From: Slackia sp.
GTDB lineage: Bacteria; Actinomycetota; Coriobacteriia; Coriobacteriales; Eggerthellaceae
Assembly: GCA_030527325.1 (NCBI GenBank)
Contig: JAUNBA010000005.1
Coordinates: 62,001 to 126,000 of the forward strand
Direction of reading: 5' to 3'
DNA length: 64,000 nucleotides
Of this stretch, positions 1 through 64,000 are shown in pieces. The notes under the pieces were generated by a model. That model ran no database searches. It had not been told where the DNA came from and saw only the letters and a list, made by a program, of their open reading frames with translations. Made by a program: the position numbers and the translations under genes. Numbering within the stretch: the first letter of the stretch is position 1; each line of letters opens with the position of its first letter.

Positions 1-1
1 G

Positions 2-199
2 GCGTTCGCCGCGTTGGTGGCGAACGATCTGTTCAATCCCGCGGCGATGGCATCGGGCGATACCTGGTCGTGGCTCGCGCCGCTTGTCGCTGCTATCGCC
101 GTTGCGGCGGTGGGTGTGAAAACGAAGTCCCTCGCATGGTGCATCGTGACGGGCGTGTGTTCTCTTGCCGCGTTGAGTGCGCTTCCCGCCGTTCTTTGA
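2..199 (+). CDS. C-terminal end of a small membrane protein, possibly AzlD-like (partial)
   Basis: The frame is open from the left edge of the window to a TGA at 197-199, so this is the C-terminal part (about 65 visible residues) of a gene that begins upstream. It shows two hydrophobic segments, one around 'WLAPLVAAIAVAAVGV' and one around 'WCIVTGVCSLAALSAL', separated by a short basic turn (KTKS). That pattern fits the C-terminus of AzlD, the small subunit of AzlCD branched-chain amino-acid exporters. The length and the lack of a distinctive motif make this tentative. An in-frame TTG at 14 is probably internal rather than the start. Confidence 0.45.
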   Translation, partial: AFAALVANDLFNPAAMASGDTWSWLAPLVAAIAVAAVGVKTKSLAWCIVTGVCSLAALSALPAVL

Positions 200-243
200 T
201 CGTCCGTTCGGCTGCGTCTGCCGCCTTTTCGCGAAAAGATGCT

Positions 244-271
244 TTGCCGCTTTAATGCGATAGAGTATACT
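244..271 (+). promoter_or_regulatory. Putative sigma70-type promoter for the NCS1 permease gene
   Basis: TTGCCG at 244-249 and TATACT at 266-271 are separated by 16 bases. Transcription would start near 278, just before a strong hairpin (292-331) in the untranslated leader of the permease gene at 367. This is seen by eye only. Confidence 0.45.
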
Positions 272-291
272 GCCTTTCATATCTCGAATGA

Positions 292-331
292 GAACGACCA
301 TGCGCCCGCGTAATGCGGCGCATGGTCGTTC
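292..331 (+). promoter_or_regulatory. Perfect 15-bp inverted repeat in the permease leader
   Basis: The arms 292-306 and 317-331 are perfectly complementary around a 10-base spacer. There is no T-tract after it, so it is not a classical terminator. It lies between the putative promoter (244-271) and the permease ribosome binding site. It could be an operator, an RNA hairpin that modulates stability or translation, or a protein-binding site. Confidence 0.5.
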
Positions 332-366
332 GCGTGTAGGCGTCGAATGCGAAAGGGGCGGTCATC

Positions 367-1689
367 GTGAGCAACGACAACGATTTCTCGCTATCGCGCA
401 TCCCCGAGGGTGCGAAGCAGCCGCTATGGCAGATTCTTATGATCCGCATCGGATCTATCTGCTGCGTTTCCCAGCTGGTGCTGGGTGCCACGTTGGGCTA
501 CGGCATGACATTCTGGGGCGCGTTTTGGGCCACGATGCTCGGCTCGGTCTTGCTTCAGGTGGTCAGCTGGGCACTCGGCACGGCATCGGCGCGCGAAGGC
601 CTTTCGACGAGCCTGCTTTCTCGTTGGGCAGGCCTGGGCAAGATAGGTTCCGCCGTTCTCGGCGGCGTGGTGGCCATCTCCATGGTGGGATGGTTCGGCG
701 TGCAGAATTCCGTTTTCGCGGAAGGCATGTACGACATCACCGGCGTGCTCAATATTCCGCTGTGGGCGCTCATCACGGGCTTGGGCATCACGCTGCTGGT
801 GGTGGCAGGCATCAAATGGATCGCGCGCTTCGCGGCGGTGTTCGTGCCGCTGTTCATCGTGGCGGTAGTGGCGTCGGCGGCCATCGTGCTGCAAGACCAC
901 AGTATCGTCGAATTTCTGAACTCTCCGCATCCGGGTCCTGCGCTGTCGTTCGGCGCGGCCACCACGATCGTCGCGGGCGGTTTCATCGCGGGCGCCATCT
1001 GCACGCCCGATTACGCGCGCTACCTGAAAAACGGCACGCAGGTGTTCTGGATGACCCTGATTGGCACGTTCGTCGGCGAACTCGGCATGAATCTGCTGGC
1101 CGTGGTGCTGGCGCATGCCACCGGCACCGATAACGTGACCGATATCATGATGGCCACCTCGGGCGTGCTGGGCGTCGTCATCGTGGTGGCGTCCACCGTC
1201 AAGCTCAACGACATCAACCTGTACTCGTCGGGTCTGGGCATGGCCACCATGATCAACGCGTTGTTCAACGTGAAGGTGAATCGATCCCTTATGACGTGGA
1301 CGCTGGGCATTGTGGGAACGGTGCTGTCCATGGTGGGCATCATCAACTACTTCACCGATTTCCTCACGCTTCTGGGCGTGGCCGTTCCGCCGGTTGCGGG
1401 CATCATGGTGGTCGATTACTACCTGCTCAAGCGCGACCGCGCGCAGCTCGAAGCCACGCGCGAGGCGGGCGTGCTGCCCCGGAGCGTGGAGAGGTGGAAT
1501 CCGGTCGCCATAGGCGTGTGGGTGGCCGCGTTCGTCGTCGGCGAGGCGAGCAGCATTTTCGCCATCGGCATCCCCGGCTTGAATTCGCTCGTATTCGCCG
1601 GCGTGGCGTATTGGCTGGCCATGAAGGCCTGCGCGGCCGTCAAAAAGGTCGATGTCATGAAGTTCGCCGAAACCGACCAGGTGCTGTAG
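367..1689 (+). CDS. NCS1-family purine/cytosine permease (CodB-like)
   Basis: A 440-residue polytopic membrane protein of the nucleobase:cation symporter-1 family, which imports cytosine, purines or related compounds with H+ or Na+. About 12 hydrophobic segments can be picked out. The N-terminal cytosolic stretch is followed by 'GATLGYGMTFWGAFWAT', and a later loop 'GAICTPDYARYLKN' matches the conserved 'PD(Y/W)SRY' signature of CodB relatives. The start is a GTG with a GGGGCGG-type ribosome binding site; no better in-frame ATG lies near. The gene is monocistronic, with a promoter and hairpin upstream and a GC-rich terminator downstream (1731-1757). The exact substrate cannot be read from sequence, and no deaminase gene is adjacent. 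Confidence 0.85.
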   Translation: MSNDNDFSLSRIPEGAKQPLWQILMIRIGSICCVSQLVLGATLGYGMTFWGAFWATMLGSVLLQVVSWALGTASAREGLSTSLLSRWAGLGKIGSAVLGGVVAISMVGWFGVQNSVFAEGMYDITGVLNIPLWALITGLGITLLVVAGIKWIARFAAVFVPLFIVAVVASAAIVLQDHSIVEFLNSPHPGPALSFGAATTIVAGGFIAGAICTPDYARYLKNGTQVFWMTLIGTFVGELGMNLLAVVLAHATGTDNVTDIMMATSGVLGVVIVVASTVKLNDINLYSSGLGMATMINALFNVKVNRSLMTWTLGIVGTVLSMVGIINYFTDFLTLLGVAVPPVAGIMVVDYYLLKRDRAQLEATREAGVLPRSVERWNPVAIGVWVAAFVVGEASSIFAIGIPGLNSLVFAGVAYWLAMKACAAVKKVDVMKFAETDQVL

Positions 1690-1730
1690 GCCGCTTCGTT
1701 TTCTTGCGCGCCCCGTCGTATGCGCTGCGG

Positions 1731-1757
1731 CCGCCGTCTGCGCGCGGCGGGGCTTTT
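1731..1757 (+). terminator. Intrinsic terminator after the NCS1 permease
   Basis: CCGCCG (1731-1736) pairs with CGGCGG (1745-1750) around an 8-base loop and is followed by GGCTTTTT. It sits about 40 bases after the permease stop codon. Confidence 0.65.
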
Positions 1758-1927
1758 TGGTCTTCGATGGTCGCGCGCCCATGCGCCCGATTTCTCATCT
1801 CGCCTTCGACGCGCTCCATTCGCCGCGTTCACGGCCAGCGGGGCTTTGCGCGCAAATGTTTTTCCTGCGCGGCGCATGGACCGCGCGCCGTATACTGCAA
1901 AGGTCGTTTTTCGAAGAAGGAGGAATT

Positions 1928-2473
1928 ATGGCCAAGCGTGTTCTGCTGGCTGTGTCGGGCGGCATCGCCGCCTATAAAGCATGCGATATCGTCAGCGCGT
2001 TGAAAAAACGCGATGTCGAAGTTCAGGTGATGATGACCGAGAACGCGACGAAGTTCGTCACGCCGCTGACGTTCGAGGCATTGTCGGGCCGCATGGTGTA
2101 CGCCGACACGTTCGACTACAGCTTCGACGCTTCGATCAAGCATATCTCGTTGGCGCAGGAGGCCGACCTGCTGTGCGTGGCGCCTGCGACGGCGAACATC
2201 ATCGCCAAGATGGCGTGCGGCATCGCCGACGATATGGTGTCGTCCACGTTTCTCGCGGCAACGTGCCCGACGGTGGTGTGCCCGGCCATGAACACCCACA
2301 TGTACGAAAATGCGGCCACGCAGGCCAATGTGCGCACGCTCGAGCAACGCGGCATCGGAATCGTCGGGCCGGGCGTGGGCAAGCTCGCGTGCGGCGATGT
2401 GGCGCGCGGCACGCTTTCGCCCGTCGAAGAAATCGTGGATGCCGTCATGTGCCGCCTGCAAAGCGAGGCCTAA
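1928..2473 (+). CDS. coaC: Phosphopantothenoylcysteine decarboxylase (CoaC), stand-alone
   Basis: A 181-residue flavoprotein of the HFCD/Dfp family that decarboxylates 4'-phosphopantothenoylcysteine to 4'-phosphopantetheine in coenzyme A synthesis. Visible hallmarks are the N-terminal 'VSGGIAAYKA' FMN-binding loop, the catalytic His72 in 'IKHISLA', the 'PAMN' substrate motif at 119-122, and the flexible active-site flap ending in 'LACGDVARGTL' with Cys155. The start at 1928 is set by AGAAGGAGGAATT just upstream; the frame is open further 5' but without a better signal. The usual fused CoaB synthetase domain (about 200 more residues) is absent, so ligation of cysteine must be encoded elsewhere. 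The coaD gene is in this window at 49576. Confidence 0.88.
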   Translation: MAKRVLLAVSGGIAAYKACDIVSALKKRDVEVQVMMTENATKFVTPLTFEALSGRMVYADTFDYSFDASIKHISLAQEADLLCVAPATANIIAKMACGIADDMVSSTFLAATCPTVVCPAMNTHMYENAATQANVRTLEQRGIGIVGPGVGKLACGDVARGTLSPVEEIVDAVMCRLQSEA

Positions 2474-2480
2474 GCCTCGC
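2463..2480. terminator. Small hairpin between convergent coaC and nth
   Basis: GCGAGGC (2463-2469) pairs with GCCTCGC (2474-2480) around a CTAA loop that contains part of the coaC stop. The T-tail is weak, so its terminator role is plausible but unproven. It lies between the 3' ends of two convergent genes 24 bp apart. Confidence 0.4.
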
Positions 2481-2497
2481 CTCTTGCTGAAACGGGG

Positions 2498-3163
2498 TTA
2501 GTTCGCTTCCTTTCCGCGGCTCGGGCACAGGTCGGCCAGCAGGCAGTCCGCGCAGCGCGGTCTGCGGGCGCTGCAGAATTCGCGTCCGAAGCGAACCCAT
2601 TGGTGGTTGATGAAAAGCCAATCGCGCTGCGGGTAGAGCTTCAAAAGCTTCTCCTCGGTTTTCTGCGGCGTGTCGTCGTTGCGCGTGGCGAATCCGAGCC
2701 TGTGGGCGATGCGGAACACGTGCGTGTCCACCGCGATGCCCTGCGGATTGCGAAACGCCTGGCACATGACCACATTGGCGGTCTTGCGCCCGACGCCCGG
2801 CAGCGTTTGCAGCGCGTCTATGTCGTTGGGAATCTCTCCGCCGAAATCCGCCAGCACGGTTTGCGCGCAGCCTATGATGTTCTTCGCTTTCGCGCGGAAG
2901 AACCCGAGCGGATGGATGACGGATTCGATATCCTCCAGGCGTGCGTGGGCGAGGGCTTCGGGCGTGCCGAAACGGTCGAACAGCTCGGGCGTCACCTTGT
3001 TGACGGCGGCATCGGTGCATTGGGCCGAAAGGATCACGGCTATCGTCAGCGTGAACGGGTCGCGGTAGTCAAGCGAGCAGGCTCCTTCGCCGTAGTAATC
3101 GTACAGGCGCCGCTCTATTTCGGCGGCGCGCTCGCGTTTGTGCGTCATGGTCTCGCGCGGCAT
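2498..3163 (-). CDS. nth: Endonuclease III (DNA glycosylase/AP lyase)
   Basis: A 221-residue base-excision repair enzyme that removes oxidised pyrimidines and nicks at abasic sites. Visible are the helix-hairpin-helix 'LPGVGRKTANVV' with the catalytic Lys, the following 'VDTHVFR' carrying the catalytic Asp, and the C-terminal 4Fe-4S ligands spaced C-x6-C-x2-C-x5-C ('CSARRPRCADCLLADLC'). The ATG at 3163 is chosen because AAAGGAG lies a few bases upstream on the reverse strand; the frame is open further but without support. It is convergent with coaC and divergent from the membrane protein at 3315. Confidence 0.95.
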   Translation of the reverse strand: MPRETMTHKRERAAEIERRLYDYYGEGACSLDYRDPFTLTIAVILSAQCTDAAVNKVTPELFDRFGTPEALAHARLEDIESVIHPLGFFRAKAKNIIGCAQTVLADFGGEIPNDIDALQTLPGVGRKTANVVMCQAFRNPQGIAVDTHVFRIAHRLGFATRNDDTPQKTEEKLLKLYPQRDWLFINHQWVRFGREFCSARRPRCADCLLADLCPSRGKEAN

Positions 3164-3273
3164 GAATGCTCCTTTGCGGGTCGGGTGCTCTCGGTATTGT
3201 AGGGCACGCCGTCGCGCGCGGCCGCCTTTTCTTGCCCCGCCGCGTCGTGCGGCCTCCCCGGAGTCGCTTCCTG

Positions 3274-3279
3274 TATTAT
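3274..3279 (+). promoter_or_regulatory. Possible extended -10 element (TGTATTAT)
   Basis: TATTAT preceded by TG lies about 36 bases upstream of the GTG start at 3315. No good -35 box is visible, so only the -10 is proposed. Confidence 0.3.
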
Positions 3280-3314
3280 TTTGCCCCAGGGGAAACCACA
3301 AGAAGGAGGAATCC

Positions 3315-4361
3315 GTGGAAGGTATGGTCGAGTCGTTCGTGCGCGCAGCCGTGTTCGTGCTCGTCGTGTGTCCCGTTATCGCGTGGATATGCGTCAGCGC
3401 CAAGAAGGAGAAGGCCACGCGCAGCCTCAAGGCGTTCGTCGTGGACGTTCCCGTTTCGATGCGCAGGGTGCTCGCCATCGCGGCCGTCGTCTTCGAGGTC
3501 GTGATGCTCGGCGTGTTCGTGGCGGCGGGCGTGCAGACGGGTGCGTGGCAGGCGGGCTACATGTGGATGGGTCATGCGCTCGCGTTCGTCTGCCTGGCGC
3601 TTTGGGCCATGGCGTCTTTGCAGCGCCTGCAGGTCGACGGCGACGTATTGCGTTATCGCAGCGTTTTCGGCCGCACGCGCGAAGCGGCGTTCTCCGATTT
3701 GTCGCGCGTGGAAGTGGACGGGCAGCTTTCGTTGATGCGTCTCTACGTTCGCGACAAGCGCTTCGCCGTGCTGAGTCTCGATTGCCGCTGCATGAAGAAT
3801 CTGCGCGCGCGGCTCGAGCGCGAGGGCGTGGCGATGCAAGACCGCGTCGCCGCACCCATGACGAAGCGGCGCCTGGTTCGCGCCGCGGTGTTTCCGGGTA
3901 TCGTCATAGGAGCGGCGATTTCCGCCGTAATGTCGTTCGTCACGGCGGTCGCGGCCATAGGCGGCGGCATGCAGGGAATGCTGCTGCTGGTCCCCGGCAT
4001 ATGGGTCATCGTGGTGCCGGCCTGCACGGCCGCCTTCGCTGCGTTGGCGTTGCGCGGTCTGCGCGCGATCGCTTTACAGCAAAAGGCCTTGCGGTTTTCT
4101 TTCGACGATGAGATGGCCGCTTGCGGCGCTCGCGGCACCTCGCTGCAAAACGACCGCTGGTTCGTCGGGGTGAGCAATGCGCAGATCGTGGCGTTTCGCC
4201 GCGATTACGTTCGCGCGGTGGGCAAGCGCACGCATTCGTCGTCGGGCGACGAATGCACGGTGACGGCCTTCGATGGAACGAAGCTTACGGTGCGCGCTGC
4301 CGCGCCGACGTTGGACGAGCTTCGCGCATGGTTCGCGCGCGAAGCCTCCGATCGCCGCTAG
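3315..4361 (+). CDS. Unknown membrane protein with two pairs of transmembrane segments
   Basis: A 348-residue protein that I cannot assign to a characterised family. It has an N-terminal transmembrane helix (about residues 7-26), then two more (about 50-70 and 82-103). A soluble PH-like stretch follows ('LQVDGDVLRYRSVFGRTREAAFSDLSRVEV'). Two further helices lie near 'VVFPG..AISAVMSFVTAVAAI' and 'LLLVPGIWVIVVPACTAAFAALAL', and a second soluble domain ends the protein. The repeated layout (helix pair plus a beta-rich module of the type 'y.s.fg.....') resembles bacterial membrane proteins with PH-like domains. The start is GTG at 3315 behind AAGAAGGAGGAATCC; the upstream-extended frame would run into the nth leader. 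Confidence 0.6.
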   Translation: MEGMVESFVRAAVFVLVVCPVIAWICVSAKKEKATRSLKAFVVDVPVSMRRVLAIAAVVFEVVMLGVFVAAGVQTGAWQAGYMWMGHALAFVCLALWAMASLQRLQVDGDVLRYRSVFGRTREAAFSDLSRVEVDGQLSLMRLYVRDKRFAVLSLDCRCMKNLRARLEREGVAMQDRVAAPMTKRRLVRAAVFPGIVIGAAISAVMSFVTAVAAIGGGMQGMLLLVPGIWVIVVPACTAAFAALALRGLRAIALQQKALRFSFDDEMAACGARGTSLQNDRWFVGVSNAQIVAFRRDYVRAVGKRTHSSSGDECTVTAFDGTKLTVRAAAPTLDELRAWFAREASDRR

Positions 4362-4424
4362 GCCGCTTTCGGGCGTGCACCGTGCGTGCGCCGACGCGTT
4401 CGGCCGAAACGGGCGGGAATTCGC

Positions 4425-4430
4425 TATACT
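4425..4430 (+). promoter_or_regulatory. Putative -10 box upstream of mfd
   Basis: TATACT at 4425-4430 lies about 90 bases before the mfd start and about 25 bases before the intrinsic-terminator-like hairpin at 4455-4490. No convincing -35 element is visible. Confidence 0.35.
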
Positions 4431-4454
4431 GCGAACAATTGTTTGCTCATAGTC

Positions 4455-4490
4455 GCGCGGCTCTTCGGAGCCGTGCGTTTTGTTCTGTTT
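4455..4490 (+). terminator. Intrinsic terminator with UUCG tetraloop in the mfd leader
   Basis: A 9-bp stem (4455-4463 with 4468-4476, one G-U pair) is closed by a C-UUCG-G tetraloop and followed by a T-rich run (4478-4490). It may terminate transcripts from the gene ending at 4361. Because a -10-like box lies upstream of it, it could also attenuate mfd transcription. Confidence 0.6.
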
Positions 4491-4519
4491 CGAGTTCACA
4501 TCGCACGGAGGTTGATGCC

Positions 4520-7500
4520 ATGCTGATCGACGCGCTCGCGTCCGCTTTGGACGAAAGCGGCGCTCTTGCCGATGTCTACGCCAAGCTCGACGAAGGAGGC
4601 GATGCCGCGCTCGCGATCGCCTCGTCCGCTCGCCCGTTCGCCGTGGCCGCGCGTTTCGCCCGCAATCCGCAATCCATGCTGGTCGTCGTGCCCGGCGAGG
4701 CTGCCGTGGACGGTTTCGCGCGCAGTGTCGCGGCATTTTTGGGAGAGGAGCGCGTGCTGGAGTTTCCTGCCCGCGCCGATTATCCGTTCGTTCCTAAAGT
4801 GCCCGACGCCCGCTTTGTCGCGCGCCGCGCCCGCGCCGCATGGGCGGTGCAGACGGGCGAGGAATGCGTCGTGGTGGCATCGGCGGCATCGCTCGTGCGC
4901 GCTTTGCCTCCGCATGGCGCACACGTGTTCGCGCCGCTTGTCGTGCGTGCAAGATCATGCGTTCACGATGCCGCCACGGGCGAGCGGCTCGACATGGAAG
5001 CGGTCGCCGCCTCGTTGGCGGCGCGCGGGTTTCAGCATACGGGCGATGCCCTCGAAGGCCCCGGCACGTTTTGCACGCGCGGCGGCACGATGGACGTGTT
5101 CCCCGGCGATACGCCGTATCCGGTGCGCATCGATTTCTTCGGCGACGAGGTGGATGAAATCCGTCGCATCGTGGCTTCCACGGGGCAGACCATCATGTCG
5201 CTCGATCGAGTGGACGTGTATCCCGTGCGCGAATACCGCCTGACGAAAAAGGCGGCCGCCCGTGTGATGCCCGTCGCGGCCAAGCGTGCCGAAAGCGATC
5301 CCGTGTGGCGGGATCTGTTCGCGGGACTGCAAAGCGGCGGCGATTTCGCCGGAGCCGACGCCTTGCTGCCGCTGCTTTACGCGAAAACGGAAACGCTGTG
5401 CTCGTATGTCGCGCATGATTCGCTGGTGGTGCTTTGCGAGCCGCGCAGCATTTTCGACGACGCGACGCGCGCCTATGATGATGCGCTCGAGCGCGCCAAG
5501 GGAAGCCATATCGTCGCAGACGGGCTGTATATGCCGCCGGCGGCGCTTGATTTCGGCGCCGCGCCGCGCTACACGCTTTCGTCGGTCATGAGCGTGGGCG
5601 GCATGGTGGACGGGCGGCTTCCCGTGAAGCGCGCCGAAGTCGCCGGCAGCGCCGAGAAACTCGTCGGCCGGTTGCGCGCCCTGATAGACCAGCGCTACAC
5701 CACGGTGTTCAGCGTGGCCGACGTGCGCGCCCGCCGCGATATGAAGCTGCTGCTGGTGGATAACAGCCTGCCTGTGGTCGAGGTGCTCGACGCGGAAGCC
5801 GAAGCGGATCCGGGTCGTTTCGAGCAGCGCGAAGGCGAAGCCCGCCGCGCGCCGTTTTCCCGCGCGCGGAAATCGGGCTCTGACAGCCCTTCGTGGCATC
5901 GCGACGTGCGCGCGCTTAAGCGCGGCGTGGTCAACGTGGTGGATGTGGACATTCCCTTGGGCATGGTGATTCCCGATGCGAAGATCGGCTTGGTTTCGGT
6001 GCATGACACCCAAGGCCGCACGTCGCAGATCCGCGCCCGCCGCCGCGTGGACATGACCGAGGTGACCTTTCCTTTCGCCCCGGGCGATTACGTGGTGCAC
6101 GCCGCCCACGGCATCGCGCTGTTCAAGGACATGGTGCGCCAGGATATGGGCGGCAGCATGCGCGATTATCTTTTGCTCGAATACGCGCAGGGCGACAAGC
6201 TTTTCGTGCCGGTCGAGCAGCTCGACCGCGTGACGCGCTACGTGGGGCCCGAAGGATCGACGCCGCGCTGCACGCGCTTGAACACGAGCGATTGGTCGCG
6301 CGCTTTGTCCAAGGCGCGCAAGGCCACAAGGCAGCTCGCGTTCGACCTGGTGGACGTGTACACGCGCCGCGCGAGCGTGCAGGGTTTCCGCTATGCCCCC
6401 GATACGCCGTGGCAGCGCGAGATGGAAGACGCGTTTCCTTACGAGGAAACCCCCGATCAGCTGGCCGCCATCGCCGAGGTCAAGGCCGATATGCAATCGT
6501 CCAAGCCTATGGACCGGCTCGTGTGCGGCGACGTCGGCTTCGGCAAGACCGAGGTGGCGCTGCGCGCGGCGTTCAAGGCGACCCAGGACAACAAGCAGGT
6601 CATGGTGCTGTGCCCGACGACCATTTTGGCGCAGCAGCATTACACCACCTTCAAGGACCGCTTCGATCCGTTCGGCGTCAGCGTCGAGGTGCTGTCGCGT
6701 TTTCGCGACCCGGCGCAGCAGAAAGCCGCGCTCCAGGGATTCGCCGACGGAACGGTGCAGGTGCTCGTGGGCACGCATCGCTTGCTCTCGCGCGATGTGA
6801 ATCCGCGCGATCTGGGACTGGTCATCATTGACGAAGAGCAGCGTTTCGGCGTGGCGCACAAAGAGCAGATGAAAAACCTGCGCGAGCAGATCGACGTGTT
6901 GACGCTTTCCGCCACGCCCATTCCGCGCACGATGCAGATGAGCCTGTCGGGCGTGCGTGATATGAGCCTCATCCTGACGCCGCCCGACAACAGGCGCCCG
7001 GTGGAGGTGCACGTGGGCGAATGGGACGTCGACGTGGTGAGCGACGCCATCCGCCGCGAACTGGCTCGCGGCGGCCAGGTGTACTACGTCAGCAATCGCG
7101 TGCGCACCATCGAGGAAGCCGTGGCGCGCGTCGAGCACGCCGCCGCCGAAGCGCGCGTCGGCGTGGCGCACGGCAAGATGAGCAAAGAGCAGCTCGAACG
7201 CGTCATGGAGGAGTTTTCCGCCGGCACGATCGACGTGCTCGTCGCCACTACCATCATCGAAAGCGGCATCGACAATCCGCACACGAACACGCTCATCATC
7301 GAGGATGCCCAGCGGCTGGGCTTGGCTCAGATGTACCAGCTCAAAGGTCGCGTGGGCCGCAGCGCCCGGCAAGCGTACGCGTACTTCATGTTCCCCGAAA
7401 ACGCGGTGCTCACCGAGGAGGCCGCGGCTCGCCTCGACGCCATCAACGAGCATCGCGATTTGGGAAGCGGTATGCGCGTGGCCATGCGCGACCTTGAAAT

Positions 7501-8116
7501 CCGCGGTGCCGGCAGCTTGCTGGGCGCCGAGCAGAGCGGCAACATGAGCGGCGTGGGCTTCGATCTGTTCGCGCAGATGCTCAGCCAGGCGGTTTCGGCC
7601 GCCCGCGAAGGCGCGCCCGATGCGCAAGGCGGCCTGCCTCCCGCGCTTTCGGATATCACGGTGAACCTGCCGGTGCATACGTATATACCCGAGGAATACG
7701 TGGCCGATGCGGATGCGCGCGTGCTGCTGTACCGCAAGCTCGCCTGCGCCGAGCTGCCCGATGTGGTGGACGCCCTGCAGGAAGAGACGGCTGCGCATTA
7801 CGGGGCCATGCCGCAGGCTTGCAAGAACATGTTCGCCAAGGCGCGCCTGCGCGCATGGGCGAACGAACACGGCGTGAAGCTTATCGGCGTCGCGGCGGGC
7901 AGGCTCGCCGTGGAGCCTATCGATATCGCACGCGACGCGTTGACGCCTTTGCGTCGTTATGGCGCGCGCTATGCGGCCCAGACGGGCAAGCTGACGGTGC
8001 CCGTGAAGTATTTCCAGGCGAAAGAGGAAGACGGTCTTTTGGAAGCGATCGAAGAACTGTTGCATGATCTGGGGGCAGGCGCGGCGCCTGCGGCGAAGGC
8101 GGGCGGTGCCCGATGA
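4520..8116 (+). CDS. mfd: Transcription-repair coupling factor Mfd
   Basis: A 1,198-residue SF2 translocase that displaces RNA polymerase stalled at DNA damage and recruits UvrA. The domains run in order. The UvrB-like N-terminal region covers about the first 350 residues. The RNA-polymerase interaction domain starts near 515 with 'FAPGDYVVHAAHGIALFKD'. The helicase follows with Walker A 'GDVGFGKT' at 670-677 and 'DEEQ' at 771-774, then motif VI 'QLKGRVGRS' and the 'YVADADARVLLYRKLACAE' C-terminal region. The ATG at 4520 follows CGGAGG; an in-frame extension further upstream would overlap the previous gene. It overlaps the next gene by four bases (ATGA), so the two are probably co-translated. 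Confidence 0.96.
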   Translation: MLIDALASALDESGALADVYAKLDEGGDAALAIASSARPFAVAARFARNPQSMLVVVPGEAAVDGFARSVAAFLGEERVLEFPARADYPFVPKVPDARFVARRARAAWAVQTGEECVVVASAASLVRALPPHGAHVFAPLVVRARSCVHDAATGERLDMEAVAASLAARGFQHTGDALEGPGTFCTRGGTMDVFPGDTPYPVRIDFFGDEVDEIRRIVASTGQTIMSLDRVDVYPVREYRLTKKAAARVMPVAAKRAESDPVWRDLFAGLQSGGDFAGADALLPLLYAKTETLCSYVAHDSLVVLCEPRSIFDDATRAYDDALERAKGSHIVADGLYMPPAALDFGAAPRYTLSSVMSVGGMVDGRLPVKRAEVAGSAEKLVGRLRALIDQRYTTVFSVADVRARRDMKLLLVDNSLPVVEVLDAEAEADPGRFEQREGEARRAPFSRARKSGSDSPSWHRDVRALKRGVVNVVDVDIPLGMVIPDAKIGLVSVHDTQGRTSQIRARRRVDMTEVTFPFAPGDYVVHAAHGIALFKDMVRQDMGGSMRDYLLLEYAQGDKLFVPVEQLDRVTRYVGPEGSTPRCTRLNTSDWSRALSKARKATRQLAFDLVDVYTRRASVQGFRYAPDTPWQREMEDAFPYEETPDQLAAIAEVKADMQSSKPMDRLVCGDVGFGKTEVALRAAFKATQDNKQVMVLCPTTILAQQHYTTFKDRFDPFGVSVEVLSRFRDPAQQKAALQGFADGTVQVLVGTHRLLSRDVNPRDLGLVIIDEEQRFGVAHKEQMKNLREQIDVLTLSATPIPRTMQMSLSGVRDMSLILTPPDNRRPVEVHVGEWDVDVVSDAIRRELARGGQVYYVSNRVRTIEEAVARVEHAAAEARVGVAHGKMSKEQLERVMEEFSAGTIDVLVATTIIESGIDNPHTNTLIIEDAQRLGLAQMYQLKGRVGRSARQAYAYFMFPENAVLTEEAAARLDAINEHRDLGSGMRVAMRDLEIRGAGSLLGAEQSGNMSGVGFDLFAQMLSQAVSAAREGAPDAQGGLPPALSDITVNLPVHTYIPEEYVADADARVLLYRKLACAELPDVVDALQEETAAHYGAMPQACKNMFAKARLRAWANEHGVKLIGVAAGRLAVEPIDIARDALTPLRRYGARYAAQTGKLTVPVKYFQAKEEDGLLEAIEELLHDLGAGAAPAAKAGGAR

Positions 8117-9081
8117 GCGGATCGCGCCGACCTCGGGAAGACCGGGCCGAAAAGACGGGCTCGCGCGGCGCGCGCAAGGAGACGCGCTCGACGAGCGCCG
8201 CCTCTGCACGCGGCGCGAATGCGAACGGGTGCTCTTCGGATCGCGGCGCTTCTCGCGCCTCGTCGTCCGCATCCGCACGTTCGTCGCGCGCTTCGTCTGC
8301 CGGTACAGCCGCGCCGCGTTCCGGCGGCGCGGCTGTACCGGCCGCGGGCCGATCGCGCTCGAGGCAGCGGGAGGCCGAGGAGTCTCGGGCGTCGTCGCGT
8401 TCGCGCGCGCAGGCCGCCGTTCCTGATGAGTCGCGGGGCGGCTCCCGCCCGCGCCGCGGCGTTTTCGCCAGGATGCGTTCGCGGTTCGCGCGCGTGCTCG
8501 CCGTCGTGCTCGCCGTTGCGGCGGTGATCGCCTGCGTCGGCGTGCTTGCGACGCGCCCCGATGCGCCGGCCGTGCAGCGCCCCGACGGGCTGCCCGGCTA
8601 CATCACCGACGAGATGATCGACGCCGCACGTGCCATGCGCGACGAATACGGGCATCCTGCGGGATGCACGCTGGCGCAGATCATCCAAGAAAGCGGCCAG
8701 GGTTCGTCGCTTTCCTTGCTCGCGCAGCGCGACAACAATCTGTTCGGCATGAAGTGGGCCGATTCGTTCGCCGGCAAGCCTGGGGTGGTCGGCTCCGACG
8801 ATTGGCGGACCGACGAGGAATACGGCGGCAAGCCCGTCACGATAACGGGCGCGTTCGTCGTTTTCGAAAGCCATAAGGCGTGCATCGAGTTTCGCTCGAG
8901 CGTGTTTTTGCAGGCGTCCGCGTATGCGGACAACCCCACGATCAAGCGCGCGATCGAGACGAACAACTCGGCATTGATGGCATGGGGTCTGCAGGATGCG
9001 GGCTGGGCTACCGACAGTTCGTACGCCGAGCACCTCATCGCGCTTATGGATCAGTACGACCTGTATCGTTTCGACGCATAG
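8113..9081 (+). CDS. Membrane-anchored GH73 glucosaminidase (peptidoglycan hydrolase)
   Basis: 322 residues. The first about 120 are a low-complexity, Arg/Ser/Ala-rich cytosolic tail. They are followed by one transmembrane helix ('VLAVVLAVAAVIACVGVLA') and then an extracellular GH73/FlgJ-type domain. That domain has the expected catalytic Glu in 'LAQIIQESGQGSSLSLLAQRDNNLFG' and the 'W.t.E...G......aFr.f.s...s..dh' pattern that ends in 'YAEHLIALMDQYDLY'. The family cleaves N-acetylglucosamine-N-acetylmuramic acid bonds. The start overlaps the mfd stop (ATGA). A perfect 19-bp inverted repeat lies inside the coding sequence of the linker (8299-8342). Confidence 0.8.
   Translation: MSGSRRPREDRAEKTGSRGARKETRSTSAASARGANANGCSSDRGASRASSSASARSSRASSAGTAAPRSGGAAVPAAGRSRSRQREAEESRASSRSRAQAAVPDESRGGSRPRRGVFARMRSRFARVLAVVLAVAAVIACVGVLATRPDAPAVQRPDGLPGYITDEMIDAARAMRDEYGHPAGCTLAQIIQESGQGSSLSLLAQRDNNLFGMKWADSFAGKPGVVGSDDWRTDEEYGGKPVTITGAFVVFESHKACIEFRSSVFLQASAYADNPTIKRAIETNNSALMAWGLQDAGWATDSSYAEHLIALMDQYDLYRFDA
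8299..8342. repeat. Perfect 19-bp inverted repeat inside the glucosaminidase gene
   Basis: Arms 8299-8317 and 8324-8342 are exact reverse complements around a 6-base loop, within the codons for the low-complexity N-terminal tail. A coding sequence rarely holds such an arm length by chance, so it may be a small palindromic element or a transcript hairpin between mfd and the glucosaminidase domain. Confidence 0.75.
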
Positions 9082-9221
9082 GGGCGCCGCGCGTTGTGCA
9101 CGATGCCCGTTCGGCAACGCTTGGGAGGCGCATGCCGTTTCACGTCGCGTGCGCACGGCGGCGAGGTTTAGGATGGAAGCGGCCGCAGACGCGCGGTCGA
9201 CATACGGCAGAAAGGGCGGAT

Positions 9222-10019
9222 ATGGCCGACAACGTTATTCAGTTCCCGGTATCCGAAAAGCGCGACGACGCGGACGCGACGGGACGCGTCTACCAGGTGA
9301 AGGCTACCGTTCTTTACACCGATCCCGTCGTATGGCGCCGTTTTCTCATTCCGTCGGACGACACGTGCTTCTTGCTGGGCGATGCGGTGCTCGCCGCGTT
9401 CGATTGGAGCGGCGAATACGGTTTCTATCTGCACAAGGGCGGCTTGTTCTTGGACGATCCGGTGCTCATGCAGCAGGATGCGAAGATGCCGCGCATGAAA
9501 GGCGAGGTGCACAGGCCTGCCGACGATATGCGCATATGCGACGCGGTCAAGCCCGGAGAGAGCATCTCGCTGTTCTACGACATGGAGGATTACTGGGAGG
9601 TGCGCCTTGATGTGGAAGAGGCGCTCGAGGACGACATCGCCCGTTTTCCCTTCATGCCCGTGTGCACGGACGGCGAAAACGCCGCGCCTCCCGAAGGCGT
9701 GGGCGGCACGATCGGCTATGCCGATTTCTGCGCGGTCATGGCGAATCCGAGCGATTCGCGCTATCGCGAGACGCGGGAGTGGCTCGGCTTGCCGCCGGGG
9801 CAGCGCTTCGACCCGACGAGCTTCAGCGCATTCGACGTCAACGCATCGTATGCCATCGAGGCGATCGACGACCACGAAGACGAGTTGCTTCCCGAGAAAG
9901 AAGAGGACGTGCGCGAGCTCTGCAAGATGCTTCTCGCAGAGCGTATGGCGTCGTATACCTGCATGGCGCTCGAAATCGGCGATGCGGGCGCGGGCCGCGC
10001 GGACCGCGGCGATGCGTGA
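9222..10019 (+). CDS. Plasmid pRiA4b ORF-3-like family protein
   Basis: A 265-residue soluble protein. Residues from about 20 to 140 match the pRiA4b ORF-3 (PF07929) pattern: 'YQVKATVLYTDPVVWRRFLIPSDDTCFLLGDAVLAAFDW', then 'YGFYLHKG' and 'SISLFYDMEDYWEVRLDVEE', the counterpart of the usual 'y.YDFGD.W.h.i..e' signature. The family is common and no enzymatic role is established. The acidic C-terminal third varies. The ATG at 9222 follows AAAGGGCGGAT; the frame is open much further upstream through the previous gene, so that extension is rejected. It is probably monocistronic, with a hairpin following at 10030-10080. Confidence 0.75.
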   Translation: MADNVIQFPVSEKRDDADATGRVYQVKATVLYTDPVVWRRFLIPSDDTCFLLGDAVLAAFDWSGEYGFYLHKGGLFLDDPVLMQQDAKMPRMKGEVHRPADDMRICDAVKPGESISLFYDMEDYWEVRLDVEEALEDDIARFPFMPVCTDGENAAPPEGVGGTIGYADFCAVMANPSDSRYRETREWLGLPPGQRFDPTSFSAFDVNASYAIEAIDDHEDELLPEKEEDVRELCKMLLAERMASYTCMALEIGDAGAGRADRGDA

Positions 10020-10029
10020 TGTTCCTGCC

Positions 10030-10080
10030 GCGGGCGTCGGACGATACCCGTAGCGGGAGCATCGTCCGACCCGCCGCTTT
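10030..10080 (+). terminator. Stem-loop after the pRiA4b-like gene
   Basis: GTCGGACGAT (10036-10045) pairs exactly with ATCGTCCGAC (10061-10070). The loop holds a smaller CCCG/CGGG hairpin, and a short run of T follows. It is consistent with a terminator immediately after the stop at 10019. Confidence 0.5.
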
Positions 10081-10117
10081 GCGGCCGCGCGTCGTTTCGG
10101 CGGCGGCCGCGGCGGTG

Positions 10118-10328
10118 CCCGTTCGGAAGTTCGACGCCCGCCAAGATGGCGTCGATGTCGGCGCCATGGGTCGTTCCCGCTGCACTCGCGTTCGATGGCG
10201 GGGTTGATCTGCAGCTCGATGTCGTCGATCTCGAAAAGCAGACTGGAAAGGACGCCGCGTGCCTGATCGAGCAGGGCGTCGGGCTCTTCCGGCGCAGGGG
10301 GGTGCGAATCGTTTTCGCGGTGCGGCAT
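10118..10328 (-). pseudogene. Possible remnant of a small acidic-helix protein gene
   Basis: On the reverse strand an ATG at 10326-10328 opens 48 plausible codons ending in 'LLFEIDDIELQINPAIERE'. A separate stretch, 'GADIDAILAGVELPNG', follows in another frame at 10118-10165, and neither continues sensibly. From memory of the family, helical proteins with 'EIDDIE.QVNP.IE..Y' followed by 'D.DAIEA.LD' exist in Firmicutes and Actinobacteria, sometimes attached to J-domains. If that is right, this is a decayed copy with an internal deletion. It has no clear ribosome binding site. The rest of the 10,020-10,407 gap shows nothing beyond the terminator hairpin. Confidence 0.3.
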
Positions 10329-10407
10329 CCGCCTGCCTGCATATGTTGTCGCGCTCGTATCAAAAGCGTAGGATGGATTCATCTGTTCGAAACCGAGAGA
10401 AAGCACG

Positions 10408-10779
10408 GTGCATACGATGAAACTGGCGATTCCTTCGATGGGCGAAGGCGGTTTGAATGCAGCTCGTTCGGGCCATTTCGGTCACAGCGATTGCTTCACG
10501 ATGGTCGATATCGAAGACGGCGTTATCAAGGAGGTTTCCATCGTGGCCAATCCTCCGCACGAAAGCGGCGGATGCCTGCGCCCGGTGAGCATCCTTTCCG
10601 ACGCAGGCGCCGACGCCATCGTGGCGGCGGGCATGGGCATGCGCCCCATGCAGGGATTCGCGCAGGCGGGCATCACGGTGTATTACGATGCCGAAACGCC
10701 CGGCGTGGGCGATGTGGCCAAGCGCGCCGCGGCAGGCGAGCTGCCCGTCATGGGCGCCGAGCACGCGTGCCGCCATTAA
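10408..10779 (+). CDS. NifX/NifB-type dinitrogenase cofactor domain protein
   Basis: A 123-residue single-domain protein of the Fe-Mo cofactor biosynthesis (NifX/NafY, PF02579) fold. Members bind iron-sulfur or metal clusters and most are not involved in nitrogen fixation. Visible family features are 'HFGHSDCFTMVDIEDG', the 'GGCLRPVSILSDAGADAIVAAGMGMRPMQGF' core and 'AGITVYYDAETPGVGDVAKRAAAGEL', and the protein ends in a His/Cys tail ('GAEHACRH'). A GTG at 10408 (GAGAG upstream) and an ATG at 10417 are both possible starts. No nif gene is nearby. It is convergent with the LOG-family gene. Confidence 0.85.
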   Translation: MHTMKLAIPSMGEGGLNAARSGHFGHSDCFTMVDIEDGVIKEVSIVANPPHESGGCLRPVSILSDAGADAIVAAGMGMRPMQGFAQAGITVYYDAETPGVGDVAKRAAAGELPVMGAEHACRH

Positions 10780-10796
10780 CGAACGCCCGAAGGCTG

Positions 10797-10817
10797 GCCG
10801 CCCGTTTATCGGGCGGC
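10797..10817. terminator. Hairpin between the convergent NifX-like and LOG-family genes
   Basis: GCCGCCCG (10797-10804) pairs with CGGGCGGC (10810-10817), overlapping the stop codon region of the reverse-strand gene. No T-tract is present in either direction, so bidirectional termination is only a suggestion. Confidence 0.4.
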
Positions 10818-11345
10818 TTCGAGCCAGGCTACAAGCGCTGCGGCGTCATCGAAGACGCCGCAGGTCGCGCGCCAGTCGCTTGCATTCAGGCCGCGCGCGC
10901 AGGCGTCGTCGAGCAGTGCGGTAAGCGGCTCGAAGAAGCCGTCCACGTCGAGCAGGGCGCTGAGGGCGTCGATTTCTCCTGCCTTGACGCGCGATATCAC
11001 GCTGAAGAACTCGTCGAAGGTGCCAAGGCCGCCCGGCAGCGTGACGAACGCGTCGGACATGGCGACCATGCGTTCTTTGCGCGCGGATAAATCGGCCGTG
11101 CATTCCTCTTCGATGCCCGCCACCACGGCGCGCCCTTTGGCGCTCAGGCCTTCCGTGGTGATGCCGACGACGCGCCCGCCTTCCGAGACGGCGGCGCGGG
11201 CGACGGCTCCCATAAGCCCCATGTCGTAGCCGCCGAAGACGAGCGTGTGGCCGCGGCGGGCGACGGCGCGCCCGAGCGCGTCGGCGGCGTCGAGATAGAT
11301 GCTGTCGAGGTTGCTCGATGATGAGCAGAAGACGCAGATGTTCAT
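10806..11345 (-). CDS. LOG-family protein (nucleotide 5'-monophosphate phosphoribohydrolase)
   Basis: 179 residues with the Rossmann-like LOG/TIGR00730 fold. The N-terminal 'ICVFCSSSS' and 'GRAVARRGHTLVFGGYDMGLMGAVA' bind the nucleotide, and 'DAFVTLPGGLGTFDEFF' is the diagnostic PGGxGTxxE motif. Family members cleave nucleoside monophosphates to base and ribose-5-phosphate, which releases cytokinins in plants and has been proposed for purine salvage in bacteria. The Arg of the usual 'R...K...' pair is seen in 'LSARKERMV'. The start at 11345 is supported by AAAGGAA. It sits 66 bp downstream of elp3 on the same strand, so the two may be co-transcribed. Confidence 0.85.
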   Translation of the reverse strand: MNICVFCSSSSNLDSIYLDAADALGRAVARRGHTLVFGGYDMGLMGAVARAAVSEGGRVVGITTEGLSAKGRAVVAGIEEECTADLSARKERMVAMSDAFVTLPGGLGTFDEFFSVISRVKAGEIDALSALLDVDGFFEPLTALLDDACARGLNASDWRATCGVFDDAAALVAWLEAAR

Positions 11346-11411
11346 GACGGATTCCTTTCGTATCGCGCCGCGCTTTTCGCGGCGGCTGAGCTGCTGCAAC
11401 GCCGATGATGC

Positions 11412-13274
11412 CTATGCCCTGCGCGCGCCTGCGTTCGACGCCGCGCCCGCTGATTCGGGAGAATCGCAAAGCGCGCGTTTCTGGTAGAGCCCCGCATCGG
11501 CGAATCCGAGTTTGCGGTAGTAGGCGCGCGTGCCGACGGAGCTGATCACGTTGACGGCATCGTAGCCGGCCTCGCGCGCCATGGAGCAGGCGGTTTGCAC
11601 CAGCGTTCGTCCCAAACCAAGATGCTGCGCCCCCTTGCTGGTGGCGTGCAGTTTGGCGACGGCGCCGTACACGTGCACCTCGCGGATCATGGCTTCGCCT
11701 TCGCCGATCGGCAGGTCCGCGCGCGCGGCCACGGCCTCGCGTTTCGGCAACGATAGGCGCAAGAAGCCGGCGATGCGGTTATCGGGAGTGACCCATTGCA
11801 GGAAATGCTCGGTCGATACGGCTGTTTCGTAGGTCACGTCGTCGATCGACAAGTCGGCCACATCGGTGGCGCGGTTGTTGATTTCGCGGTAGCGGATATC
11901 CGACACGCGCCCGCCGCGGTCGGTCTGTTCGATATGGCGCTCCACCATTTGGCGCAGGTTGGTCTTCTTGTTGCCCGCCATGATGTCGCTTGCCGAGATA
12001 TCCCTGATCATGCGCGAGATGCGCATATAGGGCGGCGTGATCAGCGTGTCGTGCGAGAGCACGTCGATCAACTCGTCTTCGGAGTAGGGCCGCCAGCTGC
12101 CGTCTTCGTAATGCGCGACGAGTCCCGTGCCGTCGACGAGCGCGCAGGGATAGATCTTCACCTCGTCGGGCAGATAGCGCGCGTCGGTCACGAAGGTTTC
12201 GTAATCGCGCTTGTCGGCATCGGGCGTGGCGCCGTAGAGGTTGGCCATGAAGTGCGCGTGTATCTTGAAGCCGAACAGCCGCAGCAGTGCGAAGGCCTCG
12301 GCGATGCGTTCGGGGCCGATGCGGCGATTGTTGGCCGCCAGCACGGCGGGGTCGAGGCTCTGGATGCCGATCTGCACCTTGGTGCAGCCGAAGCGGCGCA
12401 GCATGGTGCAGGTGCGCGCGTCGATCGCGTCGGGGCGCGTTTCCACCACCAGGCCCACGACGCGGCTGGCCGCGCACTCGTTTTCGCGCTGCAGGGCTTC
12501 CAATTCTTCCATCGTGGCGCTTTGCATGGCGGCGGCACGCTGCCAGCCTTCGTGGCCGGCGTACAGCTTGCGCACCGCGGCATTGAACGAAGCGCCCCGG
12601 TCGACGGCCTGCTGGGCGTCGCGGGCGAAGGCCGAAAGCGTTTCCCCGTCGCAGGCGATGCCCGCGTTCGCATAGAACGCGCGGCGCTCTCTCACCTGTT
12701 CGACGGCGTCGACGCCGTCGTTGAGGGCACGGAACAATTCGGCGATGAACCAGGTCTGGTATGCGCGCGGGTAATCGGTCCAGGTGCCGCCCAGCACGAT
12801 GAGCTCGATCTTGTCGATGGGATGGCCCATCTGATAGAGCGCGCGCAGACGCGACGCCACCTGCAGATACGGATCGAAGCAGTTGCGTTCGGCGCGCTGG
12901 CAGGCGGGTTCGTCGTGCAGGTAGCTTTTCGGCATGCGCACGTCGTTGGGGCAGTACAGGCAATCGCTGCCGCAGCTCCACGGTTTGGTGATCACCGTGA
13001 TGGTGGCCACGCCCGAAGCAGTGCGTCGCGGCTTCATCTGCAGCGCGGCGATGAGCGCGCGTTCTTCGGCGGCGTCGAGCCCCCATGCCTCCACCGTTTC
13101 GGGCGCGCGTTCTTTGAGCGCGAAGTAATAGGGCAGGAGCTGCTTTTTCGCGAAGTGGTCTTCGTTGTTCGAAAGCCCTTGGTTGTGTTCGTGCAGGATA
13201 CGCGCGAGCACCTTATGGTCCACGTCGGCGCCGCGGCGTATCTCTTCGATGATTTCAAGCAAAATGGTATCCAT
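11412..13274 (-). CDS. elp3: Elp3-type tRNA uridine-34 modification enzyme (radical SAM + GNAT)
   Basis: 620 residues. An N-terminal helical tRNA-binding region precedes a radical-SAM domain with C101-x3-C105-x2-C108 ('SCGSDCLYCPNDVRMPKSY'), 'LIVLGGTWTDYP' and 'VQIGIQSLDPAVL'. A C-terminal GNAT acetyltransferase domain follows, with 'EVHVYGAVAKLH' and 'HLGLGRTLVQTACSMAREAGYDAVNVISSVGTRAYYRKLGF'. Elp3 builds the cm5 group on U34 of tRNA using acetyl-CoA and SAM. In bacteria the stand-alone form is uncommon and replaces a six-subunit Elongator. The start codon lacks a strong ribosome binding site. It is divergent by 36 bp from a Trm9-like methyltransferase, which could act on the Elp3 product. 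Confidence 0.92.
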   Translation of the reverse strand: MDTILLEIIEEIRRGADVDHKVLARILHEHNQGLSNNEDHFAKKQLLPYYFALKERAPETVEAWGLDAAEERALIAALQMKPRRTASGVATITVITKPWSCGSDCLYCPNDVRMPKSYLHDEPACQRAERNCFDPYLQVASRLRALYQMGHPIDKIELIVLGGTWTDYPRAYQTWFIAELFRALNDGVDAVEQVRERRAFYANAGIACDGETLSAFARDAQQAVDRGASFNAAVRKLYAGHEGWQRAAAMQSATMEELEALQRENECAASRVVGLVVETRPDAIDARTCTMLRRFGCTKVQIGIQSLDPAVLAANNRRIGPERIAEAFALLRLFGFKIHAHFMANLYGATPDADKRDYETFVTDARYLPDEVKIYPCALVDGTGLVAHYEDGSWRPYSEDELIDVLSHDTLITPPYMRISRMIRDISASDIMAGNKKTNLRQMVERHIEQTDRGGRVSDIRYREINNRATDVADLSIDDVTYETAVSTEHFLQWVTPDNRIAGFLRLSLPKREAVAARADLPIGEGEAMIREVHVYGAVAKLHATSKGAQHLGLGRTLVQTACSMAREAGYDAVNVISSVGTRAYYRKLGFADAGLYQKRALCDSPESAGAASNAGARRA

Positions 13275-13310
13275 GCGGGTAAGTCTATCGTAGAATTGCG
13301 GGCGATTCTT

Positions 13311-14123
13311 ATGGATACGAAGACCGCTGAAATACTTTGCAAGGTGACGTCCGATTTTTATCGTGCGCAGGCTGCGTCGTTTTCCGCGACGCGTACGGCG
13401 CCATGGCACGGGTGGCAACGCTGCGTGGCCGCGATGACGAAGGCGATGGGCTTTTCGGGCGAGGATGGCTTTGCCTGTGCGAACGGCATGCGCCCGGCGA
13501 TTTCCGTGCTCGATTTGGCATGCGGCAATTTGCGTTTCGAGCGGTATCTTGCAGAGGCGCTGTCGCAGGCAAGCGTGCGAGCCTATGCGGTGGATAGCTG
13601 CGATGAACTGGCTGCTTCGGCGAGTGAGCCGAATATCGCCGTGATATACGAATCATCCGATATCGTAGGCGGTTTGATTGCGGGCGCGCCGTTGTGCGAG
13701 CTGCATCATGCGCCGCAGGTGGATATGGCCGTGTCGTTCGGTTTTTTGCATCACGTGCCTGGGGTCGATTTGCGCGTGCGCGTGCTGAACGGGCTGATCG
13801 ACGCGGTGCGTCCCGGCGGCTGCGTAGCCGTTTCGCTGTGGCGCTTCATGAGCAATCCCGCTTTGGCGGCCAAGGCGCGGACGACGCACGGCAAGGCTCT
13901 TGCGTCGTTGGGCCTTGCGGCGGATTCGCTTGACGAGGGCGATTACCTGCTGGGCTGGAAGGATGTCGAAGACGCCTGGCGCTATTGCCACCATTTTTCC
14001 GACGAGGAAGCCAGCCGCCTTGCGGCGTCGGTGTCGGATCGGGCGCGTCTGATCGATTCGTTCAAAGCCGACGGCCGTACGGATGAGATGAACATCTACC
14101 TGGTGTTTCAGCGTAATTCCTGA
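13311..14123 (+). CDS. Class I SAM-dependent methyltransferase, Trm9-like
   Basis: 270 residues. The N-terminus 'DFYRAQAASFSATRTAPWHGWQRCV' closely follows the pattern at the start of Trm9/ALKBH8-type tRNA methyltransferases ('Y..IA..FS.TR..PW..V'). SAM motif I is 'VLDLACGNLRFERYL' at about 66-80, and 'MAVSFGFLHHVPGVDLRVRVLNGLIDAVRPGGCVAVSLW' resembles the Trm9 post-II/III region. Trm9 methylates cm5U34 to mcm5U34, the step after Elp3, and this gene is divergent from elp3 with only 36 bp between the start codons. The function is inferred from motif pattern plus neighbourhood. A generic small-molecule methyltransferase is the alternative. Confidence 0.7.
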   Translation: MDTKTAEILCKVTSDFYRAQAASFSATRTAPWHGWQRCVAAMTKAMGFSGEDGFACANGMRPAISVLDLACGNLRFERYLAEALSQASVRAYAVDSCDELAASASEPNIAVIYESSDIVGGLIAGAPLCELHHAPQVDMAVSFGFLHHVPGVDLRVRVLNGLIDAVRPGGCVAVSLWRFMSNPALAAKARTTHGKALASLGLAADSLDEGDYLLGWKDVEDAWRYCHHFSDEEASRLAASVSDRARLIDSFKADGRTDEMNIYLVFQRNS

Positions 14124-14231
14124 CGTTGCGCGCGGTGCGCCTTCGTTTTCGAAGCGCATTGTTCGAAAATAGCCCCTTCCCAAAACGAATCGTTTACGGT
14201 AAAGTTGCAAATCGCAATGTGACATTGCCCG

Positions 14232-14322
14232 TTTTATCCAGAGTCGGGTTAGAGAATTGGCTCAATGACCCCGACACCAACCGGCCATAAAGGCACGGTG
14301 GTCCTGCCAATATCGATGAAAG
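14232..14322 (+). ncRNA. SAM riboswitch-like leader (S-box/SAM-I-IV type), copy 1
   Basis: The leader of the gene at 14331 contains TTATCCAGAGTCGGG, CCCGACACCAACC and GGTGGTCCTGCCAA-(n)-CGATGAA. All three blocks occur in the same order and spacing in the leader of metK (31930-32020). The blocks line up with the S-box core (AUC-AGAG, then the ..GGC..GA..CC..CAACC region, then ..AGGUG....CC, then GAU of P1). The P1 3' strand abuts the AAAGGAG ribosome binding site, so control is probably translational. The family is inferred from the metK pairing; no covariance search was possible. Confidence 0.75.
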
Positions 14323-14330
14323 GAGCTCGT

Positions 14331-14732
14331 ATGAACGAGTACATTAATCTTCACGCTGAATTCAAATCCCTGCATTTTCCCGATAAGCCTTTCGGATTCG
14401 TTTCCGCGATGGCGAAAAACTCGCTTGCGCATCAGATGCGCTTTTCGGTCGAGTCTTTGGAAAACAAGCTTGAAAGCCAGGGCGAGCCGCGTGTTCTGCA
14501 ATTCGAAATCGATGAAAGCTCCTGTGAATGCGAAAGCGGCTGGTCTTTGTACGCTAACGGCCGTCTTGCGGCAAGCGGTAGCGTCGCTTTCGCGCGCCAA
14601 TGCTTCGAGCAGGGCGAATGGGAGTTCCGCGATCTGTGCGAGGCGGCCGTGTCCTCATCGAGCGAGGCGCTTTCTCGTGACGAATTCCGCCTTCTTCGCG
14701 CAGCGCGCGCTATCGCCGCGGTAGGCGCGTAA
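14331..14732 (+). CDS. Unknown 133-residue protein under a SAM riboswitch-like leader
   Basis: I do not recognise this protein. It is soluble, with no transmembrane segment and no signal peptide. The N-terminal half is mixed helix/charged ('AEFKSLHFPDKPFGFVSAMAKNSLAHQMRFSVESLENKL'), followed by a beta-rich centre with a Cys pair ('FEIDESSCECESGWSLYANG') and a helical Ser/Ala-rich tail. The ATG at 14331 has AAAGGAG 5 bases upstream; a longer frame starting at 14265 would begin inside the riboswitch and is rejected. The leader matches that of metK, so a role in methionine, SAM or methylation metabolism is likely, but nothing in the sequence names the reaction. Confidence 0.75.
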   Translation: MNEYINLHAEFKSLHFPDKPFGFVSAMAKNSLAHQMRFSVESLENKLESQGEPRVLQFEIDESSCECESGWSLYANGRLAASGSVAFARQCFEQGEWEFRDLCEAAVSSSSEALSRDEFRLLRAARAIAAVGA

Positions 14733-14990
14733 GGAGCGTTTTTTGCCGCGGCGCCTGATGCGGCGAGCGGTTTTCGCGTGCGCGGAGGATTCGGCGCGCG
14801 ATGCGCAGGGGGCGACGGTCCTCGCTCCAGCGCCGATTTCTTATTTCTTATTGATACTCACCATGAATAGTAAATCTCGGCGGCTGCTTCCCCGCGAAGC
14901 GGACGGCCATCTGCGGCCGTCGGCCGGCGTTCGTGCCGAAGCGCATGGACGGCCGGCATGCTGCCATACCAATCGAAGGGCGATGAGCGG

Positions 14991-15695
14991 ATGGATTCCA
15001 TGTACGAGCAGAATATCGTTATAGACCTCGAATTCACAAGGCCGACGGACGAGGAGGTGAAAGCAAGCCTTCCATTCGAGATCATCCAGATCGGGGCCGT
15101 GCGCGTCGATGCGCGCGGGAATAGCCTCGATACGTTCGAGAGCTATGTGCGCCCCTGGTTCGCACGCGATATTTCCCGGGAGGTGAAGCGGCTTACGGGC
15201 ATTTCGCGAGACGACGTGTTCGCCGCCGACCCTCTTGAGCATGTTATGACCCGTTTTCTCGAGTGGGTGGGCAAGGCTTCTACGCGTGTCGTCGCCTGGA
15301 GTGACAGCGATTTCATCCAGCTTTCGCGCGAAACGCGATTCAAAGGAATGCCGTTCGCGCTCGGGTCGCTTTCCTGGCTCGATTTGCAGAAGGTGTGCCC
15401 CCGCTTGATGGGCGTGAACGTGAAAGGGTACGCCATGGGGCTGAGCACCGCCGCCGAGTGGTGCGATATCGAAATCTCGCCCGATCGCCTGCACGGCGCC
15501 CTCTACGACGCCACGGTGACGGCGAAGCTGCTCGCTCGCGTCATGGCGAGCGAGCGGACACCGCGCAAAAAAGCCCTGCCGCGAATCGTGTGCGCTCCTG
15601 ACAAGCGCGAAGTGCTTACGGCGAACATCGGGAGCCGCTTTGCGGAGCTGCTCGATCTTAAGGCCTCGTTGCTTGCCGCAAGTAGCGCCCGTTAA
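14991..15695 (+). CDS. DEDDh-type 3'-5' exonuclease (DnaQ/RNase T superfamily)
   Basis: 234 residues. Exo I is 'NIVIDLEFTRP' (the D and E of DEDD). The Exo II region is 'VVAWSDSDFIQL'. Exo III is 'HGALYDATVTAKLLARVM' with the H-x4-D spacing of the DEDDh class. Stand-alone members trim DNA or RNA 3' ends, so the substrate cannot be specified. The ATG at 14991 is chosen for GAAGGG upstream; a second ATG 9 bases later is possible. It is the last core gene before the lower-GC island. The 258-bp gap before it (14,733-14,990) shows no other gene. Confidence 0.82.
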   Translation: MDSMYEQNIVIDLEFTRPTDEEVKASLPFEIIQIGAVRVDARGNSLDTFESYVRPWFARDISREVKRLTGISRDDVFAADPLEHVMTRFLEWVGKASTRVVAWSDSDFIQLSRETRFKGMPFALGSLSWLDLQKVCPRLMGVNVKGYAMGLSTAAEWCDIEISPDRLHGALYDATVTAKLLARVMASERTPRKKALPRIVCAPDKREVLTANIGSRFAELLDLKASLLAASSAR

Positions 15696-15905
15696 AAGAT
15701 GGTGGAGTGGATTTTGGCATTGATGGAATCGAGGTGCTACGCGATTGCTTCTTATCGGACGGCGGAATAGTTTGGTTCGGGACTTGAATGCGGGAATATC
15801 GGTTGCTGCCGATACAAATGGCACGGACGATGTTGTTTCATTTGTCGATGATGAAACGTTATGGAGTTGCTGAACTAATTTTGATTAGGCAAGAAGGAGA
15901 AAACC

Positions 15906-16673
15906 ATGGAGGACGCCCTTTGCGTTACGGAAGCAAATGATGCTTTTCTGCTGGACAGGCAAAAGGAGATGATAGCCATGGCTGCAAATCAGCCTTGGTA
16001 TAGGAACTCTCCCGTTCCTGACGAGGTGAAATCGGAGCTATCGCCTTATTTCATATCATTTGTTTACATACCCGATCAGATAAGGCCGAGTATTGATGAT
16101 TTGTATTCGGAAAAATACGAAGAGCCCGTGGATGGTCTTTGCGAAGACTGGAAAGCGGCATTCGAGTCCGGGTCGATTTATCAACGTGCAGACGGCGGTG
16201 TAGGGTTTCCGTTGCGTTTTAAGCGCATGAACGGTCATGTGGCGGAAGCGATAATTAAACGAAATACCTGTTACAGCGCTGGAAACAGCGATTTTTCTCC
16301 ATGGCGTTTGATGAATTTCCCTCGTGTTCAGGATGTTGCTTTGGACGATCTCGATGGCTGTGCTGATGGAGAAAGCTGCCAAAGTCCAGCCAGTTTTGCC
16401 GATTCGGAACCAGGCCTTTTGCCCGAAAGGCTTGGTGAGGAGCTGTCGAGCGTTCTTGAGACCAGTGATTTTCGATCGAATCGTATTTCGTCCAGCACGA
16501 TTGACTCGTTGGGCGCATATGAGCGATTCCAGGACATGGTGTATCTCAATGCGCGCTGGCGTAATAAGCTGGTTGCTCTTGTGGGATATGATTTTGATGT
16601 CCTTGCGTTTCTTGATAGGGAGTGGAACTGGGCGAAAGAGCAGGGAATTCTGAAAGAATACGAAGGAAGGTAA
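15906..16673 (+). CDS. N-terminal fragment of a split DUF3825-type protein
   Basis: A 255-residue frame behind GAAGGAGAAAACC, with visibly lower GC than the flanking genes. It contains the module 'DWKAAFESGSIYQRADGGVGFPLRFKRMNGHVAEAIIKRN'. Its last residues, 'FLDREWNWAKEQGILKEYEG', are the start of a second copy of the same module, and that copy continues in the +1 frame as 'KVSFPVSIRLHDGKTLAKVTIKRD' before the next gene. So this and the following frame look like one protein broken by a frameshift near 16,660-16,675. No function is known for this part. The 210-bp gap before it (15,696-15,905) holds no gene; a short GTTTCAT/ATGAAAC inverted repeat lies in it. Confidence 0.65.
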   Translation: MEDALCVTEANDAFLLDRQKEMIAMAANQPWYRNSPVPDEVKSELSPYFISFVYIPDQIRPSIDDLYSEKYEEPVDGLCEDWKAAFESGSIYQRADGGVGFPLRFKRMNGHVAEAIIKRNTCYSAGNSDFSPWRLMNFPRVQDVALDDLDGCADGESCQSPASFADSEPGLLPERLGEELSSVLETSDFRSNRISSSTIDSLGAYERFQDMVYLNARWRNKLVALVGYDFDVLAFLDREWNWAKEQGILKEYEGR

Positions 16674-17742
16674 GGTTTCGTTTCCCGTAAGCATACGCTT
16701 GCACGATGGGAAAACGCTGGCAAAAGTCACCATAAAACGCGATAGACAATACGGTGCGGAATCGGCCCAGCCAGAGCGGATGCCATGGTTTGTGTCATGG
16801 GTGGATGATTATGTGCCAAGCAAAGGGGAGCAAGGAAAGGCTCTTGGCGATTGGGCAATTATGAACTGGGATACCGCATTGGAGAAATTGGCTGAAATGG
16901 CTCTTCCCGAACCGTGGGATTTCGATGTGCCTGATGGACAGCGACCGACTTTTGCCATCTTGAGAAATTACTTGTCTTATACCTTCTATAAGCTTAGGCA
17001 AGAAGGCGAGGTTCTCGAAAGCGAGAGCCATGGTATCGCGGCATTCAACACGGGACTTGTTGGCGAAACTTACGAGCCGATTTTTGCATGTTTCGTCCCG
17101 GCTCGAGCGGAACAAAAATGGAGGTTTTCGGGGTTCTGTAAAGCAGGTGCCCAGGGACAAGGGAAAGCTCTCGTCAGGGCGTTTAATCCCTTGCCCGAAC
17201 GTGCTCGCTATTTCAGGAGTAAACAGGATCTCCTTTATGATCCCGAATACCCCTTCTATATCGATCACGACCATATACTTATCGATAATATACACAGATT
17301 GCCGCTTTCGTTTCTCAGGGAAGAATTAAGAAGCGACGATGAGGCTTTGGCGATTCTTGATGACATCGAGAGTTCGTCATCGCAGCAAAATCAAAGTGAA
17401 TTATTTGATGATATTCGTGCTATTGTGGAAAACAATAGTCGTTTGCTGCGTGGCTTTATCAGTCACTTCGATGATGCGGTTGCGCTCGCTAGGAAGCGGG
17501 CGGAGTGGAATTATAGAACGACGATTCCGACGTTCTATCCAAAGAAGGATATAATGTGCCTCCTTCTTCCTCTTGATTTGACGGAGGATGGGATTCCGGA
17601 TGTTGCCCTTGTAATGGAGCCTATGGAAACGAAGGCGTATTTGGGCCAAACTATTTTGACAATGGAAATGGCTTATAAAAATGCGCGTCTTGTATGCCGG
17701 CCTGACAGCGATTGGCTTGATGTCAAAGTATGCGGGCGATAG
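16654..17742 (+). pseudogene. DUF3825-domain protein, probably the C-terminal part of a frameshifted gene
   Basis: The open frame runs from 16654. The first start codon in it is a TTG at 16699 (347 residues) without a ribosome binding site. The central and C-terminal part has the DUF3825 pattern: 'ALEKLAEMALPEPWDF', 'ILRNYLSYTFYKLRQEGEVL', 'AAFNTGLVGETYEPIFACFVP', 'ALVRAFNPLPERARYF', then 'YPFYIDHDHILIDNIHRLP'. DUF3825 has no established function and appears in accessory regions. The N-terminal 'KVSFPVSIRLHDGKTLAKVTIKRD' repeats a module seen in the preceding frame. The simplest reading is a one-base insertion in the purine run near 16,663-16,670. A sequencing error would give the same picture. 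Confidence 0.6.
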
Positions 17743-18123
17743 GGCGGATACGTCTGGCGCCGATAGGTTATTTGCGGCAACGATGCGCGGCATTGGTGGC
17801 GATTCCCCGCATGCGGCGTGAGGACGTTTCCGATTGTAGTGCTCGACGAAAGCAGGCAGGGCGGATATCCTGCCGCCCCATGCCTGGGCCTCTCCATTCC
17901 TGCGCGAGCGAGGCGAGCATCGTCGACGAGCAGGCGGCAGCCGCCGACGTCGATTGGATTCTGCGCGCGAGACGAGCGCCTCGTGCCTCTTCGGGGCGAG
18001 TTTTGCGTTAGGATATTGAGGCAGATATCCTTTGCTGTAAGTAGACAACTTATAGCATGTGGGAGGTTTCCCTATTTGCCACTGCCCGGATATGGGCAAT
18101 GTTTTGGCGCAAACAGTTAGACG
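17743..18123. mobile_element. Internally deleted IS481-type element (non-autonomous, about 380 bp)
   Basis: Both ends resemble those of the complete element at 18234-19313: left 'GCGCCGATAGGTT' against 'GTGCCGATAGGTT', right 'TTTTGGCGCAAACA' against 'GTCTTGGCACTAAACA'. Read on the reverse strand it encodes the transposase N-terminus ('YPNAKLAPKRHEALVSRAES') joined to its C-terminus ('SALPAFVEHYNRKRPHAACG'). The central catalytic region (roughly 240 codons) is missing, giving a MITE-like derivative. Divergence from the full copy shows it is not a recent deletion of that copy. It begins immediately after the DUF3825 stop. Confidence 0.7.
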
Positions 18124-18233
18124 ATCCTAAGCCGCTGTAAGGCTATTCGCTGAAAACAATTTCCGATGTAATCGGCTACTATCGATTTCATTGAGATCAT
18201 CTATCGCTCCCTGGGCGAGACAATGTTGAAGAG

Positions 18234-19313
18234 CGCTAGATGTTGTGTGCCGATAGGTTGTTTACACCGACGATGCGTGACATGGGCGGAAGTCCCCCGC
18301 ATGCGCTGTGGGGGCGCTCCCAATTATAGTGCTTGATGAAAGCCGGCAGAGCGGATGCTCTGCCGGCTTCGCTATCCCACGCCCGGGCGTACTGCCATTC
18401 CTGCGCGAGCGTTCGGTTCATTCGTTCGACCTTGCCGTTCTGCCAGGGGCTGAACGGTCTCGTATAGATATGGCGCACGCCCTCGCTCTCGAGCAGCTCG
18501 TTGAATTCGCCGCTGCGATAGCCTGGGCCGTTGTCGGTCATCACGCGCTCGACTTGCACGCCCATGTCCTCGAAGAACCGCAGGCTGCGGCCCACGAAGG
18601 CGGCGCAGGTGCCTTTGCTCTCGTCAGGCAGCAGCTCGGCGTAGGCGACTCTGCTGAAATCGTCGACGGCGACATGCAGGCAGGCGGACCCCATGCCTCG
18701 CGCGGACCCGCATCCGCGCCCCAGCGCGCGATGCCCGCCGCCGTCGGGTATTCGGGCGACCTTTTTGACGTCGACGTGCACGGGTTCGCCTGGGCTTTCC
18801 CGCTCGTAGCGCACCTGCGTGACGGGGCCGCGTCGTCGCAATTCGCCGGTTATTCGGTCGACGTCGGAGAGCCTCGGCATGCCTCGCCTCGACACGATCC
18901 TCGCGCACGTGCGCGCCGGCACGCCCGTAACGGCGGCCAGTCCGAGCGGGGCGAGCATCATCGAGGAGCGGGCCTCGCAGACGCGATCCTCGACCTCGGG
19001 TGGTGTGAGTCTCGCCAGCCTGCGCGGGCGACTGCCGCGGTCGGAAAGCCCTTCGCCCGACTTACTCCTATGCAGCCACTTGCTGGCGGTCTGGCGGCTG
19101 ACGCCCATTTGGCGGGCGACCTCGGCCACGCCGAGGCCGGATTCTATGCGCGAGACGAGCGTCTCGCGACCTTTTGGGGTGAGTTTTGCGTTAGGATGTT
19201 GAGACATGGGAGGACTCCTTTGCTGTAAGCGTAGACAACTCACAGCATGCAGGAGGCCTCCCTATTTGTCATCGTCTTGATGTAAACAACGTCTTGGCAC
19301 TAAACATCTAGCG
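18234..19313. mobile_element. IS481-family insertion sequence
   Basis: About 1,080 bp. The terminal inverted repeats share CGCTAGATGTT at both tips (18234-18244 on the left, and its complement 19303-19313 on the right) and continue imperfectly through GTTGTTTACA. The transposase reads leftwards and its TAG stop (18236-18238) lies inside the left repeat. No target-site duplication is obvious in the flanks. The 110 bp between this and the deleted element (18,124-18,233) contain nothing recognisable. Confidence 0.75.
18236..19207 (-). CDS. IS481-family transposase
   Basis: 323 residues, apparently intact. An N-terminal helix-turn-helix ('ESGLGVAEVARQMGVSRQTASKWLHR') is followed by a second winged-helix segment and a DDE integrase core. 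The core has 'PVHVDVKKVARIPDGGGHR' (the IS481 hallmark), 'HVAVDDFSRVAYAELLPDES', the second catalytic Asp in 'VMTDNGPGYRS' and the catalytic Glu in 'WQNGKVERMNRTL'. The ATG at 19207 follows AAAGGAG on the reverse strand; a 12-residue upstream extension lacks support. Its high GC contrasts with the low-GC genes on either side. Confidence 0.92.
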   Translation of the reverse strand: MSQHPNAKLTPKGRETLVSRIESGLGVAEVARQMGVSRQTASKWLHRSKSGEGLSDRGSRPRRLARLTPPEVEDRVCEARSSMMLAPLGLAAVTGVPARTCARIVSRRGMPRLSDVDRITGELRRRGPVTQVRYERESPGEPVHVDVKKVARIPDGGGHRALGRGCGSARGMGSACLHVAVDDFSRVAYAELLPDESKGTCAAFVGRSLRFFEDMGVQVERVMTDNGPGYRSGEFNELLESEGVRHIYTRPFSPWQNGKVERMNRTLAQEWQYARAWDSEAGRASALPAFIKHYNWERPHSACGGLPPMSRIVGVNNLSAHNI

Positions 19314-19754
19314 GGCAATCAATCTATGAGATGCCACGCTCGCGTTGTTGTCTACGGGATGACTTAATTCAGTGCATTCACGATATTCGGGAATGTTCTA
19401 ACGATTTTCTTTGAGAATGGCATCGTGTCGTCTTGCTGATGTTGGTTGGCAAGGCCGTTTTAAAAGGCGTCGTTCGTGCAGCGACACCCCCGACGATGGG
19501 TTCGATGGTAAAATATATTTCGTATTACACGTCGCATAACAAAGATGGTTTTCGTAAGTTATTTGGATCTGTCGCGAGAATATGCTAGCCAAATGGGGGC
19601 ATCCAGTGAGTAGGTGGCCTGCCGTCGTCATTGCCTGAATGACGAAGACTTTGCGTGGTATCGCTAAGGAAAAAAGGCGGTGCTGAAGGGCATGGGTTTT
19701 CTGCCTGTGCGTGCGGACAGCTGATCGAAAATCTTACGAGAAGGGATGCATAGA
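19314..19754. other. Low-GC intergenic region upstream of the RM gene
   Basis: About 440 bp without a convincing gene. Short frames here have no ribosome binding sites or family-like sequence. It is AT-rich around 19,508-19,530 (TAAAATATATT), which suggests promoter DNA for the large restriction-modification gene, but no -35/-10 pair with proper spacing stands out. Confidence 0.4.
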
Positions 19755-22700
19755 ATGGCAGTGCCCGTTACTAGAATTTTGGCAAACATCAAGCAGCCGC
19801 ACGGCGCTTATCTTCCGCTTTCCGATTTTGATACGGAATCGCACCCCGACGATTTGTGCGTTATGGGCGACTACAGCATTGCGCCGTCACTCGTGGGACT
19901 TGCCGTGGATTACGGAACGCGCATCGCTTTAGGAGGCGACCCCTGGGACGTCTTTGAAACGGCAATAGTCGGTGCAGCTATGGTCGGAGCTTCAGATGTC
20001 GCCGAATCCCTGCTCGCGGAGATTAATGCTGCAGCGCTGGTGTTGGGCGAGATTGACGAGAAGAGCATTGTCTCGTTGTGCAGGCTGTCCAGTTTTGATT
20101 CGGCGTTTCGTGCGGAAACGCTTGCGTACAAGTCCATCACCGAAATAAATCCAGACAGGCAGACCACTGCGGATGTCGGTAATCTCATTTTGCGAACGAA
20201 GGCCTTCTTTGAGACGTTTGTCGAACCGGTTATTGCCGGGTTCACCTTCGAGGGTGCTTACACGGATGACGTTGGTGCAAGTGACGGCGATTACATCTGC
20301 GGCGACACGCTTTGGGACCTTAAGGTGTCCAAGAAAGACCCCACTCCTAAGAACGCCATGCAGGTGTTGCTCTACTACCTAATGGGCCTGCGCTCCAACA
20401 AAGATGAGTTCAAGGCCGTGACTCGCATCGGGCTTTTCAACCCTTGGCTCCAGAAGTCCTGGTCGATGTCGGTGCTCGATCTCGACGAATCTTTCCTCTC
20501 CATGGTAGAGAACGACATCCTGGGCTACGCTCCCCGACACGCTCGACCTTCGGTCAACTGGACGAACGAGGGCTCGCGAACCATATACGAAGTCATCGAC
20601 TGGATTCGCGATACTTGCGAATCAGAGCGCGACAAAGGAGACAAGTTCGAGCGCGCCAGCCGGTACTACCTTATGAACGACCCCGTTTACGCGCAGCGTT
20701 TCAGCGACGTGTGGATGTGGAAGGACGCTCCCACAAACGACGGTGCAGATCTGGGAATCGATCTTGTCGCCAAAGACGCGGAGGACGGCACGTATTGGGC
20801 CATCCAGTGCAAGTGCTACCAGAAGGCGATGCTCGACCTTCGCGACGTCGCCACCTTCTACACCAAGGCAAACGCAACCGACGACTACGCGCACAACATG
20901 ATAATCACCACCTGCGAGGACTTCGGCCCGAACCTGGACAAGACCGCCACGCAGTACGGCACGGTGCGCCTTTTCGCCGACAGCATGGCCGAGTCCGATG
21001 TGGACTGGGACGCCTTCGTCGAGGGCAGGGCCGTCGGCAAACGCTCGTTCAAGGAGCCCTTGCCTCACCAGCGTGAGGCCATCAACGCCTGCCTTCAGAA
21101 ATTCCAGCAACACGACCGCGGCCAGCTCATCATGGCATGCGGCACGGGCAAGACAATCACATCGCTACGTCTCACGGAGGAGATGCTCCCCGAAGGGTCG
21201 CTCGTGCTGTTTTTGGCGCCGTCGATTTCGCTCGTCGCTCAGACGATGCGCGTGTGGGCCAACCAGTCGAAGCGCGATCTGCGCTGCGCCGTGGTCTGCT
21301 CGGACGAAACGGCTTCCAGCGCCGAGGGCGACACCTGGGAATCGTCCCTTTCCGATATTCCGTATCCCGCCACCACGGACCCGGCGGCATTGCACAAGCA
21401 GATAAAGCGCTTCGACCGCATGCAGGGCGTGAACGTCGTGTTCTCGACCTACCAATCCATCCAGGTGGTTTCTGATGCCCAGCGCATGGGACTCGATCCG
21501 TTCGACCTCATCGTCTGCGACGAGGCTCACCGCACCACCGGCGCCTCTGCCGCCTCCGAGGACCTCACCGAGCAGAGCGCGTTCACCAAGGTGCACGACA
21601 ACCGCCTGGTCTCGGCGAAGAAGCGCGTTTACATGACTGCCACGCCGAAAATCTACGGCGATAAGGCCCGCGTGCAGGCGAAGACCGAAAGCTACGAGGT
21701 CTCGTCGATGGACGACGAGAAGAAGTTCGGCCCGGTGTTTTACCGTCTCTCGTTCGGGCGCGCCGTCGACGAGGGCTTGCTCACCGACTACCGCGTCATC
21801 GCGCTCACCGTCTCGGAAGACGTGGTGAGCGAGGTGTATCAGCGCGCCATGGCCGACGAGGAGGGCTTCGAGATCACCGATGCCGCGAAGGTCATCGGAT
21901 GCTGGAAGGGCTTGGCGGACCAGGGCAAGAAGGACGGCAGCGGCCATCCGCTGAAGAACGCCGTGGCCTTCTGCTCGACCATCCCCGAGTCAAGGCGAAT
22001 CTCCGAGTACTTCGAGCGAACGGTCAAGGCCTATATTGATTACGAGCGCGAGCAGGGCAACGATGTTCCCGGTATGGAATGCGACGTACGGCATGTTGAC
22101 GGAACCATGGATATGGCGAATCGCAAGGACAAGCTCGCCTGGCTTGCCGACACGAGCGAAGAGCGGTGCCACATTCTCTCCAACGTTCGCTGTCTTTCCG
22201 AAGGCGTGGACGTGCCGAATCTGGATGCCATCATGTTCCTGCAGCCCAAGAAGTCCCGCGTAGAGGTCGTCCAGGCGGTGGGGCGCGTCATGCGCCGCTT
22301 CGAAGGCAAAGACTACGGATACATCATCTTGCCTGTGGTCATCCCCGCAGGCTACACGCCCGAAGAGGCGTTGGACAACACCGATGCCTTCAAAGTCGTG
22401 TGGGAGATAGTTCAGGCTCTGCGAAGCCATGACGAGCGACTTGAGGGCAGCGTCAATTCGTTGCAATACGACATGGCGACCACTTCCGTAGTGCAGGTAA
22501 TCAACATCGATAAGAACAAGGGCAAAGACCAGAATAGCGGTTCTGGTGCGCACGGAAGTGCGGGCGAAGACGGGCAAGAGAGCACCGCCGGCGATCCTGG
22601 TCAGATGAAAATGGATTTCTCCGATCGTGAGCTGCAGGAGGCCGTGAACGCCGTCATCGTGAAGAAGTGCGGCAACAAGGTGTATTGGGAAGACTGGGCC

Positions 22701-25559
22701 AAGGACATCGGCGACATCGCCAAGCGCCATATCGAACGCGTGGGTGAGCTGGTGCTGAACGGCGGTCCAGCATCGGCCGAGTTCGCCGTATTCCTGCGTG
22801 GTCTGCGCGACTCCCTCAACAACGGCATCACCGAAGATGAGGCCGTTGAGATGCTCGCCCAGCACATGATTACGCTGCCCGTGTTCGACGCGCTGTTCTC
22901 GGAAGCTGAGTTCGCAAAGTCGAACCCCGTCTCAATTGCCATGGAATCCATGGTGGCGACGCTTCGCGGTTACGGCATCGAGACCGAGTCTGAGAAGCGC
23001 GAGCTTGCCGAGCTGTACTCCAGCGTGCGCCTGCGCGCCGAGGCCATCCGAAGCGACGCCGGCAAGCAGAAGATCATCAAAGAGCTCTACGAGAAGTTCT
23101 TCAGCCAGGCGTTCAAGGCAACGTCGGAGAAGATGGGTATCGTCTACACTCCCAACGAGGTGGTGAACTACATCCTGCATGCTACTGATCGAATCTTAAG
23201 GAAAGAGTTCGGAAAATGCTTGGCCGACGAGGGCGTGCGCATCCTCGATCCGTTTACGGGCACGGGCACCTTCGTGGTGAACTTGCTGCAGGATGAGGAG
23301 CTTATCCCAACTGAGAAGCTACCGAACAAGTACGCGAATGAGATCTATTGCAACGAGATTTTACTGCTCGCTTACTACATTGCCACCATTAACATCGAGC
23401 ATGCGTATCATTCGCGTATTCCCCAGAAGTACGTTCCCTTCGAGGGTGGCGTGCTTACCGATACGTTCCAGATGCATGAAGATGGCGACACTATCGATGC
23501 AATGGTGTTCTCGGAGAATACCGAGCGAATCCTGCGCCAGATGGAGACGCCCATCGATGTCATCGTGGGCAATCCACCCTATTCGGCTGGGCAGAAGAAT
23601 GCAAATGACAATAATCAGAACATGAGCTACCCCACGCTTGATGCGAAGATCGCGGCAACGTATGCAGCGCAGGGTAGCGCAACAAACAAGAACTCCCTGT
23701 ACGATCAATATATTCGAGCGTTTCGCTGGGCCTCAGATCGCATCGAGGGCAAAGGAATCGTGTCATTTGTCACCAACGGCGGTTGGCTTGACGGCCAGGC
23801 CATGGATGGGTTCCGCAGGACGTTAGTTAGCGAGTTTAACTCGATTTACGTTTTCAATTTGCGGGGGAATCAACGCACGCAGGGCGAACAATCGCGCAAA
23901 GAAGGCGGCAAGGTTTTCGGTTCTGGGTCGCGTACACCCGTTGCTATCACCATTTTGGTGAAGAATCCCGATTCAGCGGAGCACGGCGTCATCCATTATC
24001 ACGATATTGGCGATTATCTCACGCGAGAAGAAAAGCTCTCCATTGTGGCAAGTGCTGTTTCGGGCGAGCCCTTCGAGTGGGATATCATCAAACCGGACCG
24101 TCATGGCGACTGGCTCAACCAGCGCGACGATTCTTGGTACGAGTTTGTCCCGTTGGGAATCAACAAGCGCAAAAATCCGCTGGGTATGTTCGAAATATGG
24201 TCTGCCGGTCTGAAGACCCAGCGCGACCCATGGGCATGGGGCTACGACGGCGCAGCGGTAGCCGAGCGCATGCAAAAGCTCGTTTTCGACATGAATCAAG
24301 AAATCGCGGCAGCGAAAGCCGAGAGTCACGATATTGAGTATGACTCCAAGCGTTTTAGCTGGACGAGGCGCATGGAGGACTATGCGAAAAAGGGACAGGC
24401 TATCGAGCTTGGCGAGTTTGCGGTTGTCGAAGGAATGTATAGACCATTCTGCAAACAGTGGGTTTACTACAACAAAATAATGAACGAAAGGACCTACCAG
24501 CAACCCCGCCTTTTTCCTCTCGCGTCAAGCGAGGGGAAGAAGGCCGAAAGGACCTACCAGCAACCCAATATCTTCCCAGTGCAAAAGGAAAAAGGCGGGG
24601 TCGAAATGACCTACCAGCAAGAGTCCCTCCATTGCTTGGATAATTTAGTTATTACGATGACAGGTGGGCGTGCGTTTAGCGTGTTGGTGAGCGACTTTCT
24701 TCCTGACCTTCATTTTTGTGGTGACTCACAATGTTTCCCTCTCTACTGGTATGAAGAGCGTGAGAGTCTTGGCGGCCTTCTCTCCAAGGGCGACATTAAG
24801 AAAGGCGAATACGTTCGTCACGATGCCATTACCGATGAAACTCTAGGGGTGTTTCGCGCTGCTTACCCGAATGCGTTCGGTAGTGGCAAGGGACGTACGA
24901 TTGAACAGGCGAAAGCCGACGGTCTGCCCTCAAAGATTGCCAACAGTAATGAGCGCTTCGACGTGAACAAGGTCGACATTTTCTACTACGTCTATGGCAT
25001 CCTTCATTCACCCGAATATCGCAGCCGCTTTGAGGCCAACCTTAAAAAGGAATTGCCGCGCATACCCTTGTCGCGGAATTTCCACGCGTTTTGTGGCGCT
25101 GGCAGGGCACTGGCTAAGCTGCATCTGGGCTATGAGGAGGTTGAACCTTGGCCGGTGAAGGAAGTGGGTTCATCGCTTTTGCCGGGGCCGGTGAAAAAAA
25201 TCAAATGGGGCAAGCGCAAAGATCCCGAAACGGGCAAGAAAGTCGACGATCATACTGTTCTTGTCTACAACGAGAACCTCTTGATCAAGGGCATCCCCGA
25301 GGCTGCTCAGCGCTATACCGTCAATGGTCGCAGCCCTTTGGAATGGGTAATCGACCGCTACCAAGTTAAGATTGACAAGGCGTCTGGCATCGTCAACGAT
25401 CCCAACGAGTACAGCGATGACCCGCGCTATATAGTCGACCTCATTGAGAAGCTCATTCGTGTTTCAATGGAGACTATGGAGATAGTCGATCAGCTGCCGC
25501 CGGTATCCGAGCTTCCGCAACCCGCCAACTGGCCTTTCGCCTGGAAGGCTGGTGAATAG
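19755..25559 (+). CDS. Single-chain Type ISP-like restriction-modification enzyme with an extra N-terminal nuclease-like module
   Basis: A 1,934-residue defence enzyme combining nuclease, helicase/translocase, adenine methylase and specificity. Order: (1) residues 1-290, a module with the PD-(D/E)XK-like string 'GDYICGDTLWDLKVSKK' (D188-x-K190). (2) About 290-410, an Mrr-like nuclease 'DLGIDLVAKD...YWAIQCKCY' (D336, Q351, K353), as in LlaGI/LlaBIII. (3) SF2 helicase: 'ACGTGKT' 461-467, DEAH 589-592, 'QAVGRVMRR' near 840. (4) N6-adenine methyltransferase: 'DPFTGTGTF' 1165-1173, 'NPPY' 1273-1276. (5) Target-recognition region with three 'TYQQ' repeats (about 1578-1625). ATG 19755 is preferred because AAGGG lies 9 bases upstream. 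The stop overlaps the next start (TAGTG). The two-nuclease layout is unlike standard Type ISP enzymes. Confidence 0.9.
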   Translation: MAVPVTRILANIKQPHGAYLPLSDFDTESHPDDLCVMGDYSIAPSLVGLAVDYGTRIALGGDPWDVFETAIVGAAMVGASDVAESLLAEINAAALVLGEIDEKSIVSLCRLSSFDSAFRAETLAYKSITEINPDRQTTADVGNLILRTKAFFETFVEPVIAGFTFEGAYTDDVGASDGDYICGDTLWDLKVSKKDPTPKNAMQVLLYYLMGLRSNKDEFKAVTRIGLFNPWLQKSWSMSVLDLDESFLSMVENDILGYAPRHARPSVNWTNEGSRTIYEVIDWIRDTCESERDKGDKFERASRYYLMNDPVYAQRFSDVWMWKDAPTNDGADLGIDLVAKDAEDGTYWAIQCKCYQKAMLDLRDVATFYTKANATDDYAHNMIITTCEDFGPNLDKTATQYGTVRLFADSMAESDVDWDAFVEGRAVGKRSFKEPLPHQREAINACLQKFQQHDRGQLIMACGTGKTITSLRLTEEMLPEGSLVLFLAPSISLVAQTMRVWANQSKRDLRCAVVCSDETASSAEGDTWESSLSDIPYPATTDPAALHKQIKRFDRMQGVNVVFSTYQSIQVVSDAQRMGLDPFDLIVCDEAHRTTGASAASEDLTEQSAFTKVHDNRLVSAKKRVYMTATPKIYGDKARVQAKTESYEVSSMDDEKKFGPVFYRLSFGRAVDEGLLTDYRVIALTVSEDVVSEVYQRAMADEEGFEITDAAKVIGCWKGLADQGKKDGSGHPLKNAVAFCSTIPESRRISEYFERTVKAYIDYEREQGNDVPGMECDVRHVDGTMDMANRKDKLAWLADTSEERCHILSNVRCLSEGVDVPNLDAIMFLQPKKSRVEVVQAVGRVMRRFEGKDYGYIILPVVIPAGYTPEEALDNTDAFKVVWEIVQALRSHDERLEGSVNSLQYDMATTSVVQVINIDKNKGKDQNSGSGAHGSAGEDGQESTAGDPGQMKMDFSDRELQEAVNAVIVKKCGNKVYWEDWAKDIGDIAKRHIERVGELVLNGGPASAEFAVFLRGLRDSLNNGITEDEAVEMLAQHMITLPVFDALFSEAEFAKSNPVSIAMESMVATLRGYGIETESEKRELAELYSSVRLRAEAIRSDAGKQKIIKELYEKFFSQAFKATSEKMGIVYTPNEVVNYILHATDRILRKEFGKCLADEGVRILDPFTGTGTFVVNLLQDEELIPTEKLPNKYANEIYCNEILLLAYYIATINIEHAYHSRIPQKYVPFEGGVLTDTFQMHEDGDTIDAMVFSENTERILRQMETPIDVIVGNPPYSAGQKNANDNNQNMSYPTLDAKIAATYAAQGSATNKNSLYDQYIRAFRWASDRIEGKGIVSFVTNGGWLDGQAMDGFRRTLVSEFNSIYVFNLRGNQRTQGEQSRKEGGKVFGSGSRTPVAITILVKNPDSAEHGVIHYHDIGDYLTREEKLSIVASAVSGEPFEWDIIKPDRHGDWLNQRDDSWYEFVPLGINKRKNPLGMFEIWSAGLKTQRDPWAWGYDGAAVAERMQKLVFDMNQEIAAAKAESHDIEYDSKRFSWTRRMEDYAKKGQAIELGEFAVVEGMYRPFCKQWVYYNKIMNERTYQQPRLFPLASSEGKKAERTYQQPNIFPVQKEKGGVEMTYQQESLHCLDNLVITMTGGRAFSVLVSDFLPDLHFCGDSQCFPLYWYEERESLGGLLSKGDIKKGEYVRHDAITDETLGVFRAAYPNAFGSGKGRTIEQAKADGLPSKIANSNERFDVNKVDIFYYVYGILHSPEYRSRFEANLKKELPRIPLSRNFHAFCGAGRALAKLHLGYEEVEPWPVKEVGSSLLPGPVKKIKWGKRKDPETGKKVDDHTVLVYNENLLIKGIPEAAQRYTVNGRSPLEWVIDRYQVKIDKASGIVNDPNEYSDDPRYIVDLIEKLIRVSMETMEIVDQLPPVSELPQPANWPFAWKAGE
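24486..24623 (+). repeat. Tandem 20-codon repeats and hairpin in the RM specificity region
   Basis: 'ERTYQQP', 'ERTYQQP' and 'EMTYQQE' recur at 24486, 24546 and 24603 (60 and 57 bp apart). The first two DNA units are identical over their first about 20 bases. Between them, 24508-24523 and 24529-24544 form a 16-bp stem with 14 matches. CCCCGCCTTTTTCC (24504-24517) is also the exact complement of 24587-24600. The frame stays open throughout. Confidence 0.75.
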
Positions 25560-26725
25560 TGAAAAATAAGAAGGCGTTTGACGAACATCAGCTCTGGAGT
25601 CTGGTTGAGGAACTGAAAAGCGATGATAGAATCACCAGTCTTCCCCTTGATACGCGTCAGTACGTAAGATACTTACTCGAGCAACTCGACAAACGAGGAA
25701 GAACCACTAACGCCTATTACGTGCGGGCTTCTTCGCTTGACGAGATGTACGGACAACTGTGCAGCATTCGCGACTGGCTCCCTGATTACGCGAGTTATAT
25801 CGATAGTGCGGTTGACGGATGCATGCGTATTCTCTCTTCCGAGTGGCCCGCAAACAATGGGCGTCAAATCGTCAATATTGATGAAGCGGTTCGGGATGCC
25901 TTTTTCGCCGATTTGGAGGAGAGGATAGAGCGAGCGCGAGAAGCGGCCGATAAGGTCGAGGAGCTATCGCAGCTGTTTCGAGAGAAGAAGGAAGAGTATG
26001 AGGCCGCAATTGATGAACTGAAGGTGTCATACGGTGAATCCGTGGATGCGTTTAAGGCTCAGCTTGAAGAACGAAGAGATGAGTTGAGCGACCAGTTCGA
26101 ATCGAAGGTCGAAGAGTGCGTCGACCAGGCCACCGTAAGCCTGGCCACCGTTGAAACCGAATATAAAAAGAGTCTTGATTCGACCAAAGCCAACGTAGAG
26201 CAAATCCTTGATGAAGTTGAAAAAACCGCCAATTCCATTAGTGGCATAGCCATGACGACCGACTATGCTAAATATGCAACAGGCAAGGAGAAGGCCGTTC
26301 GAATATATGATGGCTTGGCGATTGTTTTTGCCCTGGTCGGTATTATGCTGGTTGCCTTTGCTCTTACCGGTCTTCATGCCGATGCTACTTCCGCTTCGGT
26401 TTTTAAGCTAGCTGTTTCCGTTGCGTCCTTTACCGTTTCTGGATTTCTGTTCAAACGAGGTTCCTATAATCAGCGAGAAGCCAAAGCGGCGAGACGCACT
26501 GAGCTAACGCTCAGGGAGTACAGGCCCTTCATTGCAAATCTTAGCGAAGAGGATAAGCGGGAAATTACCAATAAGATTGCTGAGCGAGTTTTCATCAAAG
26601 GAGAGATTGGCGATAAGGAAGACAAAGCGATTTCGAATGCGCTTTTAGATAGGGGCATAACTGATAAACAGATCGATTCGCTTGCTACGTTGATTAGGGC
26701 CATTCCAAAGGATTCTTCGAATTAA
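25559..26725 (+). CDS. Coiled-coil membrane protein translationally coupled to the RM enzyme
   Basis: 388 residues, unrecognised family. An N-terminal helical domain (about 1-110) precedes a long coiled coil (about 115-235, rich in E/K/A with 'ERIERAREAADKVEELSQLFREKK'). Two hydrophobic helices near 255-275 ('LAIVFALVGIMLVAFALTGL') and 283-301 follow, then a soluble helical tail. The GTG start overlaps the TAG of the RM gene by one base, so expression is coupled to it. It has low GC like its partner. It may be a membrane-associated effector, sensor or anchor of the restriction system, but this is inferred from position only. Confidence 0.75.
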   Translation: MKNKKAFDEHQLWSLVEELKSDDRITSLPLDTRQYVRYLLEQLDKRGRTTNAYYVRASSLDEMYGQLCSIRDWLPDYASYIDSAVDGCMRILSSEWPANNGRQIVNIDEAVRDAFFADLEERIERAREAADKVEELSQLFREKKEEYEAAIDELKVSYGESVDAFKAQLEERRDELSDQFESKVEECVDQATVSLATVETEYKKSLDSTKANVEQILDEVEKTANSISGIAMTTDYAKYATGKEKAVRIYDGLAIVFALVGIMLVAFALTGLHADATSASVFKLAVSVASFTVSGFLFKRGSYNQREAKAARRTELTLREYRPFIANLSEEDKREITNKIAERVFIKGEIGDKEDKAISNALLDRGITDKQIDSLATLIRAIPKDSSN

Positions 26726-26734
26726 AGTGAAGGA

Positions 26735-26762
26735 GAAGCGCCCGGGAATTCCCGGGCGCTTC
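26735..26762. terminator. 28-bp perfect palindrome at the island's right end
   Basis: Positions 26735-26762 are fully self-complementary (12-bp arms, AATT centre, GAAGCGCCCGGG arm). They lie ten bases after the stop of the coupled membrane protein and about 50 bases before the end of a convergent gene. It is probably a bidirectional terminator, though the T-tails are short. Confidence 0.6.
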
Positions 26763-26808
26763 CTGGAACGACGCTATATGCCATAAAAGCTATATTGCAA
26801 AGCACGTC

Positions 26809-28194
26809 TTAATCAACCACCGCATCAACCCAAATAGTCGCTGCAGTGATCCCGCCGGTCTTCTTGGAAATCACCGGTTCGGGTCCCAGGCGGCTGAATA
26901 CGCCGGTGAAGCGGCCGTTGTACAGGTACAGGCCTGACAGATTGGTGTAGGGCTGCGGTTCTGCCGTGTAATCGGCCTCTTCGCCGCGTAGGGGGATGGC
27001 CTGCGTGCGGTGCGGGGTGCAGTAATGCTGCACGATGAATGGCGCGCCCGCCGCGCCATTCGCGTACGTGTCGATGATCTGAGCCCATTCCTCGTCCGAG
27101 AAATCCAGGCCGGCGTACACGTCTTTGCTGCCGTAGGCGTCCACGGGCTTGATGATCCACGCCGCGCGCTCGCTCTTCACGGCGTCAAGGTCCACCTCGT
27201 CGCTGTTCAAAAACGCCGTGAACGGCACGGTGGCTTCCACGAACGCGTTTTCTTCGTCGGTCAGAAGCGCTTTGGTTTCGGGCTTGAACAGCACCTGGAA
27301 GATCTGCTTATCGTGCACCAAATGCCCCGCGAAGCTGCCGATCAGCGCCACCTTGCGTGCCCGTACGGCTTCGATCAGCGGCTGCGACGCCTCCCAATTG
27401 TCGATGATGTCGTTGGTCACGCTGCGGCGCCAAATGGCGTCGATCGGTGCATTGTCGCGCCCGTAGAACGCCGTGCGGCCGATCAGGCGGCCGTCTTCGA
27501 AGGCCAGGTCGCGCACGTCGTAGACCGAGCATTCCACGCCGCGCTCGGCGAACAGCTTCGCGAAGATCTTGAACTCTTCGGTAATGGCGTTTTCCAGAAA
27601 GTCAACGATGGCGATATGCGGGTGCTCTACCTTGAACGCATAGGTGTCGTAGATCGAGAGGAACTCGTCCACCCAGCCGGCAAAGAGCGCTTTATCGCAC
27701 GTGGTCAGATCATGCTGCGCGGCAAATGCCTGGTAGGCGGCGCAATCCTGCATGCTCGCCGTGATCTCGCGGTTTTCGTTCATGCCGCTCGATCCGTCGG
27801 CGTTGAACTCGCAGAACTTCGCCGTCATGGCGTCTTCGTCCAAGAACATGTCCACGCGGGCGAAGGGCAGCACCGCGTCGTAATCGCGCGGCAGCAGAAT
27901 GAGGTCGACCAAGCGCTCGTCCATGTCGTACACATGGCGGTATGCGGGGTTGTTCAGGTGTTCGGTCATCACCTTCACCAGAATGCGGTGGGTGGTTTCC
28001 GCGGCGCTTTTGAAGTAATCGTACGTCGCCTGGTCGAAAAAGCGCGGCACATAGGAGGAATTCACCACGGCGCCGTGATAGATGGCCGTGGAATGCTCCA
28101 TGTGGCGGCGCGCGGCGCGTTTGCCGGCGTCGTCGCCGTCGAGCGCGTCGATGTGCGCCAGGTATTCGTCGGTATAGGATGCGTTGAGGGTCAT
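26809..28194 (-). CDS. ATP-grasp protein, glutathionylspermidine synthase-like
   Basis: 461 residues. 'FCEFNADGSSGMNENREI' resembles the 'E.NAD.P' substrate loop, and 'AAWIIKPVDAYGSKDVYAG' the ATP-grasp lysine/glycine loop, of glutathionylspermidine-synthase-like ligases. The C-terminus 'NLSGLYLYNGRFTGVFSRLGPEPVIS' fits the usual 'v.G.Y.v.g...g...R' ATP-grasp end. Such enzymes join a carboxylate to an amine with ATP. The acceptor is unknown here, and true glutathionylspermidine is not expected in this lineage. The ATG at 28194 follows GAGAGGAG. It lies 17 bp downstream of the ferredoxin-like gene, so the two form an operon and may act together. Confidence 0.7.
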   Translation of the reverse strand: MTLNASYTDEYLAHIDALDGDDAGKRAARRHMEHSTAIYHGAVVNSSYVPRFFDQATYDYFKSAAETTHRILVKVMTEHLNNPAYRHVYDMDERLVDLILLPRDYDAVLPFARVDMFLDEDAMTAKFCEFNADGSSGMNENREITASMQDCAAYQAFAAQHDLTTCDKALFAGWVDEFLSIYDTYAFKVEHPHIAIVDFLENAITEEFKIFAKLFAERGVECSVYDVRDLAFEDGRLIGRTAFYGRDNAPIDAIWRRSVTNDIIDNWEASQPLIEAVRARKVALIGSFAGHLVHDKQIFQVLFKPETKALLTDEENAFVEATVPFTAFLNSDEVDLDAVKSERAAWIIKPVDAYGSKDVYAGLDFSDEEWAQIIDTYANGAAGAPFIVQHYCTPHRTQAIPLRGEEADYTAEPQPYTNLSGLYLYNGRFTGVFSRLGPEPVISKKTGGITAATIWVDAVVD

Positions 28195-28211
28195 GGGCTG
28201 GCTGCTCCTCT

Positions 28212-29276
28212 CTAGAGCGAAGACGGGTCTGCGGCCGGGTTGCCCGGCCCTTCGGGCATGAGGGCGGCGAGGTTCGCGCTCACCAGGTCGATCGATTCCG
28301 TGGGGCAGGCCGTCGCGCACGCGCCGCAGCCGATGCAGTAGCGCGCGTCGTAGGCGAGGCTTCCGTCGGCGGGATCGATCATGCGCGCGCCGGTTGCGCA
28401 CGCTTTGGTGCAATCCAGGCATTCGACGCACGTGGCATGGTTCGTGACGCTTACCGCGATGTCGATGCGCGCGGCCGCTTCGGGCGCGGCCACGACGGCC
28501 TCCAGCAGCATGCGGCGGCGCGGCTGCATGCTGCGCCTGCTGCGGCCGCTTTCGGCGAATTCGTTGATCACGTCGCCTTCGGTCAGATTCAGCATGTCTT
28601 GCATGCGCTTGCGTTCCTTTTTGCGGTACACGTCTTTGAGGGTGTCCGAATTCTTCAGGCGGCGCTTGCCCGAAAGGATGTCGATCGCGTCGTTTTTCGC
28701 GCTGTCGAACGCTTCGCGCCGGCCGAATTCTTCGCGTCCCGCGCTCGTCGCATCGTCTTCGAGCTCGGGGATTTCGCGGTCGAATCGCACGTTGCCGCCG
28801 CTCCATGCTTCGGCCATTTCCACCGCGCGGGTGAACAAGAGCTCTCCGCGTCCGTCTGCGCGCGGGCACCCGTTGCAGTATTTCAGGTCGCAGGCGATGC
28901 ACAGGGGCACGTTTTGCGCCAGAAGCAGCGTCCACAGTTCGGGCGGCATGCAGGCAAGGCAGGGCAGCACCGTGACGTTTTTGGCGGGCGTGAAGCCGGG
29001 AAAAACGTTTTCCTTGCAGGTCAGATATACGATTTCGCCGCGCATGGCCACGCGTCGTAGATGTTCGTACAAGCGCAGCGCGGTCGTGGTCGACGACGTG
29101 AACGCGTCGCAGACGCCCATGCATATGCCGCACTGCGTGCATGCCTGCTCATCGATGACGGGAAGCCCCGTTTCGCTTTCGAAGGAGATGGCGGATGCGG
29201 GGCAGGCTATGCGGCAGCGCTCGCAGGCAGCGCCGTGCGGGCGTGTGCAATGCGTATCGACGGTGATCATCTTCAT
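28212..29276 (-). CDS. Multi-cluster ferredoxin-type 4Fe-4S protein
   Basis: 354 residues. An N-terminal pair of clusters ('CERCRIACP' and 'CTQCGICMGVCDA') is followed by a central domain with 'CLACMPPELW' and 'CIACDLKYCNGCP', a charged helical linker, and a C-terminal 2[4Fe-4S] module ('CVECLDCTKACATGARM', 'CIGCGACATACPTESI'). At least four cysteine groups suggest several Fe-S clusters for electron transfer. The start at 29276 is supported by TTGAGGAA. It is first in a two-gene operon with the ATP-grasp protein. No hydrogenase or oxidoreductase subunit is adjacent, so its redox partner is unknown. Confidence 0.8.
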   Translation of the reverse strand: MKMITVDTHCTRPHGAACERCRIACPASAISFESETGLPVIDEQACTQCGICMGVCDAFTSSTTTALRLYEHLRRVAMRGEIVYLTCKENVFPGFTPAKNVTVLPCLACMPPELWTLLLAQNVPLCIACDLKYCNGCPRADGRGELLFTRAVEMAEAWSGGNVRFDREIPELEDDATSAGREEFGRREAFDSAKNDAIDILSGKRRLKNSDTLKDVYRKKERKRMQDMLNLTEGDVINEFAESGRSRRSMQPRRRMLLEAVVAAPEAAARIDIAVSVTNHATCVECLDCTKACATGARMIDPADGSLAYDARYCIGCGACATACPTESIDLVSANLAALMPEGPGNPAADPSSL

Positions 29277-29345
29277 GGTGCGATTCCTCAAATCGGATGC
29301 TCGGCTTGTTTTCGGATATCGCCGCATGCGCCGCGGCGTCCGGGG

Positions 29346-29384
29346 AAATGAAAAGCCCCGCCGCGAATCGGGCCGCGGCGGGGC
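29346..29384 (-). terminator. Intrinsic terminator after gltX
   Basis: On the reverse strand an 11-bp GC stem (29374-29384 with 29355-29365) is followed by TTTT and an AT-rich tail (29351-29346). It starts 16 bases after the gltX stop. Confidence 0.8.
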
Positions 29385-29399
29385 GGGCGGGGCGTCGCG

Positions 29400-30881
29400 C
29401 TAGGCGAACACCTCGGCCAGGACGGAGTCGATGCGGGCGATCACGTCGGCGCGGTCCAAAAGCTCGATGCTTTCGAACAGCGGCGGCGAAACCATATTGC
29501 CGCACACGGCTACGCGCAAAGGCTGGAACATGTTCTTCGGCTTGATATCCATGGGCTCGCACAAATCACGGCAGGCTTGCTGCAGCGCGTCGCATTCCCA
29601 GGCGCGGTTTTCATCGGCCAGAATGGCGCGGCAGGCGCGTAGGGCCTCGTCGGCGCGCGCACCTTCCTTTTTCAGCACCTTGTTCACGCTCTTCTCGTCG
29701 AGCGTGACGTTTGCGCCCCAGAACATGTAGGGCAGCTTCTCGGCGGCGTCGGTCAGGTGCGTCTCGCGCTCGGCCAACAGCGGATACAGCGCGGCGTACC
29801 ACTCGGGGCGCGCGTCGATATCCTCGGCGGCGGCGCCCGCCTCGATCAGCCAGGGGCGGGATGCTTCCACCCATTCGGCCGCATCCATGGCCTTGATGTA
29901 CTGGCCGTTCATCCAATCGAGCTTGGTCTCGTCGAATACGGCGTCTTTCTTGGTGATGCGGTCCAGGCCGAATTTCTCGCACAGCGTGGCGCGGTCGATG
30001 ATGGTGGTCTCGCCGTCGAGGCTCCATCCCAGAAGCGCCAGGAAGTTCACCATGGTGTCGGGCAGGTAGCCGCGCGCGGCGTATTCCTCGACGCTGGTGG
30101 CGCCGTGGCGCTTGGAGAGCTTCTTGCCGTCCGCGCCCAAGATCATGGACAGGTGCGCGAAGGTGGGCGCCTCAAGCCCCAGCGCCTCGTAGATCAGAAT
30201 CTGGCGCGGGGTGTTGGACAGGTGGTCGTCGCCGCGGATGACGTGCGTGATCTGCATGTTCGCATCGTCGCAGACGACGGCGAAATTGTAGGTGGGGGTG
30301 CCGTCGGTGCGCACCAGGATCATGTCGTCCATGACGTCGGCGGGAAAGCTCATGTGGCCGTAGACCGCGTCGTCGAATTCGATCGGGCCGTGGTTTTCGG
30401 GCACCTTCAGGCGCCAGACGTGCGGCTCGCCTGCGTCGATGCGGGCCTGGGCCTCTTCGGCGGAAAGGCTGCGGCAGGTGCGGTCGTAGCCGGCGTAGCC
30501 GCCTTCGCTCGCCTCGGCTGCGGCGCGCTTGGCGTCGAGCTCTTCTTTGGTGCAGAAGCAGGGGTAGACCTGTCCGCGTTCTTTCAGGGTTTCGAGCGCC
30601 GCCTTATACGTGTCGAAGCGTTCGGTCTGCATGTAGGGGCCGAAATCGCCGCCCACTTCGGGACCTTCGTCCCAATCGAGGCCGAGCCAGCGCATGGCGC
30701 GCAAGATGACCTGGGTGTTCTCCTCGGTCGAGCGCTCGGGGTCGGTGTCCTCGATGCGCAGGACGAACGTGCCGCCCATGGCGCGGGCGAACGCCCAGTT
30801 GTAGATGGCGGTGCGTGCTCCGCCGATGTGCAGCTTGCCCGTTGGCGAAGGCGCGAAGCGGACGCGTACGGTGTCGGTCAT
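29400..30881 (-). CDS. gltX: Glutamyl-tRNA synthetase
   Basis: A 493-residue class I aminoacyl-tRNA synthetase that charges tRNA-Glu, and in this type of organism probably tRNA-Gln too before amidation. The HIGH motif is 'KLHIGGARTAIYN' (18-21 HIGG), KMSKS appears as 'KLSKRHGATS' near residue 253, and the 'RIEDTDPERS' substrate loop is intact. 'YPCFCTKEELDAKR' marks the zinc-like/editing insertion region, without a full Cys set. Length is normal. The ATG at 30881 follows AAAGGA. Confidence 0.97.
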   Translation of the reverse strand: MTDTVRVRFAPSPTGKLHIGGARTAIYNWAFARAMGGTFVLRIEDTDPERSTEENTQVILRAMRWLGLDWDEGPEVGGDFGPYMQTERFDTYKAALETLKERGQVYPCFCTKEELDAKRAAAEASEGGYAGYDRTCRSLSAEEAQARIDAGEPHVWRLKVPENHGPIEFDDAVYGHMSFPADVMDDMILVRTDGTPTYNFAVVCDDANMQITHVIRGDDHLSNTPRQILIYEALGLEAPTFAHLSMILGADGKKLSKRHGATSVEEYAARGYLPDTMVNFLALLGWSLDGETTIIDRATLCEKFGLDRITKKDAVFDETKLDWMNGQYIKAMDAAEWVEASRPWLIEAGAAAEDIDARPEWYAALYPLLAERETHLTDAAEKLPYMFWGANVTLDEKSVNKVLKKEGARADEALRACRAILADENRAWECDALQQACRDLCEPMDIKPKNMFQPLRVAVCGNMVSPPLFESIELLDRADVIARIDSVLAEVFA

Positions 30882-30985
30882 GCCGAATCCTTTCTTCAGT
30901 GCGAGGGTCTATGCGACAACGTGCGCGCACGTCTGCGTCGCGCGTGCGCACGGATGCGAAAACGAAGGCGCGCCCGCGCCCGACG

Positions 30986-31717
30986 CTAGGCCGATCGCGT
31001 GCGCAGCAGTTTCCCCATGATAAAGCAAACGGCGCAGGCCGCAAGCGTGACGCCCAGCCACAAAGCGCCCATGCCCAGCCAGAATGCGGGCGGATACATG
31101 CAGATGAGAAGCGAATCCCACGAAAACGTCCAGGTTCCGTCGGCGAAGAACAGCGAATGGAAGGCCGCGAAAAACCCGTCGAAATCCACGGCCACCCAGA
31201 CGGCCGCCGCGGCGAAGACGGCCACGACCGCAAGCGCGGCATGGCGCAGCACGGCCGCAAGCTCGCGCATGCCGCAGCGCACGAAGACGTGCGCCGCCGC
31301 CGAGACGAAGGCGACGGCTGTCGCCGCGAGCGCCCAGCGCACGCCCGTCAGCACGGCGCGGACGTCGTCGAGGTGGTCGAGCGCGTCTTCGCTCAAGGTG
31401 TAGCGCTCGCCGAGCTTTTCTGCGGCCGCGGCCTTGTCGGCGCTTTGCGCCACGGCGGGCGAGACGTCAGAGGCCGCCTGCGCGATCGTGTCGAGCACGG
31501 CCGCGCGCTCGCCTCCGTCCACCGTGTAGTCGCGCGTCAGCACGGCAAGGCCCGTGAGCGCCTCTTCGCCGTAGGGCGAATCGGCGTCGTTGCCGACGGC
31601 TTGGGCCAGGAGCAGCGTCGCGGGCCGCGCGCAGCAGGCGAAAAGCCCCGCGGTCGCAAGAAGCACGGCCAGCGTCGCCGTGGCGACGATGCGTGCGATC
31701 ATATTCAGCGTTTTCAA
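30986..31717 (-). CDS. DUF1461/TIGR01906 integral membrane protein
   Basis: 243 residues with about five hydrophobic helices. The C-terminal half carries the family signature '[32 protein letters not shown]', and the extracellular loop after helix 1 ends in '[20 protein letters not shown]', the typical 'e..HL.DV' element. Function is unknown; the family is widespread in Gram-positives. I choose a TTG at 31717 because AAGGAGG lies 6 bases upstream of it. An ATG at 31747 lies upstream of that ribosome binding site and has none of its own. Confidence 0.82.
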
Positions 31718-31844
31718 GAAATCCTCCTTCGAGCGTGGTGCGTCCATTATGCGGCGCTTGCGCCTGTCTGCGCCGCAGGTGCGGCGAATCCACGCGAATC
31801 GCGTCGTCCGACGGGTGGCGATTTCATGGAAGGCGCGCGCCCGC

Positions 31845-31873
31845 TTGCCGCGAACGCGCTTTCACGATACTAT
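31845..31873 (+). promoter_or_regulatory. Putative metK promoter
   Basis: TTGCCG (31845-31850), a 17-base spacer, and TACTAT (31868-31873). Transcription would start near 31,880, about 50 bases ahead of the SAM riboswitch-like leader. Confidence 0.5.
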
Positions 31874-31929
31874 TTCGAAGCTTGAAAGCCGCGGCGTATG
31901 CGGCGGCGCTTCTTTTGCACTATGCAGCC

Positions 31930-32020
31930 GTTTATCCAGAGTCGGGGGAGAGGGTTGGCTTGCCGATCCCGACACCAACCTGGCGCGTCAGCCAAGGTGG
32001 TCCTGCCAACAACGATGAAG
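31930..32020 (+). ncRNA. SAM riboswitch-like leader (S-box/SAM-I-IV type) of metK, copy 2
   Basis: This leader shows the same blocks as the leader at 14232-14322: TTTATCCAGAGTCGGG, CCCGACACCAACC, then AGGTGGTCCTGCCAAC and CGATGAAGG. It lies directly before metK, the SAM-forming gene, which strongly supports SAM sensing. The last P1 strand touches the GAAGGAGG ribosome binding site, so ligand binding would hide the site and block translation. Two helices, GTCGGG/CCCGAC (31941-31946 with 31968-31973) and GGTTGG/CCAACC (31953-31958 with 31975-31980), cross in order, which would make a pseudoknot or alternative folds. Confidence 0.8.
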
Positions 32021-32028
32021 GAGGAATC

Positions 32029-33294
32029 GTGACCGATACCCATTCCAGCTATGTCTTCACGTCCGAATCCGTGACCGAAGGCCATCCCGACAAAATCTGC
32101 GACCAGATTTCCGACGCCATTTTGGACGCCATCCTTTCCAAGGAAATCGCCTTGGCCGAAGAGGGCTATGTTGCGCCTTCCGGCCAGCCCGCCGATCCGA
32201 CCCAGCTGCGTTGCGCATGCGAGACCCTGGTCACCACCGGCATGGTGGTCGTGGCAGGCGAGATCCGCACCCAGGCGTATGTCGACGTGCAGGAAATCGT
32301 GCGCGGCGTGCTGTCCGACATCGGATACGACCGCGCCAAATACGGCTTCGATGCCAGCACGTGCGGCGTGATGAACGCCATTCACGAGCAGAGCCCCGAT
32401 ATCGCCCAGGGCGTCGATGAGTCCTGGGAGGCCCAGCACGGCGCCGACGTGCAGGCCGATCCGTACGAAAGCGTCGGCGCGGGCGACCAGGGCATGATGT
32501 TCGGCTATGCCTGCAACGAGACGTCCACGCTCATGCCCATGCCGATCTATCTGGCCCATCGCTTGTCCGAGCGGCTGACCGAAGTCCGCAAGAACAAGAC
32601 GCTGCCGTATCTGCGTCCCGACGGAAAGACCCAGGTGTCCGTGCGCTACGAAGACGGCGTTCCCGCCGCGGTCGAAACGGTGGTCGTCTCCACCCAGCAT
32701 TCCGAGGATATCGACAACGACACGCTGCGTCGCGATATCGTCGAGCAGGTGATCGAGCCCGTCATGGCGGCCGAAGGCGTCGCGCTCGACGCGAACGCGG
32801 GCATCCACATCAACCCCACCGGCCGTTTCGTCGTGGGCGGGCCTATGGGCGACGCGGGCCTTACCGGCCGCAAGATCATCGTCGACACCTACGGCGGCAT
32901 GGGCCGTCACGGCGGCGGCGCGTTCTCCGGCAAGGATTGCACGAAGGTCGATCGTTCGGGTGCCTACGCCGCGCGCTGGGTGGCGAAAAACGTCGTGGCC
33001 GCGGGCCTGGCCGATCGTTGCGAGGTTCAGATCGCCTATGCCATCGGCATGGCGCATCCCGTCTCCGTGCTGGTGGAGACGTTCGGCACCAACAAGGTGG
33101 CCATCGAAGATATCGAGCGCGCGGTCGAAACGGTGTTCGACCTGCGCCCCGGCGCCATCATCGACGAGCTCGACCTGCGCCGCCCCATATATCGTCTGAC
33201 CAGCAACTACGGTCATTTCGGCCGCGAGCTTCCCGAATTCACGTGGGAGCGCACCGACCGTGCCGACGCGTTGCGCGCGGCATGCGGCCTGTAG
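32029..33294 (+). CDS. metK: S-adenosylmethionine synthetase
   Basis: 421 residues, making SAM from methionine and ATP. Visible motifs are '[20 protein letters not shown]' at the start, '[16 protein letters not shown]', and the glycine-rich P-loop '[32 protein letters not shown]'. It starts with GTG at 32029, six bases after AAGGAGG; the upstream open frame crosses the riboswitch and is rejected. It is regulated by the leader at 31930-32020 and followed by an intrinsic terminator. Confidence 0.98.
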
Positions 33295-33344
33295 CGGCCC
33301 GCCTGACGGCATAGGCATCCCGCGGAAATTCGCGCGGTTTCATC

Positions 33345-33384
33345 AAGGCGCTTTTCGCTTCGTTCGAAAGGCGCCTTTCGTTTC
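33345..33384 (+). terminator. Intrinsic terminator after metK
   Basis: AAGGCGCTTTTCG (33345-33357) pairs with CGAAAGGCGCCTT (33365-33377), with one G-U mismatch, and is followed by TTCGTTT. It lies between metK and priA. Confidence 0.75.
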
Positions 33385-33410
33385 GTCTGACGGCGGAGAG
33401 GAGAGGGCGC

Positions 33411-35501
33411 ATGCGCATCGCTTCGGTGGTGCTCGACATATCAACGCAGGCGCTCGATGCGGCGTATACCTACGCCGTGCCCGAAGACGTCGATGATGCG
33501 GCGATAGGCTGCGCCGTTCTGGTCGAATTCGGCCGTCGCCGCGCCATCGGCTACGTCATGGCGGTCGAGGAAGTCGACGATGACGAGCTTCCGCGCGGCC
33601 TCAAGCCTGTTTTGGCGGTGTTGTCGGCGTCGTATTTCGACGAAGACGGTGCCGCGCTCATCGAGCACATCGCCCATACGTATGTGGCGCCTCTGTCGTC
33701 GTGCGTGCATCTGCTCACGCCGGCGGGGCGTACCCCCAAGCTGGTCAAACGGGGGGACGAATGGGAAATCCAGAATCCGCCGCGCCGTCGCCGCGCCGTC
33801 GCCGATGCCCCCGCCGCGCGTTCGGATGCCGCCATCGCGACCGATGCCGCGGCGCGCGAAACGCTGGCGCTCACCGAAGGGCAGAAGCGCGCCTTCTCCG
33901 TCGCGGTTTCGTGCATCGATGCCGCGTGCGGCGAGACGGCGGTCATCGACGGGGTCACGGGATCGGGCAAGACCGAGGTATACCTGCGCGCCATCAGGCA
34001 CGCGCTCGAGCGCGGTTGCGGCGCCATCGTCTTGGTGCCCGAGATAGCGCTGACTCCTCAGACGGTCGAGCGCTTCGAGGGGCGCTTCGGCGACACGGTC
34101 GCCGTCATGCATTCGCGCATGACCCAGGCGGAGCGCTTCGACGCCTGGGAGGACGTGCGCTGCGGGCGCAAGCGCGTGGCGGTGGGCGCGCGTAGCGCCC
34201 TGTTCTGCCCCATGCCCTCGTTGGGGCTCATCGTCATCGACGAGGAGCACGAAAGCACCTACAAGCAGGAAAGCGCGCCGCGCTACCACGCGCGCGACGT
34301 GGCGGCGTGGATGGCGCGCCGCGCGCATGCCGCGTTGATCCTCGGCAGCGCCACGCCCTCCATCGAAACGCTGTGCCGATGCCGCGAGGACGCCTCGTGG
34401 CATCGCGTCGCTTTGCCCGATCGGGCCAACGGCAAGCCTCTGCCCGCCGTCGACGTCGTCGACATGGCCCGCGAGTTCGGCAAGGGGTCGCGCTCCATGT
34501 TCGCCCGCGTGTTGCAGGAGGCCCTGTTCGAGGCTGTCGATGCGGGGAAAAAGGCAGTGCTGCTGCTCAATCAACGCGGGTTCGCCTCGTTCGTGCTGTG
34601 CCGCGATTGCGGATTCGTGCCCGAATGTCCGACGTGTTCGGTGTCGCTGACCTACCATGAACGCGGCAACATGCTGGCTTGCCACCATTGCGGGCGCCAT
34701 ATGCCTGCGCCGCCGGTGTGCCCTGCATGCGGCAGCCCGTATCTGAGGAAATTCGGCGCGGGAACGCAGCGCGTCGAATCCGAGCTGCGCGCGCTTCTGG
34801 AGGGGCGCGGCCCGGTGCGCATCGTGCGCATGGACGCCGACACCACGGCGACGCGAGGGGCGCATGCGCGTCTTTTGCGCGAATTCGCCGCGCCGGGCGC
34901 CGCGGTGCTTTTGGGCACGCAGATGATCGCGAAGGGCCTTGATTTCGACGACGTGGTGCTCGTCGGCGTGATCGACGCCGACACCCAGTTGCGCCTGCCC
35001 GATTTCCGCAGCGCGGAGCGCACGTTCGACCTCATCGAGCAGGTGGCGGGCCGTGCGGGGCGCGGGGCGTACGCAGGACGCGTCATGGTGCAGACGTATC
35101 TGCCCGAAAGCTGCGCCATACGGGCCGCCGCGCGCTACGACCGCCGCATGTTCCTTTCCGACGAATTGCCCAAGCGCAGGCTTTTGGGCTACCCCCCGTA
35201 TACCCGCCTGGCGAATATCCTGGTGTGGGGCGATGCGGCCGACGAGGTGCGCGACGAAGCGCTCGCGCTCGCCGCGCGCATCGACAAGGCGATATACGAC
35301 GTGGCGGGAGAGGGCTGGTGCAGTCTCGGCGCGGCGCCGTGCGCCATCGACAAGCTGCGCAACCGGTATCGCTGGCACATCCTGGTGAAGGCGCCCGCGC
35401 ATGCCGACATCGCCTCCGTCATCGCTCCGGTCATGCGCGCCCGCCGCGCCCATAGGCGCGTGCAGGCGGCCTGCGACGTCGATCCGTGCAGCCTGCTGTA
35501 G
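33411..35501 (+). CDS. priA: Primosomal protein N' (PriA, replication restart helicase)
   Basis: A 696-residue SF2 helicase that reloads the replisome at stalled forks. Visible are an N-terminal DNA-binding domain ('VLDISTQALDAAYTYAVPEDV'), Walker A 'GVTGSGKTEVYLRAI', 'VIDEEHESTYKQE' (DEEH), and the zinc-binding insertion with paired cysteines ('CRDCGFVPECPTCSVSLTYH' and 'CHHCGRHMPAPPVCPACGS'). Motif VI is 'QVAGRAGRG'. The start is ATG behind GGAGAGGAGAGGG. It begins the priA-def-fmt-rsmB run on the plus strand. Confidence 0.97.
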   Translation: MRIASVVLDISTQALDAAYTYAVPEDVDDAAIGCAVLVEFGRRRAIGYVMAVEEVDDDELPRGLKPVLAVLSASYFDEDGAALIEHIAHTYVAPLSSCVHLLTPAGRTPKLVKRGDEWEIQNPPRRRRAVADAPAARSDAAIATDAAARETLALTEGQKRAFSVAVSCIDAACGETAVIDGVTGSGKTEVYLRAIRHALERGCGAIVLVPEIALTPQTVERFEGRFGDTVAVMHSRMTQAERFDAWEDVRCGRKRVAVGARSALFCPMPSLGLIVIDEEHESTYKQESAPRYHARDVAAWMARRAHAALILGSATPSIETLCRCREDASWHRVALPDRANGKPLPAVDVVDMAREFGKGSRSMFARVLQEALFEAVDAGKKAVLLLNQRGFASFVLCRDCGFVPECPTCSVSLTYHERGNMLACHHCGRHMPAPPVCPACGSPYLRKFGAGTQRVESELRALLEGRGPVRIVRMDADTTATRGAHARLLREFAAPGAAVLLGTQMIAKGLDFDDVVLVGVIDADTQLRLPDFRSAERTFDLIEQVAGRAGRGAYAGRVMVQTYLPESCAIRAAARYDRRMFLSDELPKRRLLGYPPYTRLANILVWGDAADEVRDEALALAARIDKAIYDVAGEGWCSLGAAPCAIDKLRNRYRWHILVKAPAHADIASVIAPVMRARRAHRRVQAACDVDPCSLL

Positions 35502-35638
35502 GGGCGTTTGTGTGGAGCAATTCGGGTTTGTTCCGCGTGCGGCTCCTCTCTTTCGCCCGCTTTCGGGCGTACGGCGCGCACGCCGGGGTATACTCGCCGA
35601 TGAAAGACTTTTTTGACAATACGGATAAAGGATTGAAC

Positions 35639-36178
35639 ATGGCATTCGATACGCTCAAGGTGGTCACCTATCCCGACCCTACGCTGCGTCAGGTGTGCGA
35701 GATGTGCGACCCCGCCGACAAAACCCTCAAGAAGCTGGCGCGCCAGATGGCGAAGACCATGTATAAGAACAACGGCTGCGGGCTTGCGGCTCCGCAGGTC
35801 GGCGTTCTCAAGCGCATCATCGTGGTCGATTGCGACCAGGAAGACGGGGAGCGCAACCCCATCGTCATGCTGAATCCCGTGCTGGTCGAAACGCGCGGCC
35901 GCGAAGTGGTCGACGAAGAGGGCTGCCTGTCGTGCCCGGGCATTTCGGTGCCCATCCGTCGCAAGGAATACGCGGTCGTCCGCTATCTCGACCTCGACGG
36001 CGAAGAGTGGATGATCGAGGGAGACGGCTTGCTGGGCCGCTGCCTGCAGCACGAGATCGACCATCTTGACGGAAAGACCCTGTTCGAATCCTGCGATCTT
36101 TCCGCGCGCATTCGCGCTTTGCACGATTACGAAGAGGCCAAAGCCGCAGGCGCGAAGCCGGGCGACACCGGCATCTAG
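35639..36178 (+). CDS. def: Peptide deformylase
   Basis: A 179-residue Fe2+ enzyme removing the formyl group from nascent protein N-termini. All three motifs are intact: 'GCGLAAPQVG', 'EEGCLSCPG' and 'QHEIDHLDGKTLFE'. The ATG at 35639 follows AAAGGATTG; the upstream-extended frame has no support. It lies directly before fmt, which adds the formyl group, the usual pairing. Confidence 0.97.
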   Translation: MAFDTLKVVTYPDPTLRQVCEMCDPADKTLKKLARQMAKTMYKNNGCGLAAPQVGVLKRIIVVDCDQEDGERNPIVMLNPVLVETRGREVVDEEGCLSCPGISVPIRRKEYAVVRYLDLDGEEWMIEGDGLLGRCLQHEIDHLDGKTLFESCDLSARIRALHDYEEAKAAGAKPGDTGI

Positions 36179-36214
36179 CCCGAATGCGGCATCGGTGCGC
36201 GGCAAGGAGGAAAG

Positions 36215-37162
36215 ATGCGTATCGTTTTCATGGGAACGCCCGATTTCGCGGCGCAGATCCTGTACGAATTGAAAGAACAACACGATGTCGTGGCCGTCTA
36301 CACTCGTCCTGACGCGGTGCGCGGGCGCGGCAAAACGCTTGAGGCGTCGCCGGTGAAGAAGACGGCGCTTGCGGCGGGCATCCCGGTGTTCGAGCCTTCG
36401 TCGCTGCGCAGCGACGAAGAGGTGGAGCGCCTGCGCGCGCTCGAGCCGGACGCGGTGTGCGTGGCGGCGTACGGCATGATCCTGCCTCAGGCGGTGCTCG
36501 ACATCCCGAAGCACGGATGCCTGAACGTGCATGCGTCGCTTCTGCCGCGCTATCGCGGCGCCGCGCCGATCGAGCGCGCCATTCTGGCGGGCGAGCGCGA
36601 GGCGGGCGTGTGCATCATGCGCATGGAGGCGGGCCTCGACACCGGCGATTACTGCATCAGCAGGTCGTGCGAGATCGGCGATATGGATTGCGCCCGTTTG
36701 ACGGCCGCCTTGGCTGACAAAGGGGCTTTGGCCCTGCTGAGCGCTTTGGCCGAAATCGAGCAGGGCGGCCCGCGCTGGACCGCGCAAGACGATGCGGCGG
36801 CAACCTATGCCGACAAGATCGCGAAAGGCGAGCTCGATATCGATCCGGGCGAGGCCTGCGCGGTCAACGAGCGCCGCGTGCGCGCGTCGAGCGCCGCGCA
36901 TCCGAGCCGCTGCATCGTGGCGGGCAAGCGCGTCACGGTGCTTGCCGCCCGCCTCGTCGATGACGCGGCGTCGGTCGGCGTCGATGATGCGGCGCCCGGA
37001 TCGGTGCGCTTCGTCGCCAAAAGGCTGTTTCTGGGTTGCGCCGACGGCGTGCTCGAAATCACGTCGGTCAAGCCCGACGGCAAAAAGGAAATGACCGCCG
37101 CGGCATTTGCGAGCGGCGTGCAGAATATCAAATCAGGCACTATGGTATGGGAGCGGAATTAA
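36215..37162 (+). CDS. fmt: Methionyl-tRNA formyltransferase
   Basis: 315 residues, formylating initiator Met-tRNA with 10-formyl-THF. The N-terminal domain has 'MRIVFMGTPDFAAQIL', 'NVHASLLPRYRGAAPIERAILAGE' (the Asn/His of the catalytic site) and 'MEAGLDTGDY'. The C-terminal domain binds tRNA. The ATG is behind AAGGAGGAAAG. Its TAA is followed at once by the rsmB-like start, so they are co-translated. Confidence 0.97.
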   Translation: MRIVFMGTPDFAAQILYELKEQHDVVAVYTRPDAVRGRGKTLEASPVKKTALAAGIPVFEPSSLRSDEEVERLRALEPDAVCVAAYGMILPQAVLDIPKHGCLNVHASLLPRYRGAAPIERAILAGEREAGVCIMRMEAGLDTGDYCISRSCEIGDMDCARLTAALADKGALALLSALAEIEQGGPRWTAQDDAAATYADKIAKGELDIDPGEACAVNERRVRASSAAHPSRCIVAGKRVTVLAARLVDDAASVGVDDAAPGSVRFVAKRLFLGCADGVLEITSVKPDGKKEMTAAAFASGVQNIKSGTMVWERN

Positions 37163-39097
37163 ATGAGCGATCAGCATCAGGGCGGACAGCGCGGACCTGC
37201 GGGACGCGGCGGATACAAAGGCGGCCAGCGCCGTCAGGCGTCGGGCAAGCCCGCGCATGCCGGGTCGGGCGCACGGTCTTCGGGCGGCTTTGACAAGAAG
37301 GGCGGCGCACGCAAAGCGGACGCGCCCCGTTCGTTCGAGGGCGCGCGCGCATCGTCGCGCTCCGGCAAGACGTATGACGCCCGTCGCCAGGGCGAGCGTC
37401 GCGAGGGCGGCGCCCGCGAAGGGTCGTCGTACAAGAAGTTCGACGGACGCGGCGGCAATGCGAAGCAGGGCGGCCGTCCGAACGCGGGCAAGCGCCAGGA
37501 TTTCTCGCGCGACCGCAGCGCGGGCGTCCGCAAAGACGGCGGGCGTCCCCGTCGCGCTTTCGACGGCGGCATGCAGGATGATCGTCGCGGCGCCGGCGCG
37601 CCGGGCGCGGGTCCTCGTGCTTCGGCGCGTTTCGGCAGCGATGGGAAGAAATCCTTCGAAGGCCGCGAGCGTTCGTTCGATCGCCGCGACGGGCAGCGCC
37701 GTGACGACCGTGCGCCGCAGCGTCGCGATGGCCGCGGGCAGCGTCCGTCGGGACGCGGCAAGAGCTTCCAGGCCGCGAAGCTTTCGCCCGCCCGCGCGGC
37801 GGCGTGCGCCATCGGCCGCGCGGTGCGCGAACGCGACGCCTTCGTCTCCGAAGTGACGCCGGGCATCATCGCCCGTTTCGAGGGCGTCTCTCCCGAGGAC
37901 GCGGCGTTCGCCACGAAGATCGCCCGCGGCGTGACGGCCACGGTGGGCACGCTCGACGAGTTCATCGACCGCAACCTCAAATCCCCCGACGACATTCAAG
38001 ACGACGTGCGCGACGCCATGCGCGTCAGCGCCTACGAGCTGCTGTTCTTGGGCAAAGACGCCTATGCCGCCGTCGATCAGGGCGTCGAGCTGGTGCGCTC
38101 CGTGGCGCCTAAGGCGTCGGCCTTGGCCAACTCGGTGCTGCGCAAGATGTCGGTCAGCGCGAAGCGCTTCCCGTACGGCAACCCCGAGCTCAGCTTGCAG
38201 GTGCTCGCGCGCTCTCAGGCGTTCCCCTTGTGGCTCGCCAAGCGCCTCATGAACGAGATGGGCTTGAAGAAGGCCACCGAGTTCATGCGCGCGTGCAATG
38301 CCGACGCTCCCGTGTTCATCGCCGTCAATGCGATCAAGGCGGATGAAGCCGCCGTCGTCGAGACGTTCGACCAGGCGGGCAGCCTGATGGAGAAATCCGC
38401 CACGGTTCCCGGCTGCTATCTGGTCAAAGACGCCCGCGTTCTGCGCAAGCCCGAGGTGCGCGCCCTGTTCGAGAACGGAAGCGTGTGCGTTTCCGACGAG
38501 TCGGCCCAGGCGATCGCCGCGCTGGCGTGCCCCGATCGCGATATCGAGGCGTTTCTCGAGATCGGTGCCGGCCGCGGCACGAAGACCATCTTGCTGCAAA
38601 GCGACGCGGTGCGCGCCTTCGGCCGCACGATGCCGATGGTCTCGGTGGACGACCATGCGTTCAAAAGCGAGCTTTTGGCCAAGCGCGCGGCCGCATACGG
38701 CATCCAGTCGGTGCGCCCCGTGACCGCCGATGCGCGCACGCTTTCCACGGTGCTGCCCGCGGAGTCTTTCGACGCCGTGCTGGTGGATGCGCCGTGCTCG
38801 GGCGCGGGAACCATGCGCCGTCATCCGGAGATCCGCTGGCGTCTGACGCCCGAGCAGATCGCCGATATGGCCGCCGTCGAATACGAGCTTTTGTGCGAGG
38901 CGGCCAAGATGGTCAAGCAGGGCGGAACCCTCACGTACGCCACGTGCACGGTGTTCCCCGAGGAAAACGACCGCGTGGTCGAGAAGTTCCTGGGAAGCGA
39001 GATCGGATCCGATTTCGTCGTCGAGCAGACGCTGTCCACGACGCTGACCGCCGCGGGCGCCGACGCCCACTACGCCGTGCGTTTCCGTCGCGCATAG
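37163..39097 (+). CDS. RsmB-like 16S rRNA (cytosine-C5) methyltransferase with a long Arg/Gly-rich N-terminal tail
   Basis: 644 residues. Residues 1-206 are low-complexity, dominated by R, G, S, K and D ('GGQRRQASG', 'RRDGQRRDDRAPQRRDGRG'). From about 207 a NusB-like RNA-binding domain follows ('LSPARAAACAIGRAVRERDAF' to 'ALANSVLRKMSV'), then a SAM methyltransferase with 'FLEIGAGRGTKTILLQSD', catalytic 'DAPCSGAGTMRRHPEIRWR' and 'TYATCTVFPEEN'. RsmB makes m5C967 in 16S rRNA. The RG-rich tail is far longer than usual for RsmB and may bind RNA. It is last in the priA-def-fmt run, with a strong terminator after it. Confidence 0.88.
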   Translation: MSDQHQGGQRGPAGRGGYKGGQRRQASGKPAHAGSGARSSGGFDKKGGARKADAPRSFEGARASSRSGKTYDARRQGERREGGAREGSSYKKFDGRGGNAKQGGRPNAGKRQDFSRDRSAGVRKDGGRPRRAFDGGMQDDRRGAGAPGAGPRASARFGSDGKKSFEGRERSFDRRDGQRRDDRAPQRRDGRGQRPSGRGKSFQAAKLSPARAAACAIGRAVRERDAFVSEVTPGIIARFEGVSPEDAAFATKIARGVTATVGTLDEFIDRNLKSPDDIQDDVRDAMRVSAYELLFLGKDAYAAVDQGVELVRSVAPKASALANSVLRKMSVSAKRFPYGNPELSLQVLARSQAFPLWLAKRLMNEMGLKKATEFMRACNADAPVFIAVNAIKADEAAVVETFDQAGSLMEKSATVPGCYLVKDARVLRKPEVRALFENGSVCVSDESAQAIAALACPDRDIEAFLEIGAGRGTKTILLQSDAVRAFGRTMPMVSVDDHAFKSELLAKRAAAYGIQSVRPVTADARTLSTVLPAESFDAVLVDAPCSGAGTMRRHPEIRWRLTPEQIADMAAVEYELLCEAAKMVKQGGTLTYATCTVFPEENDRVVEKFLGSEIGSDFVVEQTLSTTLTAAGADAHYAVRFRRA

Positions 39098-39116
39098 GGC
39101 GTTTCGCGCGTGTTGG

Positions 39117-39150
39117 AAAAGCCGAAGGTCGTTGGGCCTTCGGCTTTTTT
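39117..39150. terminator. Bidirectional intrinsic terminator between rsmB-like gene and ogt
   Basis: AAAAGCCGAAGG (39117-39128) pairs with CCTTCGGCTTTT, followed by T-run on the plus strand; the complementary A-run gives a T-run on the reverse strand. It separates two convergent genes. Confidence 0.85.
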
Positions 39151-39153
39151 CGT

Positions 39154-39624
39154 TCAGTGCAACGATGCGGGGTCGGCGCCTTCGAGCTCGAGCAGGTAGC
39201 GCTTCACCTTGACGCCCGCCACATACCCGGCGAGGCGTCCGTGCGCCCCGATGATTCTGTGGCACGGTACGATGATGGGCACGGGGTTGCCGTTGTTCGC
39301 CAGCCCGACGGCGCGATAGGCCTTCGGCCGGCCGATCGCCTCGGCGATCTGCGCATACGTGCGCGTCTGGCCGTAGGGGACATTGAGCAGGCTATTCCAT
39401 ACTTCGAGCTGAAAAGGCGATCCGTGCAGGTCGACGGGCACGTCGAACGCGCGGCGCTTGCCCGCGAAGTATTCCTGCAGCTGCGTCGCCGCGGTGTTGG
39501 TGAGCGCGCTCGGCCGCCGCGGAGCGTCGAATTCGACGGGGCCGAAGGCGATGCGCGTTATTCCCCGTTCGTTCGCTGCTATCGAAAGCCTGCCGAGGGG
39601 CATGGCGTAGATGAAGTAGTTCAT
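39154..39624 (-). CDS. ogt: Methylated-DNA-protein cysteine methyltransferase
   Basis: A 156-residue suicide repair protein taking the alkyl group from O6-methylguanine. The active site is intact in 'VPIIVPCHRIIGAHGRLAGY' (PCHR), preceded by the DNA-binding 'GQTRTYAQIAEAIGRPKAYRAVG'. The ATG at 39624 follows AAGGAAC. It is convergent with the rsmB-like gene. Confidence 0.95.
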   Translation of the reverse strand: MNYFIYAMPLGRLSIAANERGITRIAFGPVEFDAPRRPSALTNTAATQLQEYFAGKRRAFDVPVDLHGSPFQLEVWNSLLNVPYGQTRTYAQIAEAIGRPKAYRAVGLANNGNPVPIIVPCHRIIGAHGRLAGYVAGVKVKRYLLELEGADPASLH

Positions 39625-39783
39625 GGCGATGTTCCTTCGGATGCGGTGCGCGCCTTTCCCCGACGCGCTTTCGTATTATGGCACGACCCGGGAGCTTGTC
39701 GTGAATCGCCGGTGTTCCCGAGAGCCCGCGCGCAGTTGCGTTAGAATCGGATGCATAGATGCAAGCACCACGAAAGGAATCCG

Positions 39784-40491
39784 ATGTTCACTCAGCCCCG
39801 CATCGCCCCGTCAATCCTGTCGGCCGATTTCATGAATATGGAGCGCGATATCCGCGTCATCGAAGAAGCCGGCGCGGGCTTCGTCCATGTCGATGTCATG
39901 GACGGGCATTTCGTGCCCAATCTGACGCTCGGCGTTCCTTTCGTCAAGCAGTTGGCGCGCATCACCGAGCTGCCCCTCGACGTGCATCTCATGATTTCCA
40001 ACCCGCTGGAGCAGCTTCCGTGGTTCCTCGAGCACAAGCCCTTCATGGTGACGGTGCACGCCGAGGCGCTCGACGAGTCCGCCGGCGAAATCGACCGCGC
40101 GATCGACATGATCCACGAGGCGGGATGCAAAGCAGGCCTCGCTCTGAAGCCCGATTTGTCCGCCGATGCCGTCGCGCCGTACATCGAAAAGCTCGATATG
40201 GTGCTCGTGATGAGCGTCTATCCGGGCTTTTCGGGCCAGAAGTACATCGAGGGCTCGCAGGACAAGGTGGCGCGCGTGGTCGAAATCGCCCGCGCCGCAG
40301 GCGTCGCTCCTCTGATCCAGGTCGACGGCGGCCTCGGCGCGAACGATGCGACGCGCGCGGTGTGCGCCGCGGGCGCCGACGTGTTGGTGGCGGGCAGCGC
40401 GGTCTTCGGCGCGGAAGACCGCGCGCAGGCCGTGCATGCGATGATCGAAACGGCCTGCGCCGCCCAGGCGTCCGTCCGCAAGGACGCGTAG
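39784..40491 (+). CDS. rpe: Ribulose-phosphate 3-epimerase
   Basis: A 235-residue TIM-barrel enzyme interconverting ribulose-5-phosphate and xylulose-5-phosphate in the pentose phosphate route. Visible are 'IAPSILSADFMNMERDI', 'FVHVDVMDGHFVPNLTLG', 'LDVHLMI' and 'VLVMSVYPGFSGQKYI' with 'QVDGGLG'. The ATG at 39784 is behind GAAAGGAATCC. The stop and the next start are one base apart, so it begins the rpe-to-zinc-ribbon operon. Confidence 0.97.
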   Translation: MFTQPRIAPSILSADFMNMERDIRVIEEAGAGFVHVDVMDGHFVPNLTLGVPFVKQLARITELPLDVHLMISNPLEQLPWFLEHKPFMVTVHAEALDESAGEIDRAIDMIHEAGCKAGLALKPDLSADAVAPYIEKLDMVLVMSVYPGFSGQKYIEGSQDKVARVVEIARAAGVAPLIQVDGGLGANDATRAVCAAGADVLVAGSAVFGAEDRAQAVHAMIETACAAQASVRKDA

Positions 40492-40492
40492 G

Positions 40493-41668
40493 ATGGAGCG
40501 CGTCTATCTCGACAATGCCGCGACCACGCCGTTGTCGGCATGCGCGGCGGCGGCGATGGGGCCGTACCTGGAGCCCGGCGTCCAGGCCCCTTTCGGCAAT
40601 GCGAATTCGCTGCACACGGCCGGCAGGGAAGCGTTCTCCGTGTTGGAGGACTGCCGCGTGCGCGTCGCCCGCGCCCTGTCGGCCCGCCGTCCCGACGAGG
40701 TGATCTTCACGTCGGGAGCCACCGAGGCCGATAACGCCGCCGTCATAGGCATCGCGTTGGCCGAGCGCGAGCGTCGCGCTTTGCAGGGCCGCCACGAGGC
40801 GGGGCATGTCGTGTTGTCCCGCATCGAGCACGATGCCGTGCTTCATTGCGAAGGGCCGCTGAAGCGGCTCGGCTTCGCCGTCGATTTCGTCGAGTGCGAC
40901 GCTTCGGGCCACGTTTCCGCCGAAGCGCTCGCCGCCGTCATGCGCGACGATACGGTGCTGGCGAGCGTCATGGCGGTGAACAACGAGATAGGCAGCGTCA
41001 TGGACACGGCCGCGCTGGCGCATGCGGCCCATGAGCGCAAGGCGCTCTTCCATGTCGATGCGGTGCAGGCCCTCGGCAAGGTTCCGGTCGATGTGCAGCG
41101 TTTCGGGGCCGATGCCGCGTCGTTTTCCGCGCATAAGGTGGGCGGCCCCAAGGGCGTCGGCGTGCTGTACCTCAAAGCGCGCACGCCGTTTTCGCCGCTG
41201 CTCGTAGGCGGCGGCCAGGAAGGCGGCTTGCGCAGCGGGACGCAGAACGTCGCAGGCATCGTGGGCGCGACGGCGGCTATCGAGCATGCGGTCGCCGAAC
41301 AGCCCGCTTTTTCGTCTCGTGCCGCCGCGTGGCGCGATGAACTCTATGAGCGCCTGGGCGCTTTGCCGCGCGTCGTTGCCGCGGTCGCGCCCGATCGCGC
41401 GCAGGGCGCGTACGCTCCGCATATCGTGAGCGTGTGCGTGCGCGGCATGGAAAGCCAGTCGATCATCTTGCAGCTCGACATGCGCGGCATCTGCGTTTCG
41501 GGAGGATCGGCCTGTTCGTCGCAATCGCTCGATCCCTCGCACGTGCTCGCCGCGTTGCAGGTTCCGCGCAATCTCGCTCAGGGTCTTATCCGCGTGTCGT
41601 TCGGCGAATACACGCGCCGTTGCGACATCGATGCGTTTCTCGCGGCGTTCGAGGAGGTCGTGGCGTGA
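40493..41668 (+). CDS. Cysteine desulfurase (NifS/IscS-like, PLP)
   Basis: A 391-residue PLP enzyme taking sulfur from cysteine for Fe-S clusters or tRNA thiolation. The N-terminus 'VYLDNAATTPLS' is typical. The PLP lysine is in 'SFSAHKVGGPKGVGVLYLK', and the catalytic Cys lies in the loop 'CVSGGSACSSQSLDPSHVL'. No IscU/SufU or MnmA gene is adjacent, so the acceptor is not given by context. The gene overlaps the next start by four bases (GTGA). Confidence 0.93.
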   Translation: MERVYLDNAATTPLSACAAAAMGPYLEPGVQAPFGNANSLHTAGREAFSVLEDCRVRVARALSARRPDEVIFTSGATEADNAAVIGIALAERERRALQGRHEAGHVVLSRIEHDAVLHCEGPLKRLGFAVDFVECDASGHVSAEALAAVMRDDTVLASVMAVNNEIGSVMDTAALAHAAHERKALFHVDAVQALGKVPVDVQRFGADAASFSAHKVGGPKGVGVLYLKARTPFSPLLVGGGQEGGLRSGTQNVAGIVGATAAIEHAVAEQPAFSSRAAAWRDELYERLGALPRVVAAVAPDRAQGAYAPHIVSVCVRGMESQSIILQLDMRGICVSGGSACSSQSLDPSHVLAALQVPRNLAQGLIRVSFGEYTRRCDIDAFLAAFEEVVA

Positions 41669-42474
41669 TCGGGCCGATCACCATGCATACGCACTCCACG
41701 TTTTGCGGCCATGCGAAAGATTCGCTTTCCGCCATGGTCGACGCGGCGTGGGAGGCGGGCGTGCGGGATATGGCCGCCACCGAGCATTACCCGATCGGCG
41801 ACGCCCTCGATCCGTCTCATCATTCCAGCATGCCCGTCGAGATGCTCGCGCCGTATCGCGCTGCGGTCATGGCCGAGCGCGCGCGTCGTCCCGAGATGCG
41901 CATCCTGCTCGGCTGCGAGCTCGACTGGCTCGGCGCCGACGACGACCGCTCGTTTCCCGCCGGCGCCTTCGACGATTTCGACATCGTCTTGGGGTCGGTG
42001 CATTTTCTCGACGGATGGCTGATCAACAGCCGCCGCGAGCAGGATCGCTGGGAGCGGGTCGATGTCGACGAGGTATGGCGCCGCTATATCGACGCATGGT
42101 GCGAGGCGGCGGCGAGCCCCATGCCGTTCACGGTGATGGCCCATCCCGACGTGGTGAAGAAGTTCGGCCGGTATCCTTCGTTCGACCTGGTGCCGCATTA
42201 TCGCAGGATGGCCGAGGCCGCCCGTGCCGGCGGCCGCATGGTGGAAGTGAACACGTCGGGGCGTTTTTCACCGTGCGCCGAATACTATCCGGCGCCCGCC
42301 TTGCTCGCCGAATTCGCGCGCGCGGGCGTGGCGTGCACGATCGGCACCGATGCGCATGAGACGGCGCATGTCGCACGGGATGCGCGGCGCGCGTATGCGT
42401 ACATGCGCCGGGCGGGGTATAGCCGCGTGGCCGTTCCCGGCTATGGCAAAACGGTGCGCTTCGTCGATTTGTAA
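41665..42474 (+). CDS. PHP-domain phosphatase, histidinol-phosphatase-like
   Basis: 269 residues. Metal ligands are visible in 'MHTHSTFCGHAKDS', 'ATEHYPIG', 'GCELDWLGADD', 'VMAHPDVVKKFG' and 'CTIGTDAHE', the PHP pattern of HisK/HisJ histidinol phosphatases and related phosphoesterases. No other his gene is present, so histidine synthesis is possible but unproven. The GTG at 41665 lies inside the previous stop and has GAGGAGG 6 bases before. Confidence 0.85.
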   Translation: MIGPITMHTHSTFCGHAKDSLSAMVDAAWEAGVRDMAATEHYPIGDALDPSHHSSMPVEMLAPYRAAVMAERARRPEMRILLGCELDWLGADDDRSFPAGAFDDFDIVLGSVHFLDGWLINSRREQDRWERVDVDEVWRRYIDAWCEAAASPMPFTVMAHPDVVKKFGRYPSFDLVPHYRRMAEAARAGGRMVEVNTSGRFSPCAEYYPAPALLAEFARAGVACTIGTDAHETAHVARDARRAYAYMRRAGYSRVAVPGYGKTVRFVDL

Positions 42475-42521
42475 CGCGCGTTCGCGCAGGTAGCAAACAC
42501 ATGAAGGAGGTCGCCGTCGCG

Positions 42522-43424
42522 ATGGCCGATGCACATGGGAAAGATCAGGGGAAAACGTTCGATGGGGCGCGCGGCGCGTCGCGTGAGCCCGCGCCTTCGC
42601 AAGAGTCCGCTACGGTGGGGCGCTTCGTGGCGGCGCTCGAAGCGATGTTTCCGCCGGCGCATGCGGAACGCTGGGATCGAACGGGATTGCTGGTCGGCGA
42701 CGCCGACCGTCCTCTGGGCAATGTCGCCGTCGCGCTCGATCCGACGCCTGCTGCCGTGCGCCAGGCGCATGCTGCAGGCGCCGGGGTCTTGCTGACGCAT
42801 CATCCCGCGTTCATCGAGCCGCCCTGTCGCATCGCGCCGATCGAAAGCGGCGGATCGCCCGCGGGCGCGGCGGTGTTCGAGGCCGCGTCTCGCGGCGTGG
42901 CGCTGGTGAACTTCCACACCGCGCTCGATGTGAGCCTTCAGGCTCAGGAGATGATGCCCGGCATGTTGTCGCTTTCCCGTATCGGCGTGCTCGAACCGCT
43001 CGATGCGTGCGCCGATCTCGGCTACGGCCAGATATGCCTCGTCGATCCCGACGGCGGCGCTATCGGGATCGATGCGCTCGCCTGCCGGTGCGCGCAGGCG
43101 TTCGGCCGCGTTCCGCGCGTGTGGGGCCCGCCCGAACGGGAGGTGCGCCGCGTGGTCACGTGGACGGGCTCTGCGGGCGATGCTCCCTTGAAATGTCTCG
43201 AGCAGGGAATCGACGCGCTTATTTGCGGCGAGGTGAAGTATCATACGGCGCTCGACGCCGCTTCGGCAGGCCTTGCGCTGATCGAGCTCGGCCACGACGT
43301 TTCCGAGCTTCCTTTTACGACGGTGCTCGCGCGGGCGGCGTGCGCGGCGGGCGTTGCGCAAGAACGTATAACCTGCCTTGCGCAGGATGGAAATTGGAGG
43401 CACCCCGATATCAGGAGGGCATGA
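42522..43424 (+). CDS. NIF3/DUF34 family metal-binding protein
   Basis: 300 residues of the NIF3-like (YbgI/YqfO) family, annotated at times as GTP cyclohydrolase type 2, though the true function is unsettled. Family features are 'AERWDRTGLLVGD', 'VLLTHHPAFI' (metal-binding His pair), 'FHTALDVS' and 'ALICGEVKYHTALDA' with 'ELGHDVSE'. I use ATG 42522 because AAGGAGG lies in front of it and inside a longer frame from 42501. It sits in the rpe operon, with the next gene two bases downstream of its stop. Confidence 0.85.
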   Translation: MADAHGKDQGKTFDGARGASREPAPSQESATVGRFVAALEAMFPPAHAERWDRTGLLVGDADRPLGNVAVALDPTPAAVRQAHAAGAGVLLTHHPAFIEPPCRIAPIESGGSPAGAAVFEAASRGVALVNFHTALDVSLQAQEMMPGMLSLSRIGVLEPLDACADLGYGQICLVDPDGGAIGIDALACRCAQAFGRVPRVWGPPEREVRRVVTWTGSAGDAPLKCLEQGIDALICGEVKYHTALDAASAGLALIELGHDVSELPFTTVLARAACAAGVAQERITCLAQDGNWRHPDIRRA

Positions 43425-43425
43425 T

Positions 43426-44160
43426 ATGCAGGCTACATCTGACCAGCTCATAGGGCTCACGAAGCTGCAGCACGTCGATCTTTCCATCGCGAAGCTGCGC
43501 CGCGACGTCGACGGGCTTGCGCAAAAGCAGGCGATCGCCGACATCCGGGCGAAGCGCGCCGCTATTCGGCATAAGCTCGGCGCTTTAGAGGACGCCCGTC
43601 TCGATGCCGAGTCCCGGCTGGACTCTTTGCGGGATGAAGACGCGGCGTGCGCGCATAAGCAATCGGCGGCGCAGGCGGCCATCGATGCCGCCGTGCAGGA
43701 TTATCGCGCGGTAACGGCGCGCAGCGCGGAACTCGCCGAACTCGCGCAGCAGCGCGCCGATCTGGCGGCGAAGATCGACGAGACGCAAGGGCGCTTGCAG
43801 GGCATAGCGGACATGAAACCGCAGGCGAGCGCCATGCTCGCGCGTCTTGAACAGCGCGAAGAGGCGTTGATCGCGGACTATCGGCGCGAGGGCGGCTTGC
43901 TGCTGCGCGACATCGCCGCGCTCGAAAGCGAACGCGCACAGCTCGCCGAAGCGGTGGGGCCCGATATCATGGCCCATTACGAGCGCCTGTCCAAGGCGAA
44001 GCAAGGCGTCGCTTTGGCGCATTTGGTCGAAGGGTCCTGCAACACGTGCCGTTCGCGCATCGACCCTAGCCGCGTTCTCGTGCTTCGCTCGGAATACCCG
44101 TTGTCGTTCTGCCCGCATTGCGGCCGCCTCATGGTCGTGGACAAACGATATGCGGGTTAG
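43426..44160 (+). CDS. Coiled-coil protein with C4 zinc ribbon (DUF164-like)
   Basis: 244 residues. A long coiled coil covers about residues 10-190 ('RAKRAAIRHKLGALEDARLDAESRLDSLRDED'), followed by a zinc ribbon 'GSCNTCRSRIDPSRV...SFCPHCGRLMV' (CxxC...CxxC). Family members are thought to act as chaperone-like or regulatory factors. NIF3 and this family are frequently adjacent in genomes, as here. Its AGGAGGGC site lies just before the ATG at 43426. Confidence 0.85.
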   Translation: MQATSDQLIGLTKLQHVDLSIAKLRRDVDGLAQKQAIADIRAKRAAIRHKLGALEDARLDAESRLDSLRDEDAACAHKQSAAQAAIDAAVQDYRAVTARSAELAELAQQRADLAAKIDETQGRLQGIADMKPQASAMLARLEQREEALIADYRREGGLLLRDIAALESERAQLAEAVGPDIMAHYERLSKAKQGVALAHLVEGSCNTCRSRIDPSRVLVLRSEYPLSFCPHCGRLMVVDKRYAG

Positions 44161-44169
44161 AAAATAATA

Positions 44170-44198
44170 TTGTCATGCGCTATTCCGCATGGTATAGT
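44170..44198 (+). promoter_or_regulatory. rpmB promoter
   Basis: TTGTCA (44170-44175), a 17-base spacer, TATAGT (44193-44198). This is the best sigma70-like promoter in this part of the window, 58 bases before rpmB. Confidence 0.75.
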
Positions 44199-44255
44199 AA
44201 GCAGGCTTTTTGCTTACACCCAGATAGCCATCTGATAGTAATGGAGTGAAAGATT

Positions 44256-44447
44256 ATGTCGAAGGTTTGCGAAATTTGCGGTAAGGCTCCTCAGGCGGGT
44301 CGTTCCATCAGCCACTCTCATCGTGTCTCCAACCGTATGTTCCGTCCGAACATCCAGAAGGTGACCGTTATGGAGAACAACGGCACGGTGCATAAGAAGA
44401 ACGTGTGCACCAAGTGCCTGAAGGCCGGCAAGGTTACCCGCGCATAA
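44256..44447 (+). CDS. rpmB: Ribosomal protein bL28
   Basis: 63 residues of the 50S subunit, with 'CEICGKAPQAGRSISHSHRVSNRMFRPNIQKV' and a C-terminal 'KKNVCTKCLKAGKV'. The CxxC pairs identify the zinc-binding form. The ATG follows GGAGTGAAAG. A promoter precedes it and an intrinsic terminator follows, so it is transcribed alone. Confidence 0.96.
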   Translation: MSKVCEICGKAPQAGRSISHSHRVSNRMFRPNIQKVTVMENNGTVHKKNVCTKCLKAGKVTRA

Positions 44448-44463
44448 CGCCTTCTTCCGTATG

Positions 44464-44490
44464 CAAAGCCCGCGAATGCGGGCTTTTTTC
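44464..44490 (+). terminator. Intrinsic terminator after rpmB
   Basis: AAAGCCCGC pairs with GCGGGCTTT around GAAT, followed by TTT. The remaining 44,491-44,686 interval shows no gene. Confidence 0.85.
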
Positions 44491-44686
44491 ATGCACCGAT
44501 TCGCGTGCGAGGGTCGCCTGCCGGCCGCTTCGGGGCATGGGTCCGCGCTGCGGGACGCGTGCGCGCGCCGGCCGCGTCCCATCTGAGCGCTTCTGGCGGC
44601 GGTCGGCATGATTTGTGCGCTTGATGTGCTTAACCACCCGCTAAAATGCCTGTTCATTTCGTTCTATGGAGTTGATTTCGGTTAAT

Positions 44687-44695
44687 TGCTATACT
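44687..44695 (+). promoter_or_regulatory. Extended -10 promoter of the asp23-fakA-recG run
   Basis: TG-C-TATACT (44687-44695) 38 bases before the Asp23 start. The -35 region is weak, as is common for extended -10 promoters. Confidence 0.55.
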
Positions 44696-44733
44696 TTACG
44701 GTTGCATTGCAGTCGTGAGAAAGGAATGCATTC

Positions 44734-45081
44734 ATGACGCAGCAGGTTCCTGGCAATCTTCATGTCTCCAATGATGTTCTCGCCGATCTGGCAGGCAATG
44801 CCGCTCTCGGCTGCTACGGCATCGTTGGTATGGCTGCTCCCACCGTTTCCGAGGGCATCGCCACCATACTGCCCGCAAACCGTCTTCGCCGCGGCATCGT
44901 CGTCGCCGCCGAGGAAGCGGGCGTGCGCGTCGATCTGTACGTGGTGGTCGAGTACGGTACCAACATCAACGCCGTGTCCCAGAATCTCATCGACAATGTC
45001 ACGTATATGCTGACCGAGCATGCCCAGGTGCCCGTCGCGGGCGTCGAAGTGCACGTCCAGGGCATCAAGGTGCGCAAGTAG
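44734..45081 (+). CDS. Asp23/Gls24 family protein
   Basis: 115 residues with the family core 'VLADLAGNAALGCYGIVGMAA' and 'VDLYVVVEYGTNINAVSQNLIDNVTYML'. Such small proteins precede fakA/DAK2 genes in many Gram-positives and are linked to cell-envelope or fatty-acid homeostasis. The ATG is behind GAGAAAGGAATGC. The fakA-like start lies 27 bp downstream. Confidence 0.9.
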   Translation: MTQQVPGNLHVSNDVLADLAGNAALGCYGIVGMAAPTVSEGIATILPANRLRRGIVVAAEEAGVRVDLYVVVEYGTNINAVSQNLIDNVTYMLTEHAQVPVAGVEVHVQGIKVRK

Positions 45082-45108
45082 CGCAGTTCCAAGGAGATAC
45101 ATACACCT

Positions 45109-46737
45109 ATGAGCAACCATACGACCAACGACGTCCTCAACGCGATCGCCGCCGCCACCAAGGCGCTCGCCGAGCGCAAGGAGGAAGTGAATCGCCTGAA
45201 CGTGTTCCCCGTTCCTGACGGCGATACCGGCACGAATATGTCTTTGACCATGCAGACGGTGGTCGATAATCTCGCCAAGCTCGAAATCGGCTGCACCGAT
45301 GCCGATGTCCGCAAGGCCATCACCACGGGCGCTTTGATGGGCGCTCGCGGCAATTCCGGCGTCATCACCTCGCAGATCCTGCGCGGCCTGTGCGAAGGCT
45401 ACGAGGGCCACGAGCAGCTCGATACCGTCGCGCTCGACGCATGCTTCGCCCGTGCGGTCGAGGTGTCCTTCCAGGCGGTGCGCAAGCCCGTCAAAGGCAC
45501 CATTCTCACCGTTATCGAGGATGCCGCGGCCGCCGCGCGCAAGGCGCGCAAGAAGAAGCTGTCCCTCGAAGAGGCGCTCGAGGTCGTCGTGGCCGAAGCG
45601 TACGCTTCCGTGCAGCGCACGCCCGATTATCTGCCGGTCCTCAAGGAGAACAACGTGGTCGACGCGGGCGGTTTCGGCCTGGCCATCTTGATCGACGCGT
45701 TCGCCGCCTCTCTGACCGGCAAAGACGGCTTCGTGGGCGATGCCATGGCTTTCGCGCGTCCCGCTCCGAAGGTCGAAATCGAGCAGATTAACGACTGGGA
45801 AGGCTCGGCGTATCGCTATTGCACCGAATTCCTCGTCCATTCCGACGAGATCGACGTCGATGCGGCCAAGGACTTCCTTCCCACGATGGGCGATTGCGAC
45901 CTTATGGTGGGCATGCATCCGAACTTCAAGGTCCATGTGCATTCGAACCGTCCCGACCAGGTGCTCGGCTGGTTCCTCACGCATGACGCCCAGATATCCG
46001 AGGTTCATATCCACAATATGCAGCTTCAGAGCGAAGAGCGCACCGAGAAGCTCGAGCACGAGACGCAGGAGGCCCGCAAGCCGCTCGGCGTCGTCGCGGT
46101 GGCCCCGGGTTCCGGCAATGCGAAGATCCTCGAGTCGCTCGGCGTCGATGTCGTCGTGTCGGGCGGGCAGACCATGAATCCTTCGACCGCCGATATCCTC
46201 GCGGCCGTGAACAAGGTCAACGCGGATGCGGTCGTCATCCTCCCCAATAACAAGAACATCATCATGGCCGCGCAGGCGTGCGTCGAGGTTTCCGAAAAGC
46301 CCTGCGCCGTGGTTCCCACGAAAAGCGTGCCGCAGGCGTTTTCGGCTCTGTTCGGCTTCGATGCCGATGCGTCGCTGGATGAGAACGTCGAGGCCATGAC
46401 CGAGGCGTTCGCCGACGTGAAGACGGGCGAGGTGACGCGCGCCATCAAGGACGCCAAAGACGCGCATGGCAACCCGATCAAAGACGGCGACGTGATCGGC
46501 ATCGCCGACGGCTCCATCGAAACCGTCGGGGAGAACGTTTCCGACGTGGTCATGGGCCTTCTTGAGGCCATGGGCGCCGACGAGGCCGACACCTGCACGG
46601 TGCTTGCGGGCGATCAGATGAGCGATGAAGAGCTCGATGCGTTGGTCGCGCGCATCGAAGAAGCTTACGAAGACCTCGAAATCGATCCCCATCGCGGAGA
46701 GCAGGCGCTCTATCCGGTCGTTTTCTCGCTCGAATAG
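45109..46737 (+). CDS. fakA: DAK2-domain fatty acid kinase (FakA-like)
   Basis: 542 residues. The N-terminal DhaL/DAK2 domain binds ATP ('VPDGDTGTNMSLTMQTV', 'GARGNSGVITSQILRGL'). A middle domain ('YRYCTEFLVHSD...DLMVGMHPNFKVHVHSNRPDQVLGWFL') and a C-terminal EDD/DegV-fold domain follow. FakA phosphorylates fatty acids held by FakB. plsX, which uses acyl-phosphate chemistry, is 5 kb downstream in the same run. The name rests on domain order and Asp23 linkage. Confidence 0.88.
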   Translation: MSNHTTNDVLNAIAAATKALAERKEEVNRLNVFPVPDGDTGTNMSLTMQTVVDNLAKLEIGCTDADVRKAITTGALMGARGNSGVITSQILRGLCEGYEGHEQLDTVALDACFARAVEVSFQAVRKPVKGTILTVIEDAAAAARKARKKKLSLEEALEVVVAEAYASVQRTPDYLPVLKENNVVDAGGFGLAILIDAFAASLTGKDGFVGDAMAFARPAPKVEIEQINDWEGSAYRYCTEFLVHSDEIDVDAAKDFLPTMGDCDLMVGMHPNFKVHVHSNRPDQVLGWFLTHDAQISEVHIHNMQLQSEERTEKLEHETQEARKPLGVVAVAPGSGNAKILESLGVDVVVSGGQTMNPSTADILAAVNKVNADAVVILPNNKNIIMAAQACVEVSEKPCAVVPTKSVPQAFSALFGFDADASLDENVEAMTEAFADVKTGEVTRAIKDAKDAHGNPIKDGDVIGIADGSIETVGENVSDVVMGLLEAMGADEADTCTVLAGDQMSDEELDALVARIEEAYEDLEIDPHRGEQALYPVVFSLE

Positions 46738-46751
46738 CAGGGGCTTGCCCT

Positions 46752-48923
46752 ATGGTCGATCGACTCGCCGCCGCCTTGCGGCCGGAATCGCCCGTGACCG
46801 AGCTTGCGGGCATCAGTTCCGTCCGGGCGGCGGCGCTTTCGCGTCTGGGCATACGCACGATTCGCGATCTGCTCGCGCATTATCCTCATCGCTATGTCGA
46901 TATGGCGGATTTGCGCACCATCGCCGCCGCGCCCGTCGGCGCGCAGGTCACGGTGGTCGCCCAGGTCCACGAAGCCGTTCTCAAGCGTCCCAAGCCGAAG
47001 CTCGATTTGGTCGAGGTCGCGCTGGTCGACGGAACGTCGACGCTGATCGCCACGTTTTTCAAGCAGCCTTGGCTTGCGAAAAGCCTCAAGCCCGGCATGC
47101 GGGTCAGCGTTGCGGGAACGGTCGAATTCTCGTACGGCTTCAAGCGCATGACCATGCCGTTTCTCGACGTGCTCGATGATGACGATCCAGGCGCGGGCGT
47201 CGTCGTGCCGGTGCATCGCGGCGGCCGGGATATGTCGCCTGCCGCGATGCGCTCGGCGGTTTCCGCCGCGCTCGCGTCGTGTTCGGGAATGTACGATCCT
47301 CTGCCGTACTCGTTGCGCACGCGCTATAGGCTCATGGCGCGCCAGCATGCGCTTCGGGCCATCCATTTCCCTCGGTGCATGGCCGAGCAGGCCGCCGCCC
47401 GTCGTCGCCTTGCTTACGAGGAGGTGCTGCTGCTCGAGCTGCATATGATGAGCGCGGAGCGCGATCGCCTGCGCGCCTTGCCCGCGACGGTCCACGCTTC
47501 AGGCGGGCCGTGCTTCGACGCGGTTTTCGCGGCGCTGCCGTTTTCCCTGACGAGCGATCAGATGCTGGCTATCGAAGAAATCAGGGCCGATATGGCGTCG
47601 CCCGCGCATATGAGCCGCATGGTGCTCGGCGATGTGGGAACGGGGAAGACGGCGGTGGCCGCGTTCGCCTTGGCCCTTGCGGCCGATTCGGGTACGCAGG
47701 CGTTGATGATGGCTCCCACGGAGGTGCTTGTGCGCCAGCACGCGGATGCCATGGCGCCGTTGTTCGAGGCGGCGGGCATTGCGTGGGATGTGCTGACGTC
47801 GTCGTGCTCGGCGGGCGAGCGTCGTCGCATTCTCGCCGACGTCGCATCGGGACGGACGTGCGTGTTGTTCGGCACGCAGGCGCTTCTCGAAGACGACGTG
47901 CGCTTGCGCGTATGCACGCTCGTCGTGGTGGACGAAGAGCAGCGTTTCGGTGTCGATCAGCGTGCGCGTCTGCTGGAAAAAGGGGCCAACCCCGATTTCC
48001 TCTCGCTTACGGCCACGCCTATTCCCCGGACGCTGGCGTTGGCCCTGTACGGGACCATGACGGCGAGCTATTTGCGTAGCGCACCTGCCGGCGCAGGCGG
48101 GCGCACCACGCGCGTCGTGGGATTCAGGGAACGCGGCAAGGCCTACGATGCCGCGCTTGCGGCCTGCGCCCGAGGCGAGCAGGCATACGTCGTCTGCCCT
48201 CTGGTGGGCAGAAAACGCCAAGAAGCCCGGATTGGCGGCGCTTCTTCGCCGCGCGACGCCGATGCGGTCGATTTCGACGAGGGGCCTTCGTATATCGACT
48301 CCGACGCCGACATGGCCGGCGACGACCCCAAGGCCGCCGAAGCCGAGGCGGCGTTTTTGCAGGCGAAGACGTTTTCCGCCTATACGGTGGGATTGCTGCA
48401 CGGACGCATGCGTCCCGACGAGAAAAGGGCGGTCATGGAGCGTTTTCGCGCCGGCGAGATCGACGTGCTGGTGAGCACGACCGCCATCGAAGTGGGCGTC
48501 GATGTCGCCAACGCCACCGTGATGATCGTGGAAGACGCCGAGCGCTTCGGGCTTTCACAGCTCCATCAGCTGCGGGGCCGCATCGGCCGCGGCGCGTTGC
48601 CGGGGGAGGCGTACTTGGTGGCTTCGACGTCGGATGCGGGATCGATCGAGCGCCTGCGCGCCATGGAGCGCATCGAAGATGGATTCGACTTGGCGGAATT
48701 CGATCTGTTGCTGCGTGACGAGGGCGATGTGCTGGGGAATCGCCAACATGGCGCCCGGGCGTTGAAGCTCGTGGACGCGGCGCGCGACGGCGCCCTGATC
48801 GAGGCGGCCCATGCCGACGCCGCGCGCATGCTCGATGCCGATGAGTGTTCGAAGCGCGCGGAAACGCGGCTTTTGCTTCGCGAGGCCGATGCGCTTTTCG
48901 CCGATTCGGCCGCGCGCGTATGA
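46752..48923 (+). CDS. recG: ATP-dependent DNA helicase RecG
   Basis: A 723-residue SF2 helicase that remodels forks and branched DNA. An N-terminal OB/wedge domain ('RDLLAHYPHRYVDMADLRTI') is followed by Walker A 'VLGDVGTGKTAVAAFALALA', 'VVDEEQRFGVDQRARL' and motif VI 'QLRGRIGRG'. An acidic stretch with 'DFDEGPSYIDSDADMAGDDP' is inserted before motif IV, a small lineage-specific insertion. The ATG is 12 bp after fakA's stop. Confidence 0.96.
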   Translation: MVDRLAAALRPESPVTELAGISSVRAAALSRLGIRTIRDLLAHYPHRYVDMADLRTIAAAPVGAQVTVVAQVHEAVLKRPKPKLDLVEVALVDGTSTLIATFFKQPWLAKSLKPGMRVSVAGTVEFSYGFKRMTMPFLDVLDDDDPGAGVVVPVHRGGRDMSPAAMRSAVSAALASCSGMYDPLPYSLRTRYRLMARQHALRAIHFPRCMAEQAAARRRLAYEEVLLLELHMMSAERDRLRALPATVHASGGPCFDAVFAALPFSLTSDQMLAIEEIRADMASPAHMSRMVLGDVGTGKTAVAAFALALAADSGTQALMMAPTEVLVRQHADAMAPLFEAAGIAWDVLTSSCSAGERRRILADVASGRTCVLFGTQALLEDDVRLRVCTLVVVDEEQRFGVDQRARLLEKGANPDFLSLTATPIPRTLALALYGTMTASYLRSAPAGAGGRTTRVVGFRERGKAYDAALAACARGEQAYVVCPLVGRKRQEARIGGASSPRDADAVDFDEGPSYIDSDADMAGDDPKAAEAEAAFLQAKTFSAYTVGLLHGRMRPDEKRAVMERFRAGEIDVLVSTTAIEVGVDVANATVMIVEDAERFGLSQLHQLRGRIGRGALPGEAYLVASTSDAGSIERLRAMERIEDGFDLAEFDLLLRDEGDVLGNRQHGARALKLVDAARDGALIEAAHADAARMLDADECSKRAETRLLLREADALFADSAARV

Positions 48924-48971
48924 TATATGTCCGTCGTGTTCGTGCGACGGATTCGAAGAAAGGACGGTGCC

Positions 48972-49550
48972 ATGCGCGTCATCGCCGGCTTGTACAAAGG
49001 CCGCCCGTTGGCGGCTCCGAAAGGGTCGAATACGCGACCGACGACCGATCGCGTGAAAGAGTCGCTTATCAGCACGCTGTGTTCCGCATGCGGATCGATC
49101 GAAGGCGCGCGCGTGCTCGACGCGTTCGCGGGCAGCGGGGCGCTCGGCATCGAGTGCTTGTCGCGCGGCGCCGCATCGGCGCATTTCTTCGAGCGTGATA
49201 AAGCGGCGCTCGACGCGCTGTGGCGCAACGTCGACATGCTCGGACTCGGGCCCGATCGCGCTCGCGTGTTCAAAGCCGACGTGATGAAAAACCCGCCTGT
49301 TGCGGGCGGCGCGCCGTATGACGTGGTGTTTCTCGATCCTCCGTATGCGTTTTCCCTCGAACGGACCTACGGGCTGGTCGCGACGCTGCGCGAACGCGGG
49401 CGCCTTGCTCCCGACGCCGTCATAAGCTACGAGCATGATGCCGCCTGCGATCTGGCCGCTTTCTTCGAAAGCGCCGCGGTGCCGGCCGATATACTTGCCA
49501 GCAAGCGGTTTTCGAAGACCGTGATCGACCTGTTCCGCTTTTACGAATGA
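48972..49550 (+). CDS. rsmD: 16S rRNA (guanine-N2) methyltransferase RsmD
   Basis: 192 residues methylating G966 of 16S rRNA. Visible are the N-terminal 'MRVIAGLYKGRPLAAPKGSNTRPTTDRVKESL', SAM motif I 'VLDAFAGSGALGIECLSRGA' and the catalytic 'DVVFLDPPYAF' (DPPY). The ATG at 48972 follows AAAGGACGG; the 45-base upstream extension overlaps the recG end region without support. It is paired with coaD in many Gram-positives, as here. Confidence 0.95.
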   Translation: MRVIAGLYKGRPLAAPKGSNTRPTTDRVKESLISTLCSACGSIEGARVLDAFAGSGALGIECLSRGAASAHFFERDKAALDALWRNVDMLGLGPDRARVFKADVMKNPPVAGGAPYDVVFLDPPYAFSLERTYGLVATLRERGRLAPDAVISYEHDAACDLAAFFESAAVPADILASKRFSKTVIDLFRFYE

Positions 49551-49575
49551 CAATCGTTTCAAGGAGGAGCTTCGC

Positions 49576-50055
49576 ATGAAAAAAGCTCTCGTGCCGGGTA
49601 CGTTCGACCCGATAACCAACGGACACCTCGACGTCATAGGCCGTGCTTCGCAGATGTTCGACGAAATCGTCGTGGGCGTCGCCGCGTCGGCGAAGAAAAA
49701 GCCGTTGTTTTCCCTCGACGAGCGCGTCGCATTCGCCCGCGAGGCCACCGCGTCGCTGGGCAATGTCACCGTGCAACCGTTCGACGACCTGCTCGTTCAT
49801 TTCGCCGCCGACATCAATGCGAACGTCGTGGTGAAGGGCCTGCGCGCCATCACCGACTTCGAGTACGAGTTCCAGATGACCGCGGCGAACTATCGTCTGA
49901 ACAGCGATGTCGAGACCATGTTCATCATGTCTCCGCCCCAATACATGTATCTGTCGAGCTCGATCGTGCGCGAGATCTCGTCGTTTCACGGTTCGGTGGA
50001 GGACTTGGTTCCCGCATGCGTCGAAAAGGCGCTGAAGGCTCGATTCGCCGAGTGA
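49576..50055 (+). CDS. coaD: Phosphopantetheine adenylyltransferase
   Basis: 159 residues, the penultimate step of coenzyme A synthesis. The nucleotidyltransferase signature is 'LVPGTFDPITNGHLDVI' with the 'GHLDVI' His, 'VVKGLRAITDFEYEFQMTAANYRL' and the C-terminal 'YLSSSIVREISSF' ATP loop. The ATG is behind AAGGAGGAGC. The window also holds coaC (1928). Confidence 0.97.
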   Translation: MKKALVPGTFDPITNGHLDVIGRASQMFDEIVVGVAASAKKKPLFSLDERVAFAREATASLGNVTVQPFDDLLVHFAADINANVVVKGLRAITDFEYEFQMTAANYRLNSDVETMFIMSPPQYMYLSSSIVREISSFHGSVEDLVPACVEKALKARFAE

Positions 50056-50248
50056 TGAGCGCGTGCGCGGCGTTTTCTTTCCATGTTCGCCCTCCTCGGG
50101 CGTTGTGTAGGTGGGGTGAAACGCACGAAAACATGATAGAATCCAAAAGATACTGCACAGGGAATCCGCCATGCGATTCCGCGGATGCAGCCGGGGTGCT
50201 TCCCCGATGACACGCAGCTTACGGGCAGCAGGCACGAAAGGGATACTA

Positions 50249-50716
50249 ATGGACGAAACAGGAGTTCTTGGACTTATCGAGGAGCTCTCCATTCTTCTCG
50301 AGGACTCCAAGCCGGCATTCGGCAAGGCTAATTACCGCCAGGTCGATATCGCGGCTGCTTTTGAAATAATGGACGAAATCCGCGATACGTTCCCGGGCGA
50401 ATTCGCCCAGGCTCGCCAGATCGTGCGCGAGCGTCAGAGCCTCATCGACGACGCCGAGGCGGAAAGCGCGCGTTTGATCGAGGATGCGCGCAGCCAGGCC
50501 ATGACGATCGCTTCCGAACAGGAAATCGTGCGCATCGCCCAGCAGCAGGCCGACACCATCATGGCCGACGCCCGCGAACTCGAACGTCAGACCCGCGCCG
50601 GTGCGGAAGACTACGCCGACGAAGTGTTCGGACACGTCGAGCAAAGCCTCGACACGCTGATCACGAGCGTGCGCCGCTGCCGCGACCGCCTGAACAACCA
50701 GGGCATAGGGCGCTAA
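50249..50716 (+). CDS. Small coiled-coil protein, possibly DivIVA-related
   Basis: 155 residues with an acidic, helical sequence. The N-terminal 'LIEELSILLEDSKPAFGKANYRQVDIAAAFEIMDEI' is followed by a coiled coil ('RQIVRERQSLIDDAEAESARLIEDARSQAMTIASEQEIV') and a helical tail. This pattern, common in actinobacteria beside coaD, resembles cell-division coiled-coil proteins, without the conserved DivIVA N-terminus. The ATG overlap TAATG couples it to the DUF177 gene. A 190-bp gap precedes it without a gene. Confidence 0.75.
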   Translation: MDETGVLGLIEELSILLEDSKPAFGKANYRQVDIAAAFEIMDEIRDTFPGEFAQARQIVRERQSLIDDAEAESARLIEDARSQAMTIASEQEIVRIAQQQADTIMADARELERQTRAGAEDYADEVFGHVEQSLDTLITSVRRCRDRLNNQGIGR

Positions 50717-51255
50717 TGGAGCGTCTCGTCCTCACGGTCCCCTCGCATCTTTTCTCGCCGGCTGAAACGGCGGTGTTCTCGGGTTCGTACGAACCCGAGT
50801 TGTTTTCGTGCGGTCCCGACGAGTATCGCACGGTCGGCGCGCTGCCGTATTGCGTGACGCTCACGAACGTCGGCGGCGCCATCTTGGTTTCGGGAAGCGT
50901 CACCGGGCGCCTGGTCACCTCGTGCAGCCGCTGCTTGGCCGATATGGAAGTCGAATTGAACGGCGAGGTCGAAGGCTACTTCATCATCGAAGGCGAGGGG
51001 GAGGCCCCCGACGACATGGATGAAGACGAATTCGACGTGCTTCCCGAATCGCACGAGATCGATCTCGAGTCGCTTCTCATGGCGGCCATCCTGGTCGATA
51101 TGCCCTTGATGCCGCTTTGCAAAGACGACTGCAAGGGCATCTGCTCCCAGTGCGGATCGGACCTCAACGAGGGGCCGTGCGGCTGCGTATCCGATGAGGT
51201 TCAGCTGGGGAAGAACAACCCGTTCGCCGCCTTGAAGGATTTGACGTTCGAATAG
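50716..51255 (+). CDS. DUF177/YceD family protein
   Basis: 179 residues. The family core 'SVTGRLVTSCSRCLADMEVELNGEVEGYFI' has the paired Cys of the YceD family, and the C-terminus adds 'CKDDCKGICSQCGSDLNEGPCGC', a cysteine cluster that could bind zinc. YceD-like genes precede rpmF-plsX in many bacteria and have been implicated in 23S rRNA maturation. The start overlaps the previous stop (TAATG). Confidence 0.9.
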   Translation: MERLVLTVPSHLFSPAETAVFSGSYEPELFSCGPDEYRTVGALPYCVTLTNVGGAILVSGSVTGRLVTSCSRCLADMEVELNGEVEGYFIIEGEGEAPDDMDEDEFDVLPESHEIDLESLLMAAILVDMPLMPLCKDDCKGICSQCGSDLNEGPCGCVSDEVQLGKNNPFAALKDLTFE

Positions 51256-51294
51256 CCTATCGTTCGGAAAACCTTTGAAGCTTTATTTCGAGTA

Positions 51295-51323
51295 TTGCGA
51301 AGCCTATGCGACTTTGCTATTAT
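51295..51323 (+). promoter_or_regulatory. rpmF promoter
   Basis: TTGCGA (51295-51300), 17-base spacer, TATTAT (51318-51323), with an extended TG before the -10. It lies 77 bases upstream of the rpmF start. Confidence 0.7.
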
Positions 51324-51400
51324 CTCGTTTCGTCTGATTTTATGGATGGAAACCGTTTCGGCCGATGACATCGGCCGGGGGAATAAGGAGATGGAAAACC

Positions 51401-51580
51401 ATGGCAGTGCCTAAGCAAAAGACCGGTCGTGCTCGCACCCATTCTCGTCGCAGCGCTAACAGCGTCATCGCTACGCCCGCTCGCTCCACGTGCCCGCAGT
51501 GCGGCGAAGTGAAGTTGCCTCATCGCGTGTGCGGCAACTGCGGCTACTACGGTAAGCGCGAGGTTCTCGAGACCGAGTAA
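51401..51580 (+). CDS. rpmF: Ribosomal protein bL32
   Basis: 59 residues of the 50S subunit. 'AVPKQKTGRARTHSRRSAN' and the zinc motif 'CPQCGEVKLPHRVCGNCGYY' identify it. ATG 51401 is used with AAGGAG upstream. It lies between DUF177 and plsX as in most Gram-positives. Confidence 0.97.
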   Translation: MAVPKQKTGRARTHSRRSANSVIATPARSTCPQCGEVKLPHRVCGNCGYYGKREVLETE

Positions 51581-51610
51581 CAGGAGCATTACAAGTTCCA
51601 GCATCCACAC

Positions 51611-51634
51611 ATTGCCGACTTGCGAGTCGGCAAT
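51611..51634 (+). terminator. Hairpin between rpmF and plsX
   Basis: ATTGCCGAC (51611-51619) pairs with GTCGGCAAT (51626-51634), with TTCGTG after. The tail is weak, so it may only partly stop rpmF transcripts before plsX. Confidence 0.45.
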
Positions 51635-51701
51635 TCGTGTATAAAGGGAGGTATCCGTTTTCCGGATACGCAAGCGTTATGTGAATATCGAAAGGAATCG
51701 T

Positions 51702-52697
51702 ATGCCGTACAGCGATACCGTCACCATCGCCGTTGACGCGATGGGCGGCGATCATGCGCCCGATGTCGTGCTCGAAGGGGTCGCGGCGGCTTTGAAGCAG
51801 GACGAAAGCATCTCGGTGCTGCTGACCGGCCCTGAAGAGGTGGTCGTGCCGTTTGCGCAGGCGCACGATCGCTGCGTTGCCCAGCCTGCCTCCGAGGTCA
51901 TCGGCATGGCCGAGCATCCCGCCCAGGCGGTGCGCAAGAAGAAGGATTCGTCCATCGTGGTCGGGTGTCGCGCCGTGAAGGAAGGTCGCGCCCAGGGCTT
52001 TTTCTCCGCAGGATCGACGGGTGCCTGTCTGGCTGCGGCCACGCTGGTCATCGGTCGTATCAAGGGTGTGCAGCGTCCGGCGCTGTGCAGCGTCATCCCT
52101 TCGCCGATCGCTCCCGTCGTCATGGCGGACATCGGGGCGAATGCCGATTGCAAGCCTGAGTATCTGGTGCAATTCGCTCGGATGGCCTCCATTTATGCCG
52201 AAAAAATCGTCGGGAAACGCAATCCGCGCGTCGCGCTGCTCAATATCGGCGAGGAAGACACCAAAGGCTCCCAGTTCGCTCAGCAGACGTTTTCGCTTAT
52301 GAAAGAGGGCGTCGAAGGCTTTGCGGGCAATGCCGAAGGCAACGATATCATCGCGGCGAAATTCGATGTCGTGGTGACCGATGGATTCACGGGCAACGTG
52401 GTGCTGAAGACCGTCGAAGGAACCGCCAAGGGTCTGTTCTCGGCTTTGAAGGAAACGTTGAATTCCTCGTTGAAGACCAAGATGGGAGCCGTGCTCGTGA
52501 AAAACGAGCTGAAGACGCTCAAGGACAGCATCAACGCCGACGCGTACGGCGGCGCTCCTTTGCTGGGCGTCAACGGCGTATGCCTGGTCGGTCACGGATC
52601 GAGCAATGCCGAAGCCATTAAAAACGGCGTGCTCGCATCGGCCGATATGGTGCGCAAGGATATCGCCGGTTCGATCGCCGAGGCGGTGGGCAAGTAG
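51702..52697 (+). CDS. plsX: Phosphate acyltransferase PlsX
   Basis: 331 residues making acyl-phosphate from acyl-ACP for phospholipid synthesis. 'IAVDAMGGDHAPDVVLEG' at the N-terminus, 'GFFSAGSTGACLAAATLVIGRIKGV' and 'VTDGFTGNVVLKTVEGTAKGL' are typical. The ATG at 51702 follows AAAGGAATC. The TAGTG overlap couples it to rnc. Confidence 0.97.
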   Translation: MPYSDTVTIAVDAMGGDHAPDVVLEGVAAALKQDESISVLLTGPEEVVVPFAQAHDRCVAQPASEVIGMAEHPAQAVRKKKDSSIVVGCRAVKEGRAQGFFSAGSTGACLAAATLVIGRIKGVQRPALCSVIPSPIAPVVMADIGANADCKPEYLVQFARMASIYAEKIVGKRNPRVALLNIGEEDTKGSQFAQQTFSLMKEGVEGFAGNAEGNDIIAAKFDVVVTDGFTGNVVLKTVEGTAKGLFSALKETLNSSLKTKMGAVLVKNELKTLKDSINADAYGGAPLLGVNGVCLVGHGSSNAEAIKNGVLASADMVRKDIAGSIAEAVGK

Positions 52698-53479
52698 TGG
52701 TGCATACCGAAGAGCAGCAAAGCAAGATCGAGGCGGCGCAGCGCATCCTCGGGTATGAGTTCAACGATCCCGAGATACTTCTGGCGGCCATCACGCATCC
52801 GTCGGCGACCGAGGGCATGGCGGTCAAGTTCAGCTATGAGCGCCTGGAATTCCTCGGCGACAGCATCCTTGGCGCCATCGTCGCCAATGCGGCGTTTCAC
52901 GAGTATCCCGAGTTGGACGAAGGCGGTCTGACGCGCATCAAAGTCGCGCTGGTTTCCGGCGCGAGCTTGTCGAGCGTTGCCGAAAAACTCGGTTTCGCCG
53001 ACGTGATCGTGTTCGGCTCCTCGGAGCGAGGTACGGGTCGGCGCGGGCTGCATTCCGCGCTCGAAAACGTATACGAGGCCGTCGTGGCCGCCTTGTTCCT
53101 CGACGCGGGCATTGCCGGCGCCCAGGCGTTCGTGCGTCGCACCCTTATTCCGCGCATGTCGGTCGATATGGCGCGCGAACCCGAAAATCCGAAGAGCGCT
53201 TTGCAGGAGAAACTGCAAGAAGAAGGCATCACGCCTACGTATAAGCTGGTCGAAACCCAGGGTCCCCCGCATGACCGCACCTTCGTGTCGCAGGTGTTCG
53301 CCGGCGTGAAGGCCCTTGCCAGCGGCATGGGCCGCACGAAGAAGGAAGCCGAGAGCCAGGCTGCGAAAACGGCTTTGGACGCGCTCGGGTTCTCCAAGAC
53401 GTCGAAAGCCGAGAAGGCGAAGGCCAAGCATGAGAAAAAGCTCGCCAAGGCCGATAAGAAAAGCAGCGTCAAGGGATAG
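52697..53479 (+). CDS. rnc: Ribonuclease III
   Basis: 260 residues cutting double-stranded RNA (rRNA processing, decay). The signature 'ERLEFLGDSILG' is at 48-59 and the dsRNA-binding domain ends in 'AESQAAKTALDALGF'. The basic Lys-rich tail ('KAEKAKAKHEKKLAKADKK') is longer than usual. The GTG start overlaps plsX by one base, and smc follows 3 bp after its stop. Confidence 0.97.
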   Translation: MVHTEEQQSKIEAAQRILGYEFNDPEILLAAITHPSATEGMAVKFSYERLEFLGDSILGAIVANAAFHEYPELDEGGLTRIKVALVSGASLSSVAEKLGFADVIVFGSSERGTGRRGLHSALENVYEAVVAALFLDAGIAGAQAFVRRTLIPRMSVDMAREPENPKSALQEKLQEEGITPTYKLVETQGPPHDRTFVSQVFAGVKALASGMGRTKKEAESQAAKTALDALGFSKTSKAEKAKAKHEKKLAKADKKSSVKG

Positions 53480-53482
53480 CGC

Positions 53483-56400
53483 ATGCGCCTGAAGTCGCTT
53501 GTTCTGAAGGGGTTCAAGTCGTTCGCCGATCGCACGGCGTTCGTCTTCGAGCCGGGCATGACGGCCATCGTAGGTCCGAACGGCTCAGGTAAATCGAATA
53601 TATCCGATGCGGTGCTGTGGGTCTTGGGCGAGCGCAATGCGAAGAATCTGCGCGGCCAGGCCATGGACGACGTGATATTCGCAGGGTCGGCCTCGCGCAA
53701 GCCGGTAGGCGTCGCCGAGGTCGACCTGGTTCTCGACAATGAGGACGGCACGTTGCCGGTCGATTTTTCGGAGGTGTGCCTGACCCGTCGCATGTACAAG
53801 ACGGGCGAGAGCGAATACCTGATCAACGGGTCCTCCGTGCGACGTATGGACATCATGGACATCCTTCATGACACGGGTCTCGGCTCGGGCGTGCGCTCCG
53901 TCATCGGCCAGGGCAATCTCGACGCCATTCTGACAAGCAGCCCGGAAGAGCGCTATGCGCTTGTAGAAGAGGCCGCAGGGGTCCTGAAGCACCGTCAGCG
54001 CAAGGAGCGTTCGGCGCGCAAGCTCGAAGCCCTCGATGGCCGGCTTGCGCGCGCCGCCGACGTCGCGCGCGAAATCGAACGCCAGTTGAAGCCCCTTGCG
54101 CGCAAGGCCGCGCGTGCAGAGGAGCATCGGGCGGTTTCCGAGGAGGCGGCATGTCTGGAATTGGCGCTCGCCGTCGACGACGTGCGCGTGCTTCAGCATT
54201 GTTGGGATGAGGTATGCGGGCGGGAGCGCGCGGCCTCCGATGAGCTTCGTGCCGCGCAGTCGGTCGATGCGGCCGCCGCATCCGAACTCGAGCGATTGCG
54301 CGATGCGCATGCCGCACGGGTCTTCGAGACGGCCGAAATCGAACGGCAATCGGGCCGTATGCGCGTGGCGCGCGAGCGCCTGGATTCCCTTTCGCGTCTG
54401 CTTCGGGAAAAAGAGCGCGCGGCCGACGATCGCCGCGCGGCGGCGCATGCGGCGCGCGAAGGACGCGTGCGAGACCTTGATTCTTTGCGCGCGGCATGCG
54501 AGCAGGGGGAAGCCGCCCTCGTCGTTTTGCGCGCCGATGCGGATGAGCGCGATCGGGAGCTGGGTGCGGCGCGGCATGCGCTCGAAGAGGCCTGCCGGGC
54601 GCGCGTCGCCGCCGATGCGTCTTTCGACGAATGCCGCCGACGCGGTCGTCTTTGCGCCGAAGCGCTCGAGACGGCCGCCGAACAGGGCGAAGCGGCGCGC
54701 GTCGCCGCATCCGAGTACATCGTTCTCCTTCGTTCGCTCGAAGAGCGCGCGACGTCTCTTGCGTGCGAGCTCGATAACGCGGCCGCCGAGCTCGCACGCC
54801 TCGAATCGGAGGCGCAGCGGACCTGTGCGGCGCTCGCCGAATTCGATGCCGATTTGGAACGCGCCACGTCGACCGTCGCGATGCGCGAGGCCGATGTCGT
54901 CGAGGCGCGCGCCGCCGTCGAAACCGCCCGCCTCGAATGCGAGCGGATGGCCGCGCGTATCGCGTCGCTGGAAGAATCCGAACGCGCATTCCGCGTATAC
55001 GACGACGCATCTGCCTGGATGGCCGAGCATGTGCGCGAATTCGACGCCGCCGCATGCTCGCTCGCTTCATGCGTGCGCGCTCCGAGCGATATCGAGCGCG
55101 TGGTGGAGCGTTTGCTTGCGCGCGATTTCGCCTCCTGGTGCGTCACCGATGCCCGACATGCCCGTTTGCTGTCCGAGGCGTTTTCTCGCGCGTGCGATCA
55201 GGGAAGCGCGCGCGTTTTGTTCGCGCCCGTCGCGCCGTCCGCCGCGCCGCAGCATACGGCGCGGCGTTTGATCGATCGCCTCGAGTATCCCGCGCATGCG
55301 GGCGGTCTGCTCGAGCATCTTATCGGCGACGTCGTGCTCGTCGATTCCCTCGACGAAGCATGGGAGGCGTGCGAAGGCGACGGGTCGGGGCGCTATCTCA
55401 CGCGCGACGGCGTCATGGTGGACGCGGGCGGCAGCGTGACGCTGTGCGGCGCCTGCGCGGAAGACGGCGTGTTGGCGTGCGTGCGCGAGTTGGCGTGTGC
55501 CCGCCGCGACGCCGCCCGCGCCCGCACCAGGCTCGTTTCGGTCGAAGAATCGCTTGTCGCTGCCGAGGATGCGCTCGGGTGCGCCCGCGCCTGCGCGCTC
55601 GAGGCGGAGCGCTCCTATGCGCGTTGCAAGGGGGTCTCGGAGGGCGCCGAGGAGCGCGTACGGGCTGCCGCGGGGCGCCTGCGCGCGCTCGAGGCCGCAC
55701 GCTCGTCTGCGGACGAACGCGTCGCCGCATCCATTCGTGAAGAGGAGCGCTTGCGGCAGGCGTGCGACGAAGCGCTCGAGAAAACCGCGGCGCTTAAAGG
55801 CGAGCGTGCGGCGCTCGAGGACGCGCTTGCCGCGTCGGATGACGAGCGGCATGCCGCATACGAAGAGGAGCGCCGCGCCCGGGAATCGGTCGCGCGGGCG
55901 GAATCGGCGCTGTCGGCTGCCACGCAGCGGTCGGCGTCGGCGCAGCGCGATTGCCGCGATGCGCGCCGCGATTACGAACGCGCCGCGCGATCGCAGGAGC
56001 GCGCGCAAGCCGCGGGCGCCGAAGCGGAAACGGCGCTCGCGCGCATGCGTCCCCTGATCGCGCGGATCGAAGAGCTGCGCTTTTCTGTCGAAGCGGCGCT
56101 CGAGAAGACGGAGGCGCGCCTTGCGTTCGCAGGGCAGGCCCGCGAACGGGACGAAGACCTTCTGAAGCGGGCGTTGTCTGCGCGCGACCGCGCGACCGCG
56201 CGGCTCGAGGCGGCGCGTCAAGCGTCGGGCGCGGTCGATGTCGACAAGGGAAAGCTCGAGGTTCGTATCAAGGCGGCCGTCGAGCAGCTCGTCGCCCACG
56301 GCGATGTCGATCTCGAATCGGCGCTCGAAATCCCTCCTCCTGCCGATCGTGCCGCTGCCGAACAGCGGCTCGCGTCTTTGCGCGCGCGGCTGAAGGCTTT

Positions 56401-57004
56401 GGGGTCGGTCGATCCCGATGCGGCGCGCGAGTACGAAGCGCTCAAGGAGCGCTACGATTTCGTCGCGGCGCAGATGGGGGATATCGAGGAGGCGGTCCAG
56501 TCGCTTCGTCGCGTCGCTACGGCGCTCGACGAGCGCATGCAGGAGCGTTTCGATGAAACGTTCGGGCTGGTGAACGAACGCTTCGCGCGCATCTTCGAGC
56601 AGTTGTTCCCAGGTGGCTCCGCATGGTTGAGCCTCATCGATTCGGAGGGATCGGGGCGCGCGGGCATCGAGGTGCATGCGCAGCCGAAAGGCAAGCGCAT
56701 CGCCAAGATGACGCTGATGAGCGGCGGGGAGAAGTCGCTTGTGGCCATTGCACTGCTGTTCGCCGTGCACGGCGTGCGCCGTGTGCCGTTCTATCTTCTC
56801 GACGAGGTGGAGGCGGCGCTTGACGACAGCAACCTGCGCCGACTGCTGGCGTATCTCGAAACGCTGCGCGATCGAACGCAGGTGATCATGATCACCCATC
56901 AGCGCCGCACGATGGAGATGGCCGACGTGCTCTACGGCGTCTCGATGCACGCCGATGGCGTCACCAGGGCGGTATCGCAGCGTCTCGGCCGCCAAGACGT
57001 CTGA
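53483..57004 (+). CDS. smc: Chromosome partition protein SMC
   Basis: 1,173 residues, the condensin ATPase. Walker A 'GPNGSGKSN' is at 31-39. Long coiled-coil arms flank a hinge near residues 520-660 (containing 'GRYLTRDGVMVDAGGS'). The ABC signature 'LMSGGEKSLVAIALLFAVHG' lies near 1078 with Walker B 'FYLLDEVEAALDD'. ScpA and ScpB are not in the window. It is collinear with rnc and ftsY. Confidence 0.98.
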   Translation: MRLKSLVLKGFKSFADRTAFVFEPGMTAIVGPNGSGKSNISDAVLWVLGERNAKNLRGQAMDDVIFAGSASRKPVGVAEVDLVLDNEDGTLPVDFSEVCLTRRMYKTGESEYLINGSSVRRMDIMDILHDTGLGSGVRSVIGQGNLDAILTSSPEERYALVEEAAGVLKHRQRKERSARKLEALDGRLARAADVAREIERQLKPLARKAARAEEHRAVSEEAACLELALAVDDVRVLQHCWDEVCGRERAASDELRAAQSVDAAAASELERLRDAHAARVFETAEIERQSGRMRVARERLDSLSRLLREKERAADDRRAAAHAAREGRVRDLDSLRAACEQGEAALVVLRADADERDRELGAARHALEEACRARVAADASFDECRRRGRLCAEALETAAEQGEAARVAASEYIVLLRSLEERATSLACELDNAAAELARLESEAQRTCAALAEFDADLERATSTVAMREADVVEARAAVETARLECERMAARIASLEESERAFRVYDDASAWMAEHVREFDAAACSLASCVRAPSDIERVVERLLARDFASWCVTDARHARLLSEAFSRACDQGSARVLFAPVAPSAAPQHTARRLIDRLEYPAHAGGLLEHLIGDVVLVDSLDEAWEACEGDGSGRYLTRDGVMVDAGGSVTLCGACAEDGVLACVRELACARRDAARARTRLVSVEESLVAAEDALGCARACALEAERSYARCKGVSEGAEERVRAAAGRLRALEAARSSADERVAASIREEERLRQACDEALEKTAALKGERAALEDALAASDDERHAAYEEERRARESVARAESALSAATQRSASAQRDCRDARRDYERAARSQERAQAAGAEAETALARMRPLIARIEELRFSVEAALEKTEARLAFAGQARERDEDLLKRALSARDRATARLEAARQASGAVDVDKGKLEVRIKAAVEQLVAHGDVDLESALEIPPPADRAAAEQRLASLRARLKALGSVDPDAAREYEALKERYDFVAAQMGDIEEAVQSLRRVATALDERMQERFDETFGLVNERFARIFEQLFPGGSAWLSLIDSEGSGRAGIEVHAQPKGKRIAKMTLMSGGEKSLVAIALLFAVHGVRRVPFYLLDEVEAALDDSNLRRLLAYLETLRDRTQVIMITHQRRTMEMADVLYGVSMHADGVTRAVSQRLGRQDV

Positions 57005-57075
57005 CGGAGGCTTTACGCTATCATGGCAACGGCGCCGCCGCGCCATGTTCGAAACGATTTGAAAGGGGTCCTGCC

Positions 57076-58011
57076 ATGGGATTCTTCAGCCGTATAAGCG
57101 AAGGGCTCGCGCGTTCGCGCGAGAAATTCACCGAGCGCATGAACGTTCTGCTCGATCGCGGCCCCGATCTGGATGACGAATTCTGGGACGGTCTCGAGGA
57201 GACGTTGATTCTGGCCGATATCGGCGGCGCCGCCGCGAGCGAAATCGTCGAGGATTTGCGCGATACGGCGACGCGCAAGGCGCTGCCTGACGCTTATGCC
57301 GTGCTCGACCTGCTCAACGATCGCATGGCGGAGGCGTTCGCCGAAGGCGCCGAGGCGGTGTTCGGCGGAGATCCTGCATGCGTGCTGTTCGTGGGCATCA
57401 ACGGCGCGGGCAAGACGACCACGGTGGGCAAGCTGGCCAAAGAGGCCTCCGATGCCGGCCGCACGGTCATTTTGGGAAGCGCCGATACGTTTCGCGCCGC
57501 CGCCGTCGAGCAGCTCGAGGAGTGGGCGCGCCGCGCGGACGTCGAGATATGCACGCGCGAACGCGGCAGCGACCCTGCCAGCGTATGCTACGACACGATA
57601 GAGCGCGCCGAGCGTCTCGGCGCCGATCTGGTGCTCATCGATACGGCGGGCCGTCTGCATACTTCGGCCGATCTGATGCGCGAGCTCGAAAAGGTCGTCA
57701 ACGTGGTCCGCAAGCGCTCGAAGCTGCCGGTGTACACGGTGCTGGTGATCGATGCCACCACCGGACAGAACGGCCTTTCCCAGGCAAGGGAATTCGATCG
57801 CGCGCTCGATCTCGACGGCGTGATCGTCACCAAACTCGACGGAACGGCCAAAGGAGGTATCGCGCTGGCGGTCAGCCACGAGCTCGCATTGCCGGTCCTT
57901 AAGATCGGCGTCGGCGAGGGGTTGGACGACCTGCGTGATTTCGATCCCCGCGCATTCACCCGCGCCTTCGTGGGAGAGTTCGACGCCCGCGAGCATCGCG
58001 CGGATGCCTAG
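57076..58011 (+). CDS. ftsY: Signal recognition particle receptor FtsY
   Basis: A 311-residue SRP GTPase at the membrane. The N domain is about 1-95. The G1 loop is 'GINGAGKTTTVGKLAKEA' at 107-124, G3 'DTAGRLHTSADLM', 'TKLDGTAKGGIA' G4. The acidic A domain found in some FtsY is absent, as in many Gram-positives. The ATG follows GAAAGGGG. It forms the SRP pair with ffh downstream. Confidence 0.97.
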   Translation: MGFFSRISEGLARSREKFTERMNVLLDRGPDLDDEFWDGLEETLILADIGGAAASEIVEDLRDTATRKALPDAYAVLDLLNDRMAEAFAEGAEAVFGGDPACVLFVGINGAGKTTTVGKLAKEASDAGRTVILGSADTFRAAAVEQLEEWARRADVEICTRERGSDPASVCYDTIERAERLGADLVLIDTAGRLHTSADLMRELEKVVNVVRKRSKLPVYTVLVIDATTGQNGLSQAREFDRALDLDGVIVTKLDGTAKGGIALAVSHELALPVLKIGVGEGLDDLRDFDPRAFTRAFVGEFDAREHRADA

Positions 58012-58109
58012 CGTTTCGGACGTTTTTGCCGCGCCGCCGCACGCACGCGTCGGCGCGCACGGCGCAGCGTCGCGCGCGTGCGGCGCATCGATCCAAAGGA
58101 GTCCTATTC

Positions 58110-60694
<2,585 letters not shown>

Positions 60695-60703
60695 CATTCG
60701 CAT

Positions 60704-60768
60704 GCGCCGCCTTTCGGGGCGGCGCCTTGTTTGACCCCGAAGAAGCCGAGCCCTGCGTTCGGCTTCTT
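60704..60768 (+). terminator. Two hairpins between gap and pgk
   Basis: The first: GCGCCGCC (60704-60711) with GGCGGCGC (60718-60725), then TTGTTT. The second: AAGAAGCCGA (60740-60749) with TCGGCTTCTT (60759-60768), both perfect. They could reduce read-through or protect the gap 3' end. Confidence 0.5.
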
Positions 60769-60836
60769 ACGCATATGCCGCCGCGCGCCTGCGGGCCGGA
60801 TGCGGCATGGCGACGAAGATTTCGAAGGAGGACCGA

Positions 60837-62024
60837 ATGTCCGAAATCAAGACCATCGAGGGCGTCGATGTGCGCGGCAAACGCGTCATCGTCCGCGTCG
60901 ATTTCAACGTGCCCGTCAAAGACGGAGTCGTCGGCGATGACACGCGCATCCGCGCGGCGCTGCCCACGATCGAATATCTCGTTTCCGGCGGCGCGAAAGT
61001 CATTCTGATGAGCCATCTCGGCCGCCCTGCAGGCGACGGGTTCGATGAGAAATTCACGCTCGCGCCCGCTGCGCGCCGTCTTGCCGAGCTGATCGACGCC
61101 CCGGTGGCATTCGCTTCCGATACCGTCGGCGCCGACGCGCGCGCCAAGGCGGCCGCGCTCGCGGACGGCTGCGTTCTTCTGCTCGAGAACCTCCGCTTCG
61201 ACGCGCGCGAGAAGAAAAACGATCCCGCATTCTGCGAGGAACTCGCGTCGCTGGCCGATCTGTATGTCAACGATGCGTTCGGCACCGCGCATCGTGCGCA
61301 CGCTTCGACCGCAGGCGTCGCGTCGCTTCTGCCTGCGTATGCGGGATTCCTTCTGGCGGGAGAGGTCGAGACGCTTTCCGACATGCTCGATGCGCCGCGC
61401 CGTCCCTTCGTCGCCATCTTGGGCGGATCCAAGGTGTCCGACAAAGTGGGCGTGATCGACGCCTTGATCGGCAAGGCCGATACGATCATCGTCGGCGGCG
61501 GCATGTGCTTCACGTTCCTGCTCGCGCAGGGCAAGACGGTCGGAACGTCGCTTAAAGAGGACGACTGGGTCGTGCGCGCGGGCGAAATGATCGATAAGGC
61601 CGCCGCAGCGGGTGTGAAGCTGCTGCTTCCCGTCGATGTGAAAGTCGCCGACGCTTTCGCGGAGGATGCCGCGACGCGCATCTGCTCGGTCGACGCTATT
61701 CCTTGCGACATGATGGGCTTGGATATCGGACCCGAGACCGAGAAGCTGTACGCGCAGGCCATCGCCGAAGGGTCGACGGTGTTCTGGAACGGTCCTATGG
61801 GCGTCTTCGAAATGCAGGCTTTCGAGCACGGCACCCGCGCTGTCGCCGAGGCGGTCGCGGCCAATAAAGAGGCGGCCACGATCATCGGCGGCGGCGATAG
61901 CGTGGCCGCGGTGAACAAGTTCGCCCTCGCCGACGAGATGACGTTCATCTCCACGGGCGGCGGCGCATCGATGGAGTTGGTCGAAGGCAAGGTCCTTCCC
62001 GGCGTCGCCGCGCTTCGTTCGTAA
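60837..62024 (+). CDS. pgk: Phosphoglycerate kinase
   Basis: 395 residues transferring the phosphoryl group of 1,3-bisphosphoglycerate to ADP. The signature 'RVIVRVDFNVPVKDG' and 'ILMSHLGRPAGDG' are near the N-terminus; 'AILGGSKVSDKVGVIDAL', 'FWNGPMGVFE' and 'ATIIGGGDSVAAV' near the C-terminus. ATG 60837 is behind GAAGGAGGACC. It is second in the glycolytic run. Confidence 0.98.
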   Translation: MSEIKTIEGVDVRGKRVIVRVDFNVPVKDGVVGDDTRIRAALPTIEYLVSGGAKVILMSHLGRPAGDGFDEKFTLAPAARRLAELIDAPVAFASDTVGADARAKAAALADGCVLLLENLRFDAREKKNDPAFCEELASLADLYVNDAFGTAHRAHASTAGVASLLPAYAGFLLAGEVETLSDMLDAPRRPFVAILGGSKVSDKVGVIDALIGKADTIIVGGGMCFTFLLAQGKTVGTSLKEDDWVVRAGEMIDKAAAAGVKLLLPVDVKVADAFAEDAATRICSVDAIPCDMMGLDIGPETEKLYAQAIAEGSTVFWNGPMGVFEMQAFEHGTRAVAEAVAANKEAATIIGGGDSVAAVNKFALADEMTFISTGGGASMELVEGKVLPGVAALRS

Positions 62025-62058
62025 GCGCCGCGCTGCGGCCCCGTCGGTTCGAAGTCCG

Positions 62059-62092
62059 GGGGCGAAGCGCGCGGCGCATCGCGTTTCGCCCC
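62059..62092 (+). other. Hairpin between pgk and tpiA
   Basis: A stem of 13 bp with one mismatch (GGGGCGAAGCGCG with CGCGTTTCGCCCC) lies between the two genes, without a T-tract. It may be a processing or stability element. Confidence 0.35.
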
Positions 62093-62110
62093 GGTATCAA
62101 GGAGGTTCTC

Positions 62111-62887
62111 ATGGTGCGTAAGCCCCTTATCGCGGGTAATTGGAAGATGAATATGACACCTGCCGAAAGCGTGGTGCTCTCCCAGGGCATCTCGAATCGC
62201 TCTGCGCGCGGTTGGAATAAGGTCGACGTGGTGCTGTGCCCGCCTGCGATCGATCTCCGTTCTGTGGTTACGGTGCTTGATTTCGACAAATCGTCCATCG
62301 AGGTCGGCGCGCAGAACGTGCACTGGGAGCCCTCGGGCGCATTTACGGGCGAAATCGGCATTCCCATGCTCAAAGACGTCGGTTGTTCGTGGTGCATCGT
62401 CGGCCATTCCGAGCGCCGCGCGATGTTCGCGGAGACCGATATGCAGGTCAATCGCAAAGTGCGCGCATTGGTCGAAGCCGGCATGAAGCCCATCGTCTGC
62501 GTCGGCGAAAGCGAGGCGGTCCGTGACAAGGGCGCGGCCGAAGCGTTCGTGTGCGATCAGGTCCGTGCGGCCCTTGCGGGCGTCGATGCGGATGAAGCGG
62601 CGTTGTGCAGCATCGCCTACGAGCCGGTGTGGGCTATCGGAACGGGCCGCAGCGCCACGCCCGAACAGGCGCAATCCATGGCGTGCGCTATCCGCCGAAC
62701 GGTGCGTGACTTGGTCGGCGAGGAGGTCGCCTGTGGCATGCGCATTCTGTACGGCGGATCGATGAAGCCGGAAAACGCCGAGGCGTTTTTGTCGTGCGAG
62801 GATGTGGACGGCGGCCTTATCGGCGGCGCTTCGCTTGACGCCGACGACTTCGCGGCTTTGGTGAAAACGGCGGTCGATCACGTGTAG
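62111..62887 (+). CDS. tpiA: Triosephosphate isomerase
   Basis: A 258-residue TIM-barrel enzyme. 'IAGNWKMNMTP' (catalytic Lys), 'CIVGHSERRAMFAETD' (catalytic His) and 'AYEPVWAIGTGRSATPE' (catalytic Glu) are intact. The ATG follows AAGGAGGTTCTC. It is third in the glycolytic run. Confidence 0.98.
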   Translation: MVRKPLIAGNWKMNMTPAESVVLSQGISNRSARGWNKVDVVLCPPAIDLRSVVTVLDFDKSSIEVGAQNVHWEPSGAFTGEIGIPMLKDVGCSWCIVGHSERRAMFAETDMQVNRKVRALVEAGMKPIVCVGESEAVRDKGAAEAFVCDQVRAALAGVDADEAALCSIAYEPVWAIGTGRSATPEQAQSMACAIRRTVRDLVGEEVACGMRILYGGSMKPENAEAFLSCEDVDGGLIGGASLDADDFAALVKTAVDHV

Positions 62888-62928
62888 GCGCGACGCGCCG
62901 TTCGAGAAAAGGCCGCAGGCTCGTAGCA

Positions 62929-62953
62929 TGCCGCGTCCGTCGGGCGCGGCATC
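62929..62953 (+). other. Hairpin between tpiA and gpmI
   Basis: ATGCCGCG pairs with CGCGGCAT around a 9-base loop, with no T-tract. This is a third stem-loop between glycolytic genes. Confidence 0.35.
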
Positions 62954-62988
62954 GGTATATTCCGGCATTGCGTCCGGTGGGAGGAATC

Positions 62989-64000
62989 ATGTCAACGACG
63001 TATCGTTTGCCTGTTTTGCTGGCGATCATGGATGGGTTCGGTTTGAGCGAGGCGTCGCAGGGCAACGCCGTGGCGCTGGCCGACACGCCGTATTTCGACG
63101 AGCTGTTCGCCACGTGCCCTTTTCTCGAGCTCGAGGCGTCGGGCGAAGCGGTCGGATTGCCGGCAGGGCAAATGGGCAATTCCGAGGTGGGCCACCTCAA
63201 TATAGGCGCGGGTCGCGTGGTCTATCAGGAGCTTACGCGTATCGACAAGGCATGCGCGCAGGGAGACCTGGCGTTCAATGCGGTATTGAACGAAGCTATC
63301 GACGCCGCCGTCGATGCGGGCGGCGCCGTGCATCTTATGGGCCTTGTGTCCGACGGGGGCGTCCATTCGAGCAATAAGCATCTGTATGCCCTGATCGCCC
63401 ATGCCGTGCGCCGCGGCGCTTCCGACGTGCGCGTGCATTGCTTCATGGACGGCCGCGATGTCGCTCCATGCAGCGGCGTCGGGTTCCTGGTCGACTTGCA
63501 GGAGTTCATCGCGTCGAACGGCTTCGAGGGCGCGGTACGCATCGCGAGCATGAGCGGTCGCTATTATGCGATGGATCGCGATAAGCGCTGGGAGCGCGTG
63601 CAGCGGGCCTACGATGCGGTGGCGCTCGGCGCGCCTCGCAGCGATTCGTTGCCCGTCGAGGTTTTGCAGGCCTCGTACGATGCCGGCGTGACCGACGAGT
63701 TCGTCGAGCCCGTCTCCTTCGACGGCGAGGGCATGCGCGATGGCGATGCGGTTGTGTTCTTCAATTTCCGCCCCGATCGCGCCCGCGAGCTTTCCCATGC
63801 GATTGTCGACGAGGATTTCTCCTCGTTTCCGCGCGAAGCCGCGCCGCGCGTCCGTTTCGTATGCCTTACGGAATACGATGCATCCCTTGTCGCGCCCGTG
63901 GCGTTTCCCAAGGAGTATCCCTCCCGCGTTTTGGCCGACGAGCTGGCATCGGCGGGCTTGCGCCAATACCATATAGCCGAAACCGAGAAATACGCCCATG
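62989..64000 (+). CDS. gpmI: 2,3-bisphosphoglycerate-independent phosphoglycerate mutase (partial, cut by window end)
   Basis: The first 337 residues, with no stop before the window end. 'LLAIMDGFGLSE' and 'GQMGNSEVGHLNIGAGRVVYQ' (phosphoserine Ser65) are the metal/catalytic motifs, then 'HLMGLVSDGGVHSSNKHL', 'FMDGRDVAP' and 'SMSGRYYAMDRDKRWERVQRAYDA'. The full enzyme is normally about 500-520 residues. The ATG at 62989 follows GGGAGGAATC. It is fourth in the glycolytic run. Confidence 0.96.
   Translation, partial: MSTTYRLPVLLAIMDGFGLSEASQGNAVALADTPYFDELFATCPFLELEASGEAVGLPAGQMGNSEVGHLNIGAGRVVYQELTRIDKACAQGDLAFNAVLNEAIDAAVDAGGAVHLMGLVSDGGVHSSNKHLYALIAHAVRRGASDVRVHCFMDGRDVAPCSGVGFLVDLQEFIASNGFEGAVRIASMSGRYYAMDRDKRWERVQRAYDAVALGAPRSDSLPVEVLQASYDAGVTDEFVEPVSFDGEGMRDGDAVVFFNFRPDRARELSHAIVDEDFSSFPREAAPRVRFVCLTEYDASLVAPVAFPKEYPSRVLADELASAGLRQYHIAETEKYAH

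Follow-up and report, generated by a model that had tools for sequence, protein, structure and literature searches.

A stretch of 64,000 nucleotides from Slackia sp. (the window) carries a compact variant of the SAM-I riboswitch directly before a gene for a 133-residue protein, termed here the orphan gene, at 14331-14732 on the forward strand. While the riboswitch belongs, as a variant, to a known class, the protein family behind it is new in the sense that the literature and databases searched contain no description of it. Taken together, the riboswitch, an OFF mechanism at the level of translation and a dedicated single-gene target form a reading that we hold to be likely. Every full-length copy found of this uncharacterised protein family is tied to a SAM riboswitch.

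A covariance search with cmscan matched positions 14231-14322 (+) to RF00162 (SAM riboswitch, S-box) with 46.9 bits and an E value of 1.4e-07, above the gathering score of 44.4 bits. The best match retained within the SAM clan was RF00162, rather than SAM-IV (RF00634) or SAM-I-IV-variant (RF01725). The P2 internal loop, which the SAM-I/IV variants are reported to lack (PMC2864571), is present here. A second RF00162 match, just under the gathering score (41.0 bits, E 7.2e-06), was found at 31929-32021 (+), upstream of metK, the SAM synthetase gene, which by its translation starts with GTG at 32029 and occupies 32029-33294 (+), stop included. The two leaders start 17,698 bases apart, are of the same compact type and have near-identical conserved blocks. 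The preliminary description had called the window leader SAM-riboswitch-like and had likened it to the metK leader 17.7 kb away; both points are borne out, the two leaders being the same Rfam element and not another one. The orphan-gene leaders of the homologues scored 40.5-58.4 bits against RF00162, several of them just under the gathering score. The assignment of the window leader to SAM-I riboswitches of a compact, P4-less kind is well supported by sequence comparison, and SAM binding is predicted.

The anatomy of the aptamer was examined in an alignment of 24 leaders (A4), 10 from metK and 14 from orphan genes. Across P1, P2 (P2a and P2b), P3 and the L2/J3 pseudoknot, 96.2% of the cells are paired, and 42 cells show a double, compensatory change, compared with 13.3 in shuffled alignments (none of 500 shuffles was as high); 10 base pairs have changes on both sides. 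The motif GAUGAA is invariant in all 24 leaders, as are the G of J1/2, the AAC of P3 and the UG of GGUG, which are positions in contact with SAM in the solved SAM-I structure. In addition, P1, P2, P3 and a hairpin 5′ of the aptamer are recovered without constraints in the minimum-free-energy (MFE) fold of window positions 14205-14360. Only 4 nt separate the pseudoknot from P1, with no hairpin there in the MFE fold, so the leader is classed as a P4-less variant; P4 is usual yet variable in SAM-I riboswitches and lies outside the binding core. The loss of P4 and the scores around the Rfam threshold would also suit a leader that is a relic, or a sensor of another ligand, with the gene run mainly by its promoter. 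However, the invariant core, the compensatory changes in P1, P2 and P3 and the retention of the leader in all full-length copies across several families argue against such a leader, which we consider very improbable.

The expression platform is equally compact. The 3′ strand of P1, GAUGAAAGGAG (14315-14325, +), which contains the invariant GAUGAA, merges into the Shine-Dalgarno sequence AAAGGAG (14319-14325), and the MFE fold places five of the seven Shine-Dalgarno nucleotides (A14319-A14321 and G14322-G14323) in P1 or in the extension of this stem. The AUG follows 5 nt past the Shine-Dalgarno sequence and 8 nt past the end of the aptamer, leaving no space for a separate expression platform. 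Since most of the Shine-Dalgarno sequence is taken up by P1, SAM should block translation directly: bound SAM would keep P1 closed and prevent ribosomes from starting, and a fall in SAM would let P1 open, free the ribosome-binding site and allow the orphan protein to be made. These switching steps are carried over from the SAM-I class, and it is the conservation of sequence and structure that the analysis shows. With translation switched OFF by SAM, the orphan protein is predicted to be a factor induced by SAM starvation. A P4-less leader with its Shine-Dalgarno sequence inside P1 would be a very small SAM-I switch.

Upstream of the aptamer, a TANNNT box occurs 28-35 nt before it in 15 of 16 representative orphan leaders, and the putative −10 element of the window leader, TAAAGT, is at 14200-14205 (+). 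A sigma-70 consensus scan returned no full promoter upstream of the window leader, and we therefore infer the −10 element from the conservation of the box. Also in 15 of the 16 leaders, a hairpin of varying sequence stands immediately 5′ of P1; in the window it reads GCAATG-TGA-CATTGC (14214-14228, +; seen in the MFE fold), is followed by UUUU and also receives a terminator-like score. The hairpins of the orphan leaders have a mean stem of 6.4 pairs and a mean shuffle p of 0.21, against 4.3 pairs and 0.61 for the metK leaders. The position of the TANNNT box together with the hairpin suggests that the transcript probably begins at the hairpin, which may act as a 5′ stabiliser, an insulator or a weak terminator.

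The association of leader and gene was followed through the family and the class. Whole-genome searches of 138 genomes from the family Eggerthellaceae found relatives of the orphan gene in 12, and a profile search of 398 genomes from the class found them in 34, with fragments counted; those named belong to Slackia faecicanis, Slackia sp., Adlercreutzia hattorii, Adlercreutzia sp., an uncultured Enterorhabdus, other Eggerthellaceae and Collinsella aerofaciens. No relative outside Coriobacteriia was found in 396 genomes of the phylum, and, as far as sampled, the family appears confined to this class. The leader occupies the same upstream place in all 32 full-length or near-full-length copies from 31 genomes. 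These comprise 12 genomes of Eggerthellaceae, 17 of Collinsella with 18 copies between them, and the genomes G317 and G416. The presence of the leader was established by reading the upstream DNA and by comparing the coordinates of the protein with those of the RF00162 matches; the leaders of G019 and G416 were recognised in the sequence and are not listed by the Rfam search. Three 5′-truncated Collinsella copies (G280, G299, G374) have no leader, and their genomes contain no RF00162 match at all. In the 17 Collinsella genomes with a leader-bearing orphan gene, RF00162 matches occur only at the orphan gene (two in G321, which has two copies), showing that the riboswitch tracks the orphan gene, not metK, and that metK has no detectable SAM-I leader there. 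Thus, in Collinsella, a common genus of the human gut, the orphan gene is the only SAM-I target detected. The association across 31 genomes of gut and related bacteria, in several families, makes a SAM-responsive role likely, and the orphan protein probably adds a new component to the way in which these cells respond to SAM shortage.

Similar leaders were also seen before other genes. On contig 22 of Collinsella genome G203 (L109:2599-3166), the same compact leader precedes a different protein of 155 aa that has two zinc-ribbon-like Cys4 clusters. A search of 44 other Collinsella genomes gave no full homologue of this protein, the only two partial copies being within G203 itself. In L086 (G359) and L093 (G392), a SAM-I leader and a terminator-like hairpin are followed not by metK but by unrecognised proteins, with longest frames of 405 and 135 aa, respectively.

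The 133-residue product, which the preliminary description could match to nothing, indeed falls into no known family. The window protein gave no match to Pfam or NCBIfam up to an E value of 1 and none to PDB sequences or profiles; for 12 family members searched against Pfam, NCBIfam, PHROGs and PADLOC, the best weak matches had E values of 0.011 or worse. The reading frame, the homologues, the predicted fold and a median dN/dS of 0.16 over 105 Collinsella pairs (Nei-Gojobori) indicate that the gene is a real protein-coding gene under purifying selection. Positions with L, Q, M, E, W, G, A and F are invariant in the alignment of the family, and Q35, M36, E44, Q57, W71, R89 and F92 are among the conserved residues. 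The product is a single-domain protein; its hydropathy (−0.15 to −0.76) and a reading of the sequence indicate that it is soluble and has no transmembrane segment, and the family is neutral to acidic (pI 4.5-7.0). A CxC segment ("SSCECESGW") had been suggested to be functional, but it is private to the window sequence; the family has no conserved cysteine pair, neither cysteine being kept, and this idea fails. Four sequences (A6 rows L008, L013, L014 and L080) carry a conserved C-terminal tail like FDxGSxIMGSRxGRVF, which is absent from the window protein.

Modelled with AlphaFold, the window protein (pLDDT 86.2) and a Collinsella homologue (pLDDT 85.7) show the same predicted fold, alpha-beta3-alpha3, with one long helix, three strands and three further helices. 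For both models the Foldseek list is headed by double-stranded RNA-binding domains (dsRBDs), which would suggest a regulator that has a dsRBD-like fold and binds RNA or DNA when the cell is under SAM stress. However, the best E values are 0.03-0.04, and the VIA Z scores for dsRBDs are 2.4-3.3. Moreover, dsRBDs carry a basic KKxAK helix, whereas the orphan family has FARxCF at this place and is neutral to acidic overall. Such a regulator appears distinctly unlikely. Among solved structures, neither model had a Foldseek match below 0.001 or a VIA Z above 5.1, and a viral structure library returned nothing significant for the orphan protein model; given the dsRBD matches and Z scores of this level, no fold family was assigned.

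Riboswitch targets usually belong to the metabolism of the ligand, and those of SAM-I are usually methionine or SAM genes. This custom, exemplified by the met operon of Xanthomonas (PMC7270179), would favour a protein that aids methionine uptake or salvage, for example as a transporter partner, as had been proposed before. Most other coriobacterial SAM-I leaders inspected also precede metK (in Eggerthellaceae those inspected do so, and elsewhere in the class mostly so), which points the same way. Against this role, the orphan protein is soluble, no recognisable methionine transporter or met gene lies beside it in the inspected loci, and the family has been found in one class only within the genomes sampled; a part in uptake or salvage is thus unlikely. 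The wider proposal of a methionine- or SAM-related factor holds in part: the presence of the leader with the gene in 31 genomes speaks for a SAM-responsive role, but there is no clear co-occurrence of the orphan gene with MetE-like PF01717 in Slackia, and in Collinsella the co-occurrence is confounded with phylogeny. The literature search, which covered articles outside subscription, found no paper on the orphan family or on SAM riboswitches in Coriobacteriia. From its regulation, the protein can be tentatively read as a non-enzymatic binding protein or regulator that tunes the supply or use of methionine or SAM, a possibility that we rate somewhat below even. Through the riboswitch link, the function of the orphan family becomes directly testable, and a response to SAM shortage that has so far gone unrecognised is indicated.

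The surroundings of the gene differ from genus to genus, being shared only among close relatives and at one common Collinsella site, and the orphan gene therefore stands alone. An operon or a conserved neighbour was rejected, since across genera only a DEDDh exonuclease gene lies near three copies. In three genomes of different genera, this DEDDh-type 3′-5′ exonuclease (RNase_T) gene and the orphan gene are less than 4 kb apart (window 14958-15692, L053:7590-8369 and L113:11470-12204). Elsewhere in the window, an Elp3-like radical-SAM/GNAT gene (−) and a class I methyltransferase gene (+) point away from each other at 11415-14120, a pair that we regard as reminiscent of wobble-uridine modification by Elp3 and Trm9; the methyltransferase gene ends 110 bases upstream of the riboswitch. 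A DUF3825 protein (E 1e-68) at 16699-17739 follows an unmatched 255-aa ORF (15906-16670), with transposase-like ORFs nearby, and a near-perfect, long 18-bp GC-rich hairpin at 8300-8341 gives a weak Rfam sbcD match (30.4 bits, under the gathering score).

Several observations bear on mobility. The Collinsella copies all sit at one variable site inside a purine/selenium gene region, and in the protein tree they group with the copy of the Eggerthellaceae genome G014 (support 98/96), whose leader and promoter pattern are also most like theirs and whose locus has a gene read as a TraG/VirD4-type coupling protein. This grouping, the likeness of leader and promoter and the coupling-protein gene suggest that the unit was probably transferred between families, with promoter, leader and gene probably passing horizontally as one. 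A phage origin was rejected: neither phages nor viral contigs contained a match, and PHROGs gave none that was significant. The sole "plasmid" match lies on a Collinsella replicon of 899,693 bp whose gene content resembles that of a chromosome, and it is the same stretch as G231.

A patchy, transferable gene of this kind could also be a defence-linked alarm, in which SAM depletion, e.g., through a SAM-degrading enzyme of a phage, leads to production of the protein, which then shields the cell or curbs the cell's own restriction enzymes when methylation fails. Phage SAMases are described as counter-defence against restriction-modification (PMC7877911), which fits this alarm. As a weak lead, 5 of 11 independent loci have anti-phage genes no more than 8 kb from the orphan gene (nominal Fisher p 0.018 vs. 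11 control regions): Gabija GajA/GajB (L044), Cas9 and Cas1 (L053), IetA/IetS with a YhcG-type nuclease (L054), an HKD-Snf2 helicase (L048) and AbiE (L147). No complete anti-phage system was recognised in the 11 control regions among the best 25 families listed per set. In strain D16-34 (L053:11181-15869), the orphan gene is followed, after about 0.75 kb, by the genes for Cas9 (1255 aa) and Cas1. However, accessory genes in general gather in variable islands, and the sample is small with controls unmatched for islands. The orphan protein also has no significant match in PADLOC, phages or viral contigs. Of 20 genomes with the orphan gene that were examined for type I methylase genes, 7 have none (G201, G260, G267, G288, G331, G072 and G416), which excludes an obligatory type I partner, and a partnership with type I restriction-modification was rejected for this reason. 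Overall, the alarm appears improbable. Its more specific form, a transferable unit of SAM riboswitch and small effector in which loss of SAM would yield a protective protein, possibly as a defence against phages that degrade SAM or against restriction of the cell's own DNA once methylation fails, seems more doubtful still.

Compared with known systems, the orphan models share the alpha-beta-beta-beta-alpha order of the dsRBD fold, with weak Foldseek similarity (E 0.03 at best), but have extra C-terminal helices and no basic RNA-binding motif. With SAM-I riboswitches of RF00162, the window leader shares the stem P1, the internal loop in P2, the CCAACC...GGUGG of P3, the L2/J3 pseudoknot and the cis position before a gene. 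It differs in having neither P4 nor a separate expression platform and in carrying the Shine-Dalgarno sequence on P1; the orphan leaders differ further in the 5′ hairpin before P1 and in their uncharacterised target protein. In the SAM-I Xcc riboswitch of the Xanthomonas met operon, the aptamer acts mainly on translation (PMC7270179). That riboswitch has a separate anti-Shine-Dalgarno stem and senses uncharged initiator tRNA (PMC7270179), whereas the window leader has space for direct occlusion by P1 only. The closest counterparts are the metK leaders of Eggerthellaceae (e.g., 31929-32021), which have the same P4-less architecture and near-identical conserved blocks. Their 5′ hairpin is less regular, their J1/2 is mostly CAAGAG compared with CCAGAG in the orphan leaders, and their P1 ends at the 3′ side in GAUGAAGGAGG, in contrast to GAUGAAAGGAG in the orphan leaders.
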